The notes beneath the pieces were generated by a model that was given only the letters and a program-made list of their open reading frames with translations, did not search any database and was not told the DNA's origin. Shown here one piece after another: positions 1 through 41,949 of a stretch of DNA of 41,949 nucleotides (its first letter is position 1; the number at the start of each line of letters is the position of its first letter). The position numbers and the translations under genes were made by a program. The stretch covers positions 1 through 41,949 of the forward strand of contig SKYV01000261.1 in NCBI GenBank assembly GCA_007127745.1. The letters run 5' to 3'. The DNA comes from Balneolaceae bacterium. Lineage in GTDB: Bacteria; Bacteroidota; Rhodothermia; Balneolales; Balneolaceae.

Positions 1-982
1 CACCTTCAGTGTCGATATCAACTGTAAATTCCTCCCGTTCAAAATTACCCACAATGGTTTTGTTGCCATTCATGGTCAGGCTGAATGGATTATGAGAACC
101 TGTAAAATCGCCTTCCCAGTTTATAAATCTCCAACCTTGGTTGGGAATGGCCTCAACTTCAATATCTGTATCTCTGACATACACCGTATCATCGGGCGCC
201 ACTCTTCCGCCTTGTTTGGGCTGTGCAATTGTCGTTAATTGATAGGTTCTGAGGAACGTGGCCGTTACCTCTTTGGGGCCGTCAACCGTAATGATTTCCG
301 GATTTTCTTCACTTTCAAGATCACCACTCCAGTCAGAGAAAATCCAGTTTTCATCTGCTATTGCGGTCAATTCAACAACCGTTCCTTCCGGGTAATCGGT
401 GGTTTTGGGCTGAACAACCTGCTGTTCTACTTCCCCTTCGCCTGTAATATTTATGGTGAGTGGATACTCAATTCGTGTGAAGACTGCCGTCACAGTGGTT
501 TCCCCGTCAACAGTAACGACTGCCGGATTCTCATCGCCATCAAGATCACCCTGCCATCCGTCAAAGTCCCACCCTTCATCCGGGATGGCTGTAAGCTCAA
601 CCATCGTTCCGTGCGGATATTCGGTTGTTTTTTGCTGCACAATCTGTTCGGAGACACTTCCTTCCCCAATTGTTTCGATGGTGAGAGGATAATCTCTTTT
701 TTCAAAAATTGCGGCAATGTCTTTATCGGAATCAAGCGTAATAATCACCGGATTATCCGTTCCTTCATGATCTCCCTCCCACCTGACGAACATCCAGTGT
801 TGATTCGGAGTAGCTGAAATTTCAAGTGTGCGGTCGGCATCAAACTCACCATCAGACGGAGTTACCATACCGCCTTCCTGAGGCACCGGAGTGATGGATA
901 ACTGATACGTTTCATCGCCGGATGAACTGCACGATTGGAAAAAAATAAGAGCTGAAAAAACAAGAAATATAGCTAGCCGCAT
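1..982 (-). CDS. Repeat-rich exported lipoprotein with InlB B-type repeats (3' end outside window)
   Basis: The reverse strand is open from an ATG at 982 to the window edge (327 codons), so the C-terminus is missing. Residues 1-17 form a hydrophobic signal peptide, and a lipobox-like F-Q-S-C puts the lipidated cysteine at residue 18, followed by a Ser/Gly/Asp linker. From residue 26 on the protein consists of tandem units of 72-75 residues. Units start near 907, 691, 466 and 244, and a fifth starts near 28. Each unit begins with (E/T)Y-x-L-T/S-I and ends with a W-x-G-D-x-x-G/S-x-x-N-P-hydrophobic block and an A-x-F/N-F strand, the signature of the divergent InlB B-repeat (beta-grasp) domain. 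Such modules occur in surface proteins and adhesins. The ligand cannot be read from the sequence. The forward frames across this region are shadows of the repeats. Confidence 0.85.
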   Translation of the reverse strand, partial: MRLAIFLVFSALIFFQSCSSSGDETYQLSITPVPQEGGMVTPSDGEFDADRTLEISATPNQHWMFVRWEGDHEGTDNPVIITLDSDKDIAAIFEKRDYPLTIETIGEGSVSEQIVQQKTTEYPHGTMVELTAIPDEGWDFDGWQGDLDGDENPAVVTVDGETTVTAVFTRIEYPLTINITGEGEVEQQVVQPKTTDYPEGTVVELTAIADENWIFSDWSGDLESEENPEIITVDGPKEVTATFLRTYQLTTIAQPKQGGRVAPDDTVYVRDTDIEVEAIPNQGWRFINWEGDFTGSHNPFSLTMNGNKTIVGNFEREEFTVDIDTEG

Positions 983-1286
983 GAGATATTTTTAGATTCC
1001 GTCTATATCCGCTAAATTACCTGAATTCGAACTAAAACCACAAAGAAATTTGCAATTTCCAGTCTGACTGATCATTAGTTCGATTGATTGCTTTTTTTTA
1101 AATTCAGGGTAGATAAATTATTGAAAACTTCTTGCTAATTGAGTTTAATGCAAAGCTTTGTTGAAAGAAATTTGATTCAGCCTTAATATATTCTTACATA
1201 TGATCTGAACCAAGAGTTTAATAAATAGACCAAACATTACTTTCTCGAATAGTTAAACAATACATCAACACTTTCTCTACTGAATT
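983..1286. other. Divergent intergenic region, no gene seen
   Basis: This AT-rich stretch separates the leftward lipoprotein gene from the rightward gene at 1287 and should carry both promoters. I see no RNA gene, strong hairpin or convincing promoter pair. Several TATATT/TATGAT-like hexamers occur around 1185-1205, but AT-rich sequence makes these weak evidence. Confidence 0.5.
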
Positions 1287-2780
1287 ATGATGAATTCAAA
1301 TCTGATTTTTAACCTGCTTCAAATTTCCGGTGATGTGCCTCTGAGTGAAGAAAAAATGGCACAATCACTTACAGTTACCTTTCATCCTCCGCACAAACAA
1401 AGTAAACGCCTCAATAAATTTGTAGATATTTTTAAACAAAATCTGATTGACCTCGGGGTGAAGGTGCTTCCCTATGAAGAAGCTTTAAACGATGACAAGA
1501 AAGTGAAACCGGGAATTGTTATCATCGAACAGGGTGAAGGAGAAAATGACAAGCTTGCCATACGAAAAGTTTCCAGTCTGTACGACAATCCGGTAGTAGC
1601 CATTTTTGACGAAAAACCACCTATCCCCGAAAATCCCACACTTCAGGAAACGCTCGACAGCATTGTGGGAGTACTGGCATGGAATCTGACACACGTTCCT
1701 ATTTTTGTTGAAGAAGAAAAGTGGACGATCTGTACGATGAACGGCGCTGTAATTGAGTGTGGTGATTGGAGGGCACCCCGTCAGGATATCCTCTACTCAC
1801 TCGTGCCCAAACTTTCTGCACAGGTGGTGCCGCCCAGCCGCGATGAAATTGTGTACAGGGAAGGAATCTTCGACCCGATTGAACTGGGTTATGAGAAGTT
1901 TATCCAGGATTTTATGAGTGCAGCCAAAGTTTGGCACGATAACGGACTGATGCTCGCACACACTTCAATCGAAGATCTGAAATACCGTAACCGTTTTTAT
2001 AAACGAATTGTATCCAAATATCTCGATCACCGAACCGGCATGAGTTACGGATTTATGGTGAAACAACTCCCAACGGAAATTGAACCAGCCATAGAACTAA
2101 AAGATGCGCCATCAAAGCTGAACGGTTCACAATGGGAAAAACAGAAAACTCGCACAATTGACGACGAAACATATCTGCTTGTGAAGCTGTTTGAACGAGA
2201 CTGGATTGTAAAAATTCCGGATGTGTGGCTCTTGTCAACCCGGTCAGGCTGCAATAAAACCAACCTGAAACCGGATAAAGACATTTTGAAACTGGGCCTG
2301 TATGAAGGCAAAATAACGATTGATACACCTGCAAACCTCACTAAAGAAGAGTGCCGGCCTTCTTATGATACCTATGCCATTCTTGCACATGCCGTTGGCA
2401 ATGTTATCACCGCCAGTATTTTGAAAACAGTTGCTCCCGACTCTATTTTCCACCGATGCCTGGAAAATGACGGGCTGTCAGTATCTCACTGGCACGGATA
2501 TCCCAACAAAGATTTTCCACTCGATGGATATATTCTGCACGGAAATGAAAATCCACCGGTCTCTTGCTCAACTCCCCAATCTGCAGCATATGCATTTATC
2601 GGTAAACTGAAAGCCTTGTCGGAATATAAATCGGATCTGAATCAATATCGCGGAGATATCCATGTGGAGCCGCATCATGGCACGAATATTACGGGATGCC
2701 TGACAATTACTGAAACTGCCAGGTATGTGGATGAAATGCACAAACACTCCCTGGTATCGGAGCATATGGACAGTGAATAG
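1287..2780 (+). CDS. Uncharacterised 497-residue protein
   Basis: I do not recognise this family. It is a full-length, soluble-looking protein with no signal peptide and no membrane segment, starting at tandem ATGs (1287 or 1290). The C-terminal half is rich in Cys and His: H-W-H-G near residue 406, a Pro-Pro-Val-Ser-Cys-Ser segment near 428, and H-x-E-P-H-H-G followed by T-G-C near 462-472. These could form a metal or active site, but that is inference only. The N-terminal 110 residues have alternating hydrophobic and charged segments like an alpha/beta domain. It stands alone between a divergent lipoprotein gene and an arsenate-reductase-like gene about 300 bases downstream, so context gives no function. 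Composition matches its neighbours. Confidence 0.8.
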   Translation: MMNSNLIFNLLQISGDVPLSEEKMAQSLTVTFHPPHKQSKRLNKFVDIFKQNLIDLGVKVLPYEEALNDDKKVKPGIVIIEQGEGENDKLAIRKVSSLYDNPVVAIFDEKPPIPENPTLQETLDSIVGVLAWNLTHVPIFVEEEKWTICTMNGAVIECGDWRAPRQDILYSLVPKLSAQVVPPSRDEIVYREGIFDPIELGYEKFIQDFMSAAKVWHDNGLMLAHTSIEDLKYRNRFYKRIVSKYLDHRTGMSYGFMVKQLPTEIEPAIELKDAPSKLNGSQWEKQKTRTIDDETYLLVKLFERDWIVKIPDVWLLSTRSGCNKTNLKPDKDILKLGLYEGKITIDTPANLTKEECRPSYDTYAILAHAVGNVITASILKTVAPDSIFHRCLENDGLSVSHWHGYPNKDFPLDGYILHGNENPPVSCSTPQSAAYAFIGKLKALSEYKSDLNQYRGDIHVEPHHGTNITGCLTITETARYVDEMHKHSLVSEHMDSE

Positions 2781-3083
2781 TTGAATTTTAGCCACTTCGA
2801 TAGTCAGAAGGTTTAAAGACTTTGCTGGTTCTGCCGTTGCAAATACACAAATGACGCAATTGGAATATGCGGAAATTGTTTGTGTAAACGGTTTACCATT
2901 TCAACAGCAATTTGCCCGCAGTGTTGTTACCATGAGTTTTACCAATAAAAGCTCACACACTTTCAGAAACTATCAAATTGCCTTCAGATAAAGTTATAGA
3001 CTTTTATCCGGGACAAATCGTAACAGTTTGATAATGATGAATTGTTTAATTTGGCACAAAAACATTCACTACACATTCTCAAA
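2781..3083 (+). other. Gene-poor gap with a 65-codon open frame of uncertain meaning
   Basis: Between the 497-residue gene and the arsenate reductase ATG lies a frame open from about 2785 to a TAA near 2990. It contains one internal ATG (near 2851) that would give a 45-residue peptide. Codon usage is not obviously random, so it may be the tail of a decayed gene, but no family is recognisable and there is no ribosome binding site. I do not call it a gene. Confidence 0.3.
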
Positions 3084-3698
3084 ATGATATCAGGCTGGCT
3101 GAATAATCTTGAAAAAGAACTGGAACAGAACTCTCCAAAACGCCACGAAGAGCCTCTCGAAACCCTGGCCTCCTGGATTGCAAAGCAAAACAAAAACGGA
3201 AAGAAAGCCAGGTTGAATTTTATCTGTACTCACAACTCCAGAAGAAGCCAGTTTGCACAGGTCTGGTGCTCAATGGTACAAAGTTATCTCGGCCTGGACA
3301 TGGCAGAGAGCTACTCTGGCGGAACGGAAGTTACAGCCTGCAATCCAAGGGCCATCGAGGCCCTGAGGCGCACCGGATTGGAGGTTGAACATAAGAAAAG
3401 CAACAATCCGGTTTATACGGTCAGAGACAATCCGAATTCCGCTGTTGTTCAATTGTGGTCTAAAGTTTATGACGATAAAAACAATCCGGGTGGAGAGTTT
3501 GCCGCTGTAATGACCTGCGATCACGCCGATGCCAATTGCCCCTTCATTCCGGGAGCTGCCATTCGGGTGCCGCTCACCTACAAAGATCCCAAATATGCGG
3601 ATGATACCCCGGAAGAAAAGGGTGCATACGATCATACTTGTAAACTGATAGCATCTGACATGCTTAGACTTTTTAAACTTGCTAAATCCAAAAGCTAA
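3084..3698 (+). CDS. arsC: Thioredoxin-type arsenate reductase (LMW protein tyrosine phosphatase fold)
   Basis: The protein (204 residues from the ATG at 3084) reduces arsenate to arsenite in the cytoplasm using thioredoxin, if it follows its family. The phosphate-binding loop C-T-H-N-S-R-R-S (C48, R54) fits C-x5-R-S of the low-molecular-weight phosphatase fold. A later C-D-H-A-D-A-N-C (C145, C152) matches the C-x6-C redox pair of Staphylococcus-type ArsC, which ordinary tyrosine phosphatases lack. The usual C-T-G-N-S-C-R-S loop has Arg in place of its second, non-essential Cys. An in-frame TTG at 3042 would add 14 residues, but nothing favours it. About 45 residues precede the P-loop domain, more than usual for ArsC. 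No arsenite exporter or ArsR gene is adjacent, so a phosphatase role is not excluded. Confidence 0.7.
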   Translation: MISGWLNNLEKELEQNSPKRHEEPLETLASWIAKQNKNGKKARLNFICTHNSRRSQFAQVWCSMVQSYLGLDMAESYSGGTEVTACNPRAIEALRRTGLEVEHKKSNNPVYTVRDNPNSAVVQLWSKVYDDKNNPGGEFAAVMTCDHADANCPFIPGAAIRVPLTYKDPKYADDTPEEKGAYDHTCKLIASDMLRLFKLAKSKS

Positions 3699-3783
3699 AA
3701 TTCAGGCCTCTCCTGCCCCAAAAACTGATTGAAATTCCGTATACTTCCTTTTCTTGTTTTTGGAACCAATCATTTAAAACCCA

Positions 3784-4200
3784 ATGAACAAACGCAATTC
3801 AGAGAAAGAGAAATGGGTCAATCTGGAAGAGACCACAGAACTTCAATTACAATTTGAAAAACGGAACGGATTGCTGCCGGTAACGGTACAGGAGAGCTCT
3901 ACCGGTGAAATTCTGATGATGGCATCCGTAAATGAAGAAGCCTTGAATCACAGTATCAAAAAGAGACAGGCGGCATTCTGGAGCACCAGCAGAAACGAAC
4001 TTTGGGTTAAAGGTTTAACATCGGGCAATATGATGCTGGTCGATGATATTCTGGTTGATTGTGATCAGGATGCACTAATTTACCGCGTAACACTCGAGTC
4101 AGGAGGAGTCTGCCACACCAAAAATAGTGAGGGTTCACACAGAAAGTCGTGTTTTTACAGAAAACTGAATTTGGAAGACCGGAAACTCGAATTTAAATAG
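3784..4200 (+). CDS. hisI: Phosphoribosyl-AMP cyclohydrolase (histidine biosynthesis step 3)
   Basis: HisI opens the adenine ring of phosphoribosyl-AMP in the cytoplasm. The family signature is complete: S-x-x-x-L-W-x-K-G-x-T-S-G (69-81), D-C-D-Q-D (92-96) for Mg/Zn binding, and C-H-T (110-112) followed by S-C-F (122-124). The three cysteines C93, C110 and C123 correspond to the known zinc ligands. The last two are 13 residues apart instead of the usual 7, because of a six-residue insertion rich in Ser, His and Lys. The gene encodes the monofunctional enzyme (138 residues) with no HisE pyrophosphohydrolase domain. No other his gene is in the window, so it is detached from any histidine operon here. 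The ATG at 3784 leaves about 25 charged residues before the domain. Confidence 0.9.
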   Translation: MNKRNSEKEKWVNLEETTELQLQFEKRNGLLPVTVQESSTGEILMMASVNEEALNHSIKKRQAAFWSTSRNELWVKGLTSGNMMLVDDILVDCDQDALIYRVTLESGGVCHTKNSEGSHRKSCFYRKLNLEDRKLEFK

Positions 4201-4225
4201 ATCCAGTCCGGGTCATCATCAATTG

Positions 4226-4457
4226 TAGCCCCGGTATGTGAAGGAGAGCAACCCATCTTTTTTTAAAAGTTGCTGAAATAGAAAGGGTCAAAAAATCCCA
4301 GATAGTAAGCCATTTCTTTGATGATTCCGGCCGTAAACTTTTAATCAGTCCGATACTGAATCATCAGATATTCCTGTATATCTGATTTGACAGTCACTCC
4401 AAGCACCTCTTTTACAATCTGATTCAGATATTTGAGTGAAATATTCATCAATTCTGA
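4226..4457 (-). pseudogene. Remnant of an AraC-family transcriptional regulator (HTH domain)
   Basis: On the reverse strand one frame still reads as the C-terminal double helix-turn-helix of an AraC regulator. Helix block one, with K-Y-L-N-Q-I-V-K-E-V-L-G and I-Q-E-Y-L, lies at about 4448-4350. A TAA stop follows at 4341-4343. Block two, with I-K-E-M-A-Y-Y-L-G-F-F-D-P-F-Y-F-S-N-F, runs to a second TAA at 4263-4265, and a K-K-x-G-x-S-P tail lies beyond it. Spacing between blocks fits an intact family member without frameshifts. No ligand-binding N-terminal domain can be followed upstream: the frame is closed by TAG at 4458-4460. It is therefore a dead fragment, truncated at its 5' side and carrying two nonsense codons. 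Confidence 0.8.
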
Positions 4458-4587
4458 CTATCTCGATTTCAACCAAAAATCAATTTCAGAAAACACTCCA
4501 TTAAAAAATCAATTTCCATTTTGGATTTCATCAATCGGAAAGCTATGTTTTTGTGAATAACCTGAATGCTGAACACCGACAAAAAAC

Positions 4588-4983
4588 ATGCACACACTCT
4601 CTTTTGATCACTATACCATTAAAGTGGACGACCTGGCAAAAAGTTCAAAATTTTACATGGACATTCTCGGATTGAAGGAGATTGAAAACCGTACCCGAAA
4701 AGAGTATATCCGGTGGTTTTCGATAGGCAACGATCAAGAATTACATCTTGTAGAAGGCGACAATTCGCAGATAAAAACAAATATTGGTGTTCATATTGCT
4801 TTTAGGCTCGCCCATTTTGATAAGTTTATTGATCATCTGAAAGAAAACAACATCACCATCCACAATTCGAAAGCAAAAGCCGGTAATATTACTGTTCGAG
4901 CAGATGGGATCAGGCAGGTTTATTTTTATGATCCGGATGGCTACTGGATTGAGGTAAACGAAGCTGCAAATCCAGAACTTTAA
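4588..4983 (+). CDS. VOC-family (glyoxalase/bleomycin-resistance-like) protein
   Basis: This single-domain protein of 131 residues has two beta-alpha-beta-beta-beta modules. The first begins D-H-Y-T-I-K-V-D-D-L-x-x-S-x-x-F-Y (7-23) and leads to L-G-L-K-E-I-E. The second contains H-I-A-F-R near residue 69. It ends with the family's Y-F-Y-D-P-D-G-Y-W-I-E-V-N-E strand, whose last Glu is the typical metal ligand, with the early His at position 8 as its partner. Family members include lyases, dioxygenases and antibiotic-binding proteins, and the substrate cannot be assigned. It lies just downstream of the AraC remnant, which was on the other strand. Confidence 0.85.
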   Translation: MHTLSFDHYTIKVDDLAKSSKFYMDILGLKEIENRTRKEYIRWFSIGNDQELHLVEGDNSQIKTNIGVHIAFRLAHFDKFIDHLKENNITIHNSKAKAGNITVRADGIRQVYFYDPDGYWIEVNEAANPEL

Positions 4984-5072
4984 AGTTGCGGATTTTTTTT
5001 GATTATAAACTGCCCCGAATAACAGACTTTATTTATAAACTGACTAACAACTTGAACCTTACCTAACAAATC

Positions 5073-5234
5073 ATGAGTATTCTTCGAATTATTTTAGCCA
5101 TTTTGCTGCCTCCTGTGGGAGTTTTCTTAACCGTAGGTATCCGTGGTGCTTTTTGGCTGAATATTTTGCTTACAATTCTCGGATATTTGCCGGGAATCAT
5201 TCATGCCGTGTGGATTATTGCGAAAAATGACTAA
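5073..5234 (+). CDS. YqaE/Pmp3-family small membrane peptide
   Basis: This short reading frame encodes 53 residues from the ATG at 5073 to TAA at 5232-5234. It has two hydrophobic segments (about 3-20 and 26-47). The first contains the family hallmark L-P-P-V-G-V-F, followed by a G-x-x-x-x-F-W-L-N-I-L-L-T-I-L-G-Y-L-P-G-I-I-H-A block and a short charged tail. This is the Pmp3/YqaE (UPF0057) family of membrane peptides, linked in yeast and plants to membrane potential and salt or cold stress. Their bacterial role is poorly defined. The SDR gene starts 18 bases downstream, so the two are probably cotranscribed. Confidence 0.9.
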   Translation: MSILRIILAILLPPVGVFLTVGIRGAFWLNILLTILGYLPGIIHAVWIIAKND

Positions 5235-5252
5235 CCAAAACTTCATATCCGA

Positions 5253-5936
5253 ATGGAATTAAAAAACAAAACCGCCATTGTTACCGGGGCCAGCCGCGGA
5301 ATTGGCCTTGCCATCTCTGAAGCACTCATCAACCAGGGAGTGAACGTAGCCGGTTTGAGCCGAACACCGCCTGATGAATTTACTCACCCCCTGTATCATC
5401 ATTTCGAAACAGATTTGACTCTGGAAACTTCGGTTAATCAGGCATTTCGAAATCTGACTCACAAATTTGGGCAAAGTATTCATTTTTTGGTGAACAATGC
5501 CGGATTGGGTTATCGCGGACCGATGGAAACCATGCCGCCTGATAAATGGCGATACCTTTTTGATTTGAATGTTCACGGTATTTTCTACATCTCCCGATTG
5601 GTTATTCCGCTGATGAAAGAGCTTGAAACCGGTCACATCATAAATATATCATCAGGGGCCGGAACGAATGGAATCCCCGAAATGAGTGGCTATTGCGGTA
5701 CCAAGCATGCAGTCGTCGGGATTTCCGGGGCCCTGCACCAGGAACTCCGTGATTTCGGTATTAAAGTAACCTGCCTCTCACCTGGTTCGGTTGATACCGG
5801 TTTCTCATCGTCCAAAAAGAATAAACTTCAGCCTGAAGATCTGGCTTCTTCGGTAATTCATATTCTTGAATGCCCGCAAAATTTTCATTACACCGACATT
5901 CAGGTACGTCCTCTTCAGCCAAATAAAATGGATTGA
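5253..5936 (+). CDS. Short-chain dehydrogenase/reductase (FabG-like)
   Basis: A classical SDR of 227 residues, probably NADP-dependent and cytoplasmic. The cofactor motif T-G-A-S-R-G-I-G is at 11-18 and the N-N-A-G motif at 81-84. The catalytic residues are Asn106, Ser133/134, Tyr147 and Lys151 (Y-C-G-T-K). After the active site the chain has P-G-S-V-D-T and is slightly shorter than FabG (about 245). The substrate is unknown: 3-oxoacyl-ACP, a sugar or another ketone are possible. It lies 18 bases after the YqaE-like gene. It is too far from the spt locus (about 12 kb) to be counted as part of it on position, although a ketosphinganine reductase role cannot be excluded. Confidence 0.85.
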   Translation: MELKNKTAIVTGASRGIGLAISEALINQGVNVAGLSRTPPDEFTHPLYHHFETDLTLETSVNQAFRNLTHKFGQSIHFLVNNAGLGYRGPMETMPPDKWRYLFDLNVHGIFYISRLVIPLMKELETGHIINISSGAGTNGIPEMSGYCGTKHAVVGISGALHQELRDFGIKVTCLSPGSVDTGFSSSKKNKLQPEDLASSVIHILECPQNFHYTDIQVRPLQPNKMD

Positions 5937-6621
5937 ATTTAAGACCTTGGCATGAAAGTTTGACCGACATGTATGCCACGGATAAGATGAGCTTTACATC
6001 AAATTAATTCAGTACCTGCTGATGGATTGCCATAGTCTTTCTCTTTTCACCTCAAAAAAGCCCTCAAATGGCATTTTGATAATGATTTTTCGCGATACCA
6101 ATAATTGCTTAAATTATTAAGGTAAATGATTGTAATTTTATTTTTTATTTATCCCACTCCTTAACTTTCAATCATCTCATTATCCCTCAATCTATTCACT
6201 AACATCACCTAAAAAAGTTCTTGCAAAAACATGATTTGCACATATTGACCGGTGCCGGTAAAACTGCTTTATTACAGTAGAATCAGCAATCATCTAACGG
6301 TGAGTAGCTGATTCAGGTCAGTGCGTTTTTAGTTTGGCCAAGTCTGAGTGTAAAAATTCAGACCTCCGCTATCTGGCGGTAAGTTAAACTGTAAAACAAG
6401 CTGAAACCGGAGCCTTTTTTTCAGGAAAAAGAGCTGTCGGCCCGGATGATGCGGACTACGGTCTGCAACATCTTGTAAAGTGTACGGCATGCATACAAGC
6501 ATGACGGTTACTTGCCGAAGACTCCCTGGAAGAAAGGCTTTATTTTTTTATGCACTTCCAACAAATCATAAACCCGGCAACGGGATATCCTCATCAAAAC
6601 CGGTTCAGAATTAAAGCAAAG
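5937..6621. other. Long gene-poor stretch
   Basis: About 690 bases between the SDR gene and the oxidoreductase terminator hold no gene I can support. The left two thirds are AT-rich. Around 6340-6600 the base composition becomes more coding-like, and reverse-strand frames of 25-65 codons are open (for example ending near 6344 and 6508), but none matches a family. A small inverted repeat, GTCTGA/TCAGAC, lies at 6342-6363. The region may be decayed coding or mobile DNA, but no terminal repeats or transposase motifs are visible. Confidence 0.4.
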
Positions 6622-6653
6622 AAATCCGTACACATTGTAAAATGTACGGATTT
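6622..6653 (-). terminator. Hairpin terminator after the Gfo/Idh/MocA gene
   Basis: A perfect 11-bp inverted repeat (6622-6632 with 6643-6653) around a 10-base loop starts a few bases beyond the stop codon at 6659-6661. The stem is AT-rich at its base and followed on the reverse strand by CTTTGCTTT rather than a pure U-run, so it is a plausible but not ideal intrinsic terminator. Confidence 0.65.
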
Positions 6654-6658
6654 TGAAA

Positions 6659-7984
6659 TCAGGTAAATCGGGTAACTCCCGGCATGGCCACTTCCAGGGC
6701 CGTAGCGTCTGGAATATTATCCCAGTCTGGATGGTCAGGGCCAAGTTTTTTTGTTGAATTCATGGCATCTTCCCATGTAACTCTTCTGCCGGTATATGCA
6801 GCCATCCGCCCCATTATAGCCAGCATAGTGCTGTTTGCCATTAATTCACCGTCATTAACAGGCCGGCCATTACGAATCGATTCAAACAGTTCATCGTGCT
6901 GAGTTTGATACATATCGTTGATCGGGCCATCATATTCCCACGGGTTGGAGCCGTTGATACTGTACTCAATCCCCGAAGCAAGCGCCCGCCCAATGCCTTC
7001 GCTGCCAAAAACTTCAGCTTTATAACTGTTTTCGCAATTGGGTTGCTGGCGGCTGAAATGGAAGCCTTTCGCTCCATTCGCATATTCGTAGGTTATAGCA
7101 AAGTGATCATAAATATTACCAAATCGGGCATCCGTTCGTACCTGACGCCCGCCTGTTCCAATTACACTCACAGGCATTTCATCACCCATAGCCCACGACA
7201 TAAAATCAACACTGTGAACCGCCTGTTCCACGATATGATCACCTGAAATCCAGTTGTAGTACAGCCAGTTTCTTAATTGATATTGCTGATCACTCCAGTC
7301 AGGCTGACGGTCTCGAAACCAGAGAGAACCAGTTAAATAGGTATTGTAAACAGTTCGAATTTCACCCAAGGCGCCATCGTTAATCTGGCCGAAAAATGCA
7401 CGTTTGGCGTTATGATATCGCCAGCAAAAACCGGATACAATCGAAAGATCTTTCTCTTTTGATCTTTTCACTGCATCAAGAATTTTTCGAATTCCGGGTG
7501 CATCCACAGCAACCGGTTTTTCACAGAAAATGTGAACGCCGGCATCCACGGCATACTCCAAATGAGCCGGCCGAAATGCCGGAGGCGCGGCCAACAGCAC
7601 AACATCCACTCCGGAATCAATCACTTTTTGATAATTGTCGAAACCTGAAAACCTTCTCTCCTCGGGTACGTTGATTTTGTCGGCATGCCGATGAGTTAAT
7701 TGTTCAACTGAACGCTCGATTTGATCGGGAAACAGATCGCCCAATGCGGTAAGTTCAACATTCGGATCTGCACTAAGCGCCTGATTTGCAGCGCCGGTCC
7801 CGCGGCCTCCGCAACCAACCAGACCCACTTTTAATGTATAATCCGGGCTGACAGCTGTTCCGGTGGCAGCTGCGGATGCAACCATTGCACCTTCACTTGC
7901 TGAACAAGCACTGAGAGGGACCACACTGCCGGCCATTGCTAATCCTGTTAATTTCAGAAATTCTCGTCTGTTGTGTTTTTTCAT
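6659..7984 (-). CDS. Exported Gfo/Idh/MocA-family oxidoreductase
   Basis: NAD(P)-dependent sugar or inositol dehydrogenase-like protein of 441 residues. The N-terminus carries a twin-arginine signal (N-R-R-E-F-L-K, R6-R7) and a hydrophobic stretch. These are followed by a lipobox L-S-A-C with Cys27, so the folded, cofactor-loaded protein is probably exported by Tat and may be lipidated. The Rossmann motif G-L-V-G-C-G-G-R-G-T-G is at about 54-64, and the family motif C-E-K-P is at 155-158. The C-terminal half has the G-D-H-I-V-E-Q-A-V-H segment typical of the catalytic domain. Such exported members are common in Bacteroidota and some act as glycosidases through an NAD redox mechanism, but the substrate here is unknown. 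It is a single-gene unit with its own terminator. Confidence 0.88.
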   Translation of the reverse strand: MKKHNRREFLKLTGLAMAGSVVPLSACSASEGAMVASAAATGTAVSPDYTLKVGLVGCGGRGTGAANQALSADPNVELTALGDLFPDQIERSVEQLTHRHADKINVPEERRFSGFDNYQKVIDSGVDVVLLAAPPAFRPAHLEYAVDAGVHIFCEKPVAVDAPGIRKILDAVKRSKEKDLSIVSGFCWRYHNAKRAFFGQINDGALGEIRTVYNTYLTGSLWFRDRQPDWSDQQYQLRNWLYYNWISGDHIVEQAVHSVDFMSWAMGDEMPVSVIGTGGRQVRTDARFGNIYDHFAITYEYANGAKGFHFSRQQPNCENSYKAEVFGSEGIGRALASGIEYSINGSNPWEYDGPINDMYQTQHDELFESIRNGRPVNDGELMANSTMLAIMGRMAAYTGRRVTWEDAMNSTKKLGPDHPDWDNIPDATALEVAMPGVTRFT

Positions 7985-8177
7985 GCTAAAGAAATTTTCA
8001 ATGTATTATTTGATGTGATATTTATAACACCACAATTGACCAATCAAGGAAAGAGATCGAATAAACAGATGATATATACTCATTTTTAACGAACCATCAC
8101 TTAATAATGTAACGTTATCGTGTGTTAAATCCTGTAAACATCTTGCAAATAAAAATGTTGTTGTGCAAATCTCATGT

Positions 8178-9002
8178 TTAGATTTTCCGGGCAAAGGCAT
8201 AAATGCCATTTCCTTTTTTATTTTTTGTATATAAATCAGCCAGATTCATCACCAAACAAAAAGGCAAAATGATCGGGTAATAAACCATCAACGGAATCAT
8301 TGCCAGAAAACTGATATTTGACAACCAAATCATCGGCCATTTCACCGACAAAATCCACGCTCGTCTGCCCCATTTCCCATAGGTATAGTGGGTTTTAACG
8401 GGCAGCAGATCGGCCTCCATTAATTTTTTTTCGATTTCGGCTTTTGAATATCCGGTTCGTGCGTGTTCTCCAACAAACGTTCCTTCTGTTCCGGCATCAT
8501 CTTCCGAATAATGTGAGGGTGAATGCATCAGAAAATAGCCGTCCATTTTCAAAGATCTGCTCAGATTTTCAATCACTCTCACATCGTCTGCAATATGTTC
8601 GAGCACATCAATACAAAGCACAAAATCGTACTCATCCGGTTTTTCATATTCAAGCAGATCGGCCTTTTTAAATTCAATACGGCCCCTGTTAATTTCTTTG
8701 TTAAAATACCGCTGATTATCCAGCAGATAGTCTTCTTTTACGTCGATTGAGTGTATTCTAACATTCCTGAACGTTTCGAGCAGAAATCGGTCGTACTGAC
8801 CAAAACCGCAACCGGCATCAAGCAGCTGCCATGTTCCTTTTTGATCCAGCTCCTCTCCTTTTTCTTTTAGCATACGCCGGATGTGCCAGCTTCTCAGAAA
8901 AAACAGATCAAGCAGAAAGTAGAAAATTCTTCTTAACCTCTGGGAATTTCTGACAATTCTTGCAAATTTGTTTTTAACGGGATCGTAATCAATTTTGCTC
9001 AT
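8178..9002 (-). CDS. Class I SAM-dependent methyltransferase
   Basis: Protein of 274 residues with the SAM-binding glycine motif L-D-A-G-C-G-F-G-Q-Y at 61-70, an acidic ribose-binding Asp in H-S-I-D-V at about 87, and D-V-L-E-H-I at 132-137, the usual post-II motif. The C-terminal 50 residues (about 215-255) are strongly hydrophobic and probably anchor it to the inner membrane. Its ATG overlaps the TGA of the upstream glycosyltransferase gene by ATGA, so the two are translationally coupled. A role in modifying a lipid-linked sugar or polyprenyl lipid is a reasonable inference. The actual acceptor is not visible. Confidence 0.85.
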   Translation of the reverse strand: MSKIDYDPVKNKFARIVRNSQRLRRIFYFLLDLFFLRSWHIRRMLKEKGEELDQKGTWQLLDAGCGFGQYDRFLLETFRNVRIHSIDVKEDYLLDNQRYFNKEINRGRIEFKKADLLEYEKPDEYDFVLCIDVLEHIADDVRVIENLSRSLKMDGYFLMHSPSHYSEDDAGTEGTFVGEHARTGYSKAEIEKKLMEADLLPVKTHYTYGKWGRRAWILSVKWPMIWLSNISFLAMIPLMVYYPIILPFCLVMNLADLYTKNKKGNGIYAFARKI

Positions 9003-9976
9003 AACCCGGCTTTTTCATCGATCTCGGGGTTTTGATATTTTACCTGCCAGCGATTTATCAGCTCTCCGAGAAAACCGATTGAGAAAAATTGTACACCAAC
9101 TAAAATCAGCAAAATACCAAGAAACAACAGTGGTCGATTCGCCAACGGCTCTCCCAAAAAGATTTTGATGTAGGCCAGATATGCACTGATGCCGCCTCCC
9201 ACCAAAAGAAAGAGAATACCGATAGAGCCAAAAAAATGCATGGGCCGCTGCATATACCGGCTTACAAACAGCAGGGTTACAAGATCTAAAAACCCGTTTA
9301 AAAAGCGTGAAATCCCGAATTTAGTTTTACCATATTTTCGGGGATGGTGTTTCACCACCTTTTCCCCGATTTTATCAAAGCCTTGCCATTTAGCCAGTAG
9401 AGGCACATAGCGGTGCATTTCGCCGTAGAGATAGATACTTTCGATTACTTCGCGCTTATACCCCTTCAGCCCACAATTAAAATCATGCAGATTGATGCCT
9501 GTTGTAAAGCGGGTTACGGCATTGAAAAACCGGGAGGGAACCGTTTTTGAGACAGGGTCGTGCCTTTCTTTTTTCCAGCCACTTACCAAATCGCAGTTCT
9601 GTTCCAGCATTTCAAGGAGAGCGGGAATTTCGAAGGGATCATCCTGCAAATCGGCATCGATGGTTACCACATACCGGCCACTCACTACATTAAAACCTGC
9701 CTGTAGTGCATCACTTTTACCGTAATTTCTGCGAAACCGTAAGGCCTTCACATTATCACTTTTCTCACAAAGTGCAGAAATCTTTTCCCAGGAACCATCA
9801 GTCGATCCATCATCCACAAAAATGATTTCGAATGAGTAATCTTGCAGAGCTTCTTTCAATTTATCATATAGCTCATCAATTGACTGTACCTCATTCAAAA
9901 GCGGAACCACTACACTTACGTCTGTAGTGTTTGATTTTGACAAAACTTCTTCCCTATTTGTTTTTAGTTCGTGCAA
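8999..9976 (-). CDS. Family 2 glycosyltransferase, DPM1/ArnC-like membrane enzyme
   Basis: GT-A enzyme of 325 residues, likely transferring a sugar from a nucleotide donor to polyprenyl phosphate at the inner membrane. It has V-P-L-L-N-E near residue 25, D-D-G-S-T-D-G-S (55-62) and the metal-binding D-A-D-L-Q-D-D (107-113). The soluble domain is followed by two long transmembrane segments (about 238-262 and 272-298) with the arrangement seen in polyprenol-phosphate glycosyltransferases. The first usable start is TTG at 9976, since no ATG precedes the domain. A second TTG at 9943 is also possible. It is the first gene of a two-gene unit with the methyltransferase and is divergent from the MerR gene. 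Confidence 0.88.
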   Translation of the reverse strand: MHELKTNREEVLSKSNTTDVSVVVPLLNEVQSIDELYDKLKEALQDYSFEIIFVDDGSTDGSWEKISALCEKSDNVKALRFRRNYGKSDALQAGFNVVSGRYVVTIDADLQDDPFEIPALLEMLEQNCDLVSGWKKERHDPVSKTVPSRFFNAVTRFTTGINLHDFNCGLKGYKREVIESIYLYGEMHRYVPLLAKWQGFDKIGEKVVKHHPRKYGKTKFGISRFLNGFLDLVTLLFVSRYMQRPMHFFGSIGILFLLVGGGISAYLAYIKIFLGEPLANRPLLFLGILLILVGVQFFSIGFLGELINRWQVKYQNPEIDEKAGL

Positions 9977-10172
9977 AAGCTTGCAAGTTTCTTAAATTTC
10001 CTTAACATAAGAATGTTTTTGGTTGATCAGCAATGCATTTTACTTATTGTTGCACTTACTTATATCCCGTACAGAAACCCTGAGTCCGTTCTTCTGTTCA
10101 AACGCAATAGGTTCTGCATACAGAATCAAACATTTTTATCTGTAATAACAAAAAATAACAGATTTCGACATT

Positions 10173-10508
10173 ATGAAGAAATTGTATTATTCAATTGGTG
10201 AAGTCAGTAACATTACTGATGTGGAAGCTCATGTGCTCAGATACTGGGAAACGATTTTTAAAGAACTTTCGCCGCGAAAAAACAAAGCCGGGAACCGGAC
10301 CTATCGCGAAGAAGACATCACCCTTATTCTGAAACTGAAAGAACTGATCCAGGAAAAAAAGTACAGCACCGCCGGTGCACAAAAGTTTTTAAATAACGAG
10401 ACTACCACCAGCGAACCTGCTTCACAAAAAGATAACATACCACACGAAATACAAAAAGATTTAAAAGAGATCCGAATGTTTTTGGGCAAATTGTCGGAAA
10501 AATTATAA
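10173..10508 (+). CDS. MerR-family transcriptional regulator
   Basis: A 111-residue DNA-binding protein. Residues 5-75 form a MerR winged helix-turn-helix: Y-S-I-G-E-V-S-N-I, then V-L-R-Y-W-E, then the wing with N-R-x-Y. They are followed by a short coiled-coil helix (about 80-110). There is no ligand-binding domain and no cysteine for metal sensing, so it belongs to the small MerR-like group common in Bacteroidota. Its 3' end overlaps the convergent ctaA gene by six bases. Targets are unknown. The 196-base space to the divergent glycosyltransferase gene is a possible operator region. Confidence 0.85.
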   Translation: MKKLYYSIGEVSNITDVEAHVLRYWETIFKELSPRKNKAGNRTYREEDITLILKLKELIQEKKYSTAGAQKFLNNETTTSEPASQKDNIPHEIQKDLKEIRMFLGKLSEKL

Positions 10509-11450
10509 TTCCGGTGCCGGTTCTGCTGTTCCAGAAAAGCCTGTTATCAGCATGTAGAGAAGTTCTCCGCAAATCAGGATAGCTACACTCACCAGATGCA
10601 GTACCTGGAGTATGCCCGGCATATCAAGCCGTTCCAGCCCAATTCCGATAAATATTTGCATAAATATCAAAATGGCAATAGCCCATCCCAATACCTTCAA
10701 ATTTTTTGGGATTTCTATTGCATTGCGATGTTGGTACAGAAGTAATACGGCAGCAAAAATTACCAGAAGCCACGAAAAACTGCGGTGAACTTCGTAGAGT
10801 ATTCCCAGGGAACCGACCCACTGTTCGCGGGGCATTTCCATCACATTTTTAGCTACATCCACCGATTCCCGGACCTGAGTACCGAGCACCATTTGAGTCA
10901 GTGTCAGAAATAGAATAATTCCTGAAATCCAGAGCAAATTGCGTCTCAGTTTTGGGGAAAGAGTAATTTTCAACTCACTGTTCATTGCTCTGAATGTTGC
11001 GTAGAGCAGCGTGGCCAGAATAATCATCGCCATGATCATATGTAACGTAATCATACCCGCACTTAATCCCGAACGAACAACCTGTCCGCCAAGCCACCCC
11101 TGAAAAAGAACAAGCACAAAGGCCAGTCCAGATGTAATGAGAATCACCGGATCCTTTTTTCTGTACCGGAAAGAAAGAACAAATGTAGCTGTAATCAGCA
11201 GCCCGATCAGCACACCAACAAGCCGATTCACATATTCCAGCCAGGTATGCAGAGGATTGAATAATGAAGCGTCGTACTGAGCAGGTAAATCGGCCACATT
11301 TGTCGGTGGTATCCACATCCCGAAGCACTGCGGCCAGTCCGGACATCCCAACCCAGCACCGGCAGCCCGTACAAGCCCTCCTACAAATATCAATACAATT
11401 GTGGCTATAACCGTGGTGATAGCTGTTTTTTGATAGATATTTAATTTCAT
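10503..11450 (-). CDS. ctaA: Heme A synthase (CtaA/COX15)
   Basis: Integral membrane enzyme of 315 residues, about eight transmembrane helices, that oxidises heme O to heme A for aa3-type cytochrome oxidase. Conserved features include the first-loop cysteine pair C36 and C42 (G-C-P-D-W-P-Q-C). Candidate heme-ligand histidines lie in N-P-L-H-T-W (H68), I-T-L-H-M, V-H-R-S-F and Q-V-L-H-L. The two halves show the internal duplication typical of the family. It faces ctaB across a 209-base divergent promoter region, so both heme A pathway genes can be controlled together. No cytochrome oxidase subunit genes are in the window. Confidence 0.92.
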   Translation of the reverse strand: MKLNIYQKTAITTVIATIVLIFVGGLVRAAGAGLGCPDWPQCFGMWIPPTNVADLPAQYDASLFNPLHTWLEYVNRLVGVLIGLLITATFVLSFRYRKKDPVILITSGLAFVLVLFQGWLGGQVVRSGLSAGMITLHMIMAMIILATLLYATFRAMNSELKITLSPKLRRNLLWISGIILFLTLTQMVLGTQVRESVDVAKNVMEMPREQWVGSLGILYEVHRSFSWLLVIFAAVLLLYQHRNAIEIPKNLKVLGWAIAILIFMQIFIGIGLERLDMPGILQVLHLVSVAILICGELLYMLITGFSGTAEPAPEL

Positions 11451-11659
11451 GCAAACAAGAGATTAAAGGTTACCGGCCTGAATTTTCAGAATCGATCAAG
11501 CTGAAAAGATAAATGTTTTTGAGAGAACAGAATTGGCAAATTTTTGGTTCTTTAAAAAGTGAAATACCGTATGATAAACACCTTTTTTGAATTGATTATT
11601 AATGTTACATATCAATTTCAAATTTGTTATTTTGACCGCGTTATAAATCAGCTCATTTC

Positions 11660-12565
11660 ATGAACAGGATATCAACCGGAACTTTATCAATCAGGAACCT
11701 CGTCGGGGTAGTGAGTGACTATTACGAACTCACAAAACCGGGGATTACTTTTACAGTTCTCGCCAGTATGCTGATCGGTTTTTTGATGGGATCAGCCGGG
11801 GGTGTCAATTTTCCTATGATGTTTCACGCTATGCTGGGAACGTATCTGATTGCCGCCGGGACCGCTGCTCATAACATGTTTTTGGAGCGTGATTTAGACG
11901 GACTGATGAAACGAACCAGCCGGAGACCGCTGCCGGCCAGCCGAATTAACCCGCATCAAAGTTTTATTTTTTCAATGTCTATGATTGGCATTGGCCTGTT
12001 ATATCTTCTTTTTATGGTCAATTTGGCAGCAGGATTGGTTTCTTTGGCAACTACAGTCATTTATCTGTTTGCTTACACACCGTTGAAACGCATATCTGCT
12101 CTGAACGTTTTTGTGGGTGCCATTCCGGGAGCATTACCGGTTGTTGGCGGCTGGGCAGCAGCCACCGGAACCATCTTTGAGCATGGAATGTGGATTCTTT
12201 TCGGTGTGATTTACTGCTGGCAAATACCTCATGTAATCTCCATCGCCTGGGTATGCAAAAACGACTATGAGCATGCCGGTTTTAAAATGCTCCCGAAAGC
12301 CGACCCATATGGCTGGAAAGCTGTTCTCTGGGTTTTACTACCTCTGGCTATTCTTTTCCCAACTGTTTATAAACTTTTTGCCATGGATCTGGTAAGCTGG
12401 TTTTATCTTGGTGGCGCCTTCCTCACCACAGCCTTTTTCTTCTATTTTGGTGTAAAATTTGCCATATCGAGAGACAAAACAACGGCAAAAGCGCTGATGT
12501 TTGCATCCTTTGTGTACCTTCCCCTTATCTGGATTTTTATTTTTGTCGACTGGATGATTTTATAA
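11660..12565 (+). CDS. ctaB: Protoheme IX farnesyltransferase (heme O synthase)
   Basis: UbiA-superfamily membrane prenyltransferase of 301 residues with about nine helices. It attaches the farnesyl group to protoheme to give heme O, the substrate of CtaA. The first aspartate-rich motif reads N-M-F-L-E-R-D-L-D-G-L-M-K-R-T (72-86), with Glu76 in place of the commoner Asp. The second site includes C-W-Q-I-P-H and the K-x-D-Y segment near 205. Y-E-L-T-K-P-G-I-T near residue 22 is the usual N-terminal signature. It runs opposite to ctaA and converges with the E1 dehydrogenase gene 32 bases on. Confidence 0.93.
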   Translation: MNRISTGTLSIRNLVGVVSDYYELTKPGITFTVLASMLIGFLMGSAGGVNFPMMFHAMLGTYLIAAGTAAHNMFLERDLDGLMKRTSRRPLPASRINPHQSFIFSMSMIGIGLLYLLFMVNLAAGLVSLATTVIYLFAYTPLKRISALNVFVGAIPGALPVVGGWAAATGTIFEHGMWILFGVIYCWQIPHVISIAWVCKNDYEHAGFKMLPKADPYGWKAVLWVLLPLAILFPTVYKLFAMDLVSWFYLGGAFLTTAFFFYFGVKFAISRDKTTAKALMFASFVYLPLIWIFIFVDWMIL

Positions 12566-12597
12566 ATCCAGGCGTCAAGAACTTTTTAAACTTCCTC

Positions 12598-15006
12598 TTA
12601 TTCCATCGGGTATTTTCCGGGATTGGCATCGTGCATCATTTTATACACTTCTTCGAGTATATCTTCGGCGTTGGGTTTAGAAAAGTAGTCACCGTCTGAT
12701 GCGTAAGCAGGCCGGTGAGCTTTTGCCGATAAACAGCGGGCGTCACAATCCAAATAGCGGAAGCCGCCATGCTCATCAACAACCTGTTGCATCATATAAG
12801 CGGTGGCACCGCCGGGCACATCTTCATCTGCAAAAAGAATTCGGTTGGTTTTTTTCAATGACTCGAGAATCACCCGGTTTTTATCGAATGGAAGCAGTGT
12901 TCGCACATCAATAATTTCTGCAGATATTCCAAGTTTCTCAAACTCTGGAAGCAGTGATTCTACAATATTCAGTGTTGATCCATACGAAACCAGTGTAATA
13001 TCATCACCCTTATGAAGAATTTTCGGAATGCCGAGCGGCACAGTAAATTCACCCAGATTTACAGGCATTTTCTCTTTCAGGCGATAAGCATTTAGTGTTT
13101 CAACCACCAGCGCCGGATCATCTCCCTGCAACAGTGTGTTGTAAAATCCGGCGGCGTCCGTCAGGTTTCTCGGAACGCACACATGCACTCCCCGCACTCC
13201 ATGGACAATCATCCCCATCGGTGAACCTGCATGCCAGATGCCCTCAAGCCGGTGCCCCCGTGTTCGCACGATCAGCGGATAGGCCTGACCGCCCTTGGTT
13301 CGATACCTCAGTGTAGCCACGTCATCGCTCAGCACTTGTAAGCTGTACAGCAAATAGTCGAGATATTGAATTTCAGCAATGGGCCTTAAACCGCGTAAAG
13401 AAAGCCCCATTCCCTGCCCCAGAATCGTTGCTTCCCGGATTCCGGTATCACTTACACGAAGTTCTCCATATTTTTCCTGCATCCCTTCCAGGCCGAGATT
13501 TACGTCACCCAGTTTGCCGGTATCTTCCCCAAAAACCAGGATATTGGGATATTTTGTGAACAGTGCATCAAAATTATTTCGGAGTACTTTTCGCCCGTCA
13601 GCACTTTTTGCATTTTCATCGTACTCCGGTGGTATCTCATCAACTAAAACCGGTGATTTGGGTGTTTCACTGTACAGATGTGAGTTGAAGCGGTCTCTGT
13701 TTAAATCATTCTGCCGAAGCAGCCAATCTTTCAGGTCACTTTTGGCTTCAGACTTCTCCCCGCGTACTTCCAAAAGAGCTCTGCGGCCTGTTGAAATAAC
13801 ATGCCGGCGGATGGGTTTTGATTTTCTTTCGAGATAATTCTTCAGCGATGTTAAACCATCCTGCCCGGAATGTGCTTCAATCAAATTCTCAAGATGATTT
13901 AACATCTCATTTTTTTCCTGAATAATCGGGTCCTGAAATGCTTTCCAGGCATTTTCCTGTTCGCGGTGCACATTTTCTTTGGCCTCTTGCTCCACCTTTT
14001 CCAGTTCTTCATCGCTGGCAATCTCTTCCGTAATCAGCCACTCTCTGAACTTTCGAAGGCAGCAGTGGTCAGATTCCCACTTCAGGCGTTCATCGCTTTT
14101 ATATCGTTCATGCGATCCGGAAGTTGAATGGCCCTGTGGCTGAGTCACATCCTCTACATGAATTAAAACAGGAACATGGTCTTCTCTCGCAATGGTTGCG
14201 GCTTCATTGTAAACGGTAATCAGTTCTTCGTAATCCCAGGCTTTGGCAGAAATTATTTCGATGCCGGCTTCCCTCTGAGTTCGTTTGAAACCACGCATCA
14301 CTTTGGAAATACTCTCTTTTGTGGTCTGATATTTTTTCGAAACGGAAATTCCATATCCATCGTCCCACACGGAAACCACCATCGGAACCTGCATCACTCC
14401 GGCCGCATTCATCGTTTCCCAGAAAATTCCTTCTGATGTACTGGCATCTCCAATGGTTCCCCAGGCAATTTCGTTGCCATTATTCGAAAAGTCTGCCCAG
14501 TCTTTCAGTTCACCATTGTGTCTGTAAATTTTGGAAGCCTGGGCAAGTCCCAAAAGACGAGCCATCTGACCGGCTGTTGGTGAGATATCCGACGAAGAAT
14601 TTTTCATTTCTGTTTGAGCCTTCCAGGATCCGTCTTCATTCAAAAGGCGTGATGCAAAATGTGCATTCATCTGCCTTCCTGCAGAATTTGGATCTTCATT
14701 TACATCGGGGTTGGCATATAGCTGAGCAAAAAATTCGGCGATGGATAATTCGTCAATGGCCATCATAAATGTCTGATCGCGGTAATAGCCCGAACGAAAA
14801 TCTCCCTTTTTGAAAAACTTGGCCATTACCAGTTGCGGCAGCTCTTTACCGTCACCAAAAATTCCGAATTTGGCTTTGCCTGTCAGCACTTCTTTGCGGC
14901 CCAAAACCGACATTTCTCTACTCGTACAGGCAATTTTGAAATCCTTTAGAATTTCCTGCTTTTCCTGTTTTGAGTATTTGATTTGAGCCGTTTCTTTGCT
15001 TGCCAT
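12598..15006 (-). CDS. Single-chain 2-oxoacid dehydrogenase E1 (alpha and beta fused)
   Basis: Thiamine-diphosphate enzyme of 802 residues that decarboxylates a 2-oxoacid and passes the acyl group to an E2 lipoyl protein. Residues of about 25-400 correspond to the alpha subunit: the ThDP/Mg motif starts at G-D-A-S-T-S-E-G (186-193) and ends at W-D-D-G-Y-G-I-S, where Asp216 replaces the usual metal-binding Asn. Residues of about 450-800 are the beta subunit, with V-F-G-E-D-T-G and R-H-R-type cofactor contacts. The fusion is typical of Bacteroidota. Branched-chain or pyruvate specificity cannot be decided from the sequence. No E2 or E3 gene is nearby. The upstream leader contains nested inverted repeats. 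Confidence 0.88.
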   Translation of the reverse strand: MASKETAQIKYSKQEKQEILKDFKIACTSREMSVLGRKEVLTGKAKFGIFGDGKELPQLVMAKFFKKGDFRSGYYRDQTFMMAIDELSIAEFFAQLYANPDVNEDPNSAGRQMNAHFASRLLNEDGSWKAQTEMKNSSSDISPTAGQMARLLGLAQASKIYRHNGELKDWADFSNNGNEIAWGTIGDASTSEGIFWETMNAAGVMQVPMVVSVWDDGYGISVSKKYQTTKESISKVMRGFKRTQREAGIEIISAKAWDYEELITVYNEAATIAREDHVPVLIHVEDVTQPQGHSTSGSHERYKSDERLKWESDHCCLRKFREWLITEEIASDEELEKVEQEAKENVHREQENAWKAFQDPIIQEKNEMLNHLENLIEAHSGQDGLTSLKNYLERKSKPIRRHVISTGRRALLEVRGEKSEAKSDLKDWLLRQNDLNRDRFNSHLYSETPKSPVLVDEIPPEYDENAKSADGRKVLRNNFDALFTKYPNILVFGEDTGKLGDVNLGLEGMQEKYGELRVSDTGIREATILGQGMGLSLRGLRPIAEIQYLDYLLYSLQVLSDDVATLRYRTKGGQAYPLIVRTRGHRLEGIWHAGSPMGMIVHGVRGVHVCVPRNLTDAAGFYNTLLQGDDPALVVETLNAYRLKEKMPVNLGEFTVPLGIPKILHKGDDITLVSYGSTLNIVESLLPEFEKLGISAEIIDVRTLLPFDKNRVILESLKKTNRILFADEDVPGGATAYMMQQVVDEHGGFRYLDCDARCLSAKAHRPAYASDGDYFSKPNAEDILEEVYKMMHDANPGKYPME

Positions 15007-15069
15007 ACGAATTCTTATTCCAGTAAAAAATAGAGCATTAATAGAGTTTAGACAGACGTTAACAATAAT

Positions 15070-15143
15070 AACAGGTTGAACAGAATTTACAAAATTCCGG
15101 ATGTCTGTTTATCCGGTAAAATGCAAACTCCGAACAACCTGTT
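15070..15143. repeat. Nested inverted repeats in the leader of the E1 gene
   Basis: An outer 9-base inverted repeat (AACAGGTTG at 15070-15078 and CAACCTGTT at 15135-15143) encloses an inner perfect 6-bp hairpin (CCGGAT at 15097-15102 and ATCCGG at 15111-15116, 8-base loop). The element sits between the fumC stop and the E1 start, both on the reverse strand. No U-run follows, so it looks more like a structured leader or operator than a terminator. Confidence 0.5.
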
Positions 15144-15232
15144 GTTTATTCAATGCCTGTGAGGCTGCTGAACCCTGATTATTTTGAAAATTCTGATTAA
15201 AAAACCAGGATGTTTCATTTAACCCGGAAAGG

Positions 15233-16624
<1,392 letters not shown>

Positions 16625-16758
16625 AGTTCTTTCTTTTTAAATTTTTCTTGGTTTAGATAAGAAACCGTCCGTCTGTCGACGATTCCGAACCTCTTATGAT
16701 TTTTTTGACGTGCGACGCTTCAGGAATCCGTGTTTTCAGGATGACAGGTCGCTTTCTG

Positions 16759-16811
16759 TAAAATTAACAGCAATTTAATCAGATGTAATTTACTGATCTG
16801 TGTTAATTTTA
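16759..16811 (-). terminator. Nested inverted repeat downstream of the spt-GNAT pair
   Basis: A perfect 11-base inverted repeat (TAAAATTAACA at 16759-16769, TGTTAATTTTA at 16801-16811) encloses a smaller ATCAG/CTGAT stem. It lies 56 bases beyond the stop codon of the GNAT gene and could end the leftward transcript. It is AT-rich and lacks a clean U-run, so the terminator call is tentative. It also sits upstream of fumC. Confidence 0.4.
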
Positions 16812-16866
16812 AACGTCATATAAAGGTATGATTTTTATGCCAGAAATTGAAGAAAACCGAACCTGT

Positions 16867-18003
16867 TTATACCAGTTTTTTACTGTACATCCGGTAGCGT
16901 TTATCCAGCTCTCCCCCGATCTTTTCTGCTACCCTTACCATGTGTACATTGTTTTCCAAAATCCATCCAACCTCAGAAGAATAATAATTTCTGACCACCC
17001 CGTTTTGTATTGATTCGCGGTGCAAAAGCACGTCTATTCCCTTGCCCTGGTATTTTGGGATAACTCCCATTAAAGCCGTCCGTATTTTATTGATTTTTCT
17101 CTTATTCCACAGAATTTTAAAAATACCGAGTGGTAAAAGTCTTCCATTCATGTTTCTGAAAATCTGATTATAATCAGGAAATGCAACAGAAAACCCAACC
17201 GGGGTACCATCAATTTCTGCAATATGGGCAAAATCGGTATCCACAATCGTTTTCAAATCAGAAGCCAGAGCATCAAATTCTTCGGTTGAAAGAGGTATAA
17301 ATCCCCAGTTGTTTTTCCAGGCACTGTTAAAAATCTCCTTGATGATTCGAACTTCGTCCCTGATTTTTTTCAAATTGATTTTTCTGATCTTAATGCCGGG
17401 TAATCGTTTTTTTACAATATTCACTGCTCTTTCAGCTCTTTCCCGGTCAACACTGTCCTGCGTAACCAAAAATGTCAGCAGGTCCATCTCTTTATCATAT
17501 CCGGCTTGTTTGATCAGCTTATCATAATATGATTTGTGGTAGGGCATCAATATGGATGGATATTTATCAAATCCATCAACCAATATACCGATTTCATCCA
17601 TCATTCCGGGATTTGCCGGCCCCAGAATATCCTTCATTCCACGCTCTTTCAGCCAGTCTTCGGCTACTTTGAAAAGCAGATCTACCGTAGATTGATTGTC
17701 AATACACTCAAAAAAACCAAAAAATCCGGTTCGCCGGTTATGAAACTTGTTGAACCGGTGATCGATAATGGCAGCTATCCTTCCCGCCGGCTCCCCATTG
17801 TAAGTGGCATTAAAGAGAGCAATTTCTGCATTGTTGAAGAATGGATTTTTATTCTTATCGAGCAATTTTTTTTGCTCCATCAAAAGAGGAGCTACCCAAT
17901 ACTGGTCGTTTTTGTAGTGCCTGTATGGAAAACGAACAAAGTTTTTCTTTTCATCTTTTGATGAAACGATCGAAATCTGATTCGTATTCGCTTTCTTACC
18001 CAC
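16867..18003 (-). CDS. GNAT-fold acyltransferase, candidate bacterial ceramide synthase
   Basis: Protein of 378 residues without signal peptide. The N-terminal part has F-V-R-F-P-Y-R-H-Y-K-N-D-x-x-W-V-x-P and a GNAT-like half ending in G-P-A-N-P-G-M-M-D-E. The C-terminal half is a second GNAT-like domain with an acyl-CoA-binding P-K-Y-Q-G-K-G-I-D loop (about 317-325). The start is a GTG at 18003 immediately after the TAA of the serine palmitoyltransferase gene, with no base between, so the two are translationally coupled. In Caulobacter the acyl-CoA-dependent ceramide synthase encoded near spt has a GNAT fold. By context this protein is a good candidate for N-acylating 3-ketosphinganine or sphinganine. 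The function is inference, while the fold and coupling are seen. Confidence 0.75.
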   Translation of the reverse strand: MGKKANTNQISIVSSKDEKKNFVRFPYRHYKNDQYWVAPLLMEQKKLLDKNKNPFFNNAEIALFNATYNGEPAGRIAAIIDHRFNKFHNRRTGFFGFFECIDNQSTVDLLFKVAEDWLKERGMKDILGPANPGMMDEIGILVDGFDKYPSILMPYHKSYYDKLIKQAGYDKEMDLLTFLVTQDSVDRERAERAVNIVKKRLPGIKIRKINLKKIRDEVRIIKEIFNSAWKNNWGFIPLSTEEFDALASDLKTIVDTDFAHIAEIDGTPVGFSVAFPDYNQIFRNMNGRLLPLGIFKILWNKRKINKIRTALMGVIPKYQGKGIDVLLHRESIQNGVVRNYYSSEVGWILENNVHMVRVAEKIGGELDKRYRMYSKKLV

Positions 18004-19251
18004 TTATAATTGTATATCAATGAGTGAACGGCCGTTTTCATCGATAATACCGTGTTTGATACCCACTTTTTTAAAAGCGGCCAGTATTTGATCCAAATGT
18101 TCATCTGTATGCGTAGCCATATAACTTGTGCGCACCAGTGATTGTCCCTGCGGAACAGCCGGCGGCACTACTGCATTTACATATACACCCGCTTCGAAAA
18201 GATCTTTCCAGAATTTAAAACAATCTAACATGTCGCCCACAACAACCGGGATGATTGGGGTCTGGCTGGTTAATACATTAAAACCAAGATTTTTCAACTC
18301 CTTTCGCATGTAATTTGAAATCTCCTCGAGCCTTTCAAGCCTCCATGTTTCCTGCTTCAAAATTTCAAGAGATTTAAGTACGGTAGCCACATTTGCAGGC
18401 GGCATACTGGCACTGAAAATATGAGCCGGAGATTTGTGCCGGATGTATTCTATCACCGCTCTGTCTCCCACAATAAATCCTCCCAGAGAGGCGAATGATT
18501 TGGAAAATGTGCCGCTGATCAGATCTACATCATCCATCATCCCGAAAACCGAAGCAGAACCCCTGCCACCTTCTCCCACAACACCCACAGCATGGGCATC
18601 ATCAAGATAGAGACCGGCTCCAAATTCGTTGGCAAGTTTTACGAGCTCAGGAATATTTGCCAGCATTCCGGACATCGAAAAAACGCCATCGGTCACGATA
18701 ATTTTACCGGCATCTTTATCGGCTTTTTCAAGCAAGTGTCGAAGGTGCTCCATATCGTTATGGCGGTAACGCACCGTTTTTGCGTTGGAGAGCTGAGTGC
18801 CCACAACAATGCAGGCATGATTATCTTTATCGGAGAAAATAATATCGTTCCGGCCGGCAATGGTCTGGATAGAACCTTCATTGGTCTGATAGCCCGTACT
18901 GAATAACACACAGGCATCTTTTCGCATAAAATTAGCCAGCTTTTCTTCAAGTTCCAGGTGCAAATCCAGTGTTCCGTTTAAATATCTTGAACCGGTGCAT
19001 CCGGTACCGTACACTTTTATAACATCCTGAGCAGCTTCAATCGTCCGGGGATCGTTGGTCAGCCCAAGATAGTTGTTTGAACCGGCCATGATCAGATCTC
19101 TTCCCTCGATATTTACAACCGTACCGTTTGTAGCCTGAAGGGGTTTAAAATAGGGGTATAAACCACTCTTTTTGATGTCATCAGCCATTGTAAATTCATA
19201 GGCCTTTTTAAATACTTTACCCCTGGAGGTTTCGGCTTTTAGATCGGACAT
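18004..19251 (-). CDS. spt: Serine palmitoyltransferase (alpha-oxoamine synthase family)
   Basis: PLP enzyme of 415 residues that condenses L-serine with an acyl-CoA to give 3-ketosphinganine, the first step of sphingolipid synthesis. The active site is complete: stacking His145 (D-N-H-A), D-D-A-H with Asp217 and His220, Schiff-base Lys251 in G-T-F-S-K-S-F-A-S-L-G-G, and Arg374 in R-T-S-Y-M-A-T-H-T for the substrate carboxylate. These fit bacterial SPT better than 2-amino-3-ketobutyrate ligase or ALA synthase, though the family is close. It is soluble like the Sphingomonas and Sphingobacterium enzymes. The next gene starts at its stop codon. No acyl carrier protein gene is adjacent. Confidence 0.85.
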   Translation of the reverse strand: MSDLKAETSRGKVFKKAYEFTMADDIKKSGLYPYFKPLQATNGTVVNIEGRDLIMAGSNNYLGLTNDPRTIEAAQDVIKVYGTGCTGSRYLNGTLDLHLELEEKLANFMRKDACVLFSTGYQTNEGSIQTIAGRNDIIFSDKDNHACIVVGTQLSNAKTVRYRHNDMEHLRHLLEKADKDAGKIIVTDGVFSMSGMLANIPELVKLANEFGAGLYLDDAHAVGVVGEGGRGSASVFGMMDDVDLISGTFSKSFASLGGFIVGDRAVIEYIRHKSPAHIFSASMPPANVATVLKSLEILKQETWRLERLEEISNYMRKELKNLGFNVLTSQTPIIPVVVGDMLDCFKFWKDLFEAGVYVNAVVPPAVPQGQSLVRTSYMATHTDEHLDQILAAFKKVGIKHGIIDENGRSLIDIQL

Positions 19252-19332
19252 TTCGTGATCGTTGAATTCATATTAAACAGGTAAATATACCCAGTATTCG
19301 TATTCAATCAAATTATTAACGAATCTGTACTG

Positions 19333-20445
19333 CTATTCATTCACAGTTTTTAAAAATCGAATATATTTGTCCACAACGGTGTCCCAGTTGAATGTTTTAA
19401 GGACATAATCTTCCGATTTTTTCGACAAATCATCCAGTTCGTTCTTAAAAATATAATCAATTTTTTCCGCAAACTTTGAGGCATTTTCCGGCGGAATCCG
19501 ATATCCGTTTACTCCCTGTTCAATAACATCTTTAATTCCTTCAAGATCGGAGGCCACGGCAGGCATTCCGGCTCTGTTGGCCTCCAGCAGTACAATCCCA
19601 AAACCTTCCATATCCCCCTCAACCGGAATGTTGGGCATCACAAATACATCGGCTGCCGAATAACAGACATTTAGCATTTCGAATGACAGTTTTCCGGTCA
19701 TGATAATTTTATCCTGCAAGCCCAAAGAGTCCCTCATGTTGCAAATATTGTCAAATTCAGGACCATCTCCCACAATCAGATACACAACATCGGTTTGAAT
19801 TCGTTGCAATACATGTTTTATAAACCAGGTATGCCCTTTGCGTTTTACCTGCCTGCCAACAGTCAGCAGTATTTTTTTACCTGTGAAGTCTGTGCGAAAT
19901 GCTTCTTCCAATATCTTTTTTGCTTCAACTTTCTCGGGCAACTTTTTCAGCACTTTTGGATCATAACCGTTTGGAAGAGAAACCCCCACATCAGGGTTCA
20001 TTCCACGTTGAATAGAAGCATCCCGTGTTGCTGATGAGACCGAAATAACCCCCTGAAGATGCTTAAAAATATACCGGATATACCACTGATAAATTCGAAC
20101 CGGCAGTGTTACATCCTGCCCGTGATTGATAGTTACACAGGGAATGGCCGGTTTTTTTATCATAAACGGAAGCACTCCGGCTGTAACCATGGATGAAAAC
20201 AAGATTACGTCGGGTCTAAACCTTTGAATTTTTCGGGGTATTTTCCACAAAAGAGTGGCAAGAAAGAAAAAGGTTTTTATTCCAATAAATTTCCAGGAGG
20301 AGTGTAAAATAATCGACTCTAAAACCACATCATCCCTGCGCCTGATCGCTTCGGTCATTTGCACACTAACATTTTGCATGCCTCCAACATTTTCGAGCGG
20401 TTTATTTTTCGGGGGGTGTAGATGTGAAATATACAGTATTCGCAA
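19333..20445 (-). CDS. Family 4 glycosyltransferase (GT-B fold)
   Basis: Retaining glycosyltransferase of 370 residues. The N-terminal Rossmann domain begins L-R-I-L-Y-I-S-H-L-H-P-P and includes a glycine-rich G-G-M-Q-N-V loop. The C-terminal donor domain has V-G-R-Q-V-K-R-K-G-H, V-G-D-G-P-E and the E-x7-E motif in M-E-G-F-G-I-V-L-L-E-A. The start is a TTG at 20445, four bases after the stop of the upstream glycosyltransferase gene, which indicates coupling. Donor and acceptor are unknown. Position between spt and the extended SDR suggests a lipid acceptor such as ceramide, but LPS or another glycan remains possible. Confidence 0.85.
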   Translation of the reverse strand: MRILYISHLHPPKNKPLENVGGMQNVSVQMTEAIRRRDDVVLESIILHSSWKFIGIKTFFFLATLLWKIPRKIQRFRPDVILFSSMVTAGVLPFMIKKPAIPCVTINHGQDVTLPVRIYQWYIRYIFKHLQGVISVSSATRDASIQRGMNPDVGVSLPNGYDPKVLKKLPEKVEAKKILEEAFRTDFTGKKILLTVGRQVKRKGHTWFIKHVLQRIQTDVVYLIVGDGPEFDNICNMRDSLGLQDKIIMTGKLSFEMLNVCYSAADVFVMPNIPVEGDMEGFGIVLLEANRAGMPAVASDLEGIKDVIEQGVNGYRIPPENASKFAEKIDYIFKNELDDLSKKSEDYVLKTFNWDTVVDKYIRFLKTVNE

Positions 20446-20449
20446 ATTC

Positions 20450-21589
20450 TTAGTTTTTAGCCTCCAGAACTTCGTTATAGTAATTTAGAAGTTTGTTATT
20501 GATGGATTTCCAACTGTATGCTTTAGCCTTTTGCAGTGATACACCGGCCATCTTTAACCGCTCCGTCTCATCAATAATCAGTTGTTCTATAAATTTATAG
20601 AATTTATCGGATCTTTCAACGGGCGCAATGTAACCGTTTTTTCCATGCTCTACCAGCGAGCGGCTTCCGGTGGCATCGGCAACTACACACGGCAGCCCGC
20701 TGGCCATTGCTTCCAATGTAACGTTGCCAAAGGTTTCCGTGTCGGAGGGGAAAAAGAAAATATCGCTGTTTGCGTAAGCACTGGCAAGTTCAACTCCTGT
20801 TAAAAAACCTGTAAAAACAGCTTCAGGAAGCATCTTCTTCAGGCCTTCACCCGCAGGACCGTCTCCCACAATCAACGCCCTTGCCTGCGGATATTTCTTC
20901 TTCAACCTGTTTACAACATCAGCATATAATTTTAAATTTTTTTCCCACACAAGCCGGGAGATAAAAGTAATCACAACATCCTGTTCTTTAAATCCGTGTT
21001 TTTCTCTCCAGGCTTCATCACGCTTTTGGGGATTAAATTGGTCGAGATCTATTCCTCGTGCCCATATTCTGAGATCGCTCTCAATATTATTTTCTTTCAG
21101 GAATTTTGCCATGGATGGCGACGGAACATACACTTGCCTGCAATGCCTGTAAAACCATTTCAGATATTTCCACAAAATCGGTTCAAGCAGAGACAGCCGG
21201 TAATATTTTAAATAGCTTGAAAAATGGGTATGATAGGATGCCACTATGGGCTTTTGATTTTTTTTAGCCCATTTCAGTACCCGTAAGCCAAGATAATCGG
21301 GGGTGGCGATGTGCACGATATCGGGATCAAAATCTTTCAACTTTTTGCGCACAGTTTTTGGGAATGATCGCGAAAAACGATACTCGGGCCTGCCGGGTAA
21401 TTTTATTGATGGTACGGGAATGAGCGTTCCGGCGTGTTCAAGTGCAGGATTTTCAACAGTTGGCCCGAAAACAAGAACCTCCACATTTTGTTTCAATAAA
21501 AAAGCCACCAAACGGTTCAGTGTTAAAGAAACACCATCACGAATATGGTTATAATTACCTGTAAAAATTGCTACTTTGAACGTGCTCAT
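20450..21589 (-). CDS. Family 4 glycosyltransferase, MgtA/PimB-like
   Basis: GT-B enzyme of 379 residues, beginning with ATG at 21589 (M-S-T-F-K-V-A-I-F-T). An upstream in-frame start at 21604 would only add five residues and reach further into the divergent promoter. It has the D-G-V-S-L-T-L-N-R-L loop for the acceptor side, G-D-G-P-A-G-E-G-L, and the donor-binding E-x7-E segment S-D-T-E-T-F-G-N-V-T-L-E-A-M-A-S-G. This subgroup includes glycolipid-forming enzymes that act at the membrane surface. It is the first gene of a leftward two-gene set and is divergent from the extended SDR gene by 88 bases. Confidence 0.85.
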   Translation of the reverse strand: MSTFKVAIFTGNYNHIRDGVSLTLNRLVAFLLKQNVEVLVFGPTVENPALEHAGTLIPVPSIKLPGRPEYRFSRSFPKTVRKKLKDFDPDIVHIATPDYLGLRVLKWAKKNQKPIVASYHTHFSSYLKYYRLSLLEPILWKYLKWFYRHCRQVYVPSPSMAKFLKENNIESDLRIWARGIDLDQFNPQKRDEAWREKHGFKEQDVVITFISRLVWEKNLKLYADVVNRLKKKYPQARALIVGDGPAGEGLKKMLPEAVFTGFLTGVELASAYANSDIFFFPSDTETFGNVTLEAMASGLPCVVADATGSRSLVEHGKNGYIAPVERSDKFYKFIEQLIIDETERLKMAGVSLQKAKAYSWKSINNKLLNYYNEVLEAKN

Positions 21590-21677
21590 ACTTTTTAAAT
21601 GCAATTGCCATATTTGTATCTTATGGCATTGTGTGGTTAATATCCCAATTTTAAAAGTGCTTGAATATACAAATTTA

Positions 21678-22652
21678 ATGAATGCATTTATTACCGGAGG
21701 AACCGGATTTATTGGAAGTCATCTTGCAGATACATTAATTGAACATACTGGCTGGAATGAGATCAAATGTTTGGTTCGAAATAGGGAAAAGTGGCTGGAA
21801 GGAAAACGTTATGCAAGAGTTAAAGGAGATCTTCATTCCATCCATAGCATTGAAAAAGCACTGGTTGATACGGATGTGATTTTTCACCTCGCCGGAGTGG
21901 TGAAAGCTCCCACGCAAAAGGAGTTTGATTTTGCCAATGTGGAAGCCACCGAAAATCTGATCCGCCTTGCCCAAAAAACCGGTGTTAAAAAATTGGTAAT
22001 CTTGTCATCACTTGCTGCATGCGGACCCAGCAATGGACGTCCACGCTCCGAGGCGGACCCGATGAAACCGGTGAGTATGTACGGTAATTCCAAGAAAAAA
22101 ATGGAAGAGATGATCCAAAAAACCGCCGATTCTGATCTGTCTATTACAATTCTCCGCCCTCCCGCTGTGTACGGACCTCGCGAGGAGCAAATTTTCACCC
22201 TGTTTAAAATGATGAACAAAGGGATTGCCCCGATTGTGGGAGATGGTGAAAATCCAAAACTCTCTATTATTTATGTAGATGATTTGATTCAAGCAATTAT
22301 GAAGGCTGCCGAACAGACCCAAAACGGAGTTCATACCTATTTTGTAAGTGGTGAAAAAATTGTCTCCTGGAATCAAATTACCGACATCGTAAAAATTGTA
22401 CTGAACAAAAAGATCACCCCGATCAAGATTAAGCCCGATTGGGTAAAAAAAATAGCCGGAGCAATTGAAACAACAGCGTCATTTTTTGGTTCATATCCCG
22501 TTATCAACAGGGAAAAGGCGAACGAAATGGTGCTGGAATGGACCTGTTCACACCAAAAAGCTGAAGCTGAACTGAATTATAAACCAGAATATTCGCTCGA
22601 AGAAGGTATTTCAAGAACTCTCAGATGGTATAAACAACATAACTGGCTGTAA
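21678..22652 (+). CDS. Extended SDR (NAD-dependent epimerase/dehydratase family), candidate ceramide reductase
   Basis: Cytoplasmic oxidoreductase of 324 residues from the ATG at 21678. A longer in-frame start at 21576 would overlap the divergent gene and place 34 unrelated residues before the Rossmann fold. The cofactor motif G-G-T-G-F-I-G is at 7-13, the active-site Ser at 110-111 (L-S-S-L-A) and Y-G-N-S-K at 135-139 (Tyr135, Lys139). H-L-A-G-V-V near 70-75 and R-P-P-A-V-Y-G are also typical. In Caulobacter the ketone of N-acyl-3-ketosphinganine is reduced by a protein of this family (CerR), so this gene may supply the third step of ceramide synthesis. A nucleotide-sugar epimerase role is the alternative. 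Confidence 0.8.
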   Translation: MNAFITGGTGFIGSHLADTLIEHTGWNEIKCLVRNREKWLEGKRYARVKGDLHSIHSIEKALVDTDVIFHLAGVVKAPTQKEFDFANVEATENLIRLAQKTGVKKLVILSSLAACGPSNGRPRSEADPMKPVSMYGNSKKKMEEMIQKTADSDLSITILRPPAVYGPREEQIFTLFKMMNKGIAPIVGDGENPKLSIIYVDDLIQAIMKAAEQTQNGVHTYFVSGEKIVSWNQITDIVKIVLNKKITPIKIKPDWVKKIAGAIETTASFFGSYPVINREKANEMVLEWTCSHQKAEAELNYKPEYSLEEGISRTLRWYKQHNWL

Positions 22653-22656
22653 CTCT

Positions 22657-24216
22657 ATGACGAAATTATTGATACGCACACTTCTCATCTCACTGGCCCT
22701 TGTTTTGGCATGGTTCAATCCATCAAACGGGCAGCAGCTTCTCAAAGATCTCAGTAAACAGATCGAGATTCCCAACATCAAAAATATCAACAGTTCGGAT
22801 ACCCATCTCTATGTTTTATCGGAGAGCGAAGGGCTGGTGGTATTTCGTACTCAAAGTGATTCATTACAGTGGCTCTATTCCTCGACCGGCATGCAGGAGC
22901 GCGGCCACATTCTGGAAAGTGATATACGTTTTGCCTATCTCTACGGCAACAACCGAAGGCTCACAGTTGTTGAACCAACTTCGGTTCTTGGAGTTTATTC
23001 TTCCACAGTTCTGCCGGCACGCCCGCTTGCTGCAGAGCGGATCGGGTACAGGTTATTTTTGGCACTCGGAGAACATGGACTCGGAGAAATTAGTCTCGAA
23101 ACACCGGAAACAGTGGATTCCGGTATCAACCGTATTATTGAAAATGAACAAATCAGAGATCTTGCGAGTGATGGCGTTAATACGTTGTATGTGCTGAACC
23201 ATCAAAACGAAATTCTGATTTACGAAGCTGACGATGACAATGTAAACAGGCTGAGCAGTGTGTCTGCAGACCGGAATATTGAACGGCTTTTCTTGACGGA
23301 CGACGAACTGATTGGCACCGATAGCAGCGGTAACATATTTTTAATTAGTTCTGATGGCAATACAAGAACCGTTTCTTCAGTTTCCGGTTCAGTTGAACGG
23401 CTTTCCATCTGGAACGGGCGCCTTCTGGTACGCACACAAAACCACGAATTGTGGACAGGCCCGATGAACGGAGATCTGGAAACCTGGAAATCAGATGAAC
23501 ATTCCGGAAATTTCTTCGCCATCTCTGAAAATATCCTGTGGGTTAATGAATTCAACAGTGTGGCGCCGGTGATTTCATCTGAAAGCACTGCGTCTTCAGT
23601 TTCGGCTCAAACCGGAGAGGGTGCTTTCCGGATCAGGCCTGTCGATGACGTTGTTCTGCCATTCCCCCGCCCGCTTTTGCTGCCCATCGAATTTGAAGCC
23701 GATGTGGATCTGTCACAAATTTCACTCAGCTACGATGCCCCATTTAACAATGCACGCATCCGTGGTAAATCGTTCTATTGGCAGCCATCGGCCAATCAGT
23801 CCGGACGCCACAACGTCACCATAACCGCTACAACCGCTGATGGCCGGTCCGACAGCATCAACTTCACCATTGATCTCCGCCCGTTTAATGCACCCCCGAG
23901 ATTTTCGCCCGCACGGCCGGTAACCGTTCCCGTTGACGAAGAGTTTGAACTTCAAATTTCAGCCGTTGACCCCGACGGGATGGATCAATCCCTGATTCGC
24001 TACCTTGGTGTGGACATGCCCAATGGTGCCAGTCTGAATGAAAGTACCGGCATGTTCACATGGACTCCAACAATACGACAGGTTGGCGAGCATCAGTTTC
24101 AGGTGATTGCCACAGATCAGTTTGGGGCAGCTGCATCACAGGATTTTACCATCAATGTAATCGAAATTGAAGAGGGTGACCCTATCGACTTCGATTTTGA
24201 TGAGGATTCGGATTGA
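22657..24216 (+). CDS. Exported protein with propeller-like N-terminal part and putative Ig domain
   Basis: Protein of 519 residues. Residues 1-25 are a Sec signal peptide ending near N-G-Q-Q. Residues of about 30-310 contain repeated blade-like strands (for example H-L-Y-V-L-S-E-S-E-G and T-L-Y-V-L-N-H-Q-N-E), suggesting a beta-propeller. Two beta-sandwich modules follow at about 330-405 and 409-502. The second has the P-x-D-E-E-F-x-L-Q-I-S-A-V-D-P-D-G and G-M-F-T-W-T-P pattern of He_PIG/cadherin-like domains. The last 15 residues are strongly acidic. It starts four bases after the extended SDR gene and its end overlaps the mutY ATG. A cell-envelope binding role is inferred, with ligand unknown. 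No type IX sorting domain is visible. Confidence 0.75.
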   Translation: MTKLLIRTLLISLALVLAWFNPSNGQQLLKDLSKQIEIPNIKNINSSDTHLYVLSESEGLVVFRTQSDSLQWLYSSTGMQERGHILESDIRFAYLYGNNRRLTVVEPTSVLGVYSSTVLPARPLAAERIGYRLFLALGEHGLGEISLETPETVDSGINRIIENEQIRDLASDGVNTLYVLNHQNEILIYEADDDNVNRLSSVSADRNIERLFLTDDELIGTDSSGNIFLISSDGNTRTVSSVSGSVERLSIWNGRLLVRTQNHELWTGPMNGDLETWKSDEHSGNFFAISENILWVNEFNSVAPVISSESTASSVSAQTGEGAFRIRPVDDVVLPFPRPLLLPIEFEADVDLSQISLSYDAPFNNARIRGKSFYWQPSANQSGRHNVTITATTADGRSDSINFTIDLRPFNAPPRFSPARPVTVPVDEEFELQISAVDPDGMDQSLIRYLGVDMPNGASLNESTGMFTWTPTIRQVGEHQFQVIATDQFGAAASQDFTINVIEIEEGDPIDFDFDEDSD

Positions 24217-25315
24217 CGTGAATTTACGGTTTTCTCAAAATCTGACCGGGTGGTATCATCAGAATAAGCGCGATCTCCCCTGGCGCAATACAAACGATCC
24301 ATACAAAATCTGGATTTCTGAGATCATGCTGCAACAAACCCGGGTGGATACTGTCATCCCCTATTACGAACATTTTCTGGAGCAATTTCCCACAATTTAT
24401 GACCTGGCTGATGCAGATCAGCAGCAGGTTCTGAAATGCTGGGAAGGTCTGGGATATTACAGCCGGGCGAGAAATATGCATCAGGCGGCAAAAACAGTTG
24501 TAAAAGAGTTTAACGGCCGGATTCCCGATTCCTACGAAAAGATCACATCGTTAAAAGGAGTTGGGCCCTACACGGCTTCGGCCATTCTCAGCATCGCTTT
24601 TCAAAAAAAATTTGCTGTTGTTGACGGAAATGTAATCCGGGTTTTGGCACGCTATTTCGGAATCACTGATGACATCCGAAGTGCTAAAACCAAAAAACGG
24701 ATTCAGCAGCACGCAGATGAACTGATCTCCGAGAAAAAACCCGGCGATTTTAATCAGGCTCTCATGGAACTGGGTGCCACAGTCTGCAAACCGGGAAACC
24801 CTTTGTGTGGGGAGTGTCCCCTTTCAACCGGATGTGTGGCCGCCGCCAGTGCAAAAACCGACAGAATTCCCTACAAATCTCCGTCAAAAAAAGTGCCTCA
24901 CCATCATATTGCTGTCGGTTTGATTGTGAATGACCGAAATGAACTCTTGATTGCCCTGAGGCCAAACGAAAGCATGCTGGGTGGCCTGTGGGAATTCCCC
25001 GGAGGCAAGCAGGAAGCCGGAGAATCTCTGAAAAAAACCGTGAAACGAGAACTAAAAGAAGAGTTGGGAATTAGTGTGGAGATTTTCAAAAAATTTGATG
25101 AATTAAAACACGCCTATTCGCATTTTAAAATTACAATGCATGCTTACTGGTGCAAAATTCATTCAGGCGAACCTGCACCAAAATCGAGTCAGAAAATTGA
25201 ATGGGCCTCGCTGGAAAAAATCCATTCCTATCCCTTCCCAAAAGCCAACAAAACACTCATAGAAAAATTGCAAACAATGGAAAATGGCGATCTAACAAGA
25301 TTCCGGGAGTCCTGA
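24200..25315 (+). CDS. mutY: A/G-specific adenine glycosylase
   Basis: DNA repair enzyme removing adenine mispaired with 8-oxoguanine. It has S-E-I-M-L-Q-Q-T-R with the catalytic Glu, the helix-hairpin-helix L-K-G-V-G-P-Y-T-A-S-A, catalytic Asp in V-V-D-G-N-V, and a complete 4Fe-4S cluster C-x6-C-x2-C-x5-C (C-K-P-G-N-P-L-C onwards). The C-terminal NUDIX-like domain, which recognises 8-oxoG, has G-G-K-Q-E-A-G-E-S and R-E-L-K-E-E-L-G-I and, unusually well, keeps all residues of a NUDIX box. ATG at 24200 overlaps the upstream gene by 17 bases. A GTG at 24218, just after that gene's stop, aligns better with the E. coli N-terminus. The stop overlaps the next start (TGATG). Confidence 0.93.
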   Translation: MRIRIDVNLRFSQNLTGWYHQNKRDLPWRNTNDPYKIWISEIMLQQTRVDTVIPYYEHFLEQFPTIYDLADADQQQVLKCWEGLGYYSRARNMHQAAKTVVKEFNGRIPDSYEKITSLKGVGPYTASAILSIAFQKKFAVVDGNVIRVLARYFGITDDIRSAKTKKRIQQHADELISEKKPGDFNQALMELGATVCKPGNPLCGECPLSTGCVAAASAKTDRIPYKSPSKKVPHHHIAVGLIVNDRNELLIALRPNESMLGGLWEFPGGKQEAGESLKKTVKRELKEELGISVEIFKKFDELKHAYSHFKITMHAYWCKIHSGEPAPKSSQKIEWASLEKIHSYPFPKANKTLIEKLQTMENGDLTRFRES

Positions 25316-26151
25316 TGAACCGTTCAAAACTCAGAAAACGATCAAAAAAAAGTCTTGTTGAGCTCAAGCCGTTTCTGGATAAAATTAATAATGAAGTGGA
25401 GCAGCCCGATTACATCCGGCGCGATCCGGTGCAGTTTATGCACGCATTTTCGAATAAAAAAGATATCGAGATAGCGGGCTTTCTTGCCGCTTCAATGGCA
25501 TGGGGCCGCCGCGATATTGTTGTGGCCAAAGTTCACGATTTGTTGCGCAGGATGGGTTACTCTCCTTACGATTTTGTGATGAGTTACGACCAAAGCAGGT
25601 TTGATTTATTGAAAAATTTTAAACACCGAACATTCAAGCCCATTGATGTGCACGGAATCTTGCTGGCCATGCAAACCATCTACCGCGAGTTTGATGATTT
25701 TGAAGCTTTTTGGAATATATGTTACCAAAAAGGCCGTTCGGAACAGAGGCCATTTCTTTCGCATTTTCATGAAGAATTTTTCAAGCGAAGCACCGACCTT
25801 GCCCGGCGCACCAAAAAACACATTTCAGATCCGGAAAAAGGCAGTACATGCAAACGGCTCTACATGTTTTTGCGATGGGCTATCCGAAAGAACAGCCCGG
25901 TAGATACCGGTATCTGGAATTTTATGAACGCTTCTGAGCTGCTTATTCCTTTTGATGTACATGTTGCCCGGCAGGCCCGAAGATACGGGCTGGTTACCCG
26001 CCGCAGCAACGACTGGAAAACCGTTCAACAGTTAACCGACACTCTGAAACTAATGAACCCTGACGACCCCGCCAGATACGATTATGCACTCTTTGGCATC
26101 GGTGCTCTTGGGTATGAACTTCCAAGTCGATTCTTGCTCAACAGAATCTGA
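25315..26151 (+). CDS. TIGR02757 (DUF2400) family protein
   Basis: Conserved protein of 278 residues of unknown function, widespread in Bacteroidota. Typical elements are R-R-D-P-V-Q-F-M-H near 33, I-A-G-F-L-A-A-S-M-A-W-G-R-R near 52-65, and N-L-W-type blocks replaced here by I-W-N-F-M-N. A C-terminal D-V-H-V-A-R-Q-A-R and D-P-A-R-Y-D-Y-A-L-F-G-I-G segment resembles the end of helix-hairpin-helix DNA glycosylases. The ATG shares its A with the mutY stop, so it is translationally coupled to mutY. That, with the HhH-like C-terminus, hints at a DNA repair role, which is inference. Earlier in-frame starts inside mutY were rejected. Confidence 0.85.
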   Translation: MNRSKLRKRSKKSLVELKPFLDKINNEVEQPDYIRRDPVQFMHAFSNKKDIEIAGFLAASMAWGRRDIVVAKVHDLLRRMGYSPYDFVMSYDQSRFDLLKNFKHRTFKPIDVHGILLAMQTIYREFDDFEAFWNICYQKGRSEQRPFLSHFHEEFFKRSTDLARRTKKHISDPEKGSTCKRLYMFLRWAIRKNSPVDTGIWNFMNASELLIPFDVHVARQARRYGLVTRRSNDWKTVQQLTDTLKLMNPDDPARYDYALFGIGALGYELPSRFLLNRI

Positions 26152-26154
26152 TTT

Positions 26155-26835
26155 TCATAAATCACCCGATATTTCTCTTATCCGGTTAATGGCAAAAATC
26201 ATATATCCGATAATGCCGGCGGCTAATCCTTTCACAATAATAAAAAGTACATATCCGCTGATGTATGATGAAAGTATTCTGATCCACCCCGCTAAATCCG
26301 ATACTGAAAAATAATTTTTATAGATCCAAATACCGACAGTTGCCACCAATAACCCCGGCAATGTGGTGTTCATAAATGGATCCGTCAGAGGAAGGGACGA
26401 AAACATCCAGACGGGAATGGCTGCCAAAAGAATAAGTACGGACGCTCCCACAGTGTAAGTATTCAGAATAAGATTTGCATAAAAGCCCTCGGTTTCATCC
26501 CGAAAGAAAAACAGTCCCGGAAGGGAAAGCATGGGGATTAGCAGCAGCACCATACCTAAAGGCAACAATTGTGTTGAGATTCTGATTGTAGTCACCTGAA
26601 CCCATTGTGCAATCTGCTGAACCTGTTCATTTTCGGCCTGAATCGTATCAGGATTTATGCTCACGGAAAAATCAACCAAGAGTGTATTGAGTAGTACTAC
26701 AATCATCATTCCAATTACAGCAAATAGAAAAGGATGCTGAAACGAGTGAGCCTTTTCTGAATGGATAAACCCATCGATTACATCACGCGGATAAATCAGC
26801 AGGTTTTTGAGCGTATCAATATAATTTTTAACCAT
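26155..26835 (-). CDS. Multi-pass membrane protein, Yip1/DUF3667-like
   Basis: Protein of 226 residues with about five transmembrane helices (near 35-53, 88-112, 121-145, 158-175 and 190-215) and short soluble ends. F-x-H-P-F at the start of helix one and E-G-F-Y-A-N-L-I-L-N-T-Y-T-V-G between helices resemble Yip1/DUF3667 membrane proteins of Bacteroidota, but the zinc-ribbon N-terminus of DUF3667 is missing. Function is unknown. It converges with the TIGR02757 gene three bases away and is divergent from rpsU. Confidence 0.7.
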   Translation of the reverse strand: MVKNYIDTLKNLLIYPRDVIDGFIHSEKAHSFQHPFLFAVIGMMIVVLLNTLLVDFSVSINPDTIQAENEQVQQIAQWVQVTTIRISTQLLPLGMVLLLIPMLSLPGLFFFRDETEGFYANLILNTYTVGASVLILLAAIPVWMFSSLPLTDPFMNTTLPGLLVATVGIWIYKNYFSVSDLAGWIRILSSYISGYVLFIIVKGLAAGIIGYMIFAINRIREISGDL

Positions 26836-26876
26836 TTTTGCAGATTATACAGCTTATAAAAAATTTCGTGTCGGAA

Positions 26877-26906
26877 TTGTTTTACTCTGAAAACTATTCT
26901 TATATT
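26877..26906 (+). promoter_or_regulatory. Possible promoter of rpsU
   Basis: TTGTTT (26877-26882) and TATATT (26901-26906) are separated by 18 bases and lie 38 bases before the rpsU start. The -10 hexamer matches the general bacterial consensus at five of six positions, while the -35 is weak. No Shine-Dalgarno sequence precedes rpsU, as is common for this gene and lineage. Confidence 0.35.
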
Positions 26907-26944
26907 ACGTGTCTATCAAAAAAATCAAAAAATAAATTCAATCT

Positions 26945-27139
26945 ATGATAGGAGTTAACGTAAAAGATAACGAAAGCATTGATCGCGCAATCAATCGCTT
27001 CAAGAAAATGGTAACCCGTTCACGCATTTTGAATGAATATAAAGAACGGCAGCAGTACATCAAGCCATCCGAAGAGCGAAGAGAAGCTCTGAAGAAGAGT
27101 GTGCGCGAAGAGAGACGACGCCAGAGAGAAAACTACTGA
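26945..27139 (+). CDS. rpsU: 30S ribosomal protein S21
   Basis: Small basic protein of 64 residues of the 30S subunit that helps in mRNA start selection near the anti-Shine-Dalgarno region. The sequence fits S21 throughout: V-x-V-K-D-N-E-S-I-D-R-A-I-N-R-F-K-K near the start and a terminal helix very rich in Arg, Lys and Glu (R-E-E-R-R-R-Q-R). It is monocistronic here, away from dnaG/rpoD with which it is linked in other phyla. A 9-bp hairpin follows. Confidence 0.95.
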   Translation: MIGVNVKDNESIDRAINRFKKMVTRSRILNEYKERQQYIKPSEERREALKKSVREERRRQRENY

Positions 27140-27164
27140 TTTGTTCTGAATCTCCGCCGATACC

Positions 27165-27186
27165 GGCGCAAGCGTCTGCTTGTGCC
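27165..27186 (+). terminator. Hairpin between convergent rpsU and radA
   Basis: GGCGCAAGC (27165-27173) pairs with GCTTGTGCC (27178-27186) around a 4-base loop, nine pairs with one G-U. It sits 25 bases after the rpsU stop. There is no U-run, so it may be an RNA 3' end stabiliser or a bidirectional terminator of weak type. Confidence 0.45.
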
Positions 27187-27254
27187 ATCCAATATGGTTT
27201 AAGCGGATGCTTTAATCAGCTCTGGATTAATTTATGACGCCAATCAAATTCATC

Positions 27255-28595
27255 TCAAAACAAATCTGAAATAAAAGCCGCGGATCTGAGCTGTATGCTC
27301 AATCCCTCCGCGGTTGCATTCTTTGGCACCGATGCCTTTTCCACACCCATTTTTTCTGCTTCCCGCAGCCTTTGTTCCATAAAAGAAACTTTTCTTACCT
27401 CTCCACCCAATCCAACTTCACCGATAAAAACGACATCACTGTTTACAATTTCGTTGGTCAGACTGGATGCAAGCGCTGATACGACGGCAAGATCTGCAGC
27501 CGGATCAGATATTTTAAGCCCACCTGCAATATTCAGATATACATCTTGTCCGGCAAGGCTCATGGCTGCTCTTTTTTCGAGTACGGCGATCAGCAGCGAC
27601 AATCTTCTTTGATCAAAACCGCTTGCTGTGCGTTGTGGTGTGCTGTAGCTGCTGGGCGAAACCAGTGCCTGCACTTCTACCAGAATGGGGCGTGTTCCCT
27701 CCATGATGCAGGTAACCGAATTCCCGCTCACGGCATGTTCCGCTTCCGAAAGAAACAGTGCCGATGGATTCAATACCTCTTGCAAGCCATTCTCTTTCAT
27801 CTCAAAAACTCCTACCTCCTGCGCCGGGCCGAACCGGTTTTTTACACAGCGCAGCAACCGGTAAAAATGGTTTTTATCACCTTCAAAATGGAGAACTGTA
27901 TCCACCATGTGCTCCAGAATTCGCGGGCCGGCAATATCTCCATCTTTGGTTACATGGCCAATCATCAGAGTGGTGATGTTCTCTTTTTTAGCAATCTGCT
28001 GGAGCATGGCTGAACATTCCCTGATCTGTTGCACACTCCCGGGCAGGCTGGAAAGTTCATCGCTAAATACGGTTTGAATAGAATCAATTACTAAAAGATC
28101 AGGTTTCAACTTTCGTGCCTGGCTGATGACAGACCGAATATCGGTGTTTGAACTCACGTAAAGGTTTTCTCCTTTCAGCCCGATACGGCCACCGCGCTGC
28201 TTGATTTGAGAAGCAGATTCTTCTCCAGCAACATACAAAATTTTCATTTCGGGGGATTGGTGAGCAACCTGAAGCATCAGCGTGCTTTTGCCAATTCCCG
28301 GATCTCCCCCAAGCAGAGAGAGTGATCCATTCACAAAACCACCTCCCAAAACTCTGTCAAATTCATCAAGATTGGAAGAAAAACGTTCGCTGGTTTGGCG
28401 AGAAACATCAGTAAGGCGAATGACATCTGCCTGATCGGAAACAGATACATCAACCTTGTGTTTTTTGCTTTTTTGGGGCTGTTCTACAATTTCTGAAAAG
28501 GTATTCCACTCATTGCACGACGGACAAACACCCAGCCACTTTGCTGAGGTATGACCACAATTTCCGCACTGAAACTGAATTCTTTGTTTTGCCAC
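27255..28595 (-). CDS. radA: DNA repair protein RadA/Sms
   Basis: RecA-like ATPase of 446 residues that promotes branch migration in recombination. The N-terminal zinc finger has C10, C13, C24 and C27. The Walker A motif G-D-P-G-I-G-K-S-T is at 97-105. The RadA-specific K-N-R-F-G is at 252-256. The C-terminal third is the Lon-protease-like domain. The start is GTG at 28595. It follows the flippase-like gene by 18 bases on the same strand, so they are probably cotranscribed without an obvious functional link. Confidence 0.95.
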   Translation of the reverse strand: MAKQRIQFQCGNCGHTSAKWLGVCPSCNEWNTFSEIVEQPQKSKKHKVDVSVSDQADVIRLTDVSRQTSERFSSNLDEFDRVLGGGFVNGSLSLLGGDPGIGKSTLMLQVAHQSPEMKILYVAGEESASQIKQRGGRIGLKGENLYVSSNTDIRSVISQARKLKPDLLVIDSIQTVFSDELSSLPGSVQQIRECSAMLQQIAKKENITTLMIGHVTKDGDIAGPRILEHMVDTVLHFEGDKNHFYRLLRCVKNRFGPAQEVGVFEMKENGLQEVLNPSALFLSEAEHAVSGNSVTCIMEGTRPILVEVQALVSPSSYSTPQRTASGFDQRRLSLLIAVLEKRAAMSLAGQDVYLNIAGGLKISDPAADLAVVSALASSLTNEIVNSDVVFIGEVGLGGEVRKVSFMEQRLREAEKMGVEKASVPKNATAEGLSIQLRSAAFISDLF

Positions 28596-28613
28596 TGCAA
28601 TATATTTTGGTTT

Positions 28614-29663
28614 TTATTTATTGACCTGTTCCAGCTTTTCCGAAACCGTTTCGTTTATGTACCAAAACATTGCGATTATTCCAAGCCCGATACTGATGTA
28701 GTACGTGATAATTCTCCACACGAAAACCGCCAATCCGATAAATGCAGTGCGGTCAATCAGCGGCCCGAGAAAGATGGCAAAAAGTCCCTCAACGCCGCCA
28801 GATCCCCCGGGTGTGGGTATCACAAGAAATGCAAGATTCATGGCAAGGCTTCTGAGCACCATCAAAATTTCTTCGCCGGGCAGAAGGCTTAAAATCACAA
28901 TAACGGGAATAGCGATTCGGCAAAGCCAGCTCATTGTTGATAAAAAGAATGCTTTTAACACAAATGAGATAGGCTTTTTACGAAGGAGAATCGAATAACT
29001 TTCGAGGTTTTCTGCCTCCTGATTTACCTTTTTTGAATATTTTCTGAGAATCGGCCAGCTAAAAATGACCTTGATTGTCTTTTTCAAAAATGCCGGGTTT
29101 ACCAACAATCCATAAGCCAGCAAGGCACCGTATGCCAGCAGACCGGCATAAATCAGCATCATGGTGATGTTGCCAACCAATCCAATTTCTTCCGGCAAAA
29201 CCGGGAAAAAAAGGCTCGAAACAAGAAGAATAGGCACTGCCAGCGCATACCAGAATTGATCGAGCATTACACCATACAAAACAATGGCTGAAGATTGGCC
29301 AAGTTTTATTCCCTCTCGTGTCATTGCAAAGGTGGCTACCGGTGCCCCGCCAATGGTAGATGGTGTGATTGCAGAAGCAAAATCCCAGGTAAGTGCGATA
29401 CGAATGGATGCCATTTTCCCAATGGCTTTATCGGCCAGAAAACGAATTTTTGCTGCAGAAAAATAAACTTTCAGAAGTGTAACTGCGATAGCAATCACAA
29501 GTCCCGGCAGGCGTTTTGGAGCCAGATGTTCCAAAATTCCGGGAGTGTAGGTCAGATAAATCACAATTCCCATACTGATCATACTCAAAGCAATCGAAAT
29601 TGCAAGGTATTTAAAGGAAATCAGCGGCCCCTTCGATGAGATATTTTGTGCTTTATTTGACAA
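28614..29663 (-). CDS. Lysylphosphatidylglycerol synthase TM-region / flippase-like membrane protein
   Basis: Polytopic protein of 349 residues with about seven to eight transmembrane helices and no catalytic soluble domain, belonging to the UPF0104/TIGR00374 group. Characteristic blocks are T-P-S-T-I-G-G-A-P-V-A (about 97-107) and I-P-T-P-G-G-S-G-G-V-E-G near 283-294. The C-terminus ends in a short charged tail. Members move or help to synthesise lipids, and the substrate is not evident. The first possible start is TTG at 29663. The aldolase gene upstream ends with a strong terminator, so this gene and radA form their own unit. Confidence 0.85.
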   Translation of the reverse strand: MSNKAQNISSKGPLISFKYLAISIALSMISMGIVIYLTYTPGILEHLAPKRLPGLVIAIAVTLLKVYFSAAKIRFLADKAIGKMASIRIALTWDFASAITPSTIGGAPVATFAMTREGIKLGQSSAIVLYGVMLDQFWYALAVPILLVSSLFFPVLPEEIGLVGNITMMLIYAGLLAYGALLAYGLLVNPAFLKKTIKVIFSWPILRKYSKKVNQEAENLESYSILLRKKPISFVLKAFFLSTMSWLCRIAIPVIVILSLLPGEEILMVLRSLAMNLAFLVIPTPGGSGGVEGLFAIFLGPLIDRTAFIGLAVFVWRIITYYISIGLGIIAMFWYINETVSEKLEQVNK

Positions 29664-29708
29664 TTTAAAGTATTGTAAATAATAAACTTAAAAGAATTGG
29701 AGACAGGC

Positions 29709-29744
29709 AAAAAAAAGCCATGCCGGTTAGAAATCCGGCATGGC
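29709..29744 (-). terminator. Intrinsic terminator of the aldolase gene
   Basis: A perfect 10-bp GC-rich stem (29717-29726 with 29735-29744, 8-base loop) is followed on the reverse strand by eight uridines (29716-29709). It lies 11 bases after the stop codon at 29756 and is the best rho-independent terminator in the window. Confidence 0.92.
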
Positions 29745-29755
29745 GATAATAGAAG

Positions 29756-30832
29756 TTAGGCTATTGTTATTTCATCATTCAGATATACATCCTGAATATA
29801 GTTCAGAAGCTTAACACCCTCGGCCATTGGTCGTTGGAAAGCTTTACGGCCACTGATAAGCCCCATACCACCGGCTCTCTTGTTAACAACGGCAGTCTTT
29901 ACAGCCTGGGCAAAGTCATCTTTACCAGAAGCTCCACCTGAATTAATCAATCCGGCACGCCCCATATAACCGTTGGCTACCTGATAACGGGTCAGATCAA
30001 TCGGATTGTCAGTTGTGAGTTCATCATAAATTCTCTGATCAAGTTTGCCGTAGCTTGAATCGCCGGCATTCAGTGCAAGATAACCGCCATTGTTTTCAGG
30101 CAGTTTCTGCTTAACGATATCCGCCCCAATTGTTACTCCCAGGTGGTTAGCCTGTCCGGTAAGGTCGGCAGAAGAGTGATAGTCAACTCCATCTACTTTA
30201 AATGCGGAGTTTCGGGTGTAACACCACAGCACGGTTGCCATACCCAGTTCATGTGCATAGTCGAATGCCTCGGCAACTTCCACAATTTGCCGGCTCGATT
30301 CTTCCGAACCAAAATAGATAGTGGCACCAACAGCTGCTGCACCCATGTTGTAGGCTTTTTCAATCGATCCAAACATAATTTGATCGTAAGTATTTGGATA
30401 CGTCAGCAGTTCATTGTGATTTATTTTTACAAGAAACGGAATTTTGTGCGCATATTTTCTTGCGCATGCACCCAGCACACCGAACGTTGAAGCAACCGCG
30501 TTGCAGCCACCTTCAATTGCAAGTTCAATGATGCTTTCCGGATCAAAATAAGCCGGATTTTTTGCAAAAGATGCGCCTGCACTGTGCTCAATTCCCTGGT
30601 CAACAGGCAGAATAGAAAGATAACCGGTTCCGCCAAGACGGCCGTGGTTTAGCATTCTCTGCAGGTTGTGCAATACACGGTTGTTTCTGTCAGAGTGGTA
30701 CCAGATTTTATCTACATAGTCTGAAGATGGAACGTGAATTTTCTCCTTTGGTATTGTCTTACATTCATGGCTGAGCAGTTCCTCAGCATCATTCCCCAAT
30801 AATTCTTCTATACTTGATATTTTAAGTGTCAT
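29756..30832 (-). CDS. fbaB: Class I fructose-bisphosphate aldolase (DhnA/FbaB type)
   Basis: Glycolytic and gluconeogenic enzyme of 358 residues that cleaves fructose-1,6-bisphosphate through a Schiff base. It shows the archaeal-type class I pattern: P-V-D-Q-G-I-E-H (76-83), I-N-H-N-E (137-141), [10 protein letters not shown] (167-176), and [10 protein letters not shown], where Lys241 or Lys243 is the likely Schiff-base residue. The end has a phosphate-binding S-G-G-A-S-G block near 298-303. Bacterial class II enzymes are zinc-dependent and unrelated. It has a clear Shine-Dalgarno site and its own terminator, which suggests strong monocistronic expression. Confidence 0.93.
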
Positions 30833-31157
30833 TTAATTACTCCTTGTTTAATTATCAATTTCGTTAACACTACAATATACGTGTAAATTCTTGAATTGGC
30901 TATTAACTCATCACACCAATTACAGATGGAAGCGCTTTGAATTGCAAGTTTTTAAACAGTTTAGCAGCTCAAGCCAAAATCCCGTATTTTTGCCATCAAA
31001 CTCAGTTTTTGTAATAAAACCGGCATAAAAAAGTTTTACAAATCCGGGTAGCTAAAATATTCAGAAGCAAGTTTCTCAGGCAATCCCCGAATGAACTGGT
31101 TTGTTTGATTGTCCGGTGATGCGAGACTATGATTTTAACAAGAACCATTCAAATTTT
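30833..31157. other. Divergent intergenic region between fbaB and dusB
   Basis: No gene is visible in these 325 bases. It contains the fbaB Shine-Dalgarno site and, 28-33 bases beyond it on the reverse strand, a TATATT element (about 30873-30878) that may be the fbaB -10 box. A matching -35 is not clear. An in-frame TTG at 31101 could extend DusB by 19 residues but has no support. Confidence 0.4.
30840..30845 (-). promoter_or_regulatory. Strong Shine-Dalgarno site of fbaB
   Basis: AAGGAG on the reverse strand lies seven bases before the ATG. It is one of very few clear ribosome binding sites in the window, where most starts have none, and confirms the fbaB start. Confidence 0.75.
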
Positions 31158-32147
31158 ATGATCATTAATAACTTGAATATTGGCAATAAACCGCTACTTC
31201 TTGCTCCGATGGAGGATGTTAGTGACTCTCCGTTTCGGCAGATTTGCAAAAAAATGGGTGCTGATATTGTATATACCGAATTCATCAGTTCAGAAGCCAT
31301 TATTCGGGATGCAGACATCGCTATGCATAAAATGCAGTTCGAAGAGTTTGAACGACCTTTTGGCATTCAAATATTTGGCGGACGCGAAGAAGCTATGGAA
31401 GGTGCCACTAAAGTTGCTATTGCCAATAATCCCGACATTGTAGATATCAACTTCGGGTGTCCTGTTTATAAAATTGTAAAAAAAGGAGCCGGATCCGCCT
31501 GCCTGAAGGATCTCTCGCTGATGGAACGAATGACAGGAATTGTGGTAGATGCCGCCGGAAACCTGCCTGTCACCGTAAAAACCCGCCTTGGCTGGGACGA
31601 AAACACCATTCGCATACAGGAGGTGGCGCTTATGCTGCAAAAACTCGGAGTTAAAGCACTTACGGTCCATGCCCGCACCCGAAATCAAAAATATAAGGGT
31701 GAGGCGCGATGGGAATTTCTAAAAAAGCTCAAAAACACACCAGGCCTGGAAATTCCCGTCATCGGCAACGGAGATGTAACTACACCCCAACTCGCCAAAA
31801 AAATGTTTGATGAAACCGGTGTGGACGGAGTCATGATCGGCCGCGGCGCCATTGGAAATCCCTGGATTTTTAAACATACACGGCACTACCTGGAAACGGG
31901 AGAAATCTTACCAGAGCCCACCATCCAGGACCGGCTGGAACTCTGTGCCGAACAATTGCGCATTTCAGTCGCCCATCACGGCGAGCGTTATGGCGTCATC
32001 ATCATGAAAAAGCATTACGGGCAGTACCTGAAGGGAATCAGAAACGCGAAAAAACTGCGCGCTTCCATTATGGACGAAAAAGAGATGGCTCCCATCCTCG
32101 AAAAACTGCTCAATTTCAGGGATAAAAAACTACACGCAGTTGTCTGA
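31158..32147 (+). CDS. dusB: tRNA-dihydrouridine synthase B
   Basis: FMN enzyme of 329 residues reducing uridines in the D-loop of tRNA. It has L-A-P-M-E-D-V-S-D near 14-22, the catalytic cysteine in N-F-G-C-P followed by the DusB-like K-I-V-K-K-G-A-G-S-A, T-V-H-A-R-T-R for FMN phosphate or tRNA contacts, I-G-N-G-D-V, and M-I-G-R-G-A-I-G-N-P-W. ATG at 31158 matches the family N-terminus. It is a single gene converging on serS 27 bases away. Confidence 0.93.
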   Translation: MIINNLNIGNKPLLLAPMEDVSDSPFRQICKKMGADIVYTEFISSEAIIRDADIAMHKMQFEEFERPFGIQIFGGREEAMEGATKVAIANNPDIVDINFGCPVYKIVKKGAGSACLKDLSLMERMTGIVVDAAGNLPVTVKTRLGWDENTIRIQEVALMLQKLGVKALTVHARTRNQKYKGEARWEFLKKLKNTPGLEIPVIGNGDVTTPQLAKKMFDETGVDGVMIGRGAIGNPWIFKHTRHYLETGEILPEPTIQDRLELCAEQLRISVAHHGERYGVIIMKKHYGQYLKGIRNAKKLRASIMDEKEMAPILEKLLNFRDKKLHAVV

Positions 32148-32174
32148 AATAAAAACATGCCATATATCTCATAA

Positions 32175-33443
32175 TCACATCTTTTCGATTCCCATAAACG
32201 GCTGCAGTACCTTCGGCACAATCACATCTCCCGCTTCGGTTTGGTACGTTTCTACAAGTGCGGCAACCACTCGCGGCAGGGCCAGGCCGCTTCCGTTCAG
32301 GGTATGGACCATCTCGGTTTTTCCCTTTTCGTTTTTAAACCTGAGCTGCATGCGCCGCGCCTGGAACGAGCCAAAATTGGAGCAGGAGCTCACTTCAAGC
32401 CACCGTTTCTGGCCGGGGCTCCAGACTTCCAGGTCATATTTTTTGGTCTGTGTGAATCCCATATCACCGGTGCACATCAGCAGCGTTCGGTAAGGCAGGT
32501 TTAACTGCTGCAACAGTGATTCTGCATATTCCCGAAGGGATTCCAGCTCTTCATCCGATTTTTCGGGATGCACAAATTTCACCAGTTCCACCTTGTCGAA
32601 CTGGTGAAGGCGGTTCAGGCCCCGAACTTCTTTCCCGTAACTGCCCGCTTCGCGGCGCCAGCATGGAGTGTAAGCCGTGTAATAGATGGGCAGTTCATCC
32701 ATCGCCAGGATTTCATCCCGGTGGAAGTTGGAAACCGGTACTTCGGCGGTTGGTATGGCAAAAAGCTCATCTCGCGGAATGGTGTACATCATATCTTCCT
32801 TGTCGGGTATTTGTCCGGTTCCGCGGGCCGAATCTTCATTCACAAAATAGGGCGCCTGCATCTCGATATAGCCATTTTTTACAGCTTCATTCAAAAAAAA
32901 GTTGATCAAAGCACGCTGCAGACGGGCCATATCCCCCAGATAAAACGGGAATCCTGCACCGGTTACCTTCGAACCCCGATCAAAATCGATCCAGTTTTTC
33001 GCAGATGCAATTTCCCAATGCGGTTCGCGCCAATCATCAGCGGCAGGATTGCCCCATGATAAAAAGATTTCGTTGTCCTCTTCCGTATGGCCAACAGGCA
33101 CAGACGGTTCCGGTACATTCGGTATTTTATAAAGAAGCTCATCCAGCTCCCTGCGAACGGCTCCCACCTTCTCTTCCAGTTCTTTTATCTTCTCCTTGCT
33201 GCGGCTTGTCTCCTGAATAATCTTCTGTGCTTCCTCCTTTTTCCCCTGGCCCATCAGTTGGCCGATCTGCTTTGCTTTTGTATTACTTTCTGCTCTCAAT
33301 TCTCCGATTTCGGTGACCAGCCCGCGCCATTCTTCATCCTTTTTTATAGCTTCATCAACGGCATCAGCGGATGGCTCCCCTTTGTTCAGCATCCCCTGTT
33401 TTACGACTTCAGGATTTTCGCGAATAAATGTAATATCAAGCAT
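32175..33443 (-). CDS. serS: Seryl-tRNA synthetase
   Basis: Class II synthetase of 422 residues charging tRNA-Ser and tRNA-Sec. The N-terminal 100 residues form the long antiparallel coiled coil that grips the tRNA, rich in Glu, Lys and Arg. T-A-E-V-P-V-S-N lines the serine pocket. Motif 2 is in C-W-R-R-E-A-G-S-Y-G-K-E-V-R-G-L-N-R-L-H-Q-F. Motif 3 includes G-S-G-L-A-L-P-R. E-V-S-S-C-S-N-F-G-S-F-Q-A-R-R is the usual serine/ATP segment. Length and order are standard. Confidence 0.96.
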   Translation of the reverse strand: MLDITFIRENPEVVKQGMLNKGEPSADAVDEAIKKDEEWRGLVTEIGELRAESNTKAKQIGQLMGQGKKEEAQKIIQETSRSKEKIKELEEKVGAVRRELDELLYKIPNVPEPSVPVGHTEEDNEIFLSWGNPAADDWREPHWEIASAKNWIDFDRGSKVTGAGFPFYLGDMARLQRALINFFLNEAVKNGYIEMQAPYFVNEDSARGTGQIPDKEDMMYTIPRDELFAIPTAEVPVSNFHRDEILAMDELPIYYTAYTPCWRREAGSYGKEVRGLNRLHQFDKVELVKFVHPEKSDEELESLREYAESLLQQLNLPYRTLLMCTGDMGFTQTKKYDLEVWSPGQKRWLEVSSCSNFGSFQARRMQLRFKNEKGKTEMVHTLNGSGLALPRVVAALVETYQTEAGDVIVPKVLQPFMGIEKM

Positions 33444-33709
33444 AAAATTTTGAATAAAATTTGTGATTTATCAGACCGGAAAGATACGAGCTGTTGATAA
33501 GCGATTGAAATTTTTTATTCCATAGATTTTTAAATTTACCTGCTCCCGGTAAACACGCTTCATCAAAGTTAAAAAACAGGCCTGTGCACCATATCAACTG
33601 TTTTTGATGATCTTATCCCGATTTGTAAAGCCATCTTTTTTTCGTTGTAATCCTAACAAATTAAGGCTATTTTTTCATTGAATTAGAAATTTTAGGTGAA
33701 AAGATAATT

Positions 33710-34189
33710 ATGGCACATCAACTTGACGAAACTGATATTAAAATTTTGAACCATTTACAGGAGCATGGCAGAGCCCAGCGAAATACCATTGCCGATATTG
33801 TGCACCTGTCTGTTCCCTCCGTGTCTGAAAGGATGAGGAAACTGGAAGAAAAGGGGCTGATATCGAATTATAATGCCATTCTGGATGCCAAACAGTTTAA
33901 TTTTGACATCACTGCGTTCATTTTTGTTGAAGTGGACACTTCAGAGCGATACCAGGGTTTTGTTGAGCACGTCACCAACCATCCCGAAGTTCTGGAATGT
34001 CACTCCATCACCGGAGATGGTTCACATATATTGAAAGTACGGACACGGAACACCGAATCTCTTGAAAGGTTTCTCTCGCTGGTGCAGACCTGGGACGGAG
34101 TTACACGAACCCGCTCCAACATTGTGCTTTCTACTTTTAAGGAGACCCGAAAACTTCCGATTGAACAAAACGTGGAAATCAAAAAATAA
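33710..34189 (+). CDS. Lrp/AsnC-family transcriptional regulator
   Basis: DNA-binding protein of 159 residues. An N-terminal helix-turn-helix (about 5-62) opens with L-D-E-T-D-I-K-I-L-N-H-L-Q and contains S-V-P-S-V-S-E-R-M-R-K-L-E-E-K-G-L-I. The RAM ligand-binding domain (about 68-145) has F-V-E-V-D-T-S and G-D-G-S-H-I-L-K-V-R. Such proteins sense amino acids and may act locally or globally. The next gene, an unknown membrane protein, starts 12 bases on, so it is likely cotranscribed. The 266 bases to serS probably carry an autoregulated promoter. Confidence 0.92.
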   Translation: MAHQLDETDIKILNHLQEHGRAQRNTIADIVHLSVPSVSERMRKLEEKGLISNYNAILDAKQFNFDITAFIFVEVDTSERYQGFVEHVTNHPEVLECHSITGDGSHILKVRTRNTESLERFLSLVQTWDGVTRTRSNIVLSTFKETRKLPIEQNVEIKK

Positions 34190-34201
34190 CAACCTGCCAT
34201 T

Positions 34202-35701
34202 TTGCAGATCTTTTTATTTCTGTTCCTCTCCTGGCTGGTTTTTGAACCGGGAATACCTTCCTCTGCACTCGATTATGAAAATGAAGAGGATATTGGCCGC
34301 CAAATTGCCCTCAGTTTTATTGATACTGAGGGTTTTCAGCCTACTCAGGAACAACTAAATATTGCCAAGAATATTGGAATTAATCTGATTGAAGTCTCCG
34401 ATCCTGCACAAATCGGTAACCTTTCACTCAATCGATTTCACATTTTACTGGGTTCTGAACATCGATACCTGACCGTCCACCAGATTGAAACTTCTGTTCC
34501 AGATCTGATCCGATCGACTACAACGCATTACAGAAGTATGTCAGATCAGTATTCAAACCGGATTGCCGCAATTAGCCTGTTCTATTTTCCGGCCGATTTC
34601 AAAGAGTCGTTTTATCAGTTAGCAGCCACCATCGCCGACAGCCTGTCTTCCGTAACCGATAAACCGATTTATTATCAGTCTGCCCAGTCAAGAATTTCTC
34701 AGCTGCCCGAGTCATTCAGTTTTAAATCGGCAAAATTTGGTGCTTCCGAAACCGATGTTATCCCATTTCCTGTCGTTTATTTTGAACCTGATGAGAATAC
34801 AGTTGAAAGCCTGAAAGCACTGGAACTACTTCTAAATCAGTCGCTGCAACTGCAGGAGAGCATCATTATACTTCCGGCAGATTGGTTTTTCGAGCGAATT
34901 TCACATCAGCCCGATGTTGAAGTGCTTCTCAGCTCCTATTTGGAAGGAAATGAGGTTCTGTTCCCGATGCCGGAGGCGGATGAAGACATTCCGTCAATCC
35001 ATTTTGGTGTGATATTTTTGTTCTTGCTCTGGGCAAGTTTTATCGTTCATTACCGCTATCAACCACTTTTCCGTGGCTTTGTGGCACGTTATTTTTTCAA
35101 CCACTCCTTTTTTGTGGCTGATATTATGGAGCACAGAATTCGGAATCTTTCATCCGGTATTACCCTGTTAATTCAGCACGGCTTTATCGTCGGGTTGTTT
35201 TTCTACACTTTCTCAAACATTTTGTTTACCAATTCGGGCCTGAGTGCGCTTAGTCACCACTTTCCGGCAATTATGATTGCAGGCTACGAAGCTGAAAGTT
35301 TTTTTGTAATCGGGATTATTCTCGCTTTTCTTTCGCACCTTGTTTCAGTGTTTTGGATTTATCTGCTCAACAAAGAATTGAAACATCTGAGTCAGGCTGT
35401 AAATCTTTATAGCTGGATTTTAACTCCCAATCTCTTGATTGTTACCATTTTGGTTTACATGGAACAGCAACAGGTTGCTGTGGAGTGGGCACTTGTGGCA
35501 GGCGGGTTATTTTTACTGATCTGGTTTTTCAGCTTCAACTTTGCCGCGATAGACGCCTCGAAATATCTGACTAAATACCGAACATTAAACATCTTTTTGA
35601 CGGTGGGCCTGCATGTGTTAATACTGATCTCGGTATTTCTGTTTATCCTCTTTATTCCGGGATTTTTCGAAACTGTTGAACTGACTTTGTGGCTGCCTTA
35701 A
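34202..35701 (+). CDS. Uncharacterised membrane protein with large extracytoplasmic domain
   Basis: I do not recognise this 499-residue protein. It starts with TTG at 34202, as no ATG or GTG lies between the stop of the Lrp gene and the signal sequence. Residues 1-20 are a signal peptide or anchor. Residues 22-262 form a soluble, probably periplasmic domain with alternating strands and helices, and six transmembrane helices follow (about 266-284, 318-342, 365-389, 404-421, 428-449 and 461-486). The domain order of outside domain then TM bundle recalls DUF4350-type or transporter-associated membrane proteins, but I see no diagnostic motif. Coupling to an Lrp regulator suggests an envelope function tied to nutrient state, which is inference. 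Confidence 0.75.
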   Translation: MQIFLFLFLSWLVFEPGIPSSALDYENEEDIGRQIALSFIDTEGFQPTQEQLNIAKNIGINLIEVSDPAQIGNLSLNRFHILLGSEHRYLTVHQIETSVPDLIRSTTTHYRSMSDQYSNRIAAISLFYFPADFKESFYQLAATIADSLSSVTDKPIYYQSAQSRISQLPESFSFKSAKFGASETDVIPFPVVYFEPDENTVESLKALELLLNQSLQLQESIIILPADWFFERISHQPDVEVLLSSYLEGNEVLFPMPEADEDIPSIHFGVIFLFLLWASFIVHYRYQPLFRGFVARYFFNHSFFVADIMEHRIRNLSSGITLLIQHGFIVGLFFYTFSNILFTNSGLSALSHHFPAIMIAGYEAESFFVIGIILAFLSHLVSVFWIYLLNKELKHLSQAVNLYSWILTPNLLIVTILVYMEQQQVAVEWALVAGGLFLLIWFFSFNFAAIDASKYLTKYRTLNIFLTVGLHVLILISVFLFILFIPGFFETVELTLWLP

Positions 35702-35724
35702 AAACCATTTTTTAAGATTCTGGA

Positions 35725-37239
35725 TCAGAGAATCTGTTTTCTGAGGCGTGCAACGGGAATTTGCAGGCTCTCCCGGTACTTACTCACTGTTCTTCTGGCC
35801 ACTTTATAGCCTTTCTTTTTCAGTATATTTGCCAATGCCTGGTCGCTCAGGGGTTTTTGTTTATTCTCATTATCTATAACCTCCCGCAAAATTTTCTTCA
35901 CTTCTCTGCTCGACACATCTTCACCACTGTCGGTTTCCAGCCCTTCACTAAAAAAATATTTCAGTTCAAAAACCCCAAAATTGGTCTGAACATATTTGCC
36001 GTTTACCACCCTCGAAACTGTAGAGATATCCATTTCAATTCGTTCAGCAATATCTTTTAGAATCATTGGCCTTAAGCCTTCCCCGTACTTGAAAAACTCT
36101 TCCTGCAGTTCAACGATGGTTTTCATGGTTTTCATCAGCGTGTTTTGCCGCTGACGGATCGAATCAATAAACCACTGAGCTGATTCTACTTTCTCTTTGA
36201 TGAATTTTCTCGCATTGTTGTCAGCTCCCTTCTTTTTATTCTTTTTCAGATCGTCCCACATTGTTTTATATTCCGGCGAAATTCTCAAGGGAGGTACATT
36301 CCTTCTGTTCAGCCGGATTATAAATTCGCCCTCTTTTTTGTTTTCTTCATCTTCGGGCACAAAATAAACTTCGAAATCCGGTTCAATATATTGTTGGGAT
36401 TCTTCATCGGGATTGATAACAGCGCCGGGTTTTGGGTTCAGGCTCCTGATCAGTTCAAAAACTTTTTTCAGGATTTCATCATCAACACTGAGCCGGGATC
36501 TCAGTTTGTCGAAATGTTTCTTTTCGAATGCATTCCATTCATCTTCAAGTAATTTCAGGGCTATTTGCCGAATTGCACTGTCTCCATCCGTATATTTTAC
36601 CTGGCAGTGCAGGCAATCGCGCAAATCTCTCGATGCAATTCCGATCGGTTCCAGTTTTTGAATCTGTTTACGAACATGCTCAACCTGTTTTTTCTCTACA
36701 AGTCTTCCGTGGTTAAAGGCTATGTTATCCACCACAGCTTCGGGTTCGCGCCGGAAATAACCATCTTCATCCAGAGATCCCAAAATCTGATCGGCAATCA
36801 GTTTTTCATCATCATCCAAATCCAGCAGAGCAACCTGCTGTTCCAGCTCCTCGAGCAATGACTCATGATACGGATTTGGCAGATCTTTCCAGTCTTCTTC
36901 CCCGCTGTAAGAATATGAATAATTCTCTCCGTCGTACTCTGTGTTTTGGATAAACGACTCCCAGTCTATTTCGTCGTTTTGATCGACAGGTTCAATTTCA
37001 TTCTCTTCTTCCGGGTTTTTCGGCTCCTGTTCATCCCCGGCCATTTCGCTCTCGGACAATGATTCTTCAAGCACAGGATCGGCCTCCTCAAGCACAGGGT
37101 TCATCTCAATCTCCTGCTTCACTCTCTGCTCCATACCCAGTGTGGGAAGCTGCAACAATTTCACAAACTGAATCTGCTGCGGAGACAGTTTCTGCTGAAG
37201 CGACTGCTTTTGCGATATGTTTTGTCCGGTTTTAAGCAT
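35725..37239 (-). CDS. rpoN: RNA polymerase sigma-54 factor
   Basis: Alternative sigma factor of 504 residues for promoters of the -24/-12 type that need an AAA+ activator. Region I is Gln- and Leu-rich (Q-S-L-Q-Q-K-L-S-P-Q-Q, with E-M-N-P-V-L-E-E at about 45-52). An unusually long acidic region II (about 53-115) follows, then the core-binding and HTH domains. The RpoN box A-R-R-T-V-S-K-Y-R-E-S-L is at 481-492 and differs from the canonical A-R-R-T-V-A-K-Y-R-E at one place. The ATG abuts the stop of the DUF3109 gene (TAGATG). No activator gene is in the window. Confidence 0.95.
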   Translation of the reverse strand: MLKTGQNISQKQSLQQKLSPQQIQFVKLLQLPTLGMEQRVKQEIEMNPVLEEADPVLEESLSESEMAGDEQEPKNPEEENEIEPVDQNDEIDWESFIQNTEYDGENYSYSYSGEEDWKDLPNPYHESLLEELEQQVALLDLDDDEKLIADQILGSLDEDGYFRREPEAVVDNIAFNHGRLVEKKQVEHVRKQIQKLEPIGIASRDLRDCLHCQVKYTDGDSAIRQIALKLLEDEWNAFEKKHFDKLRSRLSVDDEILKKVFELIRSLNPKPGAVINPDEESQQYIEPDFEVYFVPEDEENKKEGEFIIRLNRRNVPPLRISPEYKTMWDDLKKNKKKGADNNARKFIKEKVESAQWFIDSIRQRQNTLMKTMKTIVELQEEFFKYGEGLRPMILKDIAERIEMDISTVSRVVNGKYVQTNFGVFELKYFFSEGLETDSGEDVSSREVKKILREVIDNENKQKPLSDQALANILKKKGYKVARRTVSKYRESLQIPVARLRKQIL

Positions 37240-37824
37240 CTAAGTTTCTGAACCGTTTCTTACCTGTTTACATGCCTCCAAAAAGTCGGAATACCACTGT
37301 TTTCCGTACCTGCGTTCCAGCGAGGTTTTCAGAAAATCTGCCAGGTATTTTCCATCATCATTACCCCTCTGGCAACCCGCCGAACACAACTCGGGTATAT
37401 ATTCAAAATTGGCATAATCAAACCCTGCAATATGTTTTAACCGTACGGGATAAAGATGACAACTGATCGGTTTTTCCCAGTGAAAATCTCCATTATAAAA
37501 AGCATGCTGAATGGAACAGGTTGCCACACCATTTTCATCTTTTTGAACAAATACACATTCACCCGATTCAATACATGAAATTTCATAGCCTCCGTTCGAA
37601 TTGGCCTGTACAACTCCTTTCTTCTCAACAACTTTTACCGCTTCGGAATTCAGCTTGCCTTTCAACTCTCGAAAGGCTTTTCGCAACACCGGGATTTCTT
37701 TTTTATCTACCGGTGCACCGGCGTCACCAATTACACAGCAGGCGCCTTTGCATTTACTGATATCACAGGCAAATTTTGCTGTTGCAATATCTTCGGATAA
37801 TATAACGTCATGTACTCGAATCAT
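37240..37824 (-). CDS. DUF3109 family cysteine-rich protein
   Basis: Conserved Bacteroidota protein of 194 residues of unknown function. It has eight or more cysteines in family positions: C-D-I-S-K-C-K-G-A-C-C (about 19-30), C-I-E-S-G-E-C near 84-90, C-S-I-Q-H-A near 101, C-H-L-Y-P-V-R near 122, and C-S-A-G-C near 145. The pattern resembles YkgJ-type Fe/Zn-binding proteins, so a metal or cluster role is plausible. It is cytoplasmic by lack of a signal. Its stop codon touches the rpoN start, so RpoN translation is coupled to it. Confidence 0.88.
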   Translation of the reverse strand: MIRVHDVILSEDIATAKFACDISKCKGACCVIGDAGAPVDKKEIPVLRKAFRELKGKLNSEAVKVVEKKGVVQANSNGGYEISCIESGECVFVQKDENGVATCSIQHAFYNGDFHWEKPISCHLYPVRLKHIAGFDYANFEYIPELCSAGCQRGNDDGKYLADFLKTSLERRYGKQWYSDFLEACKQVRNGSET

Positions 37825-37947
37825 GTGATCTGCTTAAAAATAACTCTAATATTGCGATTTCTAAATAACAAACAGGTAGCAAATCGATTCAATAAATGTC
37901 GATGCATGGTAATTCTGCTCTGAATGGGCGGAATCCTCGTCAGAAAT

Positions 37948-39069
37948 TCAGCAGAGTTCAAAATATTTTCCCGCTTTCTGTTTCACAGCTCCCTTCATTT
38001 CCAGATCGAGCAGTATTGGTAGTAGTGTAAAGGCCTGTCTGCCGGTTTTTTCACTGATCTGATCGATATGCAGTTCACACTGATTGAGAAGCGAGCAGAT
38101 TAATTTTTCATCTTCACCGAGCTCCATAGTCTCCCATTTCTTTGAAACCGGCTCCGCTTTTTTTGAAACGTCACCGGCTTGAACGGAAATTTCATCCAAT
38201 ACATCCGATAAGTTCTGAATCAGTTTTCCCTGTCCTGTTTTGATCAGATAATTGCAGCCTTCACCACCGGGATAGTTTAACCGATGAGGTACCACAAACA
38301 CTTCCCGGTTTTGATCCAGTGCGCTTCTTGCCGTAATCATACTTCCGCCCTTGATGCCGCTTTCCGCAACAAGAACACCGTGGCTCATTCCGCTTACTAT
38401 CCGGTTCCGTTCGGGAAAATTTACGGCGTCGGGTGCTGATCCGGGAGCGTATTCTGTGATGACAGCCCCGCCATTTTCAATCATACGGTGAACAAGGTGA
38501 CTGTTCTTAGCCGGATAAATCACATCGATTCCCGAACCGAGTACTGCAACCGTTTTACCGCCGGAATTGAGAGCTTCCCGGTGGGCAATGGCATCAATTC
38601 CATAGGCAAGCCCGCTATTGATGCAAAGCCCCGAATCTGTCAGTTTCCGTACCCATAACTGCGCTTGTTCAATTCCATATTTTCCCGGTCTTCGGGTGCC
38701 AATCACAGCTATGCCATCAAGATTCAAAGCTTCCCGTTTTCCTTTAACCCACAAAAGTGCTGGCGGATCGTAAATATGGCGAAGAAGTGCCGGATAGTGC
38801 GGATCATCAACAGCAACAAGAAAAGCTCCGGATTTTTCCGTCTGTGCCAGAATCTTGTCCACTTTTTTCCAACTGTCGAATTGAAGGATATTTTTAGCTA
38901 CCTGTTTACCGAAACTGTCTATTCGAAGGATCTCATTAAGATTCAATCCGAAAATTTCGGATGCATCTTTCACTCCGGTTTTTTCAAGCAGAAGTTTGAT
39001 CCTCCTCGGCCCAAGTTCCGGCACCAGTTGAAGTGCCAAAAGCGCTCTGTAATGATTTTCGCGTTCCAA
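37948..39069 (-). CDS. dprA: DNA-processing protein DprA
   Basis: Protein of 373 residues that loads RecA on incoming single-stranded DNA in natural transformation. The N-terminal helix-hairpin-helix/SAM-like part has E-L-G-P-R-R-I-K-L-L. The Rossmann-like core has I-G-T-R-R-P, S-G-L-A-Y-G-I-D-A-I-A-H, V-L-G-S-G-I-D-V-I-Y-P and P-E-R-N-R-I-V-S-G. A C-terminal winged helix follows (about 310-373). The start is TTG at 39069, since ATG at that side lies in another frame. It follows obg by 73 bases, and no other competence genes are present. Confidence 0.93.
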   Translation of the reverse strand: MERENHYRALLALQLVPELGPRRIKLLLEKTGVKDASEIFGLNLNEILRIDSFGKQVAKNILQFDSWKKVDKILAQTEKSGAFLVAVDDPHYPALLRHIYDPPALLWVKGKREALNLDGIAVIGTRRPGKYGIEQAQLWVRKLTDSGLCINSGLAYGIDAIAHREALNSGGKTVAVLGSGIDVIYPAKNSHLVHRMIENGGAVITEYAPGSAPDAVNFPERNRIVSGMSHGVLVAESGIKGGSMITARSALDQNREVFVVPHRLNYPGGEGCNYLIKTGQGKLIQNLSDVLDEISVQAGDVSKKAEPVSKKWETMELGEDEKLICSLLNQCELHIDQISEKTGRQAFTLLPILLDLEMKGAVKQKAGKYFELC

Positions 39070-39142
39070 AGTCTGTGCATTTAATTCTTAAGAACTTCCG
39101 ACTAAACCAAAAAAAGATAGCAAATTTGCCCTGATAATTCTC

Positions 39143-40141
39143 TCAAGACTCCTCTTCTTCATCCAAAACCTGCAATTTTTCCCAGATTTTTTCTTTCAGT
39201 ACATCCATATTATGGTCAGTTGCCGATGAAATTTCGATTATATCCACATCATCTCCAATCTGAACCGGCTCATCCAGTTCAAAACCCGGCTTTAAATCCA
39301 TTTTGGTGATAGCAAGCATTCGCGGTTTATCGAGCAGATCACTCCTGTACGATTTTAACTCATGCAGCAACGCCTGATACTCATTCTTAATATCACTGGT
39401 ACAGGCTACCATAAACAGCAGTACCTTGTTCCGTTCAATATGTCTTAAAAAGCGGATTCCCAGCCCTTTTCCCTGATGGGCATCCTCAATAATTCCGGGA
39501 ATGTCGGCAATCACAAAACTCCGGTAATCTGTCGTGGTAACCACTCCCAGGTTGGGTTCAAGAGTAGTAAACGGATAGTCGGCAATTTTCGGTTTTGCCT
39601 CTGACATTGCCGAAAGAAGTGTACTTTTGCCTGCGTTGGGAAAACCGACCAGGCCCACATCAGCAATCAGTTTCAGCTCCAGTTCAATCACACGTTCCTC
39701 ACCCGATTCGCCCTCCTGTGCATGCTGCGGAGTCTGGTTGGTTGCACTTCTAAAATGCCAGTTACCCAGCCCACCCTTGCCACCTTTTGCAATGACAATT
39801 TTTTGACCATGTTCGGTAATTTCTCCCAGGCGTTCTTTAGTTTCTGCATCAAAAGCAACCGTACCGAGAGGAACCTGAAGTATTTCACCGTTTCCGTCTT
39901 TTCCGGCTTTTTTAAACGTTCCGCCGCGTTCACCCGATTTGGCTTTTATAAATTTTCGATATCGAAGGTCGAGAAGGGTATTGAGCTGTGCATTTCCTTT
40001 TAAAACAACATCCCCTCCTTTGCCGCCATCGCCGCCATCAGGGCCGCCCTTTGGCACCCATTTTTCACGGCGGAAATGAGCCATTCCGCTGCCGCCATCT
40101 CCGGCCGTTACATAAATTTTTGCGTAATCAGCGAATCTCAT
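39143..40141 (-). CDS. obgE: GTPase Obg
   Basis: Essential ribosome-associated GTPase of 332 residues involved in 50S assembly and stress response. The glycine-rich Obg domain covers 1-158. The G domain has G-F-P-N-A-G-K-S-T (166-174), the F-T-T switch at about 191-193, D-I-P-G-I (213-217) and T-K-M-D for base recognition, where Thr replaces the usual Asn. The C-terminal OCT domain is absent, and the protein ends in a short acidic tail. Its ATG overlaps the accD stop by ATGA. Confidence 0.96.
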   Translation of the reverse strand: MRFADYAKIYVTAGDGGSGMAHFRREKWVPKGGPDGGDGGKGGDVVLKGNAQLNTLLDLRYRKFIKAKSGERGGTFKKAGKDGNGEILQVPLGTVAFDAETKERLGEITEHGQKIVIAKGGKGGLGNWHFRSATNQTPQHAQEGESGEERVIELELKLIADVGLVGFPNAGKSTLLSAMSEAKPKIADYPFTTLEPNLGVVTTTDYRSFVIADIPGIIEDAHQGKGLGIRFLRHIERNKVLLFMVACTSDIKNEYQALLHELKSYRSDLLDKPRMLAITKMDLKPGFELDEPVQIGDDVDIIEISSATDHNMDVLKEKIWEKLQVLDEEEES

Positions 40142-40983
40142 GACTTATTTTTCAAAATGTGCAGCAATCGCGAAAGTTTCTTTTTCATCTTTGGCCGTTT
40201 CACGATGAAATCGAGAAAACCGTGTTCAAGCAGATATTCCGATGTTTGAAAACCTTCCGGCAGATCCCGGCCAATCGTTTGGCGAATAACCCTCGGCCCG
40301 GCAAATCCGATCAATGCTCCCGGTTCTGCAATGTTAAAATCGCCCAGCATCGCATAACTTGCTGTAACACCACCGGTAGTGGGGTTGGTCAGAACCGATA
40401 TAAAAGGAACGTTTTCTTTATCGAGCAGGGCCAGTTTGGCCGATGTTTTGGGCATTTGCATCAGGCTGAGAACGCTCTCCATCATTCGGGCACCACCGGA
40501 TTGTGAAATGATGATGAGCGGAAATTTTTTACTTCTGGAATGATCGATAGCACGGCTAAGTCTTTCACCAACAACGGACCCCATGCTCCCGCCTATGAAT
40601 GAAAAATCCATGCAAGCAATCACAACATCATGCTTATCCAGTTTGCCCTCTCCTACTCTGCAGGCATCTGATAGTCCTGATTTTTTTTGGGTCTGAACAA
40701 TCCGGTCTTTATACTTTTTGCGGTCTTCAAATCCGAGAGGGTCGGTTGGTAAAATGTCATCAGCAATCTCGGTAAATTTGCCCTCATCAAACAGAAAAGA
40801 AAAATACTCTCTACTCCCGATCCGAAAGTGGTATCCGCTCAATGGATCCACCCAGACATTTTCTTCAAGTTCGCGCCGGTGAATCGTCTCTCCCGTTTCG
40901 GGAACTTTAACCCAAATGCCTTCCGGCATATCTTTCTTTTTACTGGTTTGAATATTGGTGTCTTTTCTTTTAAACCACGACAT
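40138..40983 (-). CDS. accD: Acetyl-CoA carboxylase carboxyltransferase subunit beta, zinc ribbon lost
   Basis: Forms with AccA the carboxyltransferase that makes malonyl-CoA for fatty acid synthesis. The crotonase-like core is intact: G-G-S-M-G-S-V-V-G, S-Q-S-G-G-A-R-M-M-E, L-T-N-P-T-T-G-G-V-T-A-S-Y, and G-P-R-V-I-R-Q-T-I near the end. The N-terminal zinc ribbon keeps its length and framework (W-F-K-R-K at 3-7, R-R-E-L-E-E-N-V-W-V, Y-H-F-R-I-G). However, all four ligands are replaced: V27, T30, D46 and S49, the places of the E. coli cysteines 27, 30, 46 and 49. The protein has 281 residues. It is coupled to obg. Confidence 0.94.
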   Translation of the reverse strand: MSWFKRKDTNIQTSKKKDMPEGIWVKVPETGETIHRRELEENVWVDPLSGYHFRIGSREYFSFLFDEGKFTEIADDILPTDPLGFEDRKKYKDRIVQTQKKSGLSDACRVGEGKLDKHDVVIACMDFSFIGGSMGSVVGERLSRAIDHSRSKKFPLIIISQSGGARMMESVLSLMQMPKTSAKLALLDKENVPFISVLTNPTTGGVTASYAMLGDFNIAEPGALIGFAGPRVIRQTIGRDLPEGFQTSEYLLEHGFLDFIVKRPKMKKKLSRLLHILKNKS

Positions 40984-41184
40984 AAGGTACCTTTATTTGT
41001 TTTTTCCGATACAATCCGCTCAGTTTTGCCGGGTAATCCAATTGAACTGCTTGCGGAGGTTTATAATTTTCAGGTCTGATTATTTAAAATTATTTACCAC
41101 TTCACAAAATAACGAATAATGCCCGAAGCAAAAATCTTTATCAAAATAAAATGGAGTTCAGGATTTCCGGATAACCGCCGGAAG

Positions 41185-41856
41185 TCACCCTGCCGGCGAA
41201 TTATTTATCTGAGACATGGATAGATAATCCGGCTCAAACTCTACAGGATTTTTCTGCTCAAACAGCTCTTTGATCTCAGGGCGGTTCCAGCCCAATATCA
41301 GGTTTTTGGCTGAAATGGCTTCACTGCCCAACCAGGTAACATCGTCTTTAAATTCAACATTGATGCGATTCCATCCGGTGCCCACAACCACATCACCACG
41401 GATAATTTCTTCTTCCAATCGGGTAATTTTTTTAACTGCCGGTTTTGTTATAGTTATTTTTTTGCTGCTATCTGATTCAATTTTTTGGTGATAGAGGTGC
41501 TCCCGTCTCGCATCAATTACAGAGTGTACTCTTGTCGAGATATTATCCAAAAGCGGAACTGAGAAAGCAATGAGTGTTGGAAGTGTAAATAACGGAACAT
41601 TTCTTTGAAAGAGCAGTCCTTTGATAGCCGCGGCGCCTATTCGAAGCCCGGTGTACGACCCCGGTCCGCTGCTGAAGAGTACTGCATCGAGGTCTTCAAC
41701 TCCGATTTTATTCCGTTCCAGCAGTTCCCGGATAAATGTGAATGTACGTTCGGAGTGCACCCCGCGCCCCTCAATTCGTTTCTCCACGGATGGCCTGAGG
41801 CCCCTCCCAATGGCCACAGAGCAAACCAGTGTGGATGTTTCAATCGCAAGAATCAT
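41185..41856 (-). CDS. tsaB: tRNA threonylcarbamoyladenosine biosynthesis protein TsaB
   Basis: ASKHA-fold scaffold of 223 residues that pairs with TsaD in making t6A at position 37 of ANN-decoding tRNAs. It starts I-L-A-I-E-T-S-T, has H-S-E-R near 34-37 and the family motif S-S-G-P-G-S-Y-T-G-L-R-I-G (about 62-74). Length fits the family. It begins two bases after the stop of an upstream partial gene and is separated by 201 bases from accD. Confidence 0.93.
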   Translation of the reverse strand: MILAIETSTLVCSVAIGRGLRPSVEKRIEGRGVHSERTFTFIRELLERNKIGVEDLDAVLFSSGPGSYTGLRIGAAAIKGLLFQRNVPLFTLPTLIAFSVPLLDNISTRVHSVIDARREHLYHQKIESDSSKKITITKPAVKKITRLEEEIIRGDVVVGTGWNRINVEFKDDVTWLGSEAISAKNLILGWNRPEIKELFEQKNPVEFEPDYLSMSQINNSPAG

Positions 41857-41858
41857 AA

Positions 41859-41949
41859 TCAGTTCTCTTCAATGTACCATGTATCGTTGCTGAGCGATAC
41901 CCAGCGCTCATATATTTCACGAAGCTGAGTATATTCATCAGCGGCAAAC
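41859..41949 (-). CDS. C-terminal end of an unidentified gene
   Basis: The reverse strand is open from the window edge to a TGA at 41859-41861, giving the last 29 residues of a protein with a helix-like E-Y-T-Q-L-R-E-I-Y-E-R-W and an acidic end. The tsaB ATG lies two bases after the stop, so the two are in one transcript. The fragment is too short to identify. Confidence 0.6.
   Translation of the reverse strand, partial: FAADEYTQLREIYERWVSLSNDTWYIEEN

Follow-up and report, generated by a model that had tools for sequence, protein, structure and literature searches.

Introduction

Ceramide is a lipid known chiefly from animals and plants. The closest described bacterial systems are the spt, bcerS and cerR genes of Caulobacter crescentus and their homologues in Escherichia coli BL21 (spt, yghO and ECD_02852), in which YghO has been named a homologue of CC_1154, the Caulobacter N-acyltransferase or bCerS, and in both organisms the clusters also encode a dedicated acyl carrier protein and an acyl-ACP synthetase (PMC9386255). 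Co-localisation of Spt, bCerS and CerR has already been reported, whilst the ceramide genes of the Bacteroidota are reported to be unclustered (PMC11334938). The bacterial ceramide glycosyltransferases known so far belong to GT4, and include the alpha-galactosylceramide synthase BF9343_3149 of Bacteroides fragilis and the ceramide glucuronosyltransferase of Zymomonas, both of which glycosylate ceramide (PMC9692976).

The window analysed here, a stretch of 41,949 nucleotides, carries the same three enzyme families as the Caulobacter and E. coli clusters, with identities to the BL21 proteins of 39% (SPT), 36% (GNAT) and 25% (SDR). It differs from them in having an SPT of the Sphingobacterium type and in a genome for which searches returned no AasR orthologue, and from the Bacteroidota in that two GT4 genes lie inside the core cluster. 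We consider it likely that this locus serves ceramide biosynthesis with built-in glycosylation in the order Balneolales.

Results and Discussion

Gene content and layout of the locus

The host genome (3.07 Mb, 94% complete) belongs to a halophilic Rhodohalobacter relative of the Balneolota, Balneolales, Balneolaceae, in agreement with the Bacteroidota- or Balneolota-like host of the original prediction. The five adjacent genes that had been proposed were all located where they had been placed, and Pfam and NCBIfam returned the same families, namely an alpha-oxoamine synthase/SPT, a GNAT, two GT4 glycosyltransferases and an extended SDR (Epimerase/3Beta_HSD). Four of the genes lie on the minus strand and are read in the order GT_A (21604-20450, with an alternative start at 21589), GT_B (20445-19333), spt (19251-18004) and GNAT (18003-16867), whilst the SDR gene is divergent on the plus strand (21678-22652). 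Only 4 bases separate GT_A from GT_B, and 81 bases separate GT_B from spt; as had been claimed, the GNAT gene starts on the base after the SPT gene, its GTG start codon directly abutting the SPT stop codon (...TATAAGTGGGTAAG...).

The start of the SDR gene was corrected to the ATG at 21678 (MNAFITGGTGFIG..., 324 aa) from the mechanically assigned TTG at 21576, since the latter would overlap the start of GT_A. As judged from the layout, both promoters are presumed to lie in the short intergenic region between the divergent GT_A and cerR-type genes (21605-21677). A search for RNA families found none. Four bases past the SDR gene, and on the same strand, begins a gene for a predicted secreted protein (22657-24216; Pfam He_PIG/Big_9, AlphaFold pLDDT 84) with a signal peptide, a predicted all-beta, propeller-like N-terminal part and Ig-like domains. 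Almost every Balneolales locus has this gene 3' of the SDR, and it is a possible operon partner of cerR.

The alpha-oxoamine synthase

The 415 aa PLP enzyme scored first against NF047600, the NCBIfam model for Bacteroidota-type SPT, at 500 bits, more than 100 bits above any other model, though below the 640-bit equivalog cut-off. The two best sequences in the PDB were those of Sphingobacterium multivorum SPT, with 422 bits, against 217 bits for SulA (7u7h) and approximately 216 bits for a cysteate-C-fatty acyltransferase (28eh). Active-site motifs are kept throughout (SNNYLG at 58, DNHACI at 143, DDAH at 217, GTFSK with the PLP-binding Lys251, and LVRTS at 372). Thirty residues beyond Lys251, the enzyme has Ala281 where SulA has Lys281, as do the SPT-linked relatives that were checked; Lys281 is a SulA residue, and an alanine at this position separates SPT from cysteate acyltransferase (PMC9304779). 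An identity as BioF or Kbl was rejected on the PDB scores, and in the phylogenetic tree the E. coli BioF and Kbl sequences, both on long branches, fell outside the SPT set. As every test used agrees, with the exception of the strict NCBIfam cut-off, the alpha-oxoamine synthase of the window was assigned as an SPT.

The GNAT and SDR proteins

For these two proteins, E. coli YghO and the E. coli CerR homologue ECD_02852 were utilized as stand-ins for the bCerS and CerR families. The GNAT (378 aa) has YghO/bCerS as its nearest family, the relationship that had been anticipated for it, with 36% identity over 377 aa, the full length of the protein (E=5e-80). In the BL21 genome, the neighbours of yghO are spt and genes for an acyl carrier protein, an acyl-AMP ligase and an SDR. 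The Pfam match of the window GNAT was weak (Acetyltransf_1, 6e-5), and sequence searches gave no meaningful match among solved structures. Its AlphaFold model (pLDDT 90) is a tandem GNAT, a predicted fold that would mark an acyltransferase without saying which one. Linkage to spt was found in all 34 Balneolales neighbourhoods and in 33 of 47 more distant loci. A GNAT paralogue elsewhere in the same genome (G000:C176) was considered as the true bCerS and rejected, in that it has 27% identity to YghO as against 36% for the window GNAT, forms a separate clade, and has orthologues in relatives which, on contigs with long flanks, have no spt nearby.

When ECD_02852 was searched against the host genome, the window SDR was the single clear best match (5e-26, the next being 1e-7), as the proposed CerR relationship had implied, although the identity of the two proteins is only 25%. 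The SDR carries the nucleotide-binding motif GGTGFIG at position 7 and the residues Ser110, Tyr135 and Lys139. Its sequence opens at the Rossmann motif, and has no obvious signal peptide; the CerR of Caulobacter is periplasmic and associated with the inner membrane (PMC11087976).

The glycosyltransferases

Both GT_A and GT_B were assigned to GT4 by Pfam, with an EX7E motif at residues 290-298 and 280-288, respectively, a motif type also described for the B. fragilis and Zymomonas enzymes, to which they are likened here by description (PMC9692976). The nearest NCBIfam relatives of GT_A act on lipids, and include N-acetylglucosaminyl phosphatidylglycerol synthase (GlcN-PG synthase, 151 bits), IagA/BgsA (LTA-anchor) and MGlcDAG synthase; its nearest solved structure is that of PimA. 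The relatives of GT_B are generic GT4s of the BshA type.

Conservation of the locus

All 34 Balneolales neighbourhoods display the arrangement of a divergent SDR followed by GT_A, in most cases GT_B, then SPT and GNAT, with GT_A invariably between the SDR and SPT and in the orientation of SPT. Because both order and orientation recur in every one of the 34, the cluster goes beyond chance, and the conservation in relatives expected of a genuine pathway was borne out. The GT_B slot is variable: the gene was present in 28 of the 34, was missing from all five examined members of one family (f3), and in one genome (G030) was exchanged for a different GT4, whilst two Gracilimonas contigs (L093 and L109) carry a second, divergent GT4 in this slot.

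Searching bacterial genomes with an alignment of the GNAT yielded a further 47 loci outside the Balneolales, spanning Ignavibacteria, Gemmatimonadota, Nitrospirota, Binatota, Zixibacteria, Planctomycetota and others. An SPT adjoined the GNAT in 33 of these; 29 had an SDR, and 28 had both. Of the 14 loci without SPT, five had short flanks and the other nine belonged to one well-supported, Ignavibacteria-rich clade. The distant SDR-SPT-GNAT clusters thus hold the same three genes as the window, with 46-56% (SPT) and 40-46% (GNAT) identity to its proteins, and in most Ignavibacteria and related loci the SDR is likewise divergent from SPT-GNAT. What they do not have, unlike the window, is a GT4 between SDR and SPT. 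The only GT4 amongst the 47 loci, on a Gemmatimonadota contig (L144), is independent and placed after the GNAT; Pfam scans of the genes flanking these clusters otherwise returned unrelated functions.

Since the order of the SDR-SPT-GNAT core is common to many phyla, only the GT4 genes are distinctive. The original prediction had regarded both the gene order and the two GT4 genes as different from known systems, a view that stands for the GT4 genes and falls for the core. What sets the locus apart is that, across the Balneolales, GT4 genes sit between those for the SDR and SPT; the ceramide core itself, divergent SDR included, is widespread, and has been described in outline before (PMC11334938).

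Proposed pathway and alternative explanations

In the proposed pathway, SPT would form 3-ketosphinganine by condensing a fatty acyl thioester and an amino acid, most likely L-serine. The YghO/bCerS-type tandem GNAT would N-acylate this intermediate to 3-keto-(dihydro)ceramide, and the CerR-type SDR would then reduce the 3-keto group. Acylation before reduction has been argued for Caulobacter (PMC11087976). GT_A, as a lipid-type retaining GT4, would glycosylate the C1 hydroxyl, and in most lineages GT_B would attach a second sugar. We infer the enzyme activities, the sequence of the two final steps, the use of serine by SPT, the role of ceramide as glycosyltransferase acceptor, and the sugars. 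A search of the genome for AasR returned only short, weak matches and no orthologue, and a rhodobacterial system of the AcpR/AasR type was rejected on this basis; the acyl donor is hence presumably acyl-CoA or an ordinary acyl-ACP. The literature searched, including lipidomics, contained no report of sphingolipids or glycolipids from Balneolaceae or Balneolota. The ceramide core of the locus is well supported by homology, motifs and synteny, and this part of the originally predicted glycosylated-ceramide pathway stands; its sugar step is plausible, with ceramide as acceptor suggested by synteny, as neither acceptor nor sugar can be read from a sequence.

It is on this step that the most serious alternative bears, namely that the core has been read correctly, yet both GT4 enzymes act on another lipid (such as diacylglycerol) or on a glycan, and share the locus by ancestry or regulation. 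The nearest characterised relatives of GT_A do use diacylglycerol, phosphatidylglycerol or phosphatidylinositol, the affinities of GT_B are generic, and GT_B has been lost or swapped in some lineages whilst the core was kept. Set against this are the invariant position and orientation of GT_A between CerR and SPT across the Balneolales, the independent GT4 adjoining SPT-GNAT in the Gemmatimonadota contig, and the GT4 membership of the known bacterial ceramide glycosyltransferases (PMC9692976), such that we regard this explanation as unlikely, albeit one to be taken seriously. A different product is conceivable if SPT were to use alanine or glycine, in which case the resulting 1-deoxyceramide would leave the glycosyltransferases unable to glycosylate C1. 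Some bacteria that possess Spt-like proteins contain 1-deoxyceramides (PMC11334938), and one report describes weak acceptance of alanine and glycine by the S. multivorum enzyme (PMC10196870); the two neighbouring GT4 genes nevertheless suggest that the product offers a hydroxyl for glycosylation, making this route improbable.

SulA is itself a close relative amongst the alpha-oxoamine synthases, and sulfonolipids are known in Bacteroidota and their relatives (PMC9304779), so that a locus for capnine-type sulfonolipids, with the window enzyme acting as cysteate acyltransferase, was also considered. The alanine in place of the SulA lysine and the 422 bits to SPT against 217 to SulA speak against it, as does a separate gene with the lysine signature in the same genome; a sulfonolipid locus was rejected on the residue signature and this separate gene, and we judge it very improbable.

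A probable second, SulA-type pathway in the Balneolaceae

That gene (G000:C183), on another contig, encodes the only other alpha-oxoamine synthase found in the genome. Its product is closest to the cysteate-C-fatty acyltransferase 28eh (447 bits) and SulA 7u7h (433 bits), and has a lysine at the position of SulA Lys281. Orthologues of at least 73% identity occurred in nearly all Balneolaceae, and none was found in the 24 genomes that represent the remaining four families of the Balneolales. The family-level distribution of the paralogous GNAT matches that of the SulA-type gene, although no consistent physical linkage between the two was found. With a SulA-type enzyme alongside the ceramide locus in one genome, it is probable that Balneolaceae synthesise ceramides as well as sulfonolipids. 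The fuller proposal, in which a Balneolales glycosphingolipid locus (with GT_A adding the first sugar and GT_B the second) and a separate SulA sulfonolipid pathway in the Balneolaceae furnish envelopes with two sphingoid-type lipid classes, is tentative, and we put its chances at a little under even.

The gene bioF has been recorded in all Balneolaceae studied, even in those without bioA and bioD (PMC9909488). Annotation of SPT or SulA as bioF is a likely explanation of these genes.

Significance

Taken together with the ceramide pathway favoured here, the conserved locus indicates that the whole order Balneolales probably makes sugar-decorated ceramides. In Bacteroides, where the genes of the pathway are reportedly dispersed, other approaches were needed to find the glycosyltransferase; the Balneolales locus, if correctly interpreted, would tie specific glycosyltransferases to bacterial ceramide. 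The locus is present in cultured strains, and the prediction is thus open to lipidomics, whilst the coexistence with a SulA-type gene leads us to expect ceramide and sulfonolipid together within a cell. Some of the ‘bioF’ genes of Balneolaceae without other biotin genes are suggested to be SPT or SulA. Should this reading hold, one compact locus would supply glycosylated ceramides throughout a whole order of halophilic bacteria.

Genes adjacent to the probable ceramide locus

Starting only 4 bases past the cerR-type SDR gene, the window encodes a secreted protein with a signal peptide (22657-24216), the N-terminal part of which was predicted to be all-beta and propeller-like, followed by Ig-like domains. 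The position of this gene after cerR was found to be kept across the Balneolales. Since the CerR protein of Caulobacter is periplasmic (PMC11087976), with an unknown partner, a link between the secreted protein and CerR is conceivable. A lysylphosphatidylglycerol-synthase-type membrane protein (PF03706) is also encoded 6 kb from cerR (28614-29663), and another was identified in a Gemmatimonadota ceramide cluster (L121:11124-12152), immediately after the bCerS-type N-acyltransferase (GNAT) gene; a flippase role for these proteins is speculative.

In one genome of the genus Rhodohalobacter (G003), an additional GT4 gene (L045:9206-10429; 25% identity to GT_A, a glycosyltransferase of the window) is inserted between the GNAT gene and fumC. 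An Ignavibacteria-rich GNAT clade encoded no SPT within its flanks (loci L111, L112, L114, L115, L116, L118, L119, L122 and L129), and may have a different role or an unlinked SPT.

Putative sulfonolipid-related genes in the same genome

Outside the window, the genome encodes a SulA-type cysteate acyltransferase (G000:C183:2338-3597, locus L071), assigned from its Lys signature and a score of 447 bits to PDB 28eh, which among the relatives searched occurred at high identity only in a Balneolaceae-level family. A second YghO-like GNAT, a paralogue of that of the window (G000:C176:23694-24803, locus L067; 29% identity), matched this family-level distribution, was not consistently linked to the SulA-type gene, and may be the sulfonolipid N-acyltransferase. 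All Balneolaceae studied previously were reported to encode bioF, even without bioA/bioD (PMC9909488); the genes so annotated probably encode SPT or SulA rather than BioF, and the only alpha-oxoamine synthases in the window genome are SPT and the SulA-type protein. The SulA-type gene predicts that this organism would produce sulfonolipids alongside ceramides.
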